DNA of 64,000 nt from Vibrio furnissii CIP 102972 (GTDB taxonomy: Bacteria; Pseudomonadota; Gammaproteobacteria; Enterobacterales; Vibrionaceae): positions 1-64,000 of the forward strand of contig NZ_ACZP01000019.1 of NCBI RefSeq assembly GCF_000176175.1. Reading direction: 5' to 3'. This document shows positions 1-64,000 of this stretch, piece after piece (the stretch's first letter is position 1; the number at the start of each line of letters is the position of its first letter). Below the pieces are notes generated by a model. It had not been told where the DNA came from. It did not search any database and worked only from the letters and a program-made list of their open reading frames with translations. The position numbers and the translations under genes were made by a program.

Positions 1-456
<456 letters not shown>

Positions 457-658
457 AAGATTTTGTGGCTCAATGAATACTGACTTCAAATTACCTTAGT
501 AATTCAAAGCTATTATCGTTCCAACAGAACGATAATGAATTGACTGTGCCGATACCGAAGTATCGATTGGTCACTCAGTTCATTGATACCTAAGTTGATT
601 CTTTAGAATCATCTTCGATTATCATCAACGAGTGCCCACACAGATTGATAGGTTTATA

Positions 659-670
659 TTGTTAAAGAGC
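659..670 (-). promoter_or_regulatory. rRNA leader boxA antitermination element
   Basis: Read on the minus strand this is GCTCTTTAACAA, the boxA sequence bound by NusB/NusE in rRNA leader transcripts. It lies about 200 nucleotides upstream of the mature 16S end and downstream of both promoters, where an rrn antitermination signal is expected. Confidence 0.85.
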
Positions 671-707
671 TTTGCTTTTCGAAGCTTTCTTCTCAAAGCG
701 GACGGCC

Positions 708-735
708 ATTTTAGCGAGTTAAGTTTTAGTGTCAA
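708..735 (-). promoter_or_regulatory. rrn promoter P2
   Basis: On the minus strand TTGACA (730-735) and TAAAAT (708-713) are separated by 16 bp and followed by a G/C-rich discriminator. The perfect -35 box and the location downstream of P1 fit the tandem P1-P2 organisation of rRNA operons. Confidence 0.8.
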
Positions 736-834
736 CCACTTTTTTCAAAACTTTTTTCATCACATTTGATGAAGCTAAATGACCCGCTAATCAAGGACTT
801 TTCTAACGAACCGTTCCCGTGTCAGCGAGGCGGC

Positions 835-862
835 ATTATAGGGAGACCTCGATTTTTGGCAA
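835..862 (-). promoter_or_regulatory. rrn promoter P1 with AT-rich UP region
   Basis: On the minus strand TTGCCA (857-862) and TATAAT (835-840) are separated by 16 bp. The context CTCCCTATAATGC closely resembles E. coli rrnB P1. The stretch just upstream (863-905) is very AT-rich, as expected for an UP element. The G/C-rich start region suggests stringent (ppGpp/DksA) control, an inference from rRNA promoter biology. Apart from this promoter pair, boxA and leader RNA, I see nothing else in 457-942. Confidence 0.85.
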
Positions 863-942
863 TAGTTTTTTTGCCTAATTTTATGCATTTTTTATCGTTC
901 GACTAAAAAAGAGTCAAAAGGCCACAAATCTGCTGGTTTTCT

Positions 943-1467
943 TTACATCTTTTTAAATTTTAGCGCGAATTGACTCACTTTTTCCCAATTGGTGTACTCC
1001 ACTTCTTTGGTGGTGTCCGTTTCGCCCCCAGTCATGCTCATGATGAAACGAATCATCATTTTGTCGAAGAAACGGTATCTTGGGTAATACAGCGCCCCTG
1101 CAAACACGCCAATCAGTGCAGGCTGCCAAGGTGACTTTTTCAGAAAGGTTTGGATATAGACACTGCCTTCCGGCGTATCTTTACCTTGTTCTTCTTTACG
1201 TGCCGTCAGATTCACACAGAAGAAAGCGGCTTTGCTTTGCGTCAGTTGCGTTAAATGACGTGTGATGAAGTGATAGAGCTTTTTGTTTAGGTGACCGTAA
1301 CGAATAGACGCCCCAATCAAAACTTTGTCGTACGCAGCGAAATCCACGCGCTCACATTCGTGCAGATTCTGAATGTCACACTCATACTCGCTCAGCTGCG
1401 CTGCGATGGCGCGAATGATTTTTTGGGTTTGCCCTTCTCGGCTGGAATACAACAATAATGCTTTCAC
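943..1467 (-). CDS. hemG: menaquinone-dependent protoporphyrinogen IX dehydrogenase
   Basis: The 174-aa product oxidises protoporphyrinogen IX to protoporphyrin IX, the penultimate step of heme synthesis, at the inner face of the membrane with a quinone as acceptor. It has a flavodoxin fold: the FMN phosphate loop is at residues 7-14 (YSSREGQT), and the HemG-type basic insertion is near residues 110-140. Length matches the family. It is the last gene of a probable yigZ-trkH-hemG unit, with 10 bp separating it from trkH, and lies directly upstream of the rRNA promoter, as in E. coli. Confidence 0.93.
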   Translation of the reverse strand: MKALLLYSSREGQTQKIIRAIAAQLSEYECDIQNLHECERVDFAAYDKVLIGASIRYGHLNKKLYHFITRHLTQLTQSKAAFFCVNLTARKEEQGKDTPEGSVYIQTFLKKSPWQPALIGVFAGALYYPRYRFFDKMMIRFIMSMTGGETDTTKEVEYTNWEKVSQFALKFKKM

Positions 1468-1477
1468 AACTTCTTCC

Positions 1478-2935
1478 TTAGCTACGCCAGAACGTTGGCG
1501 TCAGCAATATTAATAACGTGAAGATCTCTAAGCGCCCAAACAACATCGACACCACCAGAATCCATTTGGCCGTATCGTTGACGTTGGCAAAGTGCATTGA
1601 GACTTCACCCAAACCGGGACCAAGGTTATTTAGCGTTGCCGCGACTGCGGCAAATGCGCTCAATTCATCCATCCCCGTCGCAATGAGTGCCAACATGCAC
1701 ACCACAAATACCAATGCGTAGGCGGAGAAGAACCCCCACACCGCATCCACGACGCGTTGTGGCAGCGCACTATCGCCAATCTTGATGTGATAAATCGCGC
1801 GCGGGTGCACCAAGCGCTTCATTTCACGTGCGCCTTGCAGGGTCAGTAGGAACACACGAATGACTTTCATCCCGCCTCCCGTCGATCCGGCACAGCCACC
1901 AATAAAAGAAGAGAACAACAGTAGCACGGGTAGAAACAGTGGCCAGTCCGCAAATCCTGTGGTGGTAAACCCTGCTGTGGTTGAAATCGACACGGTTTGG
2001 AACAACGCTTGGTCAAAGGCATCGTAAAGCGAATCGTAGGAGTGATGCTTGAGTAACATCAAAAAGCAGATGGCAAACAAAATCGCTTGAATCACCACAA
2101 AGGCGCGAAACTCTGGATCTTTCCAGTAGTACTTGGGATGCACCCCCCCCGTCGCAAAAGCAGCATAGTGCAACGTGAAGTTACACGCGGAGATCAGCAA
2201 GAACACCACCGTAATCATGTTGATGGCATAACTGTCAAAATAACCAATGCTGGCATCGTGCGTGGAGAAACCACCAATCGCAATGGTCGAGAAGCTGTGA
2301 CAAATCGCATCAAACAGCGTCATTCCCGCCATCCAGAACGAGCCCGCACAAGCGATGGTTAAACTTAAATAGATGTACCACAACGCCTTGGCGGTTTCCG
2401 CGATCCGCGGCGTCACTTTATTATCTTTCACCGGGCCGGGGATTTCGGCGCGATACAGCTGCATTCCCCCGATCCCCAGTACGGGTAAAATAGCCACGGC
2501 CAAGACGATGATCCCCATCCCGCCAAACCATTGTAAGAACTGACGATAAAACAGTATTGCCTTGGGAAGGTTATCCAAGCCGACGATCACCGTCGCGCCG
2601 GTGGTGGTCAATGCCGAGAAGGATTCAAAAAAAGCATCGGTGACCGAAACATTGGGATTGTCGGCCAGCAGAAATGGCAGTGAGCCAGCGCTACCGATAA
2701 CCGTCCAGAACAGCACCACAATCAAAAAGCCATCGCGGGCTTTGAGTTCATGACGGTGACGTCGATTGGGAAACCAAAATACGCCACCGCACAACAGCAG
2801 CACAAAGAAAGTCGATACGAAAGGAACGCCAGCGCCGTCGCGATAGATCAAAGCCACCAGCGCAGGGGCCAGCATCGATACGCTGAACAAAGCGAGCAAC
2901 AGCCCGACGATTCGAATGATTGAACGAAATTGCAT
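1478..2935 (-). CDS. trkH: Trk potassium uptake system membrane subunit
   Basis: The 485-aa polytopic inner-membrane protein is the potassium-conducting subunit of the Trk system, working with the cytoplasmic NAD-binding regulator TrkA, which is not in this window. It shows the four-repeat TrkH/KtrB architecture, with filter-like glycines in segments such as TTTGAT, GGFST, TTAGFT and NLGPG. The start at 2935 gives the usual family length. It lies between the YigZ-family gene (33 bp) and hemG (10 bp) on the same strand, so it is probably co-transcribed with them. Confidence 0.93.
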   Translation of the reverse strand: MQFRSIIRIVGLLLALFSVSMLAPALVALIYRDGAGVPFVSTFFVLLLCGGVFWFPNRRHRHELKARDGFLIVVLFWTVIGSAGSLPFLLADNPNVSVTDAFFESFSALTTTGATVIVGLDNLPKAILFYRQFLQWFGGMGIIVLAVAILPVLGIGGMQLYRAEIPGPVKDNKVTPRIAETAKALWYIYLSLTIACAGSFWMAGMTLFDAICHSFSTIAIGGFSTHDASIGYFDSYAINMITVVFLLISACNFTLHYAAFATGGVHPKYYWKDPEFRAFVVIQAILFAICFLMLLKHHSYDSLYDAFDQALFQTVSISTTAGFTTTGFADWPLFLPVLLLFSSFIGGCAGSTGGGMKVIRVFLLTLQGAREMKRLVHPRAIYHIKIGDSALPQRVVDAVWGFFSAYALVFVVCMLALIATGMDELSAFAAVAATLNNLGPGLGEVSMHFANVNDTAKWILVVSMLFGRLEIFTLLILLTPTFWRS

Positions 2936-2968
2936 GAATAGACTTAACGAAGCTGTGCTTCTGACTTC

Positions 2969-3592
2969 CTAATTGTTTTCCACACGGGCCACCACAATTT
3001 TGGCGCCGCTCTTATTGATCAGACTTTGAGTAAAGTCTTCGGCATGAAGACATTCCAGTTCCACCGTCAGTTGAACGCATTCTCCATACTGCGCGTCCAC
3101 TTCCACCGCGTCGAATTGCGCCATGATCGATTGCGCCAATGCAACTAATCCGTAGTCTAGCGTCAGGTGTCGTTGAGTGGTGATTTTTTTCTCAATAGTT
3201 TGAAGCAACTTAAGCGCTTGTTGCACACCGCCCCCATACGCTTTCACTAAACCGCCGGTTCCCAGACGAATTCCACCATAATAACGGGTCACCACCGCTG
3301 TCATTTCCCCGACGCCCGATCCCGACAACTGCGCCAAAATCGGTTTCCCAGCCGTGCCCGAGGGTTCGCCATCATCACTGAATCCCCACAACATTGAGTC
3401 TTGTGGCCGCCCGGCAACAAACGCCCAGCAGTTATGACGCGCGTCCGCATGGCGCGCTTTGATCGCATCCACAAACGCTTTGGCAGCTTCCATATTTGGC
3501 GTATGCGCTAAATACGTAATAAAGAGGCTCTTTTTGATTTCTTCTTCAAAACGAACCGGAGCCGCAGGAATGAGATAAGGCTGAACGTTCAT
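2969..3592 (-). CDS. yigZ: YigZ/IMPACT family protein
   Basis: This 207-aa protein has the IMPACT/UPF0029 N-terminal domain (about residues 15-125, including the conserved DDGEPSGTAGKPIL segment) followed by a small ferredoxin-like DUF1949-type domain. The family is conserved, and eukaryotic IMPACT binds GCN1 and influences translation control. The bacterial role is unproven, so only the family is assigned. The gene heads the leftward yigZ-trkH-hemG group and is divergent from fadB, an arrangement shared with E. coli. Confidence 0.9.
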   Translation of the reverse strand: MNVQPYLIPAAPVRFEEEIKKSLFITYLAHTPNMEAAKAFVDAIKARHADARHNCWAFVAGRPQDSMLWGFSDDGEPSGTAGKPILAQLSGSGVGEMTAVVTRYYGGIRLGTGGLVKAYGGGVQQALKLLQTIEKKITTQRHLTLDYGLVALAQSIMAQFDAVEVDAQYGECVQLTVELECLHAEDFTQSLINKSGAKIVVARVENN

Positions 3593-3735
3593 ATTTCTCG
3601 CGCCGTGGTGAAAAGGTCGGCAAGTGTATCACGAGCTGGCAAAAAATGACCTAGGATTGGGATGAGCGCACAATGTTAAACAGATGTTTAAAAAATGTAT
3701 TGAAATTAACCAATCTCAAGTTCACACTGAGTTTA

Positions 3736-3748
3736 CTGGTCAAACCAG
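3736..3748. promoter_or_regulatory. probable FadR operator upstream of fadBA
   Basis: CTGGTCAAACCAG is an inverted repeat of the TGGT-NNN-ACCA core recognised by the fatty-acid regulator FadR. It lies 61 bp before the fadB start, a position from which FadR represses fad genes in E. coli until long-chain acyl-CoA releases it. The assignment rests on motif match and context only. Confidence 0.65.
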
Positions 3749-3809
3749 AACATTAATACAACAAAAACTCTCACACACAATCGCGGATTGTATGTCACGG
3801 AGATAGACA

Positions 3810-7170
<3,361 letters not shown>

Positions 7171-7180
7171 GCGGCAACTG

Positions 7181-7207
7181 AAAAGCCAGCAAACGCTGGC
7201 TTTTTTA
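7181..7207 (+). terminator. intrinsic terminator of fadBA
   Basis: AAAAGCCAGC-AAAC-GCTGGCTTTTTT forms a perfect stem with a four-base loop and a T-run, 10 bp after the fadA stop codon. Its A-run on the other side lets it also serve the convergent LysR gene. Confidence 0.9.
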
Positions 7208-7224
7208 TTTCCTGTGATTCTGGC

Positions 7225-8130
7225 TCAATACGCCTGCAACCAATCTTGATGTAGCTGCTCACTGCTGCCGAGATAGTTCACCATCCACTCAATCAATTTG
7301 TGATTGTCGTCTTTACGCCACACCAGACAACATTGGCTGAGCGGCAGTTCATCCGGTAAGCGCTTTTCCACCAACTGACCGCTGGCCAATAACGGCTGCG
7401 CCATATGCCGCGGCATATACCCCACACCCACACCATTTTTCAGGCATTCAATGGCGCTGTACCAATTGGGCAGCAGCAGACGTCGCTGCTGCGGATAATG
7501 ACCCGTGTGGCGCTTGGGCAACACACTCGAAGTATCATCAAGGCAGATCGCCGGAAACTGGCTGACAAATGCTTCAGTGAGCGCTTGCTCACGCACACAC
7601 GGATGCGCAGGCGACATCACAAATGCCCAATCCAAAACGCCCATGTCACGTACTTCGAAATCGCCCCCCACCGGTACGGCAGACGTTGCGCCGATCACGA
7701 TGTCAGCGCGCCCTTGAGAAATCGCTTCCCATGAGCCGTTGAACACCTCCATGTTGATTTGTAACTCAGCAAATTCAAACGTGCGGTAAAAATCTTCCAC
7801 CATCGGCTTCATCCGATCCAATTTCACCACATTGTCTAACGTAACCTTGAGCGTTTTTTGCCAACCGTGCGCCGCCCGCCGCGTTTGCGCTTTCAGCTCT
7901 TCCATCTGCCGTAACAGTTGCCGAGCCTCTTGCATAAACAGTTCACCCGCTGGCGTCAGTGCCACCTTACGGGGCAGACGGCGAAACAGCACCACACCAA
8001 GCTCAGTTTCAACCTGTCGCACGCTGTAGCTGATCGCAGAAGGCACTTTATGTAGCACATCCGCCGCCGCGGTAAAGCTGCCCAAACGAGCCACCGTATC
8101 GAGCAGCTCCAGCGAGGATTTAGAAAACAT
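7225..8130 (-). CDS. punR: LysR-family regulator, PunR-like
   Basis: This 301-aa LysR-type regulator has a winged helix-turn-helix at residues 1-60 (LGSFTAAADVLHKVPSAIS) and a periplasmic-binding-type effector domain after about residue 90. The sequence resembles E. coli PunR (YdhB), which activates the adjacent purine nucleoside exporter gene punC. The divergent partner here is a PunC-like transporter with a 153-bp shared control region, which supports the same pairing. The symbol is assigned by similarity and context. Confidence 0.8.
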   Translation of the reverse strand: MFSKSSLELLDTVARLGSFTAAADVLHKVPSAISYSVRQVETELGVVLFRRLPRKVALTPAGELFMQEARQLLRQMEELKAQTRRAAHGWQKTLKVTLDNVVKLDRMKPMVEDFYRTFEFAELQINMEVFNGSWEAISQGRADIVIGATSAVPVGGDFEVRDMGVLDWAFVMSPAHPCVREQALTEAFVSQFPAICLDDTSSVLPKRHTGHYPQQRRLLLPNWYSAIECLKNGVGVGYMPRHMAQPLLASGQLVEKRLPDELPLSQCCLVWRKDDNHKLIEWMVNYLGSSEQLHQDWLQAY

Positions 8131-8283
8131 GATTTTTACCTATCAAATTTTTTGAACGATAACTAACAAATTTCGCGTTTCATTTCATCTTAAACCAAAA
8201 ATAAAATAATAACGCTTAGAAATCCTGGTTGGCGCCCAAAGAGACAGGATCAAATTGAATTAATTTTTTTGATGAGAAGAACA

Positions 8284-9486
8284 ATGAAAGTATCGCCATT
8301 ACAACTGTTTTATTTAGCCGCGCTCTCCATGCTCGGCTTTATCGCCACCGACATGTATCTGCCGGCGTTCAAAATCATGGAACAAGACTTTGCCACCGGG
8401 CCGGAACAAATTGCGCTCTCTCTGACGGTATTTCTGGTTGGGATGGCTTCTGGCCAATTGCTCTGGGGCTTGGCATCGGACAAATTCGGTCATCGCAATA
8501 CCCTGATCACCGGGTTGTTGGTGTTTACTCTCGCGTCGGCAGGCTTGGCGTTCTGCGATCAAGTGTGGCAGCTGCTCTCTTTACGGTTCGTGCAAGCGAT
8601 CGGGGTTTGTGCGCCCGCGGTCATTTGGCAAGCCATGGTGATCAAACGTTACCCAAGCCAAACCAGCCAACAAATTTTTGCCACCATTATGCCGCTGGTC
8701 GCGCTGTCTCCGGCGCTGGCACCTCAATTAGGCGTGGTGTTGGCGGATCATTTCGGCTGGCACAGTATTTTTATCGCCCTGACAATCATTGGCCTTGCCT
8801 TGGTGATCAGTACTGGCATGCAAAAAAATGTCATCAGTGAACCCAAAACGACATCCATTACACAAGACATCAAACACCTGTTGAGCAGTAAATCTTACCT
8901 TGGCAACGTGTTGATGTTCGCCACTGCATCCGCCGCGTTTTTTGCCTACCTTACTGGTATGCCAGAAATCATGGCGCAGTTGGGCTATGAAGCAAAAGAC
9001 ATCGGTTTGAGTTTTATTCCACAAACCATCGCGTTTATGGTCGGTGGCTACATGGGGAAACTGTGCGTTCGTAAGTTTGGCGATGAAGCCGTACTGAAAC
9101 AGTTATTGGCGCTATTCACGCTCTCCACGGTCCTGATTTTTATTGCGTCACAATGGACACTGACGTCCATCTGGCCAATTCTGGCCCCGTTCTGCCTGAT
9201 TGCTGTGGCTAACGGCGCGTTGTATCCGATTGTGGTGAACCGCGCATTGTCGAGCGCGAAAGAGAGCCCAGCGACTGCCGCGGGTTTACAAAATAGCCTA
9301 CAAATCTGTGTAGCCAGTTTGGCCAGTGCCTTGGTGGCCGCTTTTGCCAGCCAAGCACAGATGGTGACGGGAATTGCGATTGTGGTCAGCATGTTCGGCC
9401 TGTGGATTGGCTACATTCTGGCAAATCGCGAGTTGAACAAACACTTCACGACGCCAGACAATGCACGCGTCGTGCAGGACAAATAA
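8284..9486 (+). CDS. punC: purine nucleoside transporter of the Bcr/CflA (MFS) family, PunC-like
   Basis: The 400-aa inner-membrane protein has about twelve transmembrane segments. It carries the MFS signature between helices 2 and 3 (GLASDKFGHRN) and resembles E. coli PunC (YdhC). The family is related to drug/H+ antiporters, so the substrate could be broader. The ATG at 8284 is preferred over in-frame starts at 8269 and 8272 because GAGAAG lies just upstream of it and it begins like the family (MKVSPLQLFYL). It is divergent from the LysR gene and ends before a strong terminator. Confidence 0.82.
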   Translation: MKVSPLQLFYLAALSMLGFIATDMYLPAFKIMEQDFATGPEQIALSLTVFLVGMASGQLLWGLASDKFGHRNTLITGLLVFTLASAGLAFCDQVWQLLSLRFVQAIGVCAPAVIWQAMVIKRYPSQTSQQIFATIMPLVALSPALAPQLGVVLADHFGWHSIFIALTIIGLALVISTGMQKNVISEPKTTSITQDIKHLLSSKSYLGNVLMFATASAAFFAYLTGMPEIMAQLGYEAKDIGLSFIPQTIAFMVGGYMGKLCVRKFGDEAVLKQLLALFTLSTVLIFIASQWTLTSIWPILAPFCLIAVANGALYPIVVNRALSSAKESPATAAGLQNSLQICVASLASALVAAFASQAQMVTGIAIVVSMFGLWIGYILANRELNKHFTTPDNARVVQDK

Positions 9487-9492
9487 AAACGC

Positions 9493-9518
9493 AGCGCCTC
9501 AATCGAGGCGCTTTTTTT
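9493..9518 (+). terminator. intrinsic terminator of punC
   Basis: AGCGCCTC-AATC-GAGGCGCT is a perfect 8-bp stem followed by a run of T, starting 6 bp after the punC stop codon. Confidence 0.9.
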
Positions 9519-9577
9519 GTTTCCGAAAATCGAGAGCTCCCGCGAATCAAAAGTTGCCGCGCATCAAGCAGCACTGT

Positions 9578-10351
9578 TTAGAGACTTTTCAGCCCCCACT
9601 TTTCTGCCGTTTGACGAAAAAAGCCCTGCGTCTTTTTCAGTTCCACCCAATGGTTGATGTAATTGATCCACACCTGATCATCCTGAGGTAACAGCATTGC
9701 AATCGGGGTGGGACGGCGCGCCGCTTTCACTGGCACAATCGCCAACTGGCTGAATTTGTCCACCAGCGTGGCGGCCTCTACATTGGAGGTCACCGACACA
9801 TCAGCACGTTTGGCCAACAGTTCCTGATAATCACGGGCTGGCGCTTCAATCACAATGTGCTGCGCATTGGGGAAGAATTCTTTCACCATCTTCTCTTGCA
9901 CCGTACCAAGCGTGGCGGCCACTTTCACGTTCGGCTGATCAAAGTCCTGCCAATCCTGATAACGGCTCAGTTCACTTTTTTGCACCACGGGCACAAACGC
10001 CAGATAGAAATAAGGCTGACTGTAACCGGCCACTTTGGCCCGCGACATGTTAAGTGAGGCGCTGCCGGTGATGTCATATTTATTGGCCGTGATGCCATTC
10101 ACCAAAGTTTTCCAATCGGTGGCCACGTACTCGACCGTCACCCCAAGATCGTTGGCCAATTCAGTGGTCACATCGATATCAAACCCTCGATAACGATTGG
10201 TTGCCGGATCTTTGATGCTCATCGGATTCCAGTCACCAGTCGTTCCAACACGCAGCACGCCGGTATTCAACACCGTCTGCAGACGACTTTGTGCATAACT
10301 CGGCACGGCAACCAACAAACACAGCCCCAAGAGCGCGATTCGTTTTCTCAT
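9578..10351 (-). CDS. periplasmic solute-binding protein, amino-acid type (PheC-like)
   Basis: This 257-aa protein belongs to the family 3 extracellular solute-binding fold. An N-terminal signal peptide (MRKRIALLGLCLLVAVPSYA) precedes the mature domain, which starts with the typical VLRVGTTGDWNPMS and continues with GFDIDV. It resembles cyclohexadienyl dehydratase PheC and polar amino-acid binding proteins, so it may bind an amino acid or, less likely, be an enzyme. AAGGATGAA sits before two adjacent ATG codons (10354 and 10351), and either could be the start. It is divergent from a permease gene. No ATPase gene is nearby. Confidence 0.78.
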   Translation of the reverse strand: MRKRIALLGLCLLVAVPSYAQSRLQTVLNTGVLRVGTTGDWNPMSIKDPATNRYRGFDIDVTTELANDLGVTVEYVATDWKTLVNGITANKYDITGSASLNMSRAKVAGYSQPYFYLAFVPVVQKSELSRYQDWQDFDQPNVKVAATLGTVQEKMVKEFFPNAQHIVIEAPARDYQELLAKRADVSVTSNVEAATLVDKFSQLAIVPVKAARRPTPIAMLLPQDDQVWINYINHWVELKKTQGFFRQTAEKWGLKSL

Positions 10352-10444
10352 CATTTCATCCTTAAATAGCGGGTCATTCAATATCTTGCACTATGGTTAA
10401 CATAGCAGTATCTCTGCTGTTTTTTTAGTCAACTGAGGTGGCGT

Positions 10445-11182
10445 GTGATTCGACAATACAGTGTTGGCCTATGTACGCTGCTGCTCACCGGATGCAGCCA
10501 ATACCAATGGGGCTGGTATGTTCTCGATCCGTTCACGGCTCAAGGTGTACGGAATCTTACATTTCTCATTGCAGGCTTTGGTGACACGCTCAGTCTGTCA
10601 TTGCTGAGTATGGTACTGGCCATGGGATTGGGGCTGATGGTGGCTCTACCTGCGCTGTCGCCGCGTCGCACGTTGCGCCAAGCCAATCGCGTGTATGTTG
10701 AGGTGGTGCGCGCAATTCCGCTGTTAGTGCTCCTGCTGTGGATCTATTACGGCTTGCCCGTGTTGTTTGACCTGTCACTCAACCATTTTACCGCCGGGGT
10801 CATGGCGCTGAGTCTAGCGGAAAGTGCCTTTATGGCCGAAGTGTTTCGAGGCGGGATTCAGGCCATTGATCGTGGCCAGCACGAAGCGGCCCAAGCCCTC
10901 GGGTTACGTGATTGGCAAAAAATGCGTTTGGTGATTCTGCCTCAGGCATTGCGGCACATCCTGCCGCCCTTGGGCAATCAGTTTATCTATATTCTGAAGA
11001 TGTCATCGCTGGTGAGCGTGATTGGGTTGAGCGATCTGACCCGCCGCGCCAATGAGCTGGTGGTGACGGAATATTTGCCGCTCGAAATCTACACCTTTTT
11101 GGTTCTAGAGTATCTGATACTGATTCTGCTCGTGTCGTACGGCGTACGCCGCTTGGAGAAGAAACTCGCACTGCCGCAATAA
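10445..11182 (+). CDS. amino-acid ABC transporter permease
   Basis: The 245-aa protein is a polar amino-acid permease (HisM/GlnP type). The EAA loop that contacts an ATPase is at about residues 138-160 (HEAAQALGLRDWQKMR followed by LPQALR). The gene probably starts at GTG 10445, preceded by GAGG. The N-terminus is odd: a short hydrophobic stretch ending in LLTGCSQ looks like a lipoprotein signal before the first real permease helix. It is divergent from the solute-binding gene and was probably co-selected with it. Substrate is unknown, and the ATPase must be encoded elsewhere. Confidence 0.82.
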   Translation: MIRQYSVGLCTLLLTGCSQYQWGWYVLDPFTAQGVRNLTFLIAGFGDTLSLSLLSMVLAMGLGLMVALPALSPRRTLRQANRVYVEVVRAIPLLVLLLWIYYGLPVLFDLSLNHFTAGVMALSLAESAFMAEVFRGGIQAIDRGQHEAAQALGLRDWQKMRLVILPQALRHILPPLGNQFIYILKMSSLVSVIGLSDLTRRANELVVTEYLPLEIYTFLVLEYLILILLVSYGVRRLEKKLALPQ

Positions 11183-11184
11183 AT

Positions 11185-11212
11185 AAAAAAGCCTGCTTTA
11201 CAGCAGGCCTTA
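11185..11212. terminator. bidirectional terminator between the permease gene and glmU
   Basis: A stem of GCCTGCT(G) with AGCAGGC, flanked by A-rich and T-rich tracts, lies between convergent genes. It can end transcripts from both the permease (plus) and glmU (minus). Confidence 0.8.
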
Positions 11213-11216
11213 CGTT

Positions 11217-12578
11217 TTATTTTTGCTTCACTGGGCGTTGCCAGCCCGTGACAATCTTCTCTTTAGCGCGAGTGATCACTAACTCACCCTCACCCACATT
11301 GCGCGTCAATGTGGTGCCCGCACCAATCGTGGCGCCGTTCGCAATGGTGACCGGTGCCACCAGCTGGCTATCCGATCCGACAAACACATCATCGCCAATC
11401 ACGGTTTTGTGTTTGTTTGCGCCATCGTAGTTGCAAGTGATTGCGCCCGCACCAATATTGACGCGTTGACCAATTTCAGCATCACCTAAATACGTCAGAT
11501 GGTTGGCTTTTGAGCCCTGACCCAAACGCGCGTTTTTCACTTCGACAAAGTTGCCAACGTGCGCATCGTTTTGCAATTCAGCGCCCGGACGCAGACGAGA
11601 GAAAGGCCCCACGGTACAATCTTCACCGACAGTCGCGCCTTCAATCACGCTGTACGGACGAATCACGGTATTGTCGTCGATTTCACAATCTTTCAGAATT
11701 GAACCTGCACCGATCACCACATTATTGCCGATCGACACCGATCCTTCGATGATCACGTTCACATCGATTTCAACGTCCGTACCGCACTGCAACTCACCAC
11801 GCAGATCAAAGCGCGCCGGATCGCGCAGCATCACGCCTTGCTCCAGCAGCTTGTTCGCCTGACGCGCTTGGAAAGCACGCTCAAGACGCGCCAATTGAAT
11901 GCGATCGTTGACACCTTCCACTTCAATGGAACTCACGGGATGCACGGCTTCGACCGCACGGCCTTCATTGTGCGCTGCTGCAATCACGTCGGTCAGGTAG
12001 TATTCACCTTGTGCGTTGTTGTTATTTAACCCAGCCAACCAACGTTTCAGATCGCCACCTGTCGCGACCATCACACCCGTGTTGATCTCTTTAATCAGTT
12101 TCTGCTCTTCAGTGGCATCTTTCTGTTCGACGATCGCCACGACGGGGCCATTCTTACGCACAATACGACCGTAGCCGGTTGGGTTGTCCAGCACTACTGT
12201 CAGTAGCGCAATGCCGCCTGTTGGCTGAGCATCCAATAAACTGTCAATGGTCTCTTCTGAAATCAGCGGCACATCGCCGTACAACACCAGAATCTTTTCA
12301 TCATCTTCAAACTGAGGCGACGCTTGATCCACCGCATGCCCGGTGCCCAACTGTTCTGCCTGCAATACCCAGTTGACGTTTTCATCCGCCAGCGCTTGCT
12401 TCATTTGATCGCCACCGTGGCCATACACCAGATGGATGTTGTGCGCACCTAAGCTATTACAGGTGTCGATGACGTGTTTCGCCATCGGTTTGCCCGCAAG
12501 CGTATGAAGCACTTTGGGCATGTTGGAATGCATACGGGTGCCTTTACCCGCAGCAAGAATCACTGCACTAAATTTCAT
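11217..12578 (-). CDS. glmU: bifunctional UDP-N-acetylglucosamine pyrophosphorylase / glucosamine-1-phosphate N-acetyltransferase
   Basis: This 453-aa cytoplasmic enzyme makes UDP-GlcNAc for peptidoglycan and LPS. The N-terminal uridyltransferase domain starts with [18 protein letters not shown]. The C-terminal half is a left-handed beta-helix of hexapeptide repeats (about residues 250-430) with the acetyltransferase active site. Length equals that of other gamma-proteobacterial GlmU. It lies downstream of the atp operon, separated by a terminator, as in E. coli and Vibrio. Confidence 0.97.
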
Positions 12579-12682
12579 TGGGAACCTAACTTACCTGACG
12601 TAAACACAAATAATGTCAGCATTTTAGCGGCTTAATTTGAGGGTGTTAAATGATTGACGTAAATTTCTGATAAAAATTAAGC

Positions 12683-12708
12683 AAAAAGGCGACCGAGCGG
12701 TCGCCTTT
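12683..12708 (-). terminator. terminator of the atp operon
   Basis: On the minus strand AAAGGCGACC-GCTC-GGTCGCCTTTTT is a 10-bp stem with a T-run, 24 bp after the atpC stop codon. It separates atp from glmU transcription. Confidence 0.88.
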
Positions 12709-12731
12709 GGGTCTCAACATCGTTAATGGGA

Positions 12732-13154
12732 TTAACGACGTTTCTTTGTCAACTCGATCACTCGAAGCTGAGCAATGGCTTTAGCCAGTTCACTGGCCGC
12801 TTGCGCGAAGTCCATGTCGCCATGCTGATTCTGAATGTGTTCTTCAGCGCGACGTTTGGCTTCTGCTGCCTTCGCTGCGTCTAGGTCTTCACCACGGATT
12901 GCTGTATCAGCCAGCACAGTCGCTGTGCCAGGCTGAACTTCAATGATACCACCAGAAACATAAATGATTTCTTCGTGGCCGTGCTGTTTCACAATACGCA
13001 CCATTCCCGGCGTAATAGCGGTCAGCAGCGGAGTGTGGCCGTGGAAAATACCCAGCTCACCTTCGCTACCGGTCACCTGGAACGTTTCAACGAGACCGGA
13101 GAAGATTTTCTTCTCAGCACTCACAACATCCAGATGAAAGGTTATTGCTGCCAT
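12732..13154 (-). CDS. atpC: ATP synthase F1 epsilon subunit
   Basis: The 140-aa epsilon subunit is part of the central rotor stalk and inhibits ATP hydrolysis. The N-terminal beta-sandwich has [15 protein letters not shown] and [13 protein letters not shown], and the C-terminal helical hairpin follows from about residue 90. It is the last gene of the atpIBEFHAGDC operon, 18 bp after atpD. Confidence 0.96.
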
Positions 13155-13172
13155 ATCGCCTCCTAGTTAGCC

Positions 13173-14600
<1,428 letters not shown>

Positions 14601-14610
14601 TTACCTAAGC

Positions 14611-15477
14611 TTAAACCGCTGCTGCGCCGCTCACGATTTCCGACAGTTCTTGTGTAATCGCCGCCTGACGGGCTTTGTTGTACACAAGTTCTAAGTCATC
14701 AATCAGATTTGAGGCGTTGTCTGTTGCAGCCTTCATCGCAACCATTCGAGCCGCTTGCTCACAAGCAAGGTTCTCCACCACACCTTGGTAAACCTGAGAC
14801 TCTACGTAGCGCAGTAGTAGCGCATCCAGCAGAGGTTTTGGTTCAGGCTCATAGATGTAGTCCCATGAATGCGCACGCTGCATATCTTCGCTGTCCGATT
14901 TAGGCAAAGGTAGCAATTGATCGATCTTTGGTTGTTGTACCATGGTGTTCACGAATTCGTTGAACACTACGTACAGACGATCCAACTCGCCGTTATCATA
15001 TTTCTTCAGCATCACGCCAACAGAACCGATCAGGTCTTCCAGCGTTGGGCTATCACCCAAACCAGACACTTGAGCCGCTACTTTTGCGCCGCTGTTGTTG
15101 AAGAATGCAGTTGCTTTAGAGCCAATAATGGCCAACTCCAGCTCTGCACCCTTCTCTTTCCACGTTTGCATGTCTGTGATCGCTTTTTTGAACAAGTTAA
15201 TGTTCAAGCCACCACACAAACCGCGGTCAGTTGAAATAATGATGTAACCAACACGTTTCGCTTCACGCTCTTCTAGATACGGATGACGATACTCTAGATT
15301 CGCGTTGGCGACATGACCGATCACTTTACGCATAGTTGCCGCGTATGGACGAGAAGCTTCCATGGCGTCTTGAGAACGACGCATTTTTGAAGCTGCTACC
15401 ATTTCCATCGCTTTCGTAATTTTCTGAGTGCTTTTCACACTACCGATTTTATTACGTATCTCTTTTGCGCCGGCCAT
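14611..15477 (-). CDS. atpG: ATP synthase F1 gamma subunit
   Basis: This 288-aa protein forms the asymmetric rotating shaft within the alpha3-beta3 ring. It begins with the typical [20 protein letters not shown] and ends with the conserved helix [18 protein letters not shown]. It is encoded between atpA (43 bp upstream) and atpD. Confidence 0.97.
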
Positions 15478-15520
15478 CGTTACTCTCCATTAGTTGGTGG
15501 CAAAATTTGCCACCGACCTA

Positions 15521-17062
15521 TTACCAAGTTTGGGTTGCTTTGAAATCGTCAACCAGCTTCTTCAGCTGTGCTTCGATGTCATCGTTGTAAGCACCCGTCT
15601 TGTCGATCTGCGCTGCAAGTTCAGCGTATTGACCGCGAGCGTACGATAGTAGAGCTGCCTCGAAATCTAGAACTTTGCTCAGTTCTACATCGGCAAGGTA
15701 ACCGCGCTCTGCTGCGTAGATAGTCAGAGCCTGATCAAAAACAGACATTGGAGCGTACTGTTTCTGTTTCATCAGTTCTGTTACTTTCTGACCGTGCTCC
15801 AGCTGACGTTTTGTTGCATCATCCAGATCCGATGAGAACTGCGCGAATGCTGCCAGTTCACGGTACGCTGCAAGTGCAGTACGGATACCGCCTGACAGTT
15901 TCTTGATGATTTTCGTCTGTGCTGAACCACCTACACGAGAAACTGAGATACCTGGGTCAACTGCTGGGCGAACACCCGCGTTGAACAGTTCAGTTTGTAG
16001 GAAGATCTGACCATCGGTAATCGAGATTACGTTAGTCGGTACGAATGCGGATACGTCACCAGCTTGGGTTTCGATGATCGGCAGCGCCGTTAGAGAACCG
16101 GTCTTGCCTTTCACTTCACCGTTCGTGAAACGTTCTACGTAATCAGCGCTTACGCGAGCAGCACGCTCAAGTAGACGTGAGTGGAGGTAGAAAACGTCAC
16201 CAGGGAATGCTTCACGGCCTGGCGGACGACGTAGCAGTAGAGAAATCTGACGGTAAGCAACAGCTTGCTTAGACAGATCATCGTAAACAATCAGTGCATC
16301 TTCACCGCGATCGCGGAAGTATTCACCCATTGCACACCCAGCGTATGGCGCAAGGTATTGCAGAGCTGCAGACTCAGAAGCAGACGCTACCACAACGATA
16401 GTGTTCTTCAGAGCGCCGTGCTCTTCAAGTTTACGAACTACGTTTGCGATAGTCGAAGCTTTCTGACCGATCGCGACGTAGATTGAGTAAATACCTGAAT
16501 CTTTTTGGTTGATGATCGCATCGATCGCCATCGCTGTTTTACCAGTTTGACGGTCACCGATAACCAGCTCACGCTGACCACGGCCGATTGGAATCATCGC
16601 ATCCACTGATTTATAACCAGTTTGTACAGGTTGATCGACTGATTGACGGTCGATTACGCCTGGTGCAATCACTTCTACAGGAGAAGTTAATTTTGCTTCG
16701 ATTGGACCTTTACCGTCGATTGGCTCACCCAGTGTGTTCACTACGCGGCCTAACAGTTCAGGACCTACTGGTACTTCTAGAATACGACCTGTACCAGTAA
16801 CTTTTTCGCCTTCCTTCAGGTCAGCATATGGACCCATGACAACTGCACCAACCGAGTCACGCTCAAGGTTAAGTGCGAGTGCATAACGGCCACCCGGTAA
16901 TTCAATCATTTCACCCTGCATCACGTCCGCTAGGCCGTGAATTCGGATAATACCATCGCTTACCGAAACGATAGTACCTTCATTGCGAGCTTCACTAACA
17001 ACGTTGAAAGACTCAATACGCTGTTTAATTAGATCGCTAATTTCCGTGGAATTAAGTTGCAT
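15521..17062 (-). CDS. atpA: ATP synthase F1 alpha subunit
   Basis: The 513-aa non-catalytic nucleotide-binding subunit of F1 has the P-loop GDRQTGKTA near residue 170. The start [16 protein letters not shown] (17062) gives the family length of 513. An upstream in-frame start at 17092 would overlap atpH and adds residues that the family lacks. It lies 13 bp after atpH. Confidence 0.97.
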
Positions 17063-17075
17063 GCTCCAATCCCCA

Positions 17076-17609
17076 TTAAGACTGCAAGGCATCGCTCAGG
17101 CGGTTCAAACGACCACGCGCTGAGTTATCGATGACTAAGTCTCCGGCTCGAATTACTACCCCACCAAGTAGGGTCTCATCTACACTGCAATTCAGCTGAA
17201 CTTTGCGTTCCAGACGCTGCTCAAGTTTGTTGCTGATGTCTGCCAGTTGCTGCTCTGAAAGTTCAGATGCTGAAATCACTTCAACGTCGACTTTCTTCTC
17301 ATGCTCTTGTTTCAGAGCATGGAATTGAGCACAAACATCCGGAAGGGCCTGTAAGCGGCCATTCTCAGCCATTACCTTCAGCAGGTTCTGACCATGTGCA
17401 TCAAACTGTTCGCCACAAATTGCGACAAAGATTTCTGCCATTTTATCGGCAGAGGTCGAGCTGGTTAACAGCTCTTTCATCTGGTCGTTCTTTGCGACTT
17501 CGGCAGCGAAAACAAGCATCTGGCTCCATTGATCCAGTTGTTGTTTTTCCACCGCAAATTCAAATGCTGCTTTAGCATAGGGGCGTGCAATTGTAGTCAA
17601 ATCAGACAT
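17076..17609 (-). CDS. atpH: ATP synthase F1 delta subunit
   Basis: The 177-aa delta subunit links the b-subunit stator to the top of F1. The N-terminal helical domain starts [15 protein letters not shown], and the C-terminal conserved part contains [18 protein letters not shown]. It lies 15 bp after atpF within the operon. Confidence 0.96.
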
Positions 17610-17624
17610 TCGGCGCCCCCAGAC

Positions 17625-18095
17625 TTAAAGTTTTGCAGTAATGTTGTCGAGAATATCTTTGTGCGCATCTTTATCGATCGTACGCTCAAGGATCTTCTCA
17701 GCACCAGCAATCGCCAGAGTTGCAACTTGTTTGCGCAGCTCATCGCGGGCACGGTTACGTTCGGCGTCAATCTCAGCATCAGCTTGAGCAAGGATTTTCT
17801 GGCGTTCTGCCTGAGCTTCCTCGCGCGCTTCATCCAAAATTTGCGCTTTACGTTTGTTCGCTGCCTCAATGACCTCAGTTGCTGTGCGCTTCGCTTCTTT
17901 CAGTGAATCAGAAGCGTTGGCTTGTGCTAGGTCCAAATCTTTCTTTGCACGCTCAGCAGCTTGCAAACCGTCAGCAATTTTCTTCTGACGCTCTTCAATC
18001 GCTTTAATGATTGGCGGCCATACATATTTCATGCAGAACCACACAAACAGTGCGAATGAAAGTGCTTGACCTAGCAGAGTTGCGTTCATATTCAC
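17625..18095 (-). CDS. atpF: ATP synthase F0 b subunit
   Basis: The 156-aa stator subunit has one N-terminal transmembrane segment (about residues 6-26) followed by a long charged helix that dimerises as a right-handed coiled coil. The start [20 protein letters not shown] is typical for gamma-proteobacteria. It follows atpE after a 78-bp gap that carries a hairpin. Confidence 0.96.
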
Positions 18096-18133
18096 AACAG
18101 CTACCCCTCTATATGGACTTCGTGTTAATCAAA

Positions 18134-18158
18134 GACAAACCACCTTGCGGGGTTTGTC
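18134..18158 (-). other. intercistronic mRNA hairpin between atpE and atpF
   Basis: GACAAACC and GGTTTGTC form a perfect 8-bp stem in the 78-bp gap just after atpE. There is no T-run, so it is more likely an mRNA-stability or processing element than a terminator. Selective stabilisation of atpE RNA is established in E. coli; applying it here is inference. Confidence 0.55.
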
Positions 18159-18173
18159 GCTGGCAAAACGTGA

Positions 18174-18440
<267 letters not shown>

Positions 18441-18487
18441 TTATTGTTGTTGGCTTATGAGCCCAAATAAAAGCTAAATATTTTTTA

Positions 18488-19303
<816 letters not shown>

Positions 19304-19308
19304 TCATC

Positions 19309-19698
19309 CTATTTTTTGTTGTTAATGAAAAGCACTGGCGCACAGATATTAATACCTAGAGCCAGCAAATAGGTTAGTTTTAGGGGAACAAGTTCCACCT
19401 GCATATACATGTAGGCGACAGAGAACAGTGCGATAGTGATGAGGATTTTAAGTGTTTCACCTGTGTAGAAAGAGGCCGTAATTCGCTTTGCAGCACGAGC
19501 TCCACTAAACATAAAAGCACACAGCGCAAAAACTGCATTAGCGAAGACAAAAATGCCCCCACCAATCAGCGCTGAAATTCCCCATTCAGCATTTACGGCA
19601 ATCGCCATCCCTGCTGCCACAACCATAACCGCGCCGAACTGGATCATTAACAATTGCTTTGCAAGCGCTCGTCCTGGCCTAGCTAACGCAGCTACCAT
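19309..19698 (-). CDS. atpI: ATP synthase accessory protein I
   Basis: This 129-aa membrane protein with about four hydrophobic segments is the first gene of the atp operon. AtpI proteins assist c-ring assembly and possibly Mg2+ handling, but are not strictly required. Sequence conservation is low as usual; position directly before atpB is the main support. Confidence 0.9.
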   Translation of the reverse strand: MVAALARPGRALAKQLLMIQFGAVMVVAAGMAIAVNAEWGISALIGGGIFVFANAVFALCAFMFSGARAAKRITASFYTGETLKILITIALFSVAYMYMQVELVPLKLTYLLALGINICAPVLFINNKK

Positions 19699-19760
19699 GT
19701 ATTCGTACCTCTAGTAATGTCCAACACACAACATATTGCTGGAGCCGGAAATTGGCGAAA

Positions 19761-19788
19761 ATTATACGGTGACATCAATTGATTGCAA
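19761..19788 (-). promoter_or_regulatory. probable atp operon promoter
   Basis: On the minus strand TTGCAA (19783-19788) and a perfect TATAAT (19761-19766) are separated by 16 bp, about 60 bp upstream of the atpI start codon. It is the best sigma-70 match in the 187-bp gap after parB. Confidence 0.65.
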
Positions 19789-19860
19789 TTACAACGCTGC
19801 AAAAAGTTACAATTTTGTTTACACACCGACATATTTCGCTAAAGAAATCTTATTTTTCAC

Positions 19861-19878
19861 AATTGATTTAAATCAATT
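19861..19878. promoter_or_regulatory. perfect FNR-type palindrome upstream of atpI
   Basis: AATTGATTTAAATCAATT is an 18-bp perfect palindrome containing TTGAT-N4-ATCAA, the full consensus of the oxygen-sensing regulator FNR. It lies between the parB stop and the atp promoter, about 165 bp before atpI. Its centre is about 115 bp upstream of the start site implied by the best -10 box, further than a classical activating site. Confidence 0.6.
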
Positions 19879-19885
19879 ATCTCAC

Positions 19886-20767
19886 TTAGCCTTGTAGCTT
19901 GGCAATTAGTTGCTCGAATTTGTGAGGCTCATCAAGACTTATCGTGACTTTTGACTTTCCGCTTTTTGAACGGACGATTGACACTTTTGCCCCGAGTTTT
20001 TCACTCAGATTTTGTGACATTTGTTGTATTTCTACGTCTTCTGGCACATTTTTTACATCAGAGTCCTCTGAGAGGCATTTTTTTACGAGTTGTTCGGTTT
20101 GGCGCACCGTCAGTTGTTTCTTCGCGACCCGAGCAGCCACTTCAATTTGCTGTTCACCGTCGAGCATCAACAACGCGCGAGCATGGCCCATTTCTAACTG
20201 ACGCGTCTCCACCAAACGTTTCACGCTGTCGTCCAGCTGGTTCAAACGCAGCAAGTTACTCACCGTGGCGCGCGACTTACCGATCACATCCGCAACTTGT
20301 TGATGAGTCAGTTTGAATTCATCCTGCAAGCGTTCTAGCGCTTGTGCCTCTTCGATCACATTCAGATCTTCACGCTGAATATTTTCGATCAACGCCATGG
20401 CGATCGCCGCACGATCGTCGACGCGCTTCACCAAACACGGCACTTGCTTGAGGCCGGCTTGACGCGCCGCTCGCCAGCGACGTTCACCGGCAATAATTTC
20501 GTAACCACCCAACGCCAGTGGACGCACCACGATCGGCTGAATGATGCCTTGAGATTGAATGGAGGCAGACAGTTCTTCCAGCGCCTCCGGCGACATATCT
20601 TTACGGGGTTGGTACATACCCGGCTTCAGGTTGGTGATCACAAGATCGGTCAACTCACCCTCGCTAGACATAGCTTGGCTTTGAGAGGCCACGTGTTGTT
20701 TCTCACGAGCCAGAGAGCTGGTGGACAGCAGTGCGTCCAGCCCTTTTCCTAAACCACGTTTAGTCAT
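19886..20767 (-). CDS. parB: chromosome partitioning protein ParB
   Basis: The 293-aa ParB/Spo0J CTPase clamp loads at parS sites and spreads to organise the origin region. The N-terminal domain has the GERRWRAARQAGL motif (residues about 95-107), followed by a helix-turn-helix near 145-170 (THQQVADVIGKSRATVSNLL) and a C-terminal dimerisation domain. The ATG at 20767 (MTKRGLGKGLDALLS) is the family start. It is encoded 23 bp after parA. Confidence 0.96.
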   Translation of the reverse strand: MTKRGLGKGLDALLSTSSLAREKQHVASQSQAMSSEGELTDLVITNLKPGMYQPRKDMSPEALEELSASIQSQGIIQPIVVRPLALGGYEIIAGERRWRAARQAGLKQVPCLVKRVDDRAAIAMALIENIQREDLNVIEEAQALERLQDEFKLTHQQVADVIGKSRATVSNLLRLNQLDDSVKRLVETRQLEMGHARALLMLDGEQQIEVAARVAKKQLTVRQTEQLVKKCLSEDSDVKNVPEDVEIQQMSQNLSEKLGAKVSIVRSKSGKSKVTISLDEPHKFEQLIAKLQG

Positions 20768-20790
20768 GCACACGAATCCTTTAGTTGGTG

Positions 20791-21564
20791 TTATGCGGGT
20801 ACTTCTTCACGACGTAACATTTCGCCTGCCAACGCGAGATACGCTTTGGCTCCGGCCGAATACTTGTCGTAATACATGGCAGGTTTGCCATGACTTGGCG
20901 CCTCAGCGAGGCGAACGTTGCGAGGGATAACTGTGCGGTACACCTTGTTGCCAAAGTGTTTTTTTAATTGATCAGAAACTTCGTTAGCGAGTCGGTTGCG
21001 TGGATCGTACATGGTACGAAGCAGACCTTCGATCTTCAGATTGTCATTCACCACCGCAGCTAACTTACTGATGGTATCCATTAACGCCGTTAAACCTTCC
21101 AAGGCAAAGTACTCGCATTGCATCGGTACTAAAACCGAATCGGCTGCCGCCATCGCATTGATTGTAAGGAGGTTTAAAGAAGGAGGACAATCGATAAAGA
21201 TGAAATCATAGTTATCACGAACTGACGCGAGAGCGTTCTTCAAACGCACCTCACGCGCAAACACTTCCATCAGTTTGATCTCGGCTGCCGTCACGTCGCC
21301 ATTGGCTGCAATCAGGTCGTAATGACCTGTGGTCTTACGACACACCACTTCTTCAAATGGGGCTTCTTCGACCAACAGCTCGTACGCAGTGGCATCAACC
21401 TGATATTTATCCACACCGCTGGCCATGGTTGCATTGCCTTGCGGGTCGAGATCAATCACCAGCACTTTGCGTTTGGTGGCCGCCATTGAGGCCGCCAAAT
21501 TAATACAAGTTGTTGTTTTTCCTACGCCACCCTTCTGGTTAGCGATCGCTACGATTTTACCCAC
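20791..21564 (-). CDS. parA: chromosome partitioning ATPase ParA
   Basis: The 257-aa Walker-type ATPase has a deviant P-loop KGGVGKTTT at residues 11-19 and the Walker B segment FIFIDCPPSL. With ParB it segregates the origin of the main chromosome. It starts at GTG 21564. The order rsmG-parA-parB next to mnmG and oriC is the standard chromosomal par locus. Confidence 0.96.
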   Translation of the reverse strand: MGKIVAIANQKGGVGKTTTCINLAASMAATKRKVLVIDLDPQGNATMASGVDKYQVDATAYELLVEEAPFEEVVCRKTTGHYDLIAANGDVTAAEIKLMEVFAREVRLKNALASVRDNYDFIFIDCPPSLNLLTINAMAAADSVLVPMQCEYFALEGLTALMDTISKLAAVVNDNLKIEGLLRTMYDPRNRLANEVSDQLKKHFGNKVYRTVIPRNVRLAEAPSHGKPAMYYDKYSAGAKAYLALAGEMLRREEVPA

Positions 21565-21579
21565 GGTCGTGCCTCGTTA

Positions 21580-22215
21580 TTATCCCTTGCGCGATAAGAT
21601 TACAAGATGACGCTCACCTTCCAACTCAGGAACTTTCAAAGCTTTGATATCGATCACAGAACACCATTCCGGCAGCTGTTCAATCTCATCTTGCGGTAAT
21701 TGCCCTTTCAGCGCTAAGAAGACACCGGTTTTAGCACGCGGTAAGTGATGGCACCACTCCACCATGTCCGTGATGGAAGCAAACGCACGACTCAACACAC
21801 CGTCAAAACCGTCTTCACCACCGTCAAACTCTTCCACGCGGCTCTGAACCGGCGTGACATTGGTGATGTTCAGTTCATGCAAGACCTGTTTGATAAAGCG
21901 AATCCGCTTGCCCAAACTATCCAGCAAAACAAAGCTCTTGGTCGGGTTCATGATCGCCAAAGGAATCCCCGGCAGACCTGGCCCCGTCCCAACATCAATA
22001 AAACGCTCCCCCACCAACAGCGGGCTCACCACAATACTATCCATAATGTGCTTCACGAGCATGTCAGACGTGTCGCGTACGGATGTCAGATTATAGGCTT
22101 TGTTCCATTTGTTGAGCAGCTCGACATAACCAACCAGCTGCTCACGTTGACGCTCAGACACGTCAAGGTCGGTCTGAGCAATCAGGGCATCAAGTTTAAC
22201 GCGTAGCGAATTCAT
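21580..22215 (-). CDS. rsmG: 16S rRNA (guanine-N7)-methyltransferase RsmG (GidB)
   Basis: The 211-aa SAM-dependent enzyme methylates G527 of 16S rRNA, where loss gives low-level streptomycin resistance. The SAM-binding loop is [17 protein letters not shown] at about residues 68-84. Its ATG overlaps the last base of the mnmG stop codon (TAATG), indicating translational coupling. Confidence 0.96.
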
Positions 22216-24110
22216 TACGCGGCTTCTCCTTTCTTGAGTAGGCCGTGTTTTTTCAGGTGCACCAGCAGAATAGAGATCGCCGCAGGAGTGATTCCCGAAA
22301 TGCGTGACGCAATACCGATACTTTCCGGTTTCGCGTTATTGAGCTTCATCACCACTTCGTTCGACAAGCCTTTGACCGCTTTGTAATCGAGGTCGATAGG
22401 CAGTTTGGTGTGCTCATGACGCAGAGATTTTTCGATCTCATCTTGCTGACGCTGAATGTAACCGTCGTATTTCACCTGAATTTCAACTTGTTCCGCGGCT
22501 TCACGATCCTCAAGCGCAGGAGCAAAGGCCGACAACGAAGTCAGCAAGTCGTACGTCATTTCAGGGCGACGTAGCAGATCTTCACCGCTGGCTTCACGCG
22601 ACATCGGCGTTTTCAGCAGTGCGTTAAGTGCGTCAACACCGTCAGAATTCGGGTTCATCCAGGTCTCTTTCAGACGTTGACGTTCGGTTTCCATGTGTTC
22701 AATCTTCTGATTGAAACGTGCCCAACGCGCATCGTTGATCAGGCCCAGTTCACGGGCTTTTTCAGTCAAACGTAGATCGGCATTGTCTTCACGCAGCAGC
22801 AAACGGTATTCCGCACGCGATGTGAACATGCGGTACGGTTCTTTGGTGCCCATGGTTGATAAATCGTCAATCAGCACGCCGACATACGCTTGGTCACGAC
22901 GTGGGCTCCAGCCCTCTTTGTCTTGACTAAACAAGCTCGCGTTCAGACCCGCCATCAGGCCTTGCGCTGCCGCTTCTTCGTACCCGGTGGTGCCGTTGAT
23001 CTGGCCAGCGAAGAACAAACCTTGAATAAACTTGGTTTCAAAGGTCTGTTTTAGATCGCGTGGATCAAAGAAATCGTATTCGATCGCATAGCCCGGACGG
23101 ACAATATGCGCATTCTCAAACCCTTTCATCGAACGCACGATCTGCACTTGCACGTCAAAAGGCAAACTGGTTGAGATGCCGTTTGGATACAGTTCTGTGG
23201 TTGTCAGACCTTCCGGTTCGATGAAAATTTGGTGGCTGTTTTTATCCGCAAAACGCATGACTTTGTCTTCAATCGACGGACAGTAACGTGGCCCAATCCC
23301 TTCAATCACACCCGCATACATTGGGCTGCGATCGAGGTTGGCACGAATCACGTCATGCGTTTTCTCATTGGTGTGCGTGATGAAACATGGAATCTGACGC
23401 GGATGATGCTCGCGTTTGCCCATGAATGAGAACACCGGTGTTGGATTGTCACCGTGTTGCGCTTCCAATATCGAGAAATCGACACTATTGGCATCGATGC
23501 GAGGTGGAGTGCCGGTTTTCAGACGATCCACGCGGAATGGCAATTCACGCAGACGCTGTGCTAAGGCGATCGATGGTGGATCGCCTGCGCGGCCACCAGA
23601 GAAGTTTTCCAAGCCAATGTGGATCTTTCCGCCCAAGAAGGTGCCCACGGTCAATACAACGGCTTTGGCGCGGAATTTGAGCCCCATTTGGGTCACCACA
23701 CCACGCACTTGATCGTTTTCAACGATCAGATCATCCGCCGCTTGTTGGAACAGCGTCAGATTGGGGGTGTTTTCCAACGTATGGCGAACGTACGCTTTGT
23801 ACAGTGCACGGTCGGCTTGAGCACGTGTCGCACGTACCGCAGGCCCTTTTGAGGCGTTCAGTGTGCGAAATTGAATACCCGCATGATCGATGGCTTCTGC
23901 CATCAGACCACCCATCGCATCCACTTCTTTAACTAAGTGGCCTTTACCAATACCGCCGATTGCTGGGTTACAGGACATCTGTCCCAGCGTGTCGATATTG
24001 TGAGTGAGAAGTAACGTACGTTGGCCTGTACGAGCGGCTGCGAGCGCGGCTTCCGTTCCTGCGTGACCGCCACCAACCACAATGACGTCAAATGTTTCGT
24101 GATAAAGCAT
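22215..24110 (-). CDS. mnmG: tRNA uridine-5-carboxymethylaminomethyl modification enzyme MnmG (GidA)
   Basis: This 631-aa FAD protein works with MnmE to install the (carboxymethyl)aminomethyl group on wobble uridines. The FAD Rossmann motif is [19 protein letters not shown] near residues 11-29. Conserved cysteine-containing segments ([14 protein letters not shown]) and the C-terminal MnmE-binding helical domain are present. It is transcribed leftward away from oriC, its promoter lying in the 127 bp before the origin's AT-rich region. Confidence 0.97.
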
Positions 24111-24237
24111 GAACGACCTCAGGTATTCATTGAGCGAAGAGATAAAATAAAAGAGACGTATTCTACCTTCTTTCCATTGGCTAGAAAATCGCTTTTCTGC
24201 TTTTTTCCATCCCGAGTGTTTAACTAAATAATATATA

Positions 24238-24280
24238 AAGATCTATTTAGAGATCTTTTATTGGATCTACTATTAGGATC
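24238..24280. other. oriC DNA unwinding element
   Basis: Three tandem AT-rich 13-mer-like repeats starting with GATCT or ending in GATC (24240, 24252, 24264, then GATC at 24277) correspond to the L, M and R 13-mers of E. coli oriC, where the duplex first opens. Confidence 0.85.
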
Positions 24281-24480
24281 GACGATCTCTGTGGATAAGT
24301 GAAAAATGATCAACGAGATCATGGATCTTCTCTTGATCAGAACATGTGATCATCACCTGATCTGATCGAGGATTAGCTGGGATCAAAAATGGCAGTTATT
24401 CACAGGGGGTAATTTGGATCTAAGTTGTTATTTGGATAACTATAGGTTGATCACCGGATAAGCGCAGAGTTATGCACAGC
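24238..24480. other. oriC: chromosomal replication origin oriC
   Basis: The segment between mnmG and mioC aligns feature by feature with E. coli oriC. An AT-rich unwinding region (24238-24280) is followed by DnaA boxes: TTATCCACA on the minus strand at 24290-24298 (R1), TTATTCACA plus at 24396-24404 (R2-like), TTATCCAAA minus at 24431-24439 (R3-like) and TTATGCACA plus at 24470-24478 (R4-like). I count fifteen GATC sites from 24240 to 24452, the targets of Dam and SeqA. The region is the landing site of DnaA from the rightward dnaA gene 7.5 kb away. Confidence 0.95.
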
Positions 24481-24564
24481 CCTTCGCGTGAATCCATACT
24501 GCCTTTTTCTGACGAAAGCGTGAAAAAACATTCACAACGGGGCACGTTCCCTTTCTTGAGATTG

Positions 24565-24590
24565 AAAAAAAGCGACCGATGGCCGCTTCA
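24565..24590 (-). terminator. intrinsic terminator between mioC and oriC
   Basis: On the minus strand AGCGGCC-ATC-GGTCGCT (24571-24587, one G-U pair) is followed by a run of six T, only about 10 bp after the mioC stop codon. It should stop mioC transcripts before they enter oriC. Confidence 0.8.
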
Positions 24591-24598
24591 CAGATCGA

Positions 24599-25033
24599 TT
24601 AGAACGCTGCAATGCGCTCATTGAGCCACACTTCGGCGGCATCTTCCGGCACGGGATACTCTTGCACATCGATGGTAAAGCAGTCCGCCAGCGGTGTTGC
24701 CCCAATATCTTCGAGCAAATCAAACGCGTGTTGGCCCGCGGCACAGAACGTGTCATAACTTGAGTCGCCTATGGCCACCACGGCAAATGTCAGATCGCGG
24801 GTGTTGGGGGGGGTGGCTTGTAGCGCCTGAATAAACGGTTGGATGTTGTCTGGGTAATCGCCTGCGCCGTGCGTCGATGTGATGATCAACCACGTTCCTT
24901 GCGCAGGAATCTCTGCCAATTGTGGCTGATTGTGAATCGTGGTCTCTTTTCCCTGCGCCTGCAGCAAATCGCTGAGGTGATCTCCGACGTATTCTGCGCC
25001 GCCTAAGGTACTGCCTGTGATGATGTGAATCAT
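24599..25033 (-). CDS. mioC: flavodoxin-like protein MioC
   Basis: The 144-aa FMN-binding flavodoxin has the phosphate loop [15 protein letters not shown] at residues 6-20 and the [11 protein letters not shown] loop near 55-65. In E. coli MioC supports biotin synthase. The start at 25033 (MIHIITGS) is the family start, while a longer in-frame reading from 25219 adds 62 unrelated residues. It is transcribed toward oriC but followed at once by a terminator. Confidence 0.93.
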
Positions 25034-25298
25034 ATAAAACCCCGAGCTGTTTCGTCTTAAACGAAAGAAGTGAATAATCGACTTGGGTGAGAAGAATACA
25101 GGGGTAAGCTGTGGATAGTAAAGGGCAAGATCGTGTCCCCACGCTATCAAGAAAGGATCCTGCCTGTGCACAAGCTTCTCCACAAGGGGGATCGCGCCTA
25201 AGGGATCATACTCGGTCAAAGGTCATGTGGTGCAGGGAAGGCGGGGAAAATGAGTTGACAAAAAGGCAAAGAAACGCGGGCGTATCACAAAAAAAATA
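25034..25298 (-). promoter_or_regulatory. mioC control region with weak DnaA boxes
   Basis: This gap between mnmE and mioC holds the mioC promoter. CTATCCACA on the minus strand (25110-25118) is one mismatch from a DnaA box, and TTCTCCACA (25176-25184) is a weaker match. In E. coli the mioC promoter is repressed by DnaA, so a similar control is plausible. I see no gene here. Confidence 0.5.
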
Positions 25299-25324
25299 GG
25301 CTAAGCGTTGAGTCACGCTTAGCC
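25299..25324 (-). terminator. terminator of mnmE
   Basis: GGCTAAGCG and CGCTTAGCC form a perfect 9-bp stem with an 8-base loop. On the minus strand it is followed by a run of T (25290-25297), 9 bp after the mnmE stop codon. Confidence 0.88.
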
Positions 25325-25332
25325 TTCATCAA

Positions 25333-26694
25333 TTACTTGCCGATACAGAATGAGGAGAAGATGCGCCCGAGTAGGTCGTCTGAACTGAATTCCCCGGTGA
25401 TCTCATTGAGATGTTGCTGCGCCAGACGCAGCTCTTCTGCCAGAATTTCTCCCGCCATGTAGCCTTCCAGTTGCTGCTGACCAATGCTCAGGTGTTCTGC
25501 GGCACGTTCCAGCGCATCGAGGTGGCGGCGGCGCGCCATAAAGCCGCCTTCTTGATTGCCGGTAAAGCCCATGCATGCTTTTAAGTGTGAACGCAGCGCA
25601 TCGACGCCTTCACCGGTTTTCGCCGATAGGCGGATCAGCGTGGGTTGATTCACGTGGCAGATCCCCAGCGTTTCGCCGGTTTGATCGACTTTATTGCGGA
25701 TCACGGTCATGCCCATGCTGTCGGGTAGGCGATCGACAAAATCGGGCCAAATGTCTTTGGGATCGGTGGCGCTGGTGGTGGTACCGTCAACCATAAACAG
25801 AACACGGTCCGCTTGCGCGATTTCGTCCCACGCTCGCTCGATGCCAATTTTTTCCACTTCATCCGACGCTTCCCGCAAACCGGCGGTGTCGATGATGTGC
25901 AGTGGCATACCGTCGATGTGAATGTGTTCACGCAAGACATCGCGCGTGGTGCCGGCAATATCGGTCACAATCGCAGACTCTTTGCCAGACAGCGCGTTCA
26001 GCAGGCTGGATTTCCCGGCGTTCGGACGGCCTGCAATCACCACTTTCATCCCTTCACGCATGATGGCGCCTTGATTGGCTTCTTGGCGCACCGCGTTGAG
26101 GTTGTCGATGATGGCTTGTAGGTCGCCGGAGACTTTGCCGTCGGCAAGAAAGTCGATTTCTTCTTCCGGAAAATCAATTGCTGCTTCGACGTAGATGCGC
26201 AGATGGATCAGCGATTCCACCAGCGTATGGATGCGTTTGGAAAATTGACCCTGCAGCGATTTGAGCGCCGATTTGGCTGCTTCTTCGGAGCTGGCGTCGA
26301 TCAAGTCGGCAATCGCTTCCGCTTGTGTCAGGTCCATCTTGTCGTTAAGAAACGCGCGCTCAGAGAACTCGCCCGGACGCGCCGGACGCACGCCAGGAAT
26401 CATCAGAATGCGTTTGATGAGCATATCCATGACCACGGGGCCGCCGTGGCCTTGCAGCTCCAGTACGTCTTCACCGGTAAACGAGTGCGGGTTTGGGAAG
26501 AAGAGCGCGATGCCCTGATCCAGTTCCACCCCCGACTCTGTTTTGAAAGGCAGGTATTCTGCGTAACGTGGCTTGAGCGTGCGGCCGGTCACTGCCAGCG
26601 CCACTTCCGTGGCTTTGGGACCTGAAACGCGAATAATGCCAACGCCACCACGACCCGGAGCCGTGGCTTGCGCGACGATAGTATCGGTAGTCAT
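25333..26694 (-). CDS. mnmE: tRNA modification GTPase MnmE (TrmE)
   Basis: The 453-aa potassium-activated GTPase partners with MnmG in wobble uridine modification. An N-terminal formyl-THF-binding domain is followed by the helical domain with the inserted G domain, whose P-loop is GRPNAGKSS (about residues 223-231) and whose G3/switch is DIAGTTRD. The protein ends in the conserved FCIGK with the functional cysteine. It lies downstream of yidC, separated by a terminator. Confidence 0.97.
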
Positions 26695-26743
26695 AACCTT
26701 ACCTGTAAAAAAATCGAATTAGCGTCATTGTAATCAGCAAGCA

Positions 26744-26772
26744 ACAAAAAGGCGACCTTTTGGCCGCCTTTG
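26744..26772 (-). terminator. terminator of the rpmH-rnpA-yidD-yidC group
   Basis: On the minus strand AAAGGCGGCC-AAAA-GGTCGCCTTTTTG forms a 10-bp stem (one G-U pair) with a T-run, about 17 bp after the yidC stop codon. Confidence 0.88.
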
Positions 26773-26788
26773 CTGATTCGCTTCGTGC

Positions 26789-28411
26789 TTACTTGGAGTG
26801 TAAGCCTTTTTTCTCCAGACCTTTGTAAATCAAAGTCTGTTGAATCAGAGTCACGATGTTCGATACCAACCAGTACAGTACCAAACCTGACGGGAAGAAC
26901 AGGAAGAAGAACGTAAACATAACCGGCATAAAGGTCATGATCTTCTGCTGCATTGGATCCGTCACGGTGGTTGGGCTCATTTTCTGGATGAAGAACATAC
27001 TTGCACCCATCAACAATGGCAGGATGTAGTACGGGTCTTGTGCTGACAAGTCGTGAATCCAACCAAAGAATGGTGAGTGACGCAGTTCAACCGATTCCAT
27101 CAGGGCCCAGTACAGCGAAATGAAGATCGGCATCTGTAGGAAGATAGGTAGACAGCCGCCCAGCGGGTTCACTTTCTCTGTCTTATACAGTTCCATCATT
27201 TCTTGGCTCATGCGCTGACGGTCATCGCCGATGCGCTCACGCATGGCTTGCAGTTTTGGTTGCAGCATGCGCATTTTCGCCATGGAGGTGTACTGCGCTT
27301 TAGTCAGCGGGTACATCGCACCACGTACGATGAAGGTCAGACAGATGATTGCCACACCCCAGTTACCAACGAATGACTGAATAACAGACAGTAGCCAGTG
27401 CAGTGGTTTCGCGATGAACCATAGCCAGCCGTAGTCAACCACGAGGTCCAGGTTTGGCGCAGTGGCCGCCATTTGGTCTTGTAGTTTAGGACCGACCCAC
27501 AGGGTGGCTTTGAAATCAGCTTGTTGGCCATCTGCGATGGTTTTGTTTGGCATGCGGACGCCAATGTCACCCAGGTTGCCGATCACGCGAGAGTACAGGT
27601 TGGTGCCTGGCTCGTTGCGTGGAATCCATGCAGACGCAAAGTAGTGTTGGATCATCGCTGCCCAACCTTGACCGTTGGCGAGGTTCATCGCAAGGTTGCG
27701 ATCCTGCATGTCGTCAAAGCTGTATTTTTTGTAACGCGTATCTTCAGTTGAGTAAGCGCCGCCACGGTAAGTTGGCATCGCTAGGCTACCGCCAGAATCG
27801 AGCAGGTTTTGACGCAGGTGTGCGTACATGCCCAGAGTGGCGTTGTTGCCTGAGTGGTTCACCACGTTGAATTCAACGTCAACCGCGTAGTTCCCACGTT
27901 TGAGCACGAATGTTTTGGTGTATTCAAGGCCGTTGGCTTGGTAAGTCATCGGAATACGCAGTTCATCTTGGCCGTCAGCCAGCGTGAAGCTGTCTGCGTC
28001 AACCGTGTAGGTTGGGCGATTGTTGCTGCTCAGATCGATCCCTTGAGGGCCGATCAGGCCGCTTTGCGCGATGAATTGATGACCTTGTGTATTTTTCAAC
28101 AGGACGAATGGGTTTTCTGAGTCCAATTCGTCAGAGTATTGGTTCAGTTTTGCTGTGACCACATCACCACCAACTGTGTCGATAGACAGAGTCAGTACAT
28201 CTGTAGTGACGGTAATCACTTTGGCCGCAGCACTGTTTTGCGATGGTGCTGGATCGAACTCATCGGCTAAAGACGGTGCAGGGACGGCACTGCTGGTTTG
28301 AGCCTGCTCAACCGCTTGAGGTGCTGGGTTCTTCGCTACTTGCCACTGTTGGAAAAGTAAAAAAGAAACCAGAGCCAAAGCGATTAACAGGATATTACGT
28401 TGAGAATCCAT
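26789..28411 (-). CDS. yidC: membrane protein insertase YidC
   Basis: The 540-aa inner-membrane insertase folds proteins with or without SecYEG, including the F0 c subunit encoded in this window. An N-terminal membrane anchor (residues 5-22) is followed by the periplasmic beta-sandwich domain (about 60-340) and the conserved five-helix insertase core, which contains the hydrophilic-groove arginine in [12 protein letters not shown]. It lies 2 bp after yidD in the classic rpmH-rnpA-yidD-yidC order. Confidence 0.97.
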
Positions 28412-28413
28412 CG

Positions 28414-28671
28414 TTATTTATCTCTGTCGTGTTTTTGGACTGGTGGAACGGGGTCAAATCCCCCTTCGTTCAAAGGGTGGCATTTTAATAGACGTTTGCC
28501 GGATAACCAACACCCTTTTACAAATCCGTGAGCTCTCAACGCTTCTATCGCATAAGTAGAGCAAGTGGGCGTAAATCGGCAACGCGGGCCGATCAGCGGA
28601 CTAATAAACCACTGGTATAGTCGGACTAAACCAATGGCTAGCCACGTGAAGGGCGTGAAAGGCGATGCCAT
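28414..28671 (-). CDS. yidD: membrane protein insertion efficiency factor YidD
   Basis: This 85-aa protein has an N-terminal amphipathic/hydrophobic region and the family cysteines in [18 protein letters not shown] and LLKCHP. YidD proteins assist YidC-dependent insertion. The coding region overlaps the end of rnpA by 34 bp, as in other gamma-proteobacteria. Confidence 0.94.
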
Positions 28672-28994
28672 AACTTGTCGAACAAAGTGAACATTTCCTC
28701 ATTGCTCAAATCTTGGGCGCTTTTCTTCGCAATGACAACATAATCTTTGTGTGCAAGTTTGTGTTGATTGAGACGAAAGCTTTCGCGGGCCAAACGCTTG
28801 AAGCGGTTACGACCAACGGCTGTCTTGATTTGTTTCTTAGGAACCGCTAACCCTAAACGAGGATGAGAAAGGTTATTATCGCGTGCAATGATGGTGAAAT
28901 GGGGGGAGCCTGCTCGGTGAGCTTGCTGAAAGACATTTTGATAATGCTCGGGAGTTAACAAACGTAACTCCCGATTAAATGCGTACGTACTCAA
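28638..28994 (-). CDS. rnpA: ribonuclease P protein component
   Basis: The 118-aa basic protein cofactor of RNase P includes the RNR motif in [16 protein letters not shown], which binds the RNA subunit. The start appears to be TTG at 28994 ([13 protein letters not shown]), 13 bp after rpmH. A weak start codon is common for rnpA and keeps its output far below that of L34. Confidence 0.95.
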
Positions 28995-29007
28995 AATAAG
29001 CTAGCGA

Positions 29008-29145
29008 TTATTTTGACAGGCGCTTACGGCCTTTTGCACGACGTGCATTAATTACTTTACGACCGTTCGCAGTCGCCATGCGTGCACGGAAACCGTGAGT
29101 ACGCTTGCGCTTTAGAACTGTAGGTTGAAAAGTGCGTTTAGACAT
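29008..29145 (-). CDS. rpmH: 50S ribosomal protein L34
   Basis: This 45-aa highly basic protein ([20 protein letters not shown]...) is ribosomal protein L34. It contains the family core HGFRARMAT and ends in RKRLSK. It is the first gene of the rpmH-rnpA-yidD-yidC group and is preceded by AGGTAATAACC. In E. coli dnaA is directly divergent from rpmH; here an ABC transporter separates them. Confidence 0.97.
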
Positions 29146-29260
29146 GGTTATTACCTTTACTGATCAGTAGTTTTTAGGTTCATAAAACCCGGCGTGGGCA
29201 ATACGTCTTCTCTGTATATAAAAGAAAGGACATTCCGACGCCTCTCAACAAAGAGGCGGA

Positions 29261-29289
29261 ATTGTAATCACAGTCACAAAAGGTGTCAA
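29261..29289 (-). promoter_or_regulatory. rpmH promoter, proximal
   Basis: On the minus strand a perfect TTGACA (29284-29289) and TACAAT (29261-29266) are spaced by 17 bp, about 115 bp before rpmH. This is a near-consensus sigma-70 promoter. Confidence 0.8.
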
Positions 29290-29365
29290 TGATTGGGTTT
29301 GCCGAAACTCGATTCCAACGAACGAAAAACGTTCAGGCTCGGGCTTCATACTTTCCGGTCGGCCG

Positions 29366-29393
29366 ATTATACGGAGTCTCGATAAAATCTCAA
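29366..29393 (-). promoter_or_regulatory. rpmH promoter, distal
   Basis: On the minus strand TTGAGA (29388-29393) and perfect TATAAT (29366-29371) are spaced by 16 bp. It begins just after the stop codon of the ABC ATPase gene and may add to rpmH transcription. Confidence 0.7.
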
Positions 29394-29399
29394 GGATCC

Positions 29400-30137
29400 T
29401 TAATCGATCCCGACCTGATTCAGGAATTTTCTGAGGCGTGGATCCTGTGGATGGTCAAAGATATCCTGTGGAGAACCTTGCTCAACAATATTCCCTTCCG
29501 CCATAAAGATCACGCGGTCGGCGACCTCTTTGGCAAATTGCATTTCGTGAGTCACCACCAGCATGGTTTGGTGCTGGGTGGCGAGTTTTTTCATGAGCCC
29601 CAGTACTTCGCCCACCCATTCTGGGTCCAGCGCAGAGGTGGGTTCATCAAACAGCAGCAGTTCCGGTTGCAGCGCCATCGCACGGCCAATGCCGACGCGT
29701 TGCTGCTGGCCGCCAGAGAGCGCCGCTGGGTAGCTGTCGCCGCGATCGCCCAGACCAATGTCTTCGAGGATCTGCTGCGCACGCTGTAGCGCTTGATCTT
29801 TTTTCCAGCCACGCACGGTGATGAGGCCTTCCGCAATGTTCTGACGTGCGGTGAGGTGAGCAAACAGCGCGTAGTTCTGAAACACGAATCCGGTTTTGCG
29901 GCGCAGGGCCAGCACTTCGGCTTTGGTGTGTTTTTGGGTATCGACGCTGACATCATCAATGGTGATGGTGCCTTGGTCGGCCTGCTCAAGAAAGTTCACG
30001 CAGCGCAGTAGGGTGGATTTACCGGTGCCGCTAGAGCCGATAATCACAATGATTTCACCCTGATTGATGGTGATATCGATGCCTTTTAGTACCTCGGCAT
30101 CGCCAAAGCGTTTATGAATGTTGGATAACGTGATCAT
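29400..30137 (-). CDS. amino-acid ABC transporter ATP-binding protein
   Basis: This 245-aa ATPase of the polar amino-acid (GlnQ/HisP/TcyN) class has Walker [10 protein letters not shown] (about 34-42), signature LSGGQQQR and Walker B LLLFDEP followed by the D-loop SALD. It energises import through the permease whose stop codon overlaps its ATG by 4 bp. It resembles cystine-type ATPases, but the substrate is not proven. The cluster is on the minus strand between rpmH and dnaA. Confidence 0.92.
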
Positions 30138-30805
30138 CGTACATACGCCTTATTCAGTTTATTCTCTGCCCAAATCTGCACGCGGGTCAGAACCATCACG
30201 ACCGCCCAGTAAATCAGTGCTACGGCCAGGAAGGCTTCAAAGAAGCGAAAGCTGGAGGAGGCTTCCATCTGCGCTTTGGCCATGATTTCCGCCACGCCGA
30301 AGGTAAATGCCAGTGAGGTCGATTTGATCATGTCGATGAAGTAGTTCATCAATGACGGCAGCGCGACGCGGCTGGCTTGCGGCAAAATAATGCGGCGCAT
30401 CGCTTGCCCCGTGGTCATGCCGACCGACAGGCTGGCTTCCATCTGGCTGCGGTCGATACCGATGATCGCCGCGCGAATGGTTTCGGCCATGTAGGCAGCA
30501 AAGTGCAGCGTCAAACCGATTACGGCCGCGCTAAACGCATCAATGCCGATTAATAGTGGGAAAATCTGCGGTAGGCCGTAGTACAACAGAAACATTTGTA
30601 CCAGCAGCGGTGTGCCACGAAAGAAGCTGATGTACAACTGGCTCAGGGCGTTCAACACCGGCACTTTGAACACGCGGATGTTGGCCAGCAGCACGGACAA
30701 AATCAGCGCAAAGAACATGCCCCACACCGCCATTTCCATGGTGGTGCTCAGATACTTGAGCAGGATCGGCATCAGCCCCAGCATGTATTGAAAATCAAAC
30801 CCCAT
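30134..30805 (-). CDS. amino-acid ABC transporter permease
   Basis: The 223-aa inner-membrane protein of the HisMQ type has about five transmembrane helices. The cytoplasmic EAA-like loop is [20 protein letters not shown] (around residues 130-150). A single permease gene suggests it acts as a homodimer. It overlaps the ATPase gene by 4 bp (ATGA) and follows the solute-binding gene after a 72-bp gap holding a hairpin. Confidence 0.92.
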
Positions 30806-30822
30806 TTACGTCCCCCTAAAGA

Positions 30823-30852
30823 CAACAAAAGGCGGAATCCTGCGATTCCACC
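30823..30852 (-). terminator. intercistronic hairpin, probable leaky terminator
   Basis: On the minus strand GGTGGAATC-GCAG-GATTCCGCC is a 9-bp stem (one G-U pair) followed by a short T-rich tract, between the solute-binding and permease genes. Such a hairpin would keep binding-protein mRNA in excess over transporter mRNA, a common pattern in these operons. Confidence 0.65.
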
Positions 30853-30877
30853 TTATTGATTCGGCTATTGGTCTCAG

Positions 30878-31624
30878 TTATTTGGTAATATCCGTACCGA
30901 ACCATTTCTCAGAAATCTGGCTCAGTGTACCGTCTGCACGCATCGCAGCAAGTGCTTGGTTCACTTCCGACTGCAATTTATGGCCTTTCTCGTTGTTCAG
31001 GAATGGCCACGCGTTGGCGATGGTTTCAAATGGAGACCCTGCCAATTGCAATGGCAGACCTGTTTTATCAATCACTTCCAGCACAGAGAGGCGGTCCATC
31101 ACGAACGCATCGATGCGGCCCAGTGCGACATCACGTTCAAAACCGGTATCGTAGGTTTTGATGTTGATTTTGCCGTCTTTGTCGTGCGCACGCAGCAGTT
31201 GTTCGAAGTTTGACCCCAAGTTCACTGCCACGGTTTTACCGGCCAGGTCTTCGATGCCTTGGATGCTGTCGTTGCCTTTACGCACGGCAATTTGCGCGCC
31301 ATCGATGACATACGGTGCCGAGAACAGGTATTTCGCCTGACGCTCTTTGGTCATGGTGATCTGATTCGAGATGGTGTCAATGCGGCCAGTTTCCAGCAAA
31401 CCAAACAAACCTGAGAAGTTTGAGGTCACATATTCCACATGGTAATCGTTGCGTTTACCGATCTCGTTCCACACATCCACTTCAAAACCTTGCAGTTGGT
31501 CTTGCTTGACGAAGGTGAATGGGAAGTAACGACCCGACATCCCGACTTTGATGTCTGTTGCGGCTTGTACAGTCGCGGCGGATAGAGCAAGCGCGGCCAC
31601 TGCCAATTTAATCCAGTTTTTCAT
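30878..31624 (-). CDS. amino-acid ABC transporter periplasmic substrate-binding protein
   Basis: The 248-aa family 3 binding protein has a signal peptide (MKNWIKLAVAALALSAATVQA) and a mature part with typical motifs VGMSGRYFPFTF, GFEVDVWNEIG and SAPYVIDGAQIAV. Cystine or another polar amino acid is a likely ligand by similarity. The start at 31624 is chosen because the signal peptide begins there; an in-frame extension to 31900 runs into the dnaA control region. Confidence 0.92.
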   Translation of the reverse strand: MKNWIKLAVAALALSAATVQAATDIKVGMSGRYFPFTFVKQDQLQGFEVDVWNEIGKRNDYHVEYVTSNFSGLFGLLETGRIDTISNQITMTKERQAKYLFSAPYVIDGAQIAVRKGNDSIQGIEDLAGKTVAVNLGSNFEQLLRAHDKDGKINIKTYDTGFERDVALGRIDAFVMDRLSVLEVIDKTGLPLQLAGSPFETIANAWPFLNNEKGHKLQSEVNQALAAMRADGTLSQISEKWFGTDITK

Positions 31625-31740
31625 CTTGTGACTCCTTATGATTATAGGGCGTGATATTACTGGTAAATAACTTAATAGAATAAATAACCAGTTGTTATTA
31701 ACCATAACTGGACGATCACCCATTTTTGGGGATAACTCCG

Positions 31741-31934
31741 GTTGATCATTGAATCTGTGGATCACTGTGTGAGTAAATTTAGGACGTGCTGTGTGGATCT
31801 TGCCAACTGATGAGAAAATATTGTGAATAACTTGGATCTTATTCACTGGAACGTGGATCAATCGCTGGCGATCTGAGTTATCAACAGGTAGAATTGCCAA
31901 TCTTTACCGATCATTGATTTAGAGTGAGAGAATC
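31741..31934 (+). promoter_or_regulatory. dnaA control region with several DnaA-box-like sites
   Basis: The 310 bp between the transporter and dnaA contain TTATTCACA on the minus strand (31822-31830), TTATTCACT (31839-31847), TTATCAACA (31878-31886), and TGTGGATCA/TGTGGATCT (31756-31764, 31792-31800), which differ from the reverse DnaA box at the end. Eight or more GATC sites are interspersed. This fits DnaA autoregulation and Dam/SeqA control known for dnaA promoters. No gene is seen here. Confidence 0.65.
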
Positions 31935-33341
31935 GTGTCATCTTCGCTTTGGTTGCAGTGCCTGCAACAGCTTCAAGAGGAGCTACCAGCCGCAGAATTC
32001 AGCATGTGGGTTCGTCCGTTACAAGCGGAGCTCAATGACAATACTCTCACTTTGTTTGCACCCAACCGCTTTGTTCTCGATTGGGTTCGCGACAAATACA
32101 TCAACAACATCAACCGCCTGTTGAAAGATTTTTGCGGTCATGATGTGCCGAGCCTACGGTTTGAAGTGGGCAGCCGCCGGGTGGTGGCGCCAAAACCGAC
32201 TCAAAAACGCACCGCTGCGGATGTGGCGGCAGAGTCTTCTGCGCCTGCGCAACTGGCGCAACGTAAACCGATTCACAAAACCTGGGATGATGATGCGGCC
32301 AATGCGCCGGAAATTACCTATCGTTCCAACATGAATCCAAAGCACAAATTCAATAACTTTGTCGAAGGTAAGTCGAACCAGCTCGGCCTTGCGGCCGCGC
32401 GTCAGGTCTCCGACAATCCGGGGGCGGCCTACAACCCACTGTTTTTATACGGTGGGACCGGTTTGGGTAAAACGCACTTGCTGCATGCGGTGGGCAACGC
32501 CATCGTCGACAACAACCCGAACGCCAAAGTGGTCTACATGCACTCGGAACGTTTCGTGCAGGACATGGTGAAAGCGCTGCAAAACAACGCGATTGAAGAA
32601 TTCAAACGCTATTACCGCAGTGTGGATGCACTCCTGATCGATGACATTCAGTTCTTTGCCAATAAAGAGCGTTCGCAAGAAGAATTTTTCCATACTTTCA
32701 ACGCGCTGTTGGAAGGAAACCAGCAAATCATTTTGACATCCGACCGTTATCCAAAAGAGATCAACGGGGTGGAAGATCGCCTCAAATCCCGCTTTGGCTG
32801 GGGGCTGACTGTTGCGATCGAGCCACCAGAGCTGGAAACGCGCGTCGCAATCTTGATGAAAAAAGCCGAAGATCACCAAATTCATCTGCCGGATGAAGTG
32901 GCGTTCTTTATTGCAAAACGTCTGCGTTCAAACGTGCGTGAGTTGGAAGGGGCGCTGAACCGCGTGATTGCCAACGCCAACTTTACCGGTCGCCCGATCA
33001 CCATCGATTTCGTGCGTGAAGCACTGCGCGATTTGTTGGCGCTGCAAGAGAAACTGGTCACCATCGACAACATTCAAAAGACCGTTGCCGAATACTACAA
33101 GATTAAAGTCGCGGATCTGCTCTCCAAACGTCGTTCACGCTCAGTGGCGCGTCCTCGTCAATTGGCGATGGCTCTGTCGAAAGAGCTGACCAACCACAGC
33201 TTGCCGGAAATCGGCGACGCGTTTGGGGGCCGTGACCACACGACCGTGCTGCATGCGTGTCGTAAGATCGAACAACTGCGCGAAGAAAGCCACGATATTA
33301 AAGAAGACTATTCGAACCTGATTCGAACCCTGTCTTCGTAA
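31935..33341 (+). CDS. dnaA: chromosomal replication initiator protein DnaA
   Basis: The 468-aa AAA+ initiator binds DnaA boxes and opens oriC. Domain I is residues 1-80, the variable linker is about 85-135, Walker A is GGTGLGKT (173-180), Walker B is LLIDDIQF (233-240), and the C-terminal DNA-binding domain ends with the signature [16 protein letters not shown]. The start is GTG at 31935, a weak start also used by E. coli dnaA. It heads the dnaA-dnaN-recF-gyrB group, here 7.5 kb from oriC. Confidence 0.98.
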
Positions 33342-33404
33342 CATCACGCGATACTGAGCGTGGATGTGTCACGTCGTTTATCCAATCTCGTTTAAGAGCA
33401 CACT

Positions 33405-34505
33405 ATGAAATTTACGATTGAACGTAGTCACTTCATTAAACCATTGCAACAAGTCTCCGGCACATTAGGCGGGCGAGCAACGTTGCCGATTTTGGGTAAC
33501 TTGCTGCTAAAAGTGGAAGACAATCAGCTCTCCATGACCGCGACGGATCTAGAAGTTGAACTGGTCAGCCGCGTGACGCTGGAAGGTGATTTCGAAGCGG
33601 GCACCACCACGGTGCCAGCGCGCAAATTCCTCGACATCTGCCGTGGCCTGCCGGATGCGGCGGTGATCACGGTGGTGCTGGAAGGCGATCGCGTGCAAGT
33701 GCGCTCAGGGCGCAGCCGCTTCTCTTTAGCAACCTTACCCGCCAGCGATTTCCCGAACATTGAAGATTGGCAAAGCGAAGTGGAATTGTCGCTGACCCAA
33801 GGCGAACTGCGTGGCTTGGTTGAGAAAACACAGTTTTCGATGGCCAACCAAGACGTGCGCTACTACCTCAACGGCATGCTGTTTGAAATTGACGGCAGCA
33901 CCTTGCGCAGCGTGGCGACCGATGGTCACCGTATGGCGGTGTCGCAAACCGAACTGGGCGCAGATTTCGCCAACAAACAAATTATCGTACCGCGCAAAGG
34001 GGTACTGGAACTGGTGAAACTGCTGGATGCGCCTGAGCAACCAGTGGTGCTGCAAATCGGTAGCTCAAACCTGCGTGCTGAAGTGAACAACTTTGTGTTT
34101 ACTTCCAAACTGGTTGATGGCCGTTTCCCGGATTATCGCCGCGTATTGCCGCAAAATACCAACAAAACGCTACAAGCGGGCTGTGATGAATTGCGCCAAG
34201 CATTTTCGCGTGCGGCGATTCTGTCGAACGAGAAATTCCGGGGCGTACGCGTCAATCTGGATGGTGGCGAAATGCGCATTACCGCCAACAACCCAGAACA
34301 GGAAGAAGCCGAAGAGATGCTTGACGTCAACTTCGACGGCGAAGCGATCGAAATCGGTTTTAACGTCAGCTACGTGCTGGATGTACTCAACACCCTGCGG
34401 TGTGAAAACGTGCGTGTCTCGATGTCCGATGCAAACGCCAGTGCGCTGATTGAAAACGTCGATGATGACAGCGCCATGTACGTGGTGATGCCCATCCGCC
34501 TGTAA
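33405..34505 (+). CDS. dnaN: DNA polymerase III beta sliding clamp
   Basis: The 366-aa ring-forming processivity factor has three clamp repeats and ends in the conserved VVMPIRL. It tethers polymerase III and, with Hda, promotes DnaA-ATP hydrolysis. It follows dnaA by 63 bp and precedes recF by 17 bp. Confidence 0.97.
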
Positions 34506-34522
34506 TTCATGACGATTGCGCT

Positions 34523-35602
34523 ATGCCGCTTACTCGACTGATTGTTCAGCAATTTCGCAACATTAAAGCCTGTGATATTCCGCTATCATCAGGCTTTAAC
34601 TTTCTTATTGGCCCCAACGGCAGTGGCAAAACCAGCGTGCTGGAAGCCATTTACCTGCTCGGTCATGGCCGCTCGTTCAAGAGCACGCTGACGGGGCGTG
34701 TGATTCAGAATGAGTGCTCAGAACTCTTTGTTCACGGTCGTTTTTTGACCTCGGATCAATTTGAGCTACCGATTGGCATTAATAAGCAGCGCGATGGCTC
34801 AACAGAGGTTAAAATAGGCGGTCAATCTGGGCAAAAGTTAGCTCAACTGGCTCAGGTGTTACCGCTGCAATTGATTCACCCGGAAGGGTTTGAATTGCTG
34901 ACGGACGGACCGAAACAACGTCGTGCGTTTATCGACTGGGGCGTGTTTCACACTGAAGTGGCATTCTTTGATGCCTGGGGCCGATTCAAACGGCTCAACA
35001 AACAGCGCAATGCGCTGCTCAAGACCGCGAGCAGTTATCGCGAGCTCAGCTATTGGGATCAAGAACTGGCCAGACTGGCGGAAAACATCGACCAGTGGCG
35101 CGGGGCCTATGTTGAGCAGATGAAACGTGTGGCAGAGGAGTTATGTCGCACATTTTTGCCGGAATTCGAAATTACATTGAAGTATTATCGAGGCTGGGAA
35201 AAAGAGACGCCGTATCATGAGATACTGCAAAAAAACTTCGAACGTGATCAATTGCTTGGATACACGTTCAGCGGTCCTAACAAAGCAGATTTAAAGATAA
35301 AAGTGAACGGAACACCAGTGGAAGATGTTCTGTCACGAGGCCAGCTCAAATTGATGGTCTGCGCCCTGCGTGTCGCGCAAGGGCAGCATTTGACCGAGCT
35401 GACCGGGAAGCAATGCATCTATTTGATTGATGATTTTGCTTCCGAACTCGATAGCCAACGTCGTAAGCGTCTCGCTGACTGCTTGAAAGCGACGGGGGCA
35501 CAAGTTTTTGTAAGTTCTATTACTGAAAGCCAGGTTGCCGACATGGTCGAGCCGAACAGCAAGATGTTTCATGTGGAACATGGCACAATAGGGCAAGGAT
35601 AA
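34523..35602 (+). CDS. recF: DNA replication and repair protein RecF
   Basis: The 359-aa SMC-like ATPase loads RecA at gaps with RecO and RecR. Walker A is GPNGSGKTS near residue 30 and the C-terminal Walker B region is [11 protein letters not shown]. The C-terminus encodes KMFHVEH from a DNA stretch that resembles a parS site. It lies between dnaN and gyrB (18 bp). Confidence 0.96.
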
Positions 35603-35617
35603 ATAGTGAGAGAGTAA

Positions 35618-38038
<2,421 letters not shown>

Positions 38039-38059
38039 TCGGTTTAATCCAGGCACAAA

Positions 38060-38086
38060 AGCAGCGACAGGTTCGCTGCTTTTTTT
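38060..38086 (+). terminator. intrinsic terminator of gyrB
   Basis: AGCAGCGA-CAGG-TTCGCTGCT followed by T7 lies 22 bp after the gyrB stop codon. The rest of 38087-38222 holds no feature that I recognise. Confidence 0.9.
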
Positions 38087-38222
38087 ATTTCTTGTCGCAG
38101 ACAAATTGCAACTTTATCCCTCTTTTCACCCCTTTTCGATGCTTCCTCCTTCCTTTCTGAGCCCAGTTACCACTTTGTGTCTTTTCTTAGGGTGGGGCGC
38201 CATTTTGTTCCGCTGGGCGCTT

Positions 38223-38250
38223 TTGCTTTCTATGGTGAACTCGCTATAGT
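38223..38250 (+). promoter_or_regulatory. probable promoter of the Gre-domain gene
   Basis: TTGCTT (38223-38228) and TATAGT (38245-38250) are spaced by 16 bp. The predicted start site near 38257 gives a ~125-nt leader before the next gene, containing the micro-ORF and hairpin described separately. Confidence 0.55.
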
Positions 38251-38288
38251 GCAATGAGTTGGATAACAAAGCATCAAGGAGGCAGCAG

Positions 38289-38309
38289 ATGGTTACGTTC
38301 CTGGCTTAA
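38289..38309 (+). CDS. six-codon micro-ORF with ideal ribosome-binding site (putative leader peptide MVTFLA)
   Basis: AAGGAGG (38276-38282), a perfect Shine-Dalgarno sequence, sits 6 bp before an ATG that opens a six-codon reading frame ending in TAA. It is stronger than most ribosome sites in the window, so translation is likely. The stop codon overlaps the foot of the hairpin at 38307-38336. I do not recognise the peptide. It could be a regulatory uORF for the gene starting at 38382. Confidence 0.45.
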   Translation: MVTFLA

Positions 38310-38336
38310 GCCGGGAGTGGCGTCACTTCCGGTTTA
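38307..38336 (+). promoter_or_regulatory. leader hairpin upstream of the Gre-domain gene
   Basis: AAGCCGGGAGTG-GCGT-CACTTCCGGTTT is a 12-bp stem (two G-U pairs) with a four-base loop. It starts at the stop codon of the micro-ORF and is not followed by a T-run, so it is not an ordinary terminator. It lies 46 bp before the start of the next gene. Confidence 0.55.
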
Positions 38337-38381
38337 CCTACCCAAGATTGTTGAATCGGTAATGCGTTCAAAGGAGCCATC

Positions 38382-38798
38382 ATGTTCGCTCGTTTTATCA
38401 TGGCATGTGGTGATGCCATACGCACTTGGTGGCTGACCAGCCGCTTTGTGACGTATCAGTCACCGCTGCGTTTGTTGCAACTGCAACACACCTGCGCGCT
38501 GCAGAAACGCTGTCGCAATACCACGCGTATTGCGCTGGGAGATACGGTGCATTTGGTGGATACCGAACGTTATCATCAGTATCGCATGACGCTGGTGGCG
38601 TCTCATCAGCATCAACCGCTGTCCGGCCAGTTGGCTTGGGATTCGTACCTAGGCTCTGCGCTCATGGGGCGGGCGCGCGATGACGTGTTGGAACTCCGTA
38701 TTCTCGGTCGTTCTCGCCGATATGCGATTACCGAAATTGTCTATGAAGTTCAGCCGCCAGCTCGTCCTTTGCGATGTGGCTGCGTCTTATGTCAGTGA
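38382..38798 (+). CDS. GreA/GreB C-terminal-domain protein (Rnk-like)
   Basis: The 138-aa protein has an FKBP-like Gre C-terminal domain at about residues 50-123 (ALGDTVHLVD ... GSALMGRARDDVLEL ... YAITEIVYEV), as in GreA, GreB and the nucleoside diphosphate kinase regulator Rnk. It has no room for the Gre coiled coil with catalytic acidic tip, so it would bind RNA polymerase rather than cleave RNA. Rnk behaves this way, but the role here is inference. The tail has three cysteines (CGCVLC, residues 132-137), a possible metal or redox site. AAAGGAG precedes the ATG. Confidence 0.72.
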   Translation: MFARFIMACGDAIRTWWLTSRFVTYQSPLRLLQLQHTCALQKRCRNTTRIALGDTVHLVDTERYHQYRMTLVASHQHQPLSGQLAWDSYLGSALMGRARDDVLELRILGRSRRYAITEIVYEVQPPARPLRCGCVLCQ

Positions 38799-38810
38799 AC
38801 GGAGATCCTC

Positions 38811-38924
38811 ATGAGTAAGCAGATGCAAAAGAAACCTCAAATGACCCTGAAAGAAAAACGTCGCCAGAAGCAGGAAAAAGCGCAGGAGAACGGCGTGATT
38901 AAATTGCGTAAATCACGCGGTTAA
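38811..38924 (+). CDS. small basic protein of unknown function
   Basis: A 37-aa lysine/arginine/glutamine-rich frame (MSKQMQKKPQMTLKEKRRQK...) starts 12 bp after the Gre-domain gene, has GGAG 7 bp before its ATG, and ends before a strong terminator. This organisation indicates co-transcription and real translation. I do not recognise a family. The composition suggests an RNA- or ribosome-associated helix, which is only a guess. Confidence 0.6.
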   Translation: MSKQMQKKPQMTLKEKRRQKQEKAQENGVIKLRKSRG

Positions 38925-38952
38925 TCGCCTCGAGTCTGGATAAAGTGCGAGA

Positions 38953-38978
38953 AGCCCGATCAATGATCGGGCTTTTTG
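38953..38978 (+). terminator. intrinsic terminator after the small basic protein gene
   Basis: AGCCCGATC-AAT-GATCGGGCT followed by T-rich sequence forms a perfect 9-bp stem and ends the two-gene unit starting at 38382. Confidence 0.88.
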
Positions 38979-39006
38979 ATGATTGAAAAAAATTTTTGGT
39001 ACATGG

Positions 39007-39034
39007 CTTGAAAGTACGCTGCGCGACCTTATAT
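39007..39034 (+). promoter_or_regulatory. sigma-32 heat-shock promoter of the hsp20 gene
   Basis: CTTGAAA (39007-39013) matches the heat-shock -35 exactly. After 13 bp CCTTATAT (39027-39034) fits the -10 consensus CCCCATNT at five of the seven fixed positions. It precedes a ~165-nt leader ending in an RNA thermometer. Confidence 0.75.
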
Positions 39035-39044
39035 ATGAAACTGA

Positions 39045-39205
39045 AGGGGATGCCGAATGGATTCCCACACCGTGGTGACGCGGGATCGCTCCGATGAGGA
39101 TCAACGCCACTACACCATTAACCAATCAATGGCCTCATGTCTGAAGAATGAGGACCGTGCCTTAACCGATCAAGGTTAAGACTATTGCTTAATCAAGAGG
39201 ATAGT
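39045..39205 (+). promoter_or_regulatory. ROSE-type RNA thermometer in the hsp20 leader
   Basis: Near the start codon CTATTGCT (39182-39189) pairs with AGGATAG (39198-39204) to form a 7-bp stem with one bulged G. That stem buries the Shine-Dalgarno sequence. The UUGCU facing AGGA with a bulged G is the hallmark of ROSE elements, which melt at heat-shock temperature and are typical of ibpA-type leaders. Further stem-loops upstream, such as the one around CACACCGTGGTG, fit the multi-hairpin ROSE layout. Confidence 0.8.
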
Positions 39206-39208
39206 ATG

Positions 39209-39646
39209 ATGAGAACTGTAGATTTCACGCCTTTATACCGCAACGCAATTGGCTTTGACCGTCTGTTGAACATGATGGAAGCCAACACCGCCAAAAACAC
39301 ACAGGGCGGTTACCCTCCGTACAACATTGAACAGCAAGAAGAGAACAAATACCGCATTACCATGGCGGTGGCTGGATTTGCGGAGGATGAACTGGACATT
39401 ACGCAGCAAGAAAATACGCTGATTGTGCGTGGTGAACGCCAGCCGGAAGAGAATAAGAACTACATCTACCAGGGCATTGCGGAACGCGATTTTGAGCGCA
39501 AGTTCCAACTGGCAGATTACGTCAAAGTGATTGGCGCAGTGATGGAAAAAGGGTTACTGCACATCGACTTAGAACGTGAAATTCCGCAGGCAATGCAACC
39601 GCGTAAAATTGCCATCAACGGCACCCAGTTGCTTGAGAATCAATAA
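39209..39646 (+). CDS. ibpA: small heat-shock protein of the Hsp20/IbpA family
   Basis: The 145-aa alpha-crystallin-type holdase has a short N-terminal arm ([18 protein letters not shown]), the crystallin domain at about residues 35-125 ([10 protein letters not shown] ... [15 protein letters not shown]) and an I-A-I tail motif for oligomerisation. It binds unfolding proteins for later rescue by DnaK/ClpB. Two adjacent ATGs (39206, 39209) could start it; the second has better spacing from AGAGGA. Regulation is by sigma-32 and by the ROSE leader. Confidence 0.95.
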
Positions 39647-39649
39647 TGA

Positions 39650-39675
39650 AAAAGCCCGCTTCGGCGGGCTTTTTT
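39650..39675 (+). terminator. intrinsic terminator between hsp20 and avtA
   Basis: AAGCCCGC-TTCG-GCGGGCTTTTTT follows the hsp20 stop codon and faces the convergent avtA gene. Confidence 0.9.
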
Positions 39676-39686
39676 ATGCGCGGTGG

Positions 39687-40937
39687 TTAACCTTCCAAGT
39701 ACGCCTTTTTCACTTCCTCGGCGATGATGGCAATGCCTTGTTGCATCGCGTCATCGTTCTGCACGTAGTTCATGCGCAGGCACTGATGGGCATGCGCCCA
39801 GTCTTCTTTTTGGCCGATGAAGAAATACTCTCCCGGCACGATCAGCACGCCACGTGCTTTAAGGCGACGGTAGAGTTCTAGGGTCGTGATGGGCAGTTCA
39901 TCAAACCACAGCCACAGAAAAATCGCGCCTTCAGGCTTATGAATGCGAAAACGTGGGTCGTCGATCGCCTGTTGCAGCAAGGTCACCGCGCGCTGCGATT
40001 TCTGGCGGTAGAATGGCTTGATCACATCTTGGCTAAGACGCAGCAGATCGCCTTTTTCAATGATACGATGCGCCACTGCTGGGCCGACACTCCCCGGCGC
40101 CAAACTGATGATGCCATTCATGTTGGTCAGCGCTTGGGTGACGGCTTCGCTGGCAATCACAATGCCGCAGCGCACGCCCGGCAGCCCTAGCTTGGATAGG
40201 CTCATGCACAAAATGGTGTTGTCGTTCCAAAAGGGTTCCACATCTTCAAAAATGATGTTGGGAAACGGCACGCCGTAAGCGTTGTCGATGATAAGCGGAA
40301 TGTTGTTGTCGCGCGCCAGTTGGTCCAGCTTATGGATTTCTTCTTCCGTCAGCACGTTGCCAGTTGGGTTTGTTGGTCGGGAGGCACAAATCGCCGCCAC
40401 CGATTCATCGACGGAAAGCTGCTCAAAATCGACGTGGTATTTGAACAGGCCGTTATCGAGTAGTTCGATTTCTGGGTGGTAGGAGACAAAAATATCCTCG
40501 TCAATGCCCGCATCACCATAGCCGATGTATTCTGGGGCCAGTGGCAGCAAAATTTTCTTGAAGCTGCCGTCCGGTTGGCGCCCGGCCAGCAAATTGAACA
40601 GATAGAAGAAGCCGCTTTGGCTGCCGTTGGTCAGGCTGATGTTTTTTTCGCTGATGTCCCAGCCGTACGTGTCGCGCAATAGTGTGGCCAGTGCTTTGAC
40701 CAGCACATCTTTGCCTTGTGGGCCGTCGTAGTTGGTCATGGCAGCAATCAGAGAGCCGTCGGCCAGCATCTCTTCACTGGTGAGTTTAAAATAATCGAGC
40801 ATTTCCGGAATCGCGGCCGGGTTGCCGCCACCGAGCATGATGGCGCCTGGCGTGCGCAGACCATCGTTTAAATCGTCCATTAACTGGGTTATTCCGGAGT
40901 ACCGATTAAATTTCTCGCCAAAAGTAGAAAACTGCAT
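39687..40937 (-). CDS. avtA: valine--pyruvate aminotransferase
   Basis: The 416-aa class I PLP aminotransferase interconverts valine plus pyruvate with 2-oxoisovalerate plus alanine. The PLP lysine is K249 in MSLSKLGLPGVRCG, with the usual N190 (ASRPTNPTGN) and D218/Y221 (IIDNAYG). The start MQFSTFGEKFNRYSGITQLM matches AvtA. It lies downstream of the glyS terminator and convergent with hsp20, and it complements the ilv operon further right. Confidence 0.9.
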   Translation of the reverse strand: MQFSTFGEKFNRYSGITQLMDDLNDGLRTPGAIMLGGGNPAAIPEMLDYFKLTSEEMLADGSLIAAMTNYDGPQGKDVLVKALATLLRDTYGWDISEKNISLTNGSQSGFFYLFNLLAGRQPDGSFKKILLPLAPEYIGYGDAGIDEDIFVSYHPEIELLDNGLFKYHVDFEQLSVDESVAAICASRPTNPTGNVLTEEEIHKLDQLARDNNIPLIIDNAYGVPFPNIIFEDVEPFWNDNTILCMSLSKLGLPGVRCGIVIASEAVTQALTNMNGIISLAPGSVGPAVAHRIIEKGDLLRLSQDVIKPFYRQKSQRAVTLLQQAIDDPRFRIHKPEGAIFLWLWFDELPITTLELYRRLKARGVLIVPGEYFFIGQKEDWAHAHQCLRMNYVQNDDAMQQGIAIIAEEVKKAYLEG

Positions 40938-41070
40938 GATTCGACTGCCTAAAGTGTTGTGTTTGTATCTTGTTGGTTAGCGGGAGGAATCTCCGCCATT
41001 TAGAGTAGTTCTTGAACATACCGCAATGTTTTTGACAGGCAAAGTACTATTTTGTTTTCGATCAAAAAAC

Positions 41071-41098
41071 AAAGCCCGACTCCAGAGAGTCGGGCTTT
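41071..41098 (-). terminator. terminator of glyQS
   Basis: AAAGCCCGACT and AGTCGGGCTTT form an 11-bp stem. On the minus strand it is followed by GTTTTTT, 25 bp after the glyS stop codon. Confidence 0.88.
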
Positions 41099-41123
41099 GA
41101 ACAAACCAAGTCGAAGAACGACG

Positions 41124-43190
41124 TTATTTCTGCAACAGGGAGATATCCGCGATTTGCAGGAACAGGTTACGCAGGTTATTCAGCAGCGTCAGACGGTTTT
41201 TCTTCAGCGCTTCATCATCGGCCATGACCATCACGTTGTCGAAGAACGCATCGACCGGTTCACGCAGACCCGCCAGTTGGCTCAGAGCCTGCTGGTAGTT
41301 GCCAGTAGCAAATGCCGGTTCCAGAGCTTCAGTCATCACTTCGACCGCTTCTGCCAACGCTTTTTCTGCGTCTTCTTGTAGCAGCGCCAAGTCAATCTCT
41401 TGCGCCAGCTCGCCGTCGAATTTCGCCAGGATGTTACCCACACGTTTATTCGCCGCTGCCAACGCTTCGGCCGCATCAAGGTCACGGAAGTGCGACACCG
41501 CTTTCACACGGCGGTCAAAGTCAGCCGGTTTGGTTGGGTGACGTGCCAACACCGCTTGAATGATGTCCACGCTGAAGCCTTCGTCTTGGTACCAAGCACG
41601 GAAACGGCCCAGCATGAATTCAATCACGTCTTGCTCAACATTGTCGTTGCTCAGGCGATCACCAAACAGTGATTTCGCTTTGGCGACAAGGTCGACCAAA
41701 TCCAGGTTGTAACCGTATTCCACGATGATACGCAGTACACCCAGTGATGCACGGCGCAGGGCAAACGGGTCACTGCCTTTCGGCGCTTGGCCAATACCAA
41801 AGATACCCACGATGGTGTCCAGTTTGTCTGCCATCGCGACAGCGGCAGACACGCCATTGGTTGGCAGGCTGTCGCCAGCGAAACGTGGCATGTACTGCTC
41901 GTTCAGTGCCACAGCCACTTCTTCGGCTTCACCGTCGTGGCGGGCGTAGTGCATGCCCATCACACCTTGGGTATCGGTAAATTCGAACACCATGGATGTC
42001 ATGAGGTCACACTTGGCCAGCAGACCAGCTCGTTTGGATTTCTCGACATCGGCACCGATTTGCTCAGCAATGTAACCTGCAAGCTCGGTGATACGGTCGG
42101 TTTTGTCTTTGATGGTGCCCAGTTTTTGCTGGAAAATTGCCGTTTCTAGCTGAGGCAGGCGATCAACCAGTTTGCTCTTCAGGTCGGTGTTGAAGAAGAA
42201 CTCGGCGTCAGCCAGACGTGGGCGAACCACTTTCTCGTTCCCTTCAATAACATGGCGAGGCTCTTTGGACTCGATGTTGGACACGAAGATGAAGTTAGGC
42301 AGCAGGTGCTTGTTGGCGTCGTAAACTGGGAAGTATTTCTGGTCACCTTTCATGGTGTACACCAGGGCTTCCGCTGGCACTTTGAGGAATTTCTCTTCAA
42401 ATTTCGCCGTCAGGACCACTGGGAATTCAACCAACGAGGTCACTTCTTCAACCAGATCGTCTTCCAGATCGGCGATGCCGCCCAGTTCTGCAGCCGCTTT
42501 TTGGGCGCCGTCGATGATCATCGCTTTACGGGTTTCGTAATCGGCAATCACTTTACCGCGCTCTAGCAGGATCGCAGGGTACTGCGCTGCCGAATCGATG
42601 GTGAATTCAGGTTCACCCATGAAGCGGTGGCCACGGATGATGCGGCCTGATTTCACGCCGAGAATTTCGCCGTCAATCAGGGTGTCGCCAAACAGAATGG
42701 TCAGGGTTTTGACCGGACGGATGAATTGCGTTTCTTTATCGCCCCAACGCATCGGTTTGGCGATCGGCAGATGAGCCAGTGCTTTGGCAGCCATGTCGAC
42801 AACCACGGCAGCGGTGTCTTGGCCTTTCACTTGCTCTTTAAACAGCAGCCATTCACCTTTGTCGGTGACGAGGCGTTCAGCTTGCTCAACGGTAATGCCG
42901 TTGCCGCGTGCCCAGCCTTGTGCTGCTTTGGTTGGGTTGCCGTCGGCATCAAACGCGACGCTGACCGCTGGACCCCGTTTTTCAACCACTTTGTCCGGTT
43001 GACCTTCTGCCAAGTTGGCCACTTTCAGTGCCAGACGACGTGGGGTGGCGTACCAAGTCACGCCATCGTGTGCGATGCCCGCATTGTTCAGTTCTGCAGT
43101 AAAGTTTGCTGCAAACGCTTCTGCCAGTGTACGCAGTTGTTTTGGCGGCAGCTCTTCCGTACCCAGCTCAATCAAAAATTCTTTTGCCAT
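41124..43190 (-). CDS. glyS: glycine--tRNA ligase beta subunit
   Basis: The 688-aa beta subunit of the tetrameric bacterial glycyl-tRNA synthetase recognises tRNA-Gly. It starts with [19 protein letters not shown] and has the HD-like domain ([20 protein letters not shown]) and a C-terminal anticodon-binding DALR-type region. The ATG at 43190 is preferred over the in-frame 43229, which would overlap glyQ. It follows glyQ by 14 bp. Confidence 0.97.
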
Positions 43191-43204
43191 GTGACGTCTT
43201 CCCC

Positions 43205-44122
43205 TTACTTCTCTTCGGACTTTTTGCACATTGGGAAGCCCAGTGCTTCACGGGATGCGTAATAAGCTTCAGCCACTGACTTCGTCAGGTTACGAATACG
43301 CAGGATGTAGCGTTGACGTTCCGTGACGGAAATCGCTTTGCGTGCATCCAGCAGGTTGAACGCGTGTCCGGCTTTCAGAATGCGCTCGTATGCTGGCAAT
43401 GGCAGTGGTTTTTCCAGTGCTAACAGGTGGAGACACTCTTTTTCGCATTGGTCGAAGAAGGTGAACAGGAAGTCGACATCGGCGTGTTCGAAGTTGTACG
43501 TGGACTGTTCGACTTCGTTTTGGTGGTAGATGTCACCGTAGGTCACTTTACCTAGTGGGCCATCGGTCCATACCAAATCATACACAGAATCTACGCCCTG
43601 AATGTACATCGCTAGACGCTCGATACCGTACGTGATTTCGCCGGTAACCGGCTTACACTCAAGACCACCCACTTGCTGGAAGTAAGTGAACTGCGTCACT
43701 TCCATGCCGTTTAGCCACACTTCCCAGCCCAGACCCCAAGCACCGAGTGTTGGGTTTTCCCAGTTATCTTCCACGAAGCGGATGTCGTGTACTTGTGGGT
43801 CAACGCCCAGCACTTTCAGAGAACCGAGGTACAGCTCTTGAATGTTGTCTGGTGACGGTTTAATGATGACCTGGAATTGGTAGTAGTGTTGCAGACGGTT
43901 CGGGTTTTCACCGTAACGACCATCTGTTGGACGGCGTGAAGGTTGAACATACGCTGTAGCGATTGGCTCTGGGCCAAGAGCTCGTAAGCACGTCATTGGG
44001 TGAGACGTACCTGCGCCCACTTCCATATCTAATGGTTGAACAATGGTACAGCCTTGTTGGGCCCAATAATCCTGCAGCGCGAGGATCATACCCTGAAAGG
44101 TTTTGATATCGTATTTTTGCAT
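43205..44122 (-). CDS. glyQ: glycine--tRNA ligase alpha subunit
   Basis: The 305-aa catalytic class II subunit activates glycine. It contains [20 protein letters not shown] and [19 protein letters not shown], characteristic of GlyQ. The start at 44122 ([16 protein letters not shown]) is the family start. It is divergent from the mneA riboswitch region. Confidence 0.97.
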
Positions 44123-44337
44123 AGTCAGGTTCGCGCGATTCTTCTGTCTGAATTGATAAAAAATAACGATCAAGTATACCGAGTTATTCCCCGACAAAGT
44201 AGAGGAAATCTTGCTTAATTAATCGGCGAAATTCTCTTTTCATGGAGTTTTTTGCCTTTAAGCTGCGCAAATTTCCTCGTGTTGACGCTTTTCGTCATCT
44301 TGGGGTTGAGAAATGTGCCGAGGCTGGATAGAATTCC

Positions 44338-44466
44338 CCCGTCTTTGGGGAGTAGCTTCTCGATCAAATGTCCTCATTTGATCGGTTCGTTCGTCAACAC
44401 AATTGGTGCACAATCACCATGGCGTTCGAGACTCGGTGCCGACCGGGTTTAGCAAGACCTTAGACA
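44338..44466 (+). promoter_or_regulatory. yybP-ykoY manganese riboswitch
   Basis: The leader of mneA has the conserved 5' segment TTTGGGGAGTAGC (44344-44356) and the 3' segment AGCAAGACC (44451-44459), with variable hairpins between. These are the two invariant strands of the yybP-ykoY aptamer that binds Mn2+. GTCT at 44341-44344 can pair with AGAC at 44462-44465 as the outer P1 helix. Position before a Mn exporter gene fits established biology of this class. Confidence 0.88.
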
Positions 44467-44529
44467 AACATCACGAACCGGGGTGGGGCGTGTCTGTTTG
44501 TCTATGGTTATATAATTATCCCTGCCCCA
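44461..44529 (+). promoter_or_regulatory. probable expression platform of the riboswitch
   Basis: TAGACAAACA (44461-44470) and TGTTTGTCTA (44495-44504) form a perfect 10-bp inverted repeat that reuses the 3' strand of P1, so the two helices are mutually exclusive. A further pairing TGGGGC (44484-44489) with GCCCCA (44524-44529) reaches within 12 bp of the mneA start. There is no T-run, suggesting translational control. Confidence 0.55.
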
Positions 44530-44540
44530 ATGAGCAAGTC

Positions 44541-45095
44541 GTGAGCGTTTTAGCTATCTCTATTACTACTGTTGCACTGGCCGAAATCGGGGATAAAACC
44601 CAGCTTTTGTCGTTATTACTCGCCAGTCGATACCGTAAACCGATCCCTATTATTGCTGCTATCTTTCTGGCAACGATTGCCAACCATGCTTTGGCGGCGT
44701 GGCTTGGGGTGGTCGTGGCCGATTATCTGTCGCCTGAGGTGTTGAAATGGGTGCTGGTGGTGAGCTTTTTGGCGATGGCCGCCTGGGTACTGATTCCCGA
44801 TAAAATCGATGATGACGAAGAGATTTCCAATCGGGGACCGTTTGTGGCCAGCTTCATTGCCTTCTTTGTGGCGGAAATTGGCGACAAAACGCAAATTGCG
44901 ACCTCCATTTTGGGCGCGCAATACGCCGATGCATTGTCGTGGGTGGTTCTGGGCACCACCATCGGTATGCTGCTGGCAAACGTGCCCGTGGTGCTGATCG
45001 GTAAATTATCGGCCGACAAAATGCCACTGGGTCTGATTCGGAAAGTGACTGCGGCGCTGTTTGCGGCATTGGCCGTGGGCGCGGCGGTGTTCTAA
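44541..45095 (+). CDS. mneA: manganese exporter of the UPF0016/GDT1 family (MneA)
   Basis: The 184-aa inner-membrane protein has two homologous halves of about three helices, each with the family motif: AEIGDKTQLLSLLLASRY near residue 13 and AEIGDKTQIATSILGAQY near residue 110. It closely resembles V. cholerae MneA, which exports Mn2+. The start is taken as GTG 44541, giving the family N-terminus (VLAISITTVALAE). Extension upstream would run through the riboswitch. Mn2+ binding to the leader RNA should turn on expression. Confidence 0.92.
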   Translation: MSVLAISITTVALAEIGDKTQLLSLLLASRYRKPIPIIAAIFLATIANHALAAWLGVVVADYLSPEVLKWVLVVSFLAMAAWVLIPDKIDDDEEISNRGPFVASFIAFFVAEIGDKTQIATSILGAQYADALSWVVLGTTIGMLLANVPVVLIGKLSADKMPLGLIRKVTAALFAALAVGAAVF

Positions 45096-45236
45096 CCGAC
45101 AAATATTCTGTGAAACAAACGATTAGCGACGGTCAGGCGCACGCAATTTCCGCTCCATAGCGTGATATTCGCCATATTCGTGTCATACTTGTCATGCTAG
45201 TGTAAAGGGCAACCATCATCGCGAGAGGGTAGGTGT

Positions 45237-45497
45237 ATGCTGACACGTTATATGGGTATGAGCGCCAAAAGTCAGAGTTACCTGTTTACTTTGGGTCTGG
45301 CGTTAACTTTGCTTGGCATGTCGCTAACGGACATGTGGTTACCGATGGTGGCGGGGGCCATCATTATGACGGGACTCACGGTGGAGTCGTGGATTCGTGT
45401 AGCGCACATCATTCCGTTGCATGAAGAAGTCCGTGCGATGCAAAAGCAGATTCATCGATTGCAAGCGGAAGTCCGCGCCATCGAACATCAGGAATAA
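45237..45497 (+). CDS. small membrane protein with coiled-coil tail, unknown function
   Basis: This 86-aa protein has two hydrophobic segments (about residues 14-29 and 33-50) followed by a charged helix with heptad pattern (EEVRAMQKQIHRLQAEVRAIEH). GAGGGTAGG precedes the ATG and an intrinsic terminator follows, so it is probably real. I do not recognise a family. It lies alone between mneA and tusA. Confidence 0.68.
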   Translation: MLTRYMGMSAKSQSYLFTLGLALTLLGMSLTDMWLPMVAGAIIMTGLTVESWIRVAHIIPLHEEVRAMQKQIHRLQAEVRAIEHQE

Positions 45498-45500
45498 ATC

Positions 45501-45526
45501 AAAGGCTGCCTCGGGCAGCCTTTTTT
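45501..45526. terminator. terminator between the small membrane protein gene and tusA
   Basis: AAAGGCTGCC-TCGG-GCAGCCTTTTTT is a strong GC stem with T-run on the plus strand and A-run on the left, so it can serve both convergent genes. Confidence 0.9.
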
Positions 45527-45531
45527 GTCTG

Positions 45532-45780
45532 CTAGTCCAGCCCTTTCTTAATCAGGTACTGGTACGGCAGTTCGTCGGTTTTCGCACCGAGCAACTGATG
45601 ATCCATAAATCGGCAGAAGCTTGGAATGTCACGCGTGGTCGAGGGATCGTCGGCCTTAATCAACAGGACGTCACCGTCGTTCATGGTACGAATTGTCTTC
45701 CTGACCATCATCACTGGCTCTGGGCAGCGTAATCCTTCCGCTTCTAACACCAATGTGGCTAATTCAGGATTAAAAGTCAT
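45532..45780 (-). CDS. tusA: sulfurtransferase TusA
   Basis: The 82-aa sulfur carrier accepts persulfide sulfur from IscS for 2-thiolation of tRNA wobble uridines, the same bases modified by MnmE/MnmG. The catalytic cysteine is C19 in [14 protein letters not shown], which matches E. coli numbering when translation starts at ATG 45780. An earlier TTG at 45786 is less likely. Confidence 0.93.
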
Positions 45781-45917
45781 GGTCAAACCTAATGGATGTC
45801 ACAAATCAGGTCTAGATAATACTGGCGAAGAAAAAATATTCAATAAGCGCTTGGCAAAGTGATCTTTTTGTTTTAATTTAGTTAACAAGTTGGTAACAAA
45901 TAACGAGGGAGTGCAAT

Positions 45918-46103
45918 ATGTTGACAGCACTAGACAGACTGACCATCTACTCGGTTCTGTGTTTTATTTCCTTTTGCGCCCTTGTGATGCGAACGCCAAC
46001 CGAAACCTCATTGATGCCGCTACTCGGCGTGAGTGCTTCGCTATTTGGGATTTGGCTCGAGATGCATCGCTGGCAAGGTGCATCTGGTGAGCAAGAACAC
46101 TAA
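45918..46103 (+). CDS. small membrane protein of unknown function (61 aa)
   Basis: This 61-aa frame has two hydrophobic stretches (about residues 7-24 and 31-48) and a polar tail ending EQEH. GAGGGAG lies 6 bp before the ATG and a terminator follows, supporting translation. I do not recognise the family. It is monocistronic between tusA and the cyclase pair. Confidence 0.62.
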   Translation: MLTALDRLTIYSVLCFISFCALVMRTPTETSLMPLLGVSASLFGIWLEMHRWQGASGEQEH

Positions 46104-46163
46104 CACACACTTGTCAAACTACGCTCAATTACATTCCGACACTATCCCCATTTTTCTTGGGCT

Positions 46164-46190
46164 TCCCCGCTGAAAGGCGGGATTTTTTTT
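46164..46190 (+). terminator. intrinsic terminator after the 61-aa membrane protein gene
   Basis: CCCGC-TGAAAG-GCGGG followed by a run of eight T. It separates the gene from the convergent cyclase genes. Confidence 0.85.
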
Positions 46191-46207
46191 GCCTGCGATT
46201 CGGCGTT

Positions 46208-47704
46208 TTAACCAAGGGACAGTTCATCGCCCGGCCTCGAGACGTCGTCATAGATAATGCGGTTACGGCCGCTGCGTTTGGCCTCATATAAGCGCGCATC
46301 GGCAAGGGCGATGGCATCAGCATCGGCGCAGGAGGCGAGCCCTGCACTGAACGTCACTTGGTGCGGGCCTTGATGCCACTGGTATTGCGCGATGCTCAGG
46401 CGCAGTTGCTCCAACATCTCCAGCGCTTGCGATGGGGTCACGCGCACAAACACAATGACGAACTCTTCGCCGCCGTAGCGATAAATGCGCGTACTTTGCG
46501 GGGGGAGTTGTGCCTCGGCAATCGCGGCAAATGTTTTGAGTACGGTGTCGCCGGTCTGATGGCCATAGGTATCATTGATGGACTTGAAATAATCGATGTC
46601 CAACATCGCCACGAGCGTTGCCCCATCCTCGATGAGCGATGGCAGGTCGTTGTCCAGCGCGCGTCGATTGTTCAGGCCGGTTAAGCCGTCGATCAAACTC
46701 TCTTTCCTCAACGTGTTGCGTCGCTCAGAAAGCAAGTGAATGGCGTCGGCGATATTCAGATTGCCGGGCACCGGCGTAGCTTTCATTAAGCCGGTCACGA
46801 GATGCTTTTCGACCTGCTGGATTCTTCTTCTCATATACAGCCAGCACAGGGTGTTGATTGTCAGTGAGAAGGTCAGAAAATAGACAATGCTTTTGCTCTC
46901 ATGAAACACAAAGCGGTTTAAGCTGCGTTTGGGCACTTCGTAGATCACATACCATTCCGGATTGGAGAGGTTGGAATAGTAATAAAAGGCGCAATGGCCC
47001 TCATGAATGCCGGAATAGGCCGTGAGATCCGCGGCGGTGAGCGATGCGGCTGGGGGAATGCCCGCAATCAAGGTGCCTTCGGTGTCACTCAAGGACAAGC
47101 GTCCGCTGGAGGGGCCTTGAATGGTCTGAAAAAAGTGGGTGATCAAGGATGGGCGAATCGATAACGCAATCATGCCTTTGGGTTTTAAGGCCTGAGAATA
47201 AATCGGCAAAGAGACGTGAATGGCATGACCGCCTACGTCACTCGCGCGCGTGGAAAAGCTAAACTGCGCAGGCGAGCCATACGAGATGACCTTTTTAAAC
47301 CACGGCTGCTGCTGAGGCGCGTCATTGTGCGGGGCGGCGGCGTTGGGTAACGCTGCCGTCATGAAGGTTTGCCCCTGTAGATCGCTAACCGTGATCGATT
47401 CGACATACGGTAATAAATGCAATGCATCTTGCATTTTCGCGTGGTGATGGCTGTTTGGGTCGGGGATCAACGTCTCGCGCAATTGGGTGGTGATCAGCAC
47501 TTGATTGAGATTTTTTTCGTAGATCGACAGTTTGCGCGCGGTGGTTCGGCTCAAGTCGAGGACGAAATCGAGATTCAAGTTGTGGTAAGAATCGACAATC
47601 ACTGCACGCTGAATCCAATAGGCACTGATGCCGCCGATAATGAGTATTGAGGTCATCAACCCAAAGAGTTTGTTCACCTTAGTGGAAATGCTTAAGTGTT
47701 TCAT
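46208..47704 (-). CDS. membrane diguanylate cyclase (second gene of the pair)
   Basis: The 498-aa protein has a transmembrane helix (about 14-33), a large periplasmic Cache-like sensor domain, a second helix (about 272-290) and a GGDEF domain (about 335-490). The active-site motif is GGEEF at 411-415, with metal-binding D369/D371 region (MLDIDYFKSIND), so it should make cyclic di-GMP. The RxxD inhibitory site expected just upstream is absent (STRIYRYGGEEF). Its ATG overlaps the stop of the upstream cyclase gene (ATGA). Confidence 0.9.
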   Translation of the reverse strand: MKHLSISTKVNKLFGLMTSILIIGGISAYWIQRAVIVDSYHNLNLDFVLDLSRTTARKLSIYEKNLNQVLITTQLRETLIPDPNSHHHAKMQDALHLLPYVESITVSDLQGQTFMTAALPNAAAPHNDAPQQQPWFKKVISYGSPAQFSFSTRASDVGGHAIHVSLPIYSQALKPKGMIALSIRPSLITHFFQTIQGPSSGRLSLSDTEGTLIAGIPPAASLTAADLTAYSGIHEGHCAFYYYSNLSNPEWYVIYEVPKRSLNRFVFHESKSIVYFLTFSLTINTLCWLYMRRRIQQVEKHLVTGLMKATPVPGNLNIADAIHLLSERRNTLRKESLIDGLTGLNNRRALDNDLPSLIEDGATLVAMLDIDYFKSINDTYGHQTGDTVLKTFAAIAEAQLPPQSTRIYRYGGEEFVIVFVRVTPSQALEMLEQLRLSIAQYQWHQGPHQVTFSAGLASCADADAIALADARLYEAKRSGRNRIIYDDVSRPGDELSLG

Positions 47705-49161
47705 GATTGCGCGCTCGGGGTTATCGCCGACCCGTTAATGTTGTTTTTGCCGGACTGTTTCGCGTGATAGAGCAATTGGTCCACCGCCGAGAGAAATTCG
47801 GGGAGTGTTTCGCCATCCCATGATTTGAGGCCGGCGCTAAACGTAATGCTGGGCATGCCTTCACGCCATGCACGTGAGGCAAATGAGTGGCGGAAATTGT
47901 CCAACAAAGCGTGCGCGCGTGCGGCGCTGATGCCTCTGAACAGAATGGCGAACTCCTCTCCACCATAGCGATAACTGCGCACCTGAATGTGATCAAAATA
48001 GCTTTTGGCCATGGCGGCAAACGCACGTAAAACGTCATCGCCGCACTGGTGGCCAAAGGTGTCGTTGATGCGTTTGAAGTTATCAATATCGATCAGCGCC
48101 AGCAACGTCCCCCCTTCATCAGACAGGGCGCTGGCGAGGTCTTTGTCAAAGGCGCGGCGATTGAGGGCGCCAGTCAGTTCATCGAGCAACACACGGCTGG
48201 CCATCAGATCTGCGGCTTTATGGCTGTCATTGATGGTGGTGTCGACGAATTTATCAATCGATTGATTGTTGTCGTTGAGTTTTCGAATCACGTGGAAATA
48301 AAACAGCTTTAATTCTTCACACAGACTCCACCAAAAAAAACACAGCAGCGAAAGAGTGATCCCGACGACCACAAACAGAATGAGGCTCTCTTTGAACAGT
48401 GAACTGGTGAGTACGTCACCGTCCACGGCCATGATGATCGTCCAGTTGAGGTGATTTAATCGACTGTAATAGATTTTTTTGTGCTGTTGGTGATCAAAAT
48501 ACGCGCCGTCCTCACCGAGTTGGGTTTGGCTTAAGTCGAACAGGGCATTTTTGCTGCCCCAAACCACGGCACCGGCGTTATCGACGACATACACATTGGT
48601 GGGTATGGTTTCTTGCATTTTGTCGAACAAGACATTCAGCCGCGCGGGCACGATATCAATCCCGATCACCGCGTAATGGGATGGCTCGTTAAAGATCACT
48701 TTGGAGAGCGTGGCGATACGTTCTTGAGAAAATTTATCCACGTAGAGATTGGTGTATTTAATCTGCTGATGATTTTCTGTGGGATCAATAAACCAAGGCC
48801 TGGACGCATGAGCATATATTTTATTGCGATTGATGATGGGTGCGTTGCCAAGCATTTTTTCTTTATCACTAATATATATCGCTGACGCCATGGGAATTAA
48901 ATCCAAATAAAACAACAGCAATTCATTTAAATGAATGGCATTGTCTGTTGGGCCATATTTTGATTCCAATAAATGAATCATGACCTCAAGTTTCATTTCA
49001 ATGTTAGAAAAAACATGTTCAACTTCAACTTTATAATCATTCAGCATTCGATGGGAAATATCATCATAAATACGTTGTTGATGATGCCATTGAAATAAGC
49101 TGGACGTCACACCAACCGTCACGGTCAGGACAAGTAGACTTAGAAAAAATCTGCTCTTCAT
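47701..49161 (-). CDS. membrane diguanylate cyclase with dCache-like sensor (first gene of the pair)
   Basis: The 486-aa protein has the same layout as its neighbour: helix 5-23, periplasmic dCache-like domain (about 30-250, with RPWFIDPTENHQ and TNLYVDKFSQ), helix 258-278 and a GGDEF domain (about 325-480) with GGEEF at 400-404. It too lacks RxxD. The domain type usually binds small amines, amino acids or carboxylates. It is translationally coupled to the next gene by a 4-bp overlap. Both probably arose by duplication and diverged mainly in the sensor. Confidence 0.9.
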   Translation of the reverse strand: MKSRFFLSLLVLTVTVGVTSSLFQWHHQQRIYDDISHRMLNDYKVEVEHVFSNIEMKLEVMIHLLESKYGPTDNAIHLNELLLFYLDLIPMASAIYISDKEKMLGNAPIINRNKIYAHASRPWFIDPTENHQQIKYTNLYVDKFSQERIATLSKVIFNEPSHYAVIGIDIVPARLNVLFDKMQETIPTNVYVVDNAGAVVWGSKNALFDLSQTQLGEDGAYFDHQQHKKIYYSRLNHLNWTIIMAVDGDVLTSSLFKESLILFVVVGITLSLLCFFWWSLCEELKLFYFHVIRKLNDNNQSIDKFVDTTINDSHKAADLMASRVLLDELTGALNRRAFDKDLASALSDEGGTLLALIDIDNFKRINDTFGHQCGDDVLRAFAAMAKSYFDHIQVRSYRYGGEEFAILFRGISAARAHALLDNFRHSFASRAWREGMPSITFSAGLKSWDGETLPEFLSAVDQLLYHAKQSGKNNINGSAITPSAQS

Positions 49162-49666
49162 TTAGGTCGTTAATATGTTTTTAAGCGTCGATAAAAACCA
49201 CGCATGATATTTAGTTTCATGTGTGGCGTACTCTTTTTCGAGTGGAGAAAAAGGCGGCGAATATAAACGAATTTTGGTGATTTTAGAAACATTATCGATC
49301 GATATTCGCTATTTTTTGCGTGATATTAATAACTCCTATTGATCATATGGGGGCATGTAATTTGATTATGAAACGCACAGCATTCGATGTGGTGATTGAT
49401 GGCGTTTTCATCATTTTTAGACAAGATATTGCGCATGATGATCCGTATTTGTCGCTGGTTAAAACGGCTACTCATGTGACGGTTTTACACGGTGTACTTG
49501 ATGATTGAGCGCTGATTCACGTCATCTGTAGAGGATTGTGCGCGTTATCGTTTGCGTAGCGAAAAATACATGTCGCAGGGCGATGAGACTGAAGCCGCTT
49601 TTTACCCAACGTAAGGTTGCGTGGTTTTTTCTACGCGATTGGTTACACTCGAGTCAATCGAACTTG
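49162..49666. other. 505-bp gap between the cyclase pair and the LysR gene
   Basis: The left part is AT-rich (49162-49400) and must hold the promoter of the leftward cyclase operon. A 62-codon frame from 49320 to 49508 lacks a ribosome-binding site and good coding character, so I do not call it. Nothing else recognised. Confidence 0.5.
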
Positions 49667-50638
49667 ATGCTGGAAAAGAGTGTGGAATTAGAAGACATCT
49701 ACCGTCGCGATCTCAATTTGCTGGTGGCGCTGCGCGTGTTGGTTGAAGAGTGCAGTGTCAGCAAAGCGGCGGAGCGACTGAACCTCAGCCAATCGGCGAT
49801 GAGTCGTGTGCTTGGCCGTCTGCGTGAGCTGCTGGGCGATCCGCTGTTTACTCGTCAAGGACAGCACCTGATCCCGACGGAAAAGGCGTTGGCGTTTAAT
49901 CGTGAACTTGGTGAGCCGCTGGAAAGCCTGCGTCAGTTGTTGTCACCGACGGAGTTTAATCCGACATCCTGCGATCAAACCTTTACCATTGCCACCACCG
50001 ATTATGCGATGCAGACCATTTTGCCGTTTGCGTTGCCGCGTATCTATCAGGAAGCGCCCAATGTGGCATTTGAGTTTCTGCCGCTGCAACACGAGCGCTT
50101 GGTGGATCAGCTGACTTACGATGGTGCCGATCTGGCGATTTGTCGTTTGATTCGTTCGGTCGAACCACTGCAAAGTGAAGTGTTGGGGCGTGTCGGGGTG
50201 TTGTGCTTGCTTTCGCGTCATCATCCGTTGGCACAGCAGTCGATGACCTTGCAAGATTACCTCGATTTTCCCCATGCGATGATTGCCATCAGTGATGGGG
50301 TGAAAGCGCTGCTTGATCAGGCGTTGGAAGGATTGCCCCCGCGGCGTATGGTGCTCAGGGCGTATCACTTGGAAGCGGCGCTGGCGATTATCGACACCAT
50401 GCCGCTGATCATCACGGTACCGGCAGACTTGGCATATCTGGTTGCGGAACGCTATGACTTGGTGGTGAAGCCGCTGCCGTTTTCCTTTACGCCGTTTGAT
50501 TATTCGATGATTTGGCACCCGCGCTGTGAGCATTCGCCCGCGCAGGAATGGCTGCGTAGTATGGTGAAGGAAGAGTGCAGTAAATTGATTGCCAAGCGGG
50601 TTGAAGACATGGGCTTGGACGAATCAAGGCCCGATTAG
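49667..50638 (+). CDS. LysR-family transcriptional regulator
   Basis: This 323-aa LysR regulator has an N-terminal winged helix-turn-helix (DLNLLVALRVLVEECSVSKAAERLNLSQSAMSRVL, residues about 12-50) and a substrate-binding domain of the NodD/PcpR-like class. The start is set at ATG 49667; GTG 49682, closer to GGAAAAGAG, is an alternative, and longer readings upstream look non-coding. It converges with acuI, so the target is not obvious from orientation. Confidence 0.85.
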   Translation: MLEKSVELEDIYRRDLNLLVALRVLVEECSVSKAAERLNLSQSAMSRVLGRLRELLGDPLFTRQGQHLIPTEKALAFNRELGEPLESLRQLLSPTEFNPTSCDQTFTIATTDYAMQTILPFALPRIYQEAPNVAFEFLPLQHERLVDQLTYDGADLAICRLIRSVEPLQSEVLGRVGVLCLLSRHHPLAQQSMTLQDYLDFPHAMIAISDGVKALLDQALEGLPPRRMVLRAYHLEAALAIIDTMPLIITVPADLAYLVAERYDLVVKPLPFSFTPFDYSMIWHPRCEHSPAQEWLRSMVKEECSKLIAKRVEDMGLDESRPD

Positions 50639-50672
50639 GGCCTTGAGATAGAGAATGTCGCGAGCGCGCAGA

Positions 50673-51653
50673 TTACAGCTTAATCACCACGCGACCGGTC
50701 ACTTGACCCTTGGTGATGTCTTCCGCGTATTGCGGTGCTTGCGCTAGGTTAATTTCAGTGCAGGCTTGCTCGAAGTAACTTGCAGGCAGCAGCTCAACCA
50801 ATTTTTCCCAAGCGGCGATGCGTTTTTCGCGTGGGCAGTTCACGGAGTCAACCCCTTGCAGGCGAACGTTGCGCAGGATAAATGGCATCACCGTGGTGGG
50901 CAGATCAAAGCCACCCGCCAGGCCACATGCGGCCACGGCGCTGTTGTAGTCCATCTGCGCCAGCACTTTCGCCAGCACTTTGCTGCCGACGGTATCGACG
51001 GCGCCTGCCCACACTTGTTTTTCCAGCGGGCGTGCTGGCTCTTCAAATTCACTGCGGTCGATGATGCGAGCTGCGCCCAGTTTTTGCAGCAGCGGACCGT
51101 TTTGTGCCACGCGACCAGTCACTGCAGCCACTTGATATCCCAATGAGGCCAGCAGGGTGACGGCAACCGAACCCACGCCACCACTGGCGCCAGTCACCAA
51201 CACTTCGCCATCTTGAGGTTGAATGCCCGCATCAAGCAGGGCTTGGACACACAACATCGCGGTGAGGCCTGCGGTGCCGATCATCATCGCTTGTTTACCA
51301 TCAAAGCCTTGTGGCAGAGGCACCAGCCAGTCGCCTTTCAGGCTCGCTTTTTGCGCCATGCCACCCCAATGGTTTTCACCCACGCCCCAGCCGGTGAGGA
51401 CCACATTGTCGCCCGCCTGATAGCGTGCATCTTGTGAGCGGATCACTTTGCCTGCCAGATCGATACCCGGCACCATCGGAAACTGACGAATGATTTTGCC
51501 TTTGCCTGTGATGGCCAACCCATCTTTGTAGTTCAGAGACGAGTAGTCGACAGCGATCAGCACGTCACCTTCCGGCAATTGCGCTTCATCAATCTGCTCA
51601 ATACTGGCCAGCGTACGTTTATCTTCTTGATTCAAAATCAGAGCTTGAAACAT
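50673..51653 (-). CDS. acuI: acrylyl-CoA reductase / MDR-family oxidoreductase (AcuI/YhdH)
   Basis: The 326-aa medium-chain reductase family protein uses NADPH to reduce acrylyl-CoA to propionyl-CoA, as shown for AcuI and E. coli YhdH. The GroES-like domain opens MFQALILNQEDKRTLASIE, and the nucleotide loop VTGASGGVGSVAV is near residue 152. The ATG at 51653 has GGAG 7 bp upstream; a GTG at 51665 is less likely. In marine bacteria AcuI detoxifies acrylate from DMSP, which here is only a possibility. Confidence 0.88.
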   Translation of the reverse strand: MFQALILNQEDKRTLASIEQIDEAQLPEGDVLIAVDYSSLNYKDGLAITGKGKIIRQFPMVPGIDLAGKVIRSQDARYQAGDNVVLTGWGVGENHWGGMAQKASLKGDWLVPLPQGFDGKQAMMIGTAGLTAMLCVQALLDAGIQPQDGEVLVTGASGGVGSVAVTLLASLGYQVAAVTGRVAQNGPLLQKLGAARIIDRSEFEEPARPLEKQVWAGAVDTVGSKVLAKVLAQMDYNSAVAACGLAGGFDLPTTVMPFILRNVRLQGVDSVNCPREKRIAAWEKLVELLPASYFEQACTEINLAQAPQYAEDITKGQVTGRVVIKL

Positions 51654-51780
51654 GGGGGTCTCCACACATGGTAAACATTGACTGTAGTCTAAATCTGATA
51701 GGTCTATGAAATAAATGAAACTTTAGCATGATATCTATGCGCAAAAAGCATAGTCAAAGTAAGGATATGGCGAAGAGAGA

Positions 51781-51809
51781 AAAAACAAGCCACCGCAGTG
51801 GGTGGCTTG
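51781..51809 (-). terminator. terminator of the ilvGMEDA operon
   Basis: On the minus strand AAGCCACC-CACTGC-GGTGGCTT followed by GTTTTTT lies directly after the ilvA stop codon. Confidence 0.9.
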
Positions 51810-51813
51810 AGTC

Positions 51814-53346
51814 TTATTTAGCGAGGAAGAAACGATAGGCTGGGTTGTCGGTTTCATCTTTCGATTGATAGCCCAGTTCCACCACGTGCGCTGAGAAGCG
51901 CGCCAGATCGTCGTCACTGAGTTCAAAACCACATAACACGCGGCCGTAATCGGCGCCATGGTTGCGGTAGTTGAACAGGCTGATATTCCAGTGAGTCCCC
52001 AACGTGCTGAGGAACTTAAGTAGCGCGCCCGGGTATTCCGGAAATTCAAAGCTGTACAAACGCTCTCGAAGGGGTTTGGACGGACGTCCGCCAATCATGT
52101 AACGAATGTGCAGTTTGGCCATTTCATCATCGGACAGATCCTGCACCGGATAACCGGACTGACGCAGTTCGTGAATGATGGTTTTCAGCTCTTCCTGACC
52201 GCCCATCAGCCGCACACCAACAAAGATGTTGGCGAGTTGGTCATCACTGTAGCGGTAGTTGAACTCGGTGACCGCACGGCCGCCGATGATTTGGCAAAAT
52301 TCAAAGAACGCGCCTTTGCGCTCAGGAATGGTCACCGCCAGCAGGCCTTCCCGTTTTTCACCCAGTTCGCAACGTTCGGACACGTAACGCAACCCGTGGA
52401 AATTGGTGTTGGCGCCGGACAGCACAGTCGCCAGTTGCTGGTCTTGCAGCCCATGTTGCTCGGCAAATTTCTTCAGGCCCGCCAGTGCCAGCGCGCCAGA
52501 CGGTTCGGCAATCGCACGTGTATCTTCAAAGATGTCTTTGACTGCTGCGCAAATCTCATCGCTGGACACGGTAATGTGGCCATCGAGGTATTTCTGGCAC
52601 AGACGAAACGTTTCATCACCGATGCGTTTGACTGCCACGCCGTCGGCAAACATGCTGACTTGATCGAGCACCACCGGTTCACCGGCATCGAGCGCAGCTT
52701 TGAGGCAGGCTGAATCTTCCGGCTCGACCGCAATCACTTTGATTTCCGGCATCAGCTGTTTGACCAGCACCGCGACACCCGCCGCGAGGCCGCCACCGCC
52801 AACCGGTACAAAGATATAATCGAGATGGCCGTTTTGCTGCAGCATTTCCATGCCGATGGTGCCCTGACCGGCAATCACCAACGGGTGATCGAACGGCGGC
52901 ACAAAGGTATAGCCAAATTCTTCAGACAAACGTTCCGCTTCGGCTTTGGCTTCATCGAAGTTGCTGCCAAACAGCACCACGTTGCCGCCAAATCCGCGTA
53001 CCGCCTCGACTTTAATGTCCGGCGTGGTGCGCGGCATGACGATGGTGGTTCGAATGCCGAGTTTGGTGCCCGACAGCGCCATGCCTTGCGCGTGGTTGCC
53101 TGCCGATGCGGCGATCACGCCCGCATTTTTCTGCTCTTCCGTCAGGCTGGCCACCATGTTGTAGGCGCCGCGTAGTTTGAATGAATGCACCGGCTGGCGG
53201 TCTTCCCGTTTGAGTTGCACCTGATTGCCAATGCGCGCCGACAGACGCGGCATGGCTTGCAGGGGGGTCACGTTCGCGACTTCATACACTGGCGCGCGCA
53301 GGATCTGGCGCAGGTAATCTGCGCCAGTTTGTTGAGTGAGCGTCAT
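51814..53346 (-). CDS. ilvA: threonine ammonia-lyase, biosynthetic
   Basis: The 510-aa PLP enzyme deaminates threonine to 2-oxobutyrate, the committed step to isoleucine. The PLP lysine is K57 in PVHSFKLRGAYNM, and the glycine loop VPVGGGGLAAG binds phosphate. Two C-terminal ACT-like domains (about 325-505) allow feedback by isoleucine and valine. It is the last gene of ilvGMEDA, 6 bp after ilvD. Confidence 0.97.
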   Translation of the reverse strand: MTLTQQTGADYLRQILRAPVYEVANVTPLQAMPRLSARIGNQVQLKREDRQPVHSFKLRGAYNMVASLTEEQKNAGVIAASAGNHAQGMALSGTKLGIRTTIVMPRTTPDIKVEAVRGFGGNVVLFGSNFDEAKAEAERLSEEFGYTFVPPFDHPLVIAGQGTIGMEMLQQNGHLDYIFVPVGGGGLAAGVAVLVKQLMPEIKVIAVEPEDSACLKAALDAGEPVVLDQVSMFADGVAVKRIGDETFRLCQKYLDGHITVSSDEICAAVKDIFEDTRAIAEPSGALALAGLKKFAEQHGLQDQQLATVLSGANTNFHGLRYVSERCELGEKREGLLAVTIPERKGAFFEFCQIIGGRAVTEFNYRYSDDQLANIFVGVRLMGGQEELKTIIHELRQSGYPVQDLSDDEMAKLHIRYMIGGRPSKPLRERLYSFEFPEYPGALLKFLSTLGTHWNISLFNYRNHGADYGRVLCGFELSDDDLARFSAHVVELGYQSKDETDNPAYRFFLAK

Positions 53347-53352
53347 AGATGA

Positions 53353-55194
53353 TTAGCCCTCAAGTTTGGATTTATCGCGCACCGCTCCTTTGTCAGCACT
53401 GGTTGCCATGCTGGCGTAAGCTTTAAGTGCAAATGAAACTTCACGTTGACGATCGACGGGTTTCCAGCCGAGTTGGTCTTGCGCTTCACGACGCGCCGCC
53501 ATCTCTGCATCAGAAATCTGCAGCACAATCGAACGATTGGGAATGTCGATCGCGATGGTATCGCCGTTTTTCACCAAACCAATTGCGCCGCCGTTGGCCG
53601 CTTCCGGAGAGGCGTGACCAATCGATAGGCCCGACGTCCCGCCGGAGAATCGACCGTCGGTTAGCAGCGCGCACGCTTTGCCAAGGCCCATGGATTTGAG
53701 GTAGGTGGTCGGGTAGAGCATTTCTTGCATGCCCGGGCCGCCTTTGGGGCCTTCGTAACGAATCACCACCACATCACCGGCTTTGACTTTACCGCCCAAA
53801 ATGCCTTCAACCGCATCTTCTTGGCTTTCAAACACCACGGCTGGGCCTTCAAACTTGAGAATGCTCGCGTCCACGCCGGCGGTTTTGACGATACAGCCAT
53901 CAAGCGCAATGTTGCCTTTCAGCACGGCCAGACCGCCGTCTTGGCTGAAGGCGTGTTCTTTGGTGCGAATACAGCCTTCCTGACGGTCATCATCCAGCGT
54001 GTCCCAACGGCAATCTTGCGAGAATGCCTGCGTGGTACGAATGCCTGCCGGGCCCGCGCGGAAGAAGGTTTTCACCGCGTCAGAGTCGGTTTGTTTGACG
54101 TCGTATTGCGCCAACTGCTCGGCCATGGACAATCCCAGCACGGTGCGCGTGTCATCGTGCAGCAGGCCCGCGCGTTGCAGTTCACCCAGAATGCCCATTA
54201 CGCCTCCGGCGCGGTGCACATCTTCCATGTGATATTTCTGTGTCGACGGCGCCACTTTACACAGGTGTGGCACCTGACGTGACATGCGATCGATGTCGGT
54301 CATGTCGAAATTCACTTCACCTTCTTGCGCTGCGGCTAGTAGGTGCAGCACGGTGTTGGTCGAGCCGCCCATCGCGATGTCCAGCGCCATGGCGTTTTCA
54401 AACGCATCTTTGGTGGCGATGTTGCGTGGCAGTGCGGTGGCATCGTCTTGCTGGTAGTAACGCTTGGTCAGATCGACGATGCGACGACCCGCGCTCAAAA
54501 ATAGTTCTTTACGGTCTGCGTGCGTGGCCAGCAGAGAGCCGTTGCCCGGCTGAGAAAGACCCAGCGCTTCGGTCAGACAGTTCATGGAGTTGGCGGTAAA
54601 CATGCCCGAGCACGACCCACATGTTGGACACGCAGAGCGTTCCACTTGCTGGCTCTGCTCGTCTGAAACGTTTGGATCGGCACCCTGAATCATGGCATCG
54701 ACCAGATCGAGCTTGATGATTTGATCGGACAGCTTGGTTTTACCTGCTTCCATTGGACCGCCAGAGACAAAAATGGTTGGAATGTTGAGGCGCATGGACG
54801 CCATCAGCATTCCCGGGGTGATTTTGTCACAGTTGGAGATACACACCATGGCGTCAGCGCAGTGGGCGTTCACCATGTATTCCACCGAGTCGGCGATCAG
54901 TTCACGGGAGGGCAGCGAGTAAAGCATGCCGCCGTGGCCCATTGCGATGCCGTCATCGACCGCAATGGTATTGAATTCTTTGGCGATACCGCCCGCGGCT
55001 TCGATTTCACGCGCCACCATCTGACCAAGGTCTTTGAGATGGACGTGGCCCGGCACGAATTGGGTGAACGAGTTCACCACGGCAATAATCGGTTTCCCGA
55101 AATCTTCTTCTTTCACACCGGTTGCGCGCCACAGTGCGCGTGCACCGGCCATGTTGCGTCCATGGGTGGTGGTGGCCGAACGATACTTAGGCAT
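53353..55194 (-). CDS. ilvD: dihydroxy-acid dehydratase
   Basis: The 613-aa iron-sulfur enzyme forms 2-oxo acids from dihydroxy acids, the third common step to isoleucine and valine. Cluster cysteines lie in [11 protein letters not shown] and [11 protein letters not shown]. The length equals E. coli IlvD. It lies 12 bp after ilvE. Confidence 0.97.
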
Positions 55195-55206
55195 AATCTT
55201 GTCTCC

Positions 55207-56148
55207 TTACTTCGCTTGCTCTGGGTATACGTAATCCAACCAGCCCCACTTGTCTTCGGTGGTGCCGTTGAACAGGCCGAAGTAGGCCTTCTGCATCGCT
55301 TCGGTCACCGGACCGCGTTTGCCGATGCCCACGGTGATTTGGTCAATGCTGCGTACCGGGACGATTTCCGCCGCCGTGCCGGTCATGAACACTTCGTCGG
55401 CTAGGTACAGGGCTTCGCGGGAAATATTGGCTTCACGCACGTTGTAGCCCATATCTTTGGCCAGCGTCATGATCGAATCACGCGTGATGCCCGGTAGGAT
55501 GGAGCTGGTGGTCGGTGGCGTGAGGATCTCGCCGTTTTTGACCACAAAAATGTTCTCGCCTGCGCCTTCAGACAGGTAACCATCCACGCTCAGTGCAATC
55601 CCTTCTGCGTAGCCGTGACGACGCGCTTCGCCGCCCACCAGCAGAGAAGATAGGTAGTTGCCGCCCGCTTTGGCCGCAGTTGGAATGGTGTTCGGCGCAG
55701 CGCGATGCCAGCTGGAGATCATCGCATCGACGCCGTTTTCCAGCGCTTCTTCACCCAAGTACGCGCCCCAAGGGAACGCTGCAATGATGACATCCATTTC
55801 GGTGCCGGTTGGCGGACATACGCCAAGGCCCACGTTACCGACAAACGCCAGCGGACGAATGTAGGCGCTATCGAGTTTGTTGGCGCGCAGTGTTTCGCGG
55901 GTCGCTTCCATGATCTCTTCTTGAGAATACGGGATTGGGAAGCGGTAGATCTTGGCCGAATCAATCAGGCGCTGAGCATGCTCACGGTGACGGAAAATGA
56001 TCGGACCTTTAGGCGTGTTGTAGCAGCGCACGCCTTCAAATACGGAGGTGCCATAGTGCATGGCATGGGTCAACACGTGAACGGTCGCGTTGGCCCATGG
56101 CATCAGTTCTCCATTGAACCAAATGTAATCTGCAGTTTTTGTTGCCAT
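55207..56148 (-). CDS. ilvE: branched-chain amino-acid aminotransferase
   Basis: The 313-aa fold-type IV PLP enzyme makes isoleucine, valine and leucine from the 2-oxo acids. The PLP lysine lies in PTAAKAGGNYLSSLL. The ATG at 56148 follows AAGGAAGG and gives the usual N-terminus (ATKTADYIWFNGELMPW). It lies 11 bp after ilvM. Confidence 0.97.
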   Translation of the reverse strand: MATKTADYIWFNGELMPWANATVHVLTHAMHYGTSVFEGVRCYNTPKGPIIFRHREHAQRLIDSAKIYRFPIPYSQEEIMEATRETLRANKLDSAYIRPLAFVGNVGLGVCPPTGTEMDVIIAAFPWGAYLGEEALENGVDAMISSWHRAAPNTIPTAAKAGGNYLSSLLVGGEARRHGYAEGIALSVDGYLSEGAGENIFVVKNGEILTPPTTSSILPGITRDSIMTLAKDMGYNVREANISREALYLADEVFMTGTAAEIVPVRSIDQITVGIGKRGPVTEAMQKAYFGLFNGTTEDKWGWLDYVYPEQAK

Positions 56149-56159
56149 GATTGCCTTCC

Positions 56160-56444
56160 TTAAGCACAAATCTTTTGTTGTAAGTTGTTATTGGGGAGCT
56201 CGTTGCCCTTGATGGGCGTCACATCAACGCTGCGAATGTCCCATAATTTTTCAATCTGATTAATCAGTGTCGAGATCGGACGATCGCTGTCGACGATGAT
56301 CTCGACACTGGCAATTTTGCTTTCGTGGTTTTGCGTTGCCGCAACCTGCTTGATGATGAAGCCACGGTGACGAACCACACGCAGAACACGCTCCAGCAGC
56401 ACCGGTTTATCGTCTGCTTTGATGTCGAGTAAATATCTTTGCAT
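56160..56444 (-). CDS. ilvM: acetolactate synthase II small regulatory subunit
   Basis: The 94-aa ACT-domain subunit pairs with IlvG. It starts QRYLLDIKADDKPVLLERVLRVV and is the size of E. coli IlvM. It follows ilvG by 11 bp. Confidence 0.93.
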   Translation of the reverse strand: MQRYLLDIKADDKPVLLERVLRVVRHRGFIIKQVAATQNHESKIASVEIIVDSDRPISTLINQIEKLWDIRSVDVTPIKGNELPNNNLQQKICA

Positions 56445-56455
56445 GAGGGCGTCTC

Positions 56456-58102
56456 CTAGGTGTTCTCTAACATATCATTGTTGGACGCGCCTGGCGGGAC
56501 CAACGGCCACACGTTCTCTTCTTCATCGATCGCAACGTGCAACAGGTAAGCGGTTTTGCTGGCCAGCATCTCTTTCAGCGCCGGTTCGACTTCCGCTTTC
56601 GTGGTGATGGTTTTACCCGGAATATCGAAGGCTTTCGCCAGCATGATGAAATCTGGGTTGTCATCGAGAATGGTTTCACTGTGGCGACCATCAAAGAACA
56701 GCGATTGCCACTGACGCACCATGCCCAGACGTTGGTTGTTCAGCAGCACCATCTTGACCGGGATCTGGCGACGCTTCAGCGTGCCCAGTTCCTGAATGTT
56801 CATCATGAACGAGCCGTCACCAGTGATGAGAATCGATGGGTCATTCGGGCGAGCCACCGCCGCGCCCATCGCGGCTGGCAGGCCAAAGCCCATGGTGCCA
56901 AGACCTGCCGATGAGATGAAGTTTTGCGGATCGCGTGGCTGAATGTGCTGCGCGGCCCACATTTGGTGCTGGCCGACGTCGGTCGAGACGATGGCGCTGT
57001 CTGGCATCATGTCTGACAGTTGTTTGAGCAGTAGTGGGGCAAAAATCGCATCGCCCGGGTGGTCGTAACGCCATTTGAATCCGCTGCGCAGGCTTTCACT
57101 GTGGTGAACCCAAGGCGAGATATCGTGGCTCAGTTCAAGCTGAGGCAAAATGATGTTGATGTCGCCGCGCAGTGCCGCATTGGCCTGACGCAGTTTGTTA
57201 AATTCCGCCGCATCGATATCGATATGAATGACTTTGGCGTGGGGCGCAAAGGTATCCAGCTTTCCGGTCACGCGGTCATCAAAGCGCGCGCCGACGACGA
57301 TCAACAGATCGCTTTCCTGCACCACTAAGTTTGCTGCCTTGGTGCCGTGCATGCCCAGCATGCCCAAATAATGTGGGTCGTGACGCTCGATGGTGCCGAG
57401 GCCTTTCAATGTGCTGACGGAGGGCATCGGGTTCAGGCGCAAGAACTCGCGCACGGTGTCGGTGGCTTTGGCCAGTTGCACGCCGCCGCCGACATATAAC
57501 ACCGGGCGCTCGCTGTGTGCTAATAACTGCTGCGCGTTCGCCAGTTGCTGGGCATCGACCTGCGGGATCGCAGGTGGCGTAAACGCCGGCAAAACGGAAA
57601 CTGGCGCTTGCCCCAATTGCACATCTTTGGCGATATCGACGATCACAGGGCCGGGACGACCTGCTTTGGCGACTTCAAACGCTTCCGCCAGCGTGGGGGC
57701 GAGTTCATGAATATCGGTCACGAGGTAGCTGTGTTTGGTACACGAGAGTGACATACCAATCACATCCATTTCTTGGAAGGCGTCAGTGCCAATGTGAGAA
57801 CTGGCGACCTGACCGGTAATTGCAACGAGAGGGACTGAATCGAGGAAGGCATCGGCAAGGCCGGTGACTAGGTTGGTGGCGCCTGGGCCAGAAGTGGCCA
57901 TACATACCGCCACGTCCTGTGTGGCTCTGGCCATGCCGATGGCTGCCATGGCGGCTCCCTGCTCGTGCCGACACAAGATGTGTTCGACACCGCCATCATA
58001 CAACGCATCATAGATGGGCATGATGGCGCCGCCGGGGTAACCAAAAACGGTTTTGATTCCCTGTTGTCTTAATGCGGCTACGACTAATTGAGCTCCGGTC
58101 AT
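56456..58102 (-). CDS. ilvG: acetolactate synthase II large subunit
   Basis: The 548-aa ThDP- and FAD-dependent enzyme condenses two pyruvates, or pyruvate plus 2-oxobutyrate. The catalytic glutamate lies in [13 protein letters not shown] and the ThDP motif is [17 protein letters not shown]. The frame is intact, unlike the frameshifted ilvG of E. coli K-12. The start at 58102 follows AGGAGG, while the in-frame 58156 lacks such a site. It is the first structural gene behind the attenuator. Confidence 0.97.
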
Positions 58103-58236
58103 CGTAAGCCTCCTGTACAGCGATCCGACTCGCTGTCTGTTGTGTTGTGTTTGCACCTCATGTGCGGCTCCCCATTCTTCCTGCCATGTCTGGTGAGAGA
58201 TTCATCAGCATGTGCTTTTTTTAAGTCTAACAGTTG

Positions 58237-58274
58237 TAAAAAAACCCCCGGACTTTTCAGTGCGGGGGTTTTTT
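58237..58274 (-). terminator. attenuator terminator of the ilv operon
   Basis: On the minus strand AAACCCCCGCACTGAAAAGT-CCGGGGG followed by seven T forms a GC-rich hairpin 13 bp after the leader peptide stop. The segment CGCGGGGGCTT inside the leader coding region (58302-58312) can pair with the CCCCCGC strand, giving the alternative antiterminator. Confidence 0.85.
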
Positions 58275-58285
58275 GAATCTGGTGT

Positions 58286-58375
58286 CTATTTTGCGCCCAT
58301 AAGCCCCCGCGCGGTCATAATCAGGACCACGATAATAAGGCTAATCAGAGAGTTGAAACGGGCGTATAAGTTCAT
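58286..58375 (-). CDS. ilvL: ilv operon leader peptide
   Basis: A 29-codon frame starts at 58375 and encodes MNLYARFNSL ISLIIVVLIM TARGLMGAK. Eleven of its residues are Leu, Ile or Val, clustered as LISLIIVVLI. Ribosome stalling there when charged branched-chain tRNAs are scarce would prevent terminator formation. The peptide differs from E. coli IlvL in sequence but matches it in size, composition and position. Confidence 0.85.
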   Translation of the reverse strand: MNLYARFNSLISLIIVVLIMTARGLMGAK

Positions 58376-58582
58376 CGTAATAATTCTAAATGTTGTCGTA
58401 ATATCATACGAAATTGTTTGCGTCTCTAGTGGTAACACACATCTCTGTTACATGACAAGAAAAAAGTCATTCTTTTTTCACATTCTCGTTTTAACCCGCC
58501 GCGTTATATAACAACTGTCGTCACCCGCAGCTGAGCTCAATCGGTGCGGTGAATGGTTTTTAATCAGTAACGAAGGAACGTC

Positions 58583-60106
58583 ATGGGACTCGCAATTATT
58601 CACAGCCGCGCCAGCATTGGGGTACAGGCGCCGGCTGTGACGGTGGAAGTGCACATCAGCAACGGCATGCCGGGGTTTACGTTGGTCGGTTTGCCCGAGA
58701 CCACCGTCAAAGAATCCCGCGATCGCGTGCGCAGCGCCATCATCAACTCCAAATTTGAATTTCCCGCCAAACGCATTACGGTGAATTTAGCTCCCGCCGA
58801 TCTGCCCAAAGAGGGCGGCCGTTTTGATTTGCCGATCGCGCTCGGTATTTTGGCCGCTTCGGATCAGATAGCGCTGCCCAAACTGAGCGATCATGAGTTC
58901 ATTGGGGAATTGGCACTGTCGGGGGAAATTCGCAGCGTCAAAGGCGTGCTGCCTGCGGCGCTGGCTGCCAATCAAGCGCAGCGCAGTTTAGTGGTGCCTC
59001 ATCACAATGGCGATCAAGCCGCGTTGGTGGGGCAAGAGCAACATAAATCGGCGCGCACGTTACTTGAAGTGTGCGCTGACTTGTGCGGCCAGCAGACGTT
59101 GTCGCTGTTTCAAAGTGACGCGCACGCCGCTAGCGCGCCGCGCGAGCGCGACTTGCAGGACATCATTGGTCAGCAGCAGGGGAAGCGCGCGTTGGAGATC
59201 GCGGCGGCAGGCAATCACAATTTGCTGTTTCTCGGCCCGCCGGGCACGGGCAAAACCATGTTGGCCTCGCGGTTGTGCGACCTGCTGCCGGAGATGACCG
59301 AAGCCGAGGCGATGGAAACTGCGTCGGTGGCCTCGTTGACGCAACAAGAAATCAATCAGCACAACTGGAAACAGCGCCCGTTTCGCGCGCCGCATCATTC
59401 CAGTTCCATGGCTGCACTGGTGGGCGGCGGTTCGATTCCTCGCCCCGGAGAAATTTCGCTCGCCCACAATGGGTTGCTGTTTTTAGATGAAATGCCGGAG
59501 TTTGAACGCAAAGTGCTCGATTCGCTGCGCGAACCATTGGAATCGGGCGAGATCATTATCTCGCGTGCGCAGGGTAAAACTCGGTTCCCAGCACGGTTTC
59601 AGTTGGTTGGCGCGCTCAATCCGAGCCCGACCGGGTATTACGAAGGCAATCAGGCGCGGGTGAATCCGCAGGGGATTTTGCGTTACTTGAGCCGTTTGTC
59701 GGGGCCGCTGCTGGATCGCTTTGATATGTCGATCGAAATTCCGGCATTGCCCAAAGGCACTTTGTCACACGGCGGCGATCGCGGTGAACCGACGGCAGTG
59801 GTGCAGGCGCGGGTCTTTCGCGCGCGTGAAACCATGCTGGCGCGCAGTGGGAAAGTCAATGCGCTGCTCCACAGTCGTGAAATTGAAACTTACTGTCCGC
59901 TCAGTCAGCCGGATGCGGAGTTTCTGGAAAATGCATTGCATCGCTTGGGGTTATCGATTCGCGCCTATCATCGCATCATCAAGGTGGCACGCACCATCGC
60001 CGATCTCAGTGGCGAAGCACACATTCAGCGTGCGCATCTGGCCGAAGCGCTCGGTTATCGCGCCATGGATCGGTTACTCAAGCAGCTGACCGCCCAGTCC
60101 GTCTAG
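58583..60106 (+). CDS. comM: Mg-chelatase-like AAA+ ATPase ComM (YifB)
   Basis: The 507-aa hexameric helicase promotes branch migration of incoming DNA during natural transformation, shown for V. cholerae ComM. An N-terminal Lon-like domain (1-190) starts GLAIIHSRASIGVQA. The AAA+ core has Walker A GPPGTGKT (218-225) and Walker B LLFLDEMPEF near 300, and the C-terminal Mg_chelatase domain follows. AAGGA precedes the ATG. It is divergent from the ilv operon. Confidence 0.94.
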   Translation: MGLAIIHSRASIGVQAPAVTVEVHISNGMPGFTLVGLPETTVKESRDRVRSAIINSKFEFPAKRITVNLAPADLPKEGGRFDLPIALGILAASDQIALPKLSDHEFIGELALSGEIRSVKGVLPAALAANQAQRSLVVPHHNGDQAALVGQEQHKSARTLLEVCADLCGQQTLSLFQSDAHAASAPRERDLQDIIGQQQGKRALEIAAAGNHNLLFLGPPGTGKTMLASRLCDLLPEMTEAEAMETASVASLTQQEINQHNWKQRPFRAPHHSSSMAALVGGGSIPRPGEISLAHNGLLFLDEMPEFERKVLDSLREPLESGEIIISRAQGKTRFPARFQLVGALNPSPTGYYEGNQARVNPQGILRYLSRLSGPLLDRFDMSIEIPALPKGTLSHGGDRGEPTAVVQARVFRARETMLARSGKVNALLHSREIETYCPLSQPDAEFLENALHRLGLSIRAYHRIIKVARTIADLSGEAHIQRAHLAEALGYRAMDRLLKQLTAQSV

Positions 60107-60144
60107 GCGCGCAGTGCGCTGACCTTTGGCTTGTGTATTTCTTT

Positions 60145-60181
60145 CAGCGGGCAAGCGCGTATAATGGCCCGCTGTTTTTTT
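60145..60181 (+). terminator. intrinsic terminator of comM with an embedded -10 hexamer
   Basis: CAGCGGGC (60145-60152) and GCCCGCTG (60167-60174) form a perfect 8-bp stem followed by seven T. The 14-base loop contains TATAAT (60160-60165), probably the -10 element of the acyltransferase promoter, whose ATG is 45 bp further on. Confidence 0.75.
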
Positions 60182-60209
60182 ACTCAATTCATTGATTCCT
60201 ATAAATTCT

Positions 60210-61103
60210 ATGCTTGCTTACCTTCTGCTTGTGCTCAATATTGTGCTGGTGATCCTCAATACGGCCTTCAGTTCGCTGCTGATCTGTGCGATTGCGCTGA
60301 TCAAAGTGCTGCTGCCCACACCGAAACTGAAAGTCCTGGCCACTCGAATGGCAGACAAAGCGATGTGGCTGTGGGCAACGCTCAATGCGCGTATTTTATC
60401 GATGTCGAATCGGGTCGAGTGGGACATTGAGGGCGGGGAAGGCCTGAATCAGCAGGGCTGGTATTTGATGATCAGCAATCACCTCAGTTGGACGGATATT
60501 GTGGTGCTGTGCTGCGTGTTCAAAGACCGCATTCCGATGCCGAAATTTTTCCTCAAACAGCAACTGCTGTACGTGCCGTTTGTCGGCATGAGCTGTTGGG
60601 CGCTGGACATGCCGTTTATGCGTCGCTATTCGCGCGAATATTTACTGCGCCATCCCCACAAACGTGGTCAAGATTTGGCGACCACGCGTCGCTCATGCGA
60701 AAAGTTTAAATTTCACCCGACGACGGTGGTGAATTACGTTGAAGGTACGCGTTTCACGGTGCACAAACAGCGCGCGACGCGCTCGCCGTATCACCACTTG
60801 CTGATGCCCAAAAGCGGCGGCATTGCCTATACGCTGGCGGCGATGGGAGAACAGTTTTCCAATATCATTGATGTCACGCTGGCTTATCCGGACAACACCG
60901 AGAAACCCTTTCGCGACATGTTGATGGGCCGCATGACGCGCATTGTGGTGCGCATTCGCGTGTTGCCAGTCGATGCACAGGTGCGCGGTGATTATTTTCA
61001 TGACAAACCATACAAACGCCAGTTTCAGCAGTGGTTGGGGCAGCTATGGCAAGAGAAAGACCAGCTGTTACGCACGCTGTATGCGCCAAAATCCGATGCA
61101 TAA
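60210..61103 (+). CDS. membrane-bound acyltransferase, YihG-like
   Basis: The 297-aa LPLAT-family protein has one or two N-terminal membrane segments (residues 1-35) and the catalytic H-x4-D motif NHLSWTD near residue 88. It also has the acyl-acceptor motif VNYVEGTRFT near 180. It most likely transfers acyl groups to lysophosphatidic acid, as E. coli YihG does with polyunsaturated chains. The ATG at 60210 is chosen; a TTG at 60192 is possible. It converges with dsbA. Confidence 0.85.
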   Translation: MLAYLLLVLNIVLVILNTAFSSLLICAIALIKVLLPTPKLKVLATRMADKAMWLWATLNARILSMSNRVEWDIEGGEGLNQQGWYLMISNHLSWTDIVVLCCVFKDRIPMPKFFLKQQLLYVPFVGMSCWALDMPFMRRYSREYLLRHPHKRGQDLATTRRSCEKFKFHPTTVVNYVEGTRFTVHKQRATRSPYHHLLMPKSGGIAYTLAAMGEQFSNIIDVTLAYPDNTEKPFRDMLMGRMTRIVVRIRVLPVDAQVRGDYFHDKPYKRQFQQWLGQLWQEKDQLLRTLYAPKSDA

Positions 61104-61128
61104 AAAAGGGAGCCAGTGGCTCCCTTTT
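61103..61128. terminator. bidirectional terminator between the acyltransferase gene and dsbA
   Basis: AAAAAGGGAGCC-AGT-GGCTCCCTTTT is a near-perfect stem flanked by A and T runs between convergent genes. Confidence 0.9.
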
Positions 61129-61142
61129 GCAATGTGTTGAAC

Positions 61143-61742
61143 TTACTTACCCAGCAGGAAGTTGATCAGCGCGAAGTATTCGTCGGTTGATTTCACGCCT
61201 TGGGCTTGTACTAAGTAGTGATTGTTGACGATCACCGACGGCACGCCAGTCAGGCCGCTGTCTTGGAACTGCTTGTCAAAGCGACGCACCATTGAATCCA
61301 CCGCGAACCCGTTGAAAGCCGCGTCGAATTTCGCACCGTCGATGCCTTCATCGACAAAGATTTGGCGCAGTTCGGCATCGTTTTTCGGTGCTTTGTGCAT
61401 GGTGTGAATGCGGTTAAACATCACCGGAATCATTTTGTCTTCGACATTCAGTGCAATCATGGTCGCGTAAGCTTTGCTCATCGATTTACCCATGTTGCCG
61501 CCCATGAATGACACGTGGTTTTTTTGCAGTTTCACGCCTTCAGGCAGCTCTTTTTTCAACTGAGACATGATCGGCTCGAACGCATTGCAGTGCGGGCAGT
61601 AGAACGAGAAGTACTCGGTCACGCTCGGTTTCGCGGACGGTTCTAGGTCGAGCACTTTGTAATGCACCCCTTCTTTGAACTGTGCGGCATGGGCCGACAG
61701 GCTTAACATCAGGGTTGCAACCAGTGCAAACAGCTTTTTCAT
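61143..61742 (-). CDS. dsbA: thiol:disulfide interchange protein DsbA
   Basis: The 199-aa periplasmic oxidase introduces disulfides. A signal peptide ([19 protein letters not shown]) is followed by a thioredoxin fold with inserted helical domain. The active site is C49-P-H-C52 in [11 protein letters not shown] and the cis-proline loop is TGVPSVIV. The ATG at 61742 has GGAG upstream. It follows srkA by 30 bp, the conserved srkA-dsbA pair. Confidence 0.96.
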
Positions 61743-61772
61743 TGTGAACTCCATTATTACTTTGAAGGCTTG

Positions 61773-62759
61773 TTACCATTGTGGCATCAGAGAGAGCGGT
61801 GGCTCTTCCAATGCCGCGATTTGTTCTTTGAATGCCAGCACCTGGCTCTCCCAGTATTTTGGATCATTAAACCAAGGAAAGGCGAGCGGAAAGGCTGGAT
61901 CTTGCCAACGTTTTGCCAACCATGCCATGTAGTGCACCATTCGTAGACCGCGCAGCGGCTCGATAAGTTTCAATTGATTCATGTTAAAATCGCAGAACTC
62001 TTGATAGCCTTCTAGCACGAGATCCAGTTGCATCAGTTTGTCGCTGCGCTCGCCGTTGAGCAACATCCACACATCTTGTACCGCAGGGCCATTGCGCGCA
62101 TCGTCGAGGTCGACGAAGAGTGGGCCGTCACGCCACAAAATATTGCCGGGATGGCAGTCGCCGTGCAGGCGAATCAACGCTTGATTCGGTTGCCAATGCT
62201 GCTCAATGCGGTTGATCAGCAGATCCAGATCGTGGAAAAAACTGTTTTCCAGATGCATGGGAATGCATTGCGCGTTGTGCAGCAGCGCGCGCGGTTGATA
62301 CAGGTATTCGTCTAACCCGATGGTCGGGCGATGCAGGAACGTTTTACTCGCGCCCACTTTATGAATGCGGCCGAGAAAGCGTCCGACCCACTCCAGCTGT
62401 TCTTCGTTGTCGACTTCAAACTGACGGCCGCCGACGCTGTTAAACAGCGCAAAATGGTACCCCTGATAATGGTGCAGTGACGCGCCGTTGATCACCAGTG
62501 GCGCGGCGAGTGGAATCTCGGCCTCGGCCAGCTCCAGTGCAAAGTCGTGCTCTTCCTGAATCTGTTCGATGCTCCAGCGCTGCGGGCGGTAGAACTTGAC
62601 CACGAAGCGGCGGCGATCTTCATCGCTGAACTGATACACGCGGTTTTCGTAGCTGTTGAGTGCCAGAAATCCTGATTCGGCGCGAATACCGATGCTCTCT
62701 AAGGCGTACCACATAAAATCGGGCGTCAGGGCATCAAACTGAAAATTTGCTTGTGTCAT
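61773..62759 (-). CDS. srkA: stress response kinase A (YihE)
   Basis: The 328-aa Ser/Thr kinase of the APH/choline kinase fold has the catalytic loop HGDCHPGNILWRD (around 200) and the metal motif VDLDDARNG. E. coli SrkA counters Cpx-linked stress and MazF-type death. It is upstream of dsbA in the same operon as in E. coli. Confidence 0.94.
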   Translation of the reverse strand: MTQANFQFDALTPDFMWYALESIGIRAESGFLALNSYENRVYQFSDEDRRRFVVKFYRPQRWSIEQIQEEHDFALELAEAEIPLAAPLVINGASLHHYQGYHFALFNSVGGRQFEVDNEEQLEWVGRFLGRIHKVGASKTFLHRPTIGLDEYLYQPRALLHNAQCIPMHLENSFFHDLDLLINRIEQHWQPNQALIRLHGDCHPGNILWRDGPLFVDLDDARNGPAVQDVWMLLNGERSDKLMQLDLVLEGYQEFCDFNMNQLKLIEPLRGLRMVHYMAWLAKRWQDPAFPLAFPWFNDPKYWESQVLAFKEQIAALEEPPLSLMPQW

Positions 62760-62764
62760 TGATT

Positions 62765-62790
62765 AAAAAGGGCTCATTGCTGAGCCCTTT
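62765..62790. terminator. terminator between ccoG and srkA
   Basis: AAAAGGGCTCA-TTGC-TGAGCCCTTTT is a perfect 11-bp stem. On the minus strand it ends ccoG transcription just upstream of the srkA start codon. Confidence 0.88.
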
Positions 62791-62803
62791 TCCATGTCGA
62801 GTG

Positions 62804-64000
62804 TTAAAGCTTTTTGATAAATCGGCTTTCCACTTGCATTGTGAATTGGTTGCTGTCATCGGTGAGTATAAACTGAATTGTCGCAACCGGAGAGCTGAGA
62901 TTGTCAGGTTTGACCCCCAAACTCATCGGCAGGTTGAGCACTTCGCCCGGTTCGACCTGCACCGTTTGCTTGCCGTACCACGAGACGTCGGTCAGACCGC
63001 TGACATCGAGCGTATAGGTTTGGATGTGCTGCGTTTTGTTGATTACCTTGAGGGTGTAGGTGTTTTCAATCTCGCCGGAGCTGTTGGTGCGGAACAACTG
63101 GCTGCGGTCGCGAATCACACTGAGCCCGGCCGGATCCACCGCGGCCACCTGAGCAAAGAACAAGCCGATCATCACCAGTAACACCGCACCATAACCCAGC
63201 AGTTTCGGCCGCATCACTTTGGTGTGTTTGCCCGACAAGCGGTGCTCGGTGGTGTAGCTGATCAAGCCTTTATCGTAGCCCATGCGTGCCATGGTGGTGT
63301 CACATGCGTCAATGCAGGCCCCGCAGTTGATGCACTCATATTGCAGGCCGTCACGAATATCGATACCGGTTGGACACACCTGAACGCACAAATCACAGTC
63401 AATGCAGTCACCCAAGCCGAGCGCTTTGGGATCGGCTTTGCGTGAACGCGGGCCGCGCTGTTCACCCCGTTCGGTGTTGTAACCCACAATGAAAGTGTCT
63501 TTGTCGAACATCGCCGATTGGAAGCGTGCGTACGGGCACATGTGAATACACATAATCGAGCGCATCCACCCCGCGTTGCCGTAAGTGCAGATGGCGAAGA
63601 ACATCACCCAGAACACCGGCCAGAAGGTGGCGTTGAAGGTAAAGAAATCGATCACCAAATCGCGCACTGGCACAAAGTAGCCGACAAAGGTAAACCCGGT
63701 CGCCAACGCAATCGCAAACCAAGCGATGTGTTTGGCGGTTTTGCGCATCGCCAAATTGGCGGTCATTTTGTTGCCGTCTTGCTTGCGGCGTTTGTTGGCG
63801 CTGCCTTCGAGTTTCTCTTCAAACCAGATGTACATGAAAGTCCATACGGTTTGCGGGCACAAGTAACCACACCACACGCGGCCTAAAAAGGTGGTGATAA
63901 AGAACAGGCCGAACGCGGCGATCATAAACAGCAGCGCGAGCAGGGTTAGATCCTGCGGGTATAAGGTGGTGCCAAAGAAGTTGAACTGCTGATGACCGAG
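62804..64000 (-). CDS. ccoG: cytochrome c oxidase accessory protein CcoG, C-terminal part (5' end beyond window)
   Basis: The coding frame is open to the window edge, so the first part of the gene is missing; 398 codons are present. Three or more membrane helices are followed by two 4Fe-4S motifs, CIDCDLCVQVCP and CINCGACIDACD, then a C-terminal Ig-like FixG domain. A membrane CGYLCPQTVW segment is also typical. CcoG (RdxA/FixG) supports assembly of cbb3 oxidase, including copper reduction. ccoNOPQ is not in view. Confidence 0.95.
   Translation of the reverse strand, partial: LGHQQFNFFGTTLYPQDLTLLALLFMIAAFGLFFITTFLGRVWCGYLCPQTVWTFMYIWFEEKLEGSANKRRKQDGNKMTANLAMRKTAKHIAWFAIALATGFTFVGYFVPVRDLVIDFFTFNATFWPVFWVMFFAICTYGNAGWMRSIMCIHMCPYARFQSAMFDKDTFIVGYNTERGEQRGPRSRKADPKALGLGDCIDCDLCVQVCPTGIDIRDGLQYECINCGACIDACDTTMARMGYDKGLISYTTEHRLSGKHTKVMRPKLLGYGAVLLVMIGLFFAQVAAVDPAGLSVIRDRSQLFRTNSSGEIENTYTLKVINKTQHIQTYTLDVSGLTDVSWYGKQTVQVEPGEVLNLPMSLGVKPDNLSSPVATIQFILTDDSNQFTMQVESRFIKKL

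Follow-up and report, generated by a model that had tools for sequence, protein, structure and literature searches.

How does a manganese riboswitch act on its gene when no transcription terminator is found between the two? The leader of mneA in Vibrio furnissii CIP 102972 raises this question, and we have examined it within a 64,000-nucleotide stretch of contig NZ_ACZP01000019.1 (hereafter the window, whose numbering is used throughout) from a genome of 4.96 Mb. The mneA gene, located on the plus strand at 44541-45095, starts with GTG and encodes a 184-aa exporter of the GDT1 family (PF01169, E 3.2e-41), the closest named relatives of which, among the best 80 of 582 protein matches, are from Vibrio species at no more than 91% identity. 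The mneA and terC leaders of V. parahaemolyticus share the aptamer, the exporter gene downstream and the induction by manganese, but the available passages of that report do not mention an expression platform and do not settle how the leaders act (PMC13274385), whereas a platform is proposed here. Neither the riboswitch nor its gene or ligand is new, and the riboswitch class is itself established; what appears to be new lies at the level of the expression platform, which begins beyond the end of the Rfam match.

The manganese aptamer upstream of mneA

A covariance-model search of the window returned a match to RF00080 on the plus strand at 44335-44450 (46.2 bits, E 4.3e-10), a score that passes the gathering score of 45, although only just. 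Both the GGGGAGUAG and the UCAACA loop sequences typical of the family are present in the model alignment, and the RNA precedes a cation exporter gene, as is expected of RF00080. Judged by its sequence, the RNA is a genuine member of the yybP-ykoY manganese riboswitch class, as the original prediction had it, and the two aptamer strands named there were found at the anticipated positions (GGGGAGTAGC at 44347-44356 and AGCAAGACC at 44451-44459). Matches to RF00080 occur in 167 of 197 genomes of Vibrionaceae. The aptamer loop at 44391-44402 reads TCAACACAA in the window and TCAACATAA in most Vibrionaceae, and a further variant, TCAACACAC, was seen in 10 leaders from other families, a count taken from the first match of a loose pattern that includes some other sites.

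The match stops at 44450, short of the 3' strand of the P1 helix and of everything that follows. In order to examine this part of the leader, 168 Vibrionaceae rows including the window (119 leaders were fetched from among the better matches listed) were reduced to 101 distinct leaders for an alignment (A1); the remaining tests were run on 124 distinct leaders drawn from the same rows. Outside Vibrionaceae, 55 loci from the best 80 of 582 matches gave 39 leaders, 13 having no recognisable aptamer end and three no alignable start. P1 joins GUCUU at 44341-44345 to AAGAC at 44454-44458. Of the 124 Vibrionaceae leaders, 124, 109 and 124 keep the three inner pairs, and only 65 and 53 keep the two outer ones; in the other Proteobacteria the five pairs are kept in 25, 17, 37, 25 and 22 of the 39. 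P1 is short and, outside Vibrionaceae, also poor (17 to 37 of 39 per pair).

The original prediction also let TTCCCC, thought to lie at 44335-44340, pair with the GGGGA of the aptamer. The hexamer is located at 44334-44339. Because it sits at the end of a promoter-like site on the plus strand (TTGAGA from 44306, a 17-nt spacer and TAGAAT to 44334; 10 of 12 consensus positions), the RNA probably starts near 44341, and TTCCCC would be outside the transcript. The site itself is a consensus match only, with one found against 0.5 expected in shuffles. Inspection of 28 leaders by eye revealed no conservation of TTCCCC or its pairing with the aptamer, and the idea was dropped.

A stable hairpin whose foot overlaps P1

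Immediately downstream of P1, TAGACAAACA at 44461-44470 is perfectly complementary to TGTTTGTCTA at 44495-44504, 24 bases further on, exactly as originally described. These strands form the main part of a hairpin, P5, which continues inward with an inner stem (CACG at 44472-44475 with CGUG at 44489-44492) and, in the minimum free energy structure, outward with a four-base-pair foot between GACC at 44456-44459 and GGUU at 44506-44509. The segment 44454-44512 folds at -28.2 kcal/mol compared with -13.3 (sd 2.7) for shuffled versions, a z-score of -5.5. Across the 101 aligned leaders, 88.5% of cells in P5 and its foot are paired and double changes occur in 11 of 18 pairs, including support for the inner stem, the 3' strand and GGUU, and the foot pairs are kept in 86 to 94 leaders. 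By a loose pattern search, 109 of 124 Vibrionaceae leaders and 33 of the 39 others have, somewhere in their tail, a GGUY able to pair with GACC.

A structure competing with P1 had been foreseen, and one exists, but the 10-bp repeat is not the competing part. It was said to share AGAC with P1, and it begins only at 44461, past the P1 3' strand at 44454-44458. Only the foot, which had gone unnamed, overlaps P1.

A pairing between the hairpin loop and the stretch before the Shine-Dalgarno sequence

The loop of P5 contains GGGGUGGGG at 44480-44488, which is complementary to CCCUGCCCC at 44520-44528, upstream of the Shine-Dalgarno (SD) sequence and separated from the hairpin foot by an A/U-rich linker (44510-44519; 3-15 nt in relatives). 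In alignment A1, 95.5% of the cells of this 9-bp helix are kept as pairs. There are 23 double-change cells compared with 3.7 in shuffles, a level that none of 500 shuffles reached, and double changes fall in six of the nine pairs, which 10 of 500 shuffles equalled; kinship among the sequences inflates such counts. Sliding the register by one to three columns leaves just 56-76% of cells paired, and P5, foot and loop helix taken as one structure beat 500 of 500 shuffles. The original prediction had noticed part of this pairing as TGGGGC (44484-44489) with GCCCCA (44524-44529). Both strands exist; nevertheless, that 6-bp register is inferior, since 88.5% of its cells are kept and, although its 14 double-change cells (6.5 in shuffles) were reached in none of 500 shuffles, only two pairs carry double changes against 2.5 in shuffles.

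When tails were shuffled, 109 of 124 Vibrionaceae leaders reached p<=0.05 for a helix from hairpin apex to tail. Among the 15 that missed is V. breoganii (L049), in which the hairpin was misfolded and AGGUGGGGA/UCCCCACCU is evident by eye. Comparing the duplex energy of each loop strand with its own and with foreign 3' strands gave little contrast within Vibrionaceae (a median of 0.37 of foreign partners were equal or better) because all of the strands are G- or C-rich. Hairpin and loop pairing formed together constitute an H-type pseudoknot. On comparative sequence evidence the loop-to-pre-SD pairing is well supported, and we infer that it and the hairpin occur in the same molecule.

The pairing extends beyond Vibrionaceae

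Each of the 39 leaders from GDT1 genes of other Proteobacteria has a helix of 6-12 bp (G-U allowed) from the hairpin apex to the pre-start tail, which reached p<=0.05 against shuffled tails in 31 and missed in eight. Here the pairing recurs with different letters and the own-versus-foreign contrast is clear: in 35 of 39 the leader's own 3' strand pairs better than foreign 3' strands do on average (Wilcoxon p 2e-7). A search across the phylum gave RF00080 matches in 62 of 200 genomes. In its 30 best-scoring loci, a sample that is not random and of which 28 were readable, a test that requires no start codon gave a helix of -14 kcal/mol or lower in 26 of 28, with 14 at p<=0.05 and 22 at p<=0.1; some of these loci are from relatives of the 39 leaders, and the helix GGGGCGGG is common to both sets. 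An earlier version covering phylum loci and ten other loci gave 17 of 29 at p<=0.05, with wrong starts chosen for several.

The pairing is not universal among these riboswitches. No good helix was found at L262 (5 bp, p 0.57) or L268 (p 0.27) in the start-free test, nor at L227 in the test with chosen starts, and inspection by eye did not find the element in the E. coli alx leader. The genes that follow the phylum loci include GDT1 (L245, L249) and MntP (L266), and a Vibrionaceae locus with the pairing (L009) precedes a Na/Ca exchanger gene. This variety indicates that the pairing is associated with the riboswitch rather than with any single gene.

Position relative to the ribosome-binding site

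The original prediction called the SD weak, and it reads as a mere GAG at 44532-44534, conserved in position in alignment A1, in which the start column of mneA is GTG, ATG or TTG. The 9-bp helix of the window ends three bases upstream of GAG. Placement could be counted for 123 of the 124 Vibrionaceae leaders and 35 of the 39 others. In Vibrionaceae, the distance from the end of the pre-SD strand to the start codon is 12-13 nt in 98 leaders and that to the SD duplex is 0-4 nt in 116, and overlap with the SD duplex of at least 2 nt was seen in none of the 123 and in three of the 35. In riboswitches that sequester the SD the switching helix covers it, which is not the case here; going by these sequences, a helix that so regularly abuts the SD but leaves it free departs from the usual way of sequestering an SD. 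Instead, in its layout the leader resembles an activator pseudoknot, with a conserved helix from a hairpin loop to the stretch before the SD. We liken it to repZ of IncI-type plasmids, where a pseudoknot just upstream of the SD activates translation; repZ has no ligand and is an unrelated RNA. In such a position next to the SD, a helix might equally well hinder ribosomes or give them access.

When the window tail is folded alone, opening the ribosome-binding site costs 10.9 kcal/mol, and 4.8 kcal/mol once the C-rich strand is occupied. The drop averages 2.5 kcal/mol in Vibrionaceae and 2.0 elsewhere, and it exceeds 2 kcal/mol in 69 of the 124 Vibrionaceae leaders and 14 of the 39 others; blocking of any strand would contribute to such values by lowering structure.

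Two further candidate devices near the start codon were considered. A four-codon open reading frame, ATGAGCAAGTCGTGA, at 44530-44544 overlaps the GTG of mneA (GTGA), and it was rejected as a device as its ATG is missing in many relatives in A1. Long-range pairing of the C-rich strand with the GGGGAU codons of the EIGD motif, as an OFF helix, can be drawn in the window; because the GGG codon is found in only 31 of 136 distinct Vibrionaceae genes, it is not a conserved device.

A proposed manganese-ON mechanism and its alternatives

No intrinsic-terminator-like site was detected on the plus strand between 44200 and 44620, whether overlapping P1, as in terminating yybP-ykoY platforms, or elsewhere, in keeping with the original remark that a terminator T-run is absent. 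Translational control remains the better guess, and the loop-to-pre-SD pairing, by its sequence record, probably helps to switch the gene. Taken as a whole, the original reading holds in placing a manganese riboswitch ahead of mneA, in describing a competing helix and in noting that a terminator is absent, and it gives way on which part competes, on the register of the second pairing and on TTCCCC.

How might manganese be coupled to the pairing? By an A-form estimate based on linker length, made for 103 of the Vibrionaceae and 22 of the other leaders, the pseudoknot fits over the hairpin in 125 of 125 when the foot is open. With the foot closed it would be impossible in 11 of the 22 leaders outside Vibrionaceae and in four of the 103 within. 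Where this holds, foot and pseudoknot exclude each other, and the pseudoknot should therefore go with P1 and hence with the manganese-bound aptamer. In most Vibrionaceae, however, the modelled linker is long enough for both to coexist, and as the 10-nt linker of the window would itself just reach, exclusion cannot be claimed for the window sequence. Since the exporter is induced by manganese, a pseudoknot that goes with P1 is more likely the ON than the OFF state.

We propose that without manganese the GACC of the P1 3' strand would be captured by GGUU, closing the foot of P5, and the hairpin would extend to a rod of approximately 20 bp with a short tail. With manganese, the docked aptamer would hold P1 and release GGUU, so that the rod would shorten to approximately 14-15 bp and the tail would grow to approximately 16 nt; the P5 loop could then pair with the strand adjoining the SD, and the pseudoknot would present the ribosome-binding site. 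The manganese dependence of each state and the assignment of the pseudoknot to the ON state are inferred, and the direction, ON or OFF, is less well supported than the pairing itself. For the complete chain, a manganese-ON riboswitch most likely acting on mneA translation through a pseudoknot, we consider the case evenly balanced. More tentatively, and a little short of even, many proteobacterial manganese riboswitches may share one translational platform, in which the foot competes with P1, the loop forms a pseudoknot against the SD, and manganese turns the gene ON by allowing the pseudoknot and not by uncovering the SD.

The alternative that deserves most weight, although we think it unlikely, reverses the sign: the loop-to-pre-SD helix would be an OFF road-block against the SD, weakened when P1 forms with manganese. 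A stable helix ending 0-4 nt before the SD duplex could hinder binding of the 30S subunit, the linkers of most Vibrionaceae permit foot and pseudoknot together, and the yjdF riboswitch, in the passages available, has a predicted OFF-state H-type pseudoknot, albeit onto the SD itself (PMC9142559). However, we found no route by which P1 would destabilise the helix, which P1 should instead favour in leaders with short linkers, and the SD itself is hardly ever covered.

Alternatively, manganese might act mainly on the transcript level, through Rho-dependent termination or leader decay that is relieved when manganese alters the structure near the C-rich strand. The effect of manganese on mneA of V. 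parahaemolyticus was seen as a rise in RNA (PMC13274385), and coupling to Rho is described for the mntP riboswitch of E. coli (PMC11647493). Nevertheless, the RNA-seq coverage in the former study did not fall off at the riboswitch, whether manganese was present or not (PMC13274385), the fixed distance from pre-SD strand to start codon points to initiation, and effects of Rho may be secondary to translation, which together make such an output improbable. Even less probable, and only barely so, is that there is no pseudoknot and that loop strand and pre-SD strand form a plain hairpin replacing P5 in an ordinary two-state switch. Covariation backs the pairing without telling whether P5 exists alongside it; against this, P5 is very stable and covaries with the loop strand inside it, and the linker without the foot was long enough for a pseudoknot in every measured leader.

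Comparison with known riboswitches

Returning to the proposed manganese-ON pseudoknot, one parallel, for its switch helix, is the yybP-ykoY riboswitch of Lactococcus lactis, in which, in the passages available, P1.1 is a switch helix stabilised by manganese that competes with a downstream structure and turns the gene ON (PMC11087558). The competitor there is a transcription terminator (PMC11087558), whereas in the mneA leader it carries the pre-SD pseudoknot strand and no terminator was found. The mntP riboswitch of E. coli is translational and manganese-ON according to the accessible portion of that paper (PMC11647493). On visual inspection, its leader shows CCAUA/UAUGG in the foot of the hairpin and CUGGGG/CCCCGG ahead of the SD, and it differs in its longer, branched hairpin; the automated helix test gave p 0.69, with the wrong start picked. 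As excerpted, yjdF is likewise a translational ON switch with an H-type pseudoknot in its model, but that pseudoknot is the predicted OFF state, pairs with the SD itself and belongs to another aptamer (PMC9142559). In the open-licence literature searched (titles, beginnings of abstracts and some passages), a pre-SD pseudoknot of manganese riboswitches was not found reported. Within a riboswitch class that is very abundant, a pairing that covaries and is so precisely placed can be targeted directly by mutation, and if the pseudoknot does activate translation, not block it, an uncommon mode of riboswitch output would be added.

Variant aptamers and other features of the window

The same genome has a second, variant aptamer (L002/L270; contig C12, 762229-762519, minus strand) that scores 37.3 bits, under the cut-off, and in which UUUAAGGGAGUAGC and CAACAGUCUCC replace CAACAUACUUGG. 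A DNA search found it in 10 of 99 genomes of the genus, its own included. It is followed by CGACAGGC/GCCUGUCG ahead of an SD and a three-codon open reading frame, ATGCGCTGCTAA, and then by a Na/Ca exchanger gene. At two other loci (L278:628-1461 and L280:1657-2490) the same variant lies directly upstream of a full BacA/UppP gene (PF02673, E 2.3e-77 for L278; L280 is alike by eye), and at L275 a seemingly decayed remnant stands ahead of the exchanger gene. We did not expect a metal-type riboswitch upstream of a gene for an undecaprenyl-pyrophosphate phosphatase.

Elsewhere in the window, weak matches to RF02278 (25 bits, cut-off 50) and RF02837 (19.4 bits, cut-off 49.5) on the minus strand at 41066-41152 coincide with what looks like a terminator hairpin and its T run, located at the 3' end of an open reading frame that resembles glyS by eye, and are probably due to chance. 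Downstream of mneA, two adjacent open reading frames on the minus strand (46208-47704 and 47701-49161) overlap by four bases, and because both carry a GGEEF motif by eye, they probably encode two tandem diguanylate cyclases.
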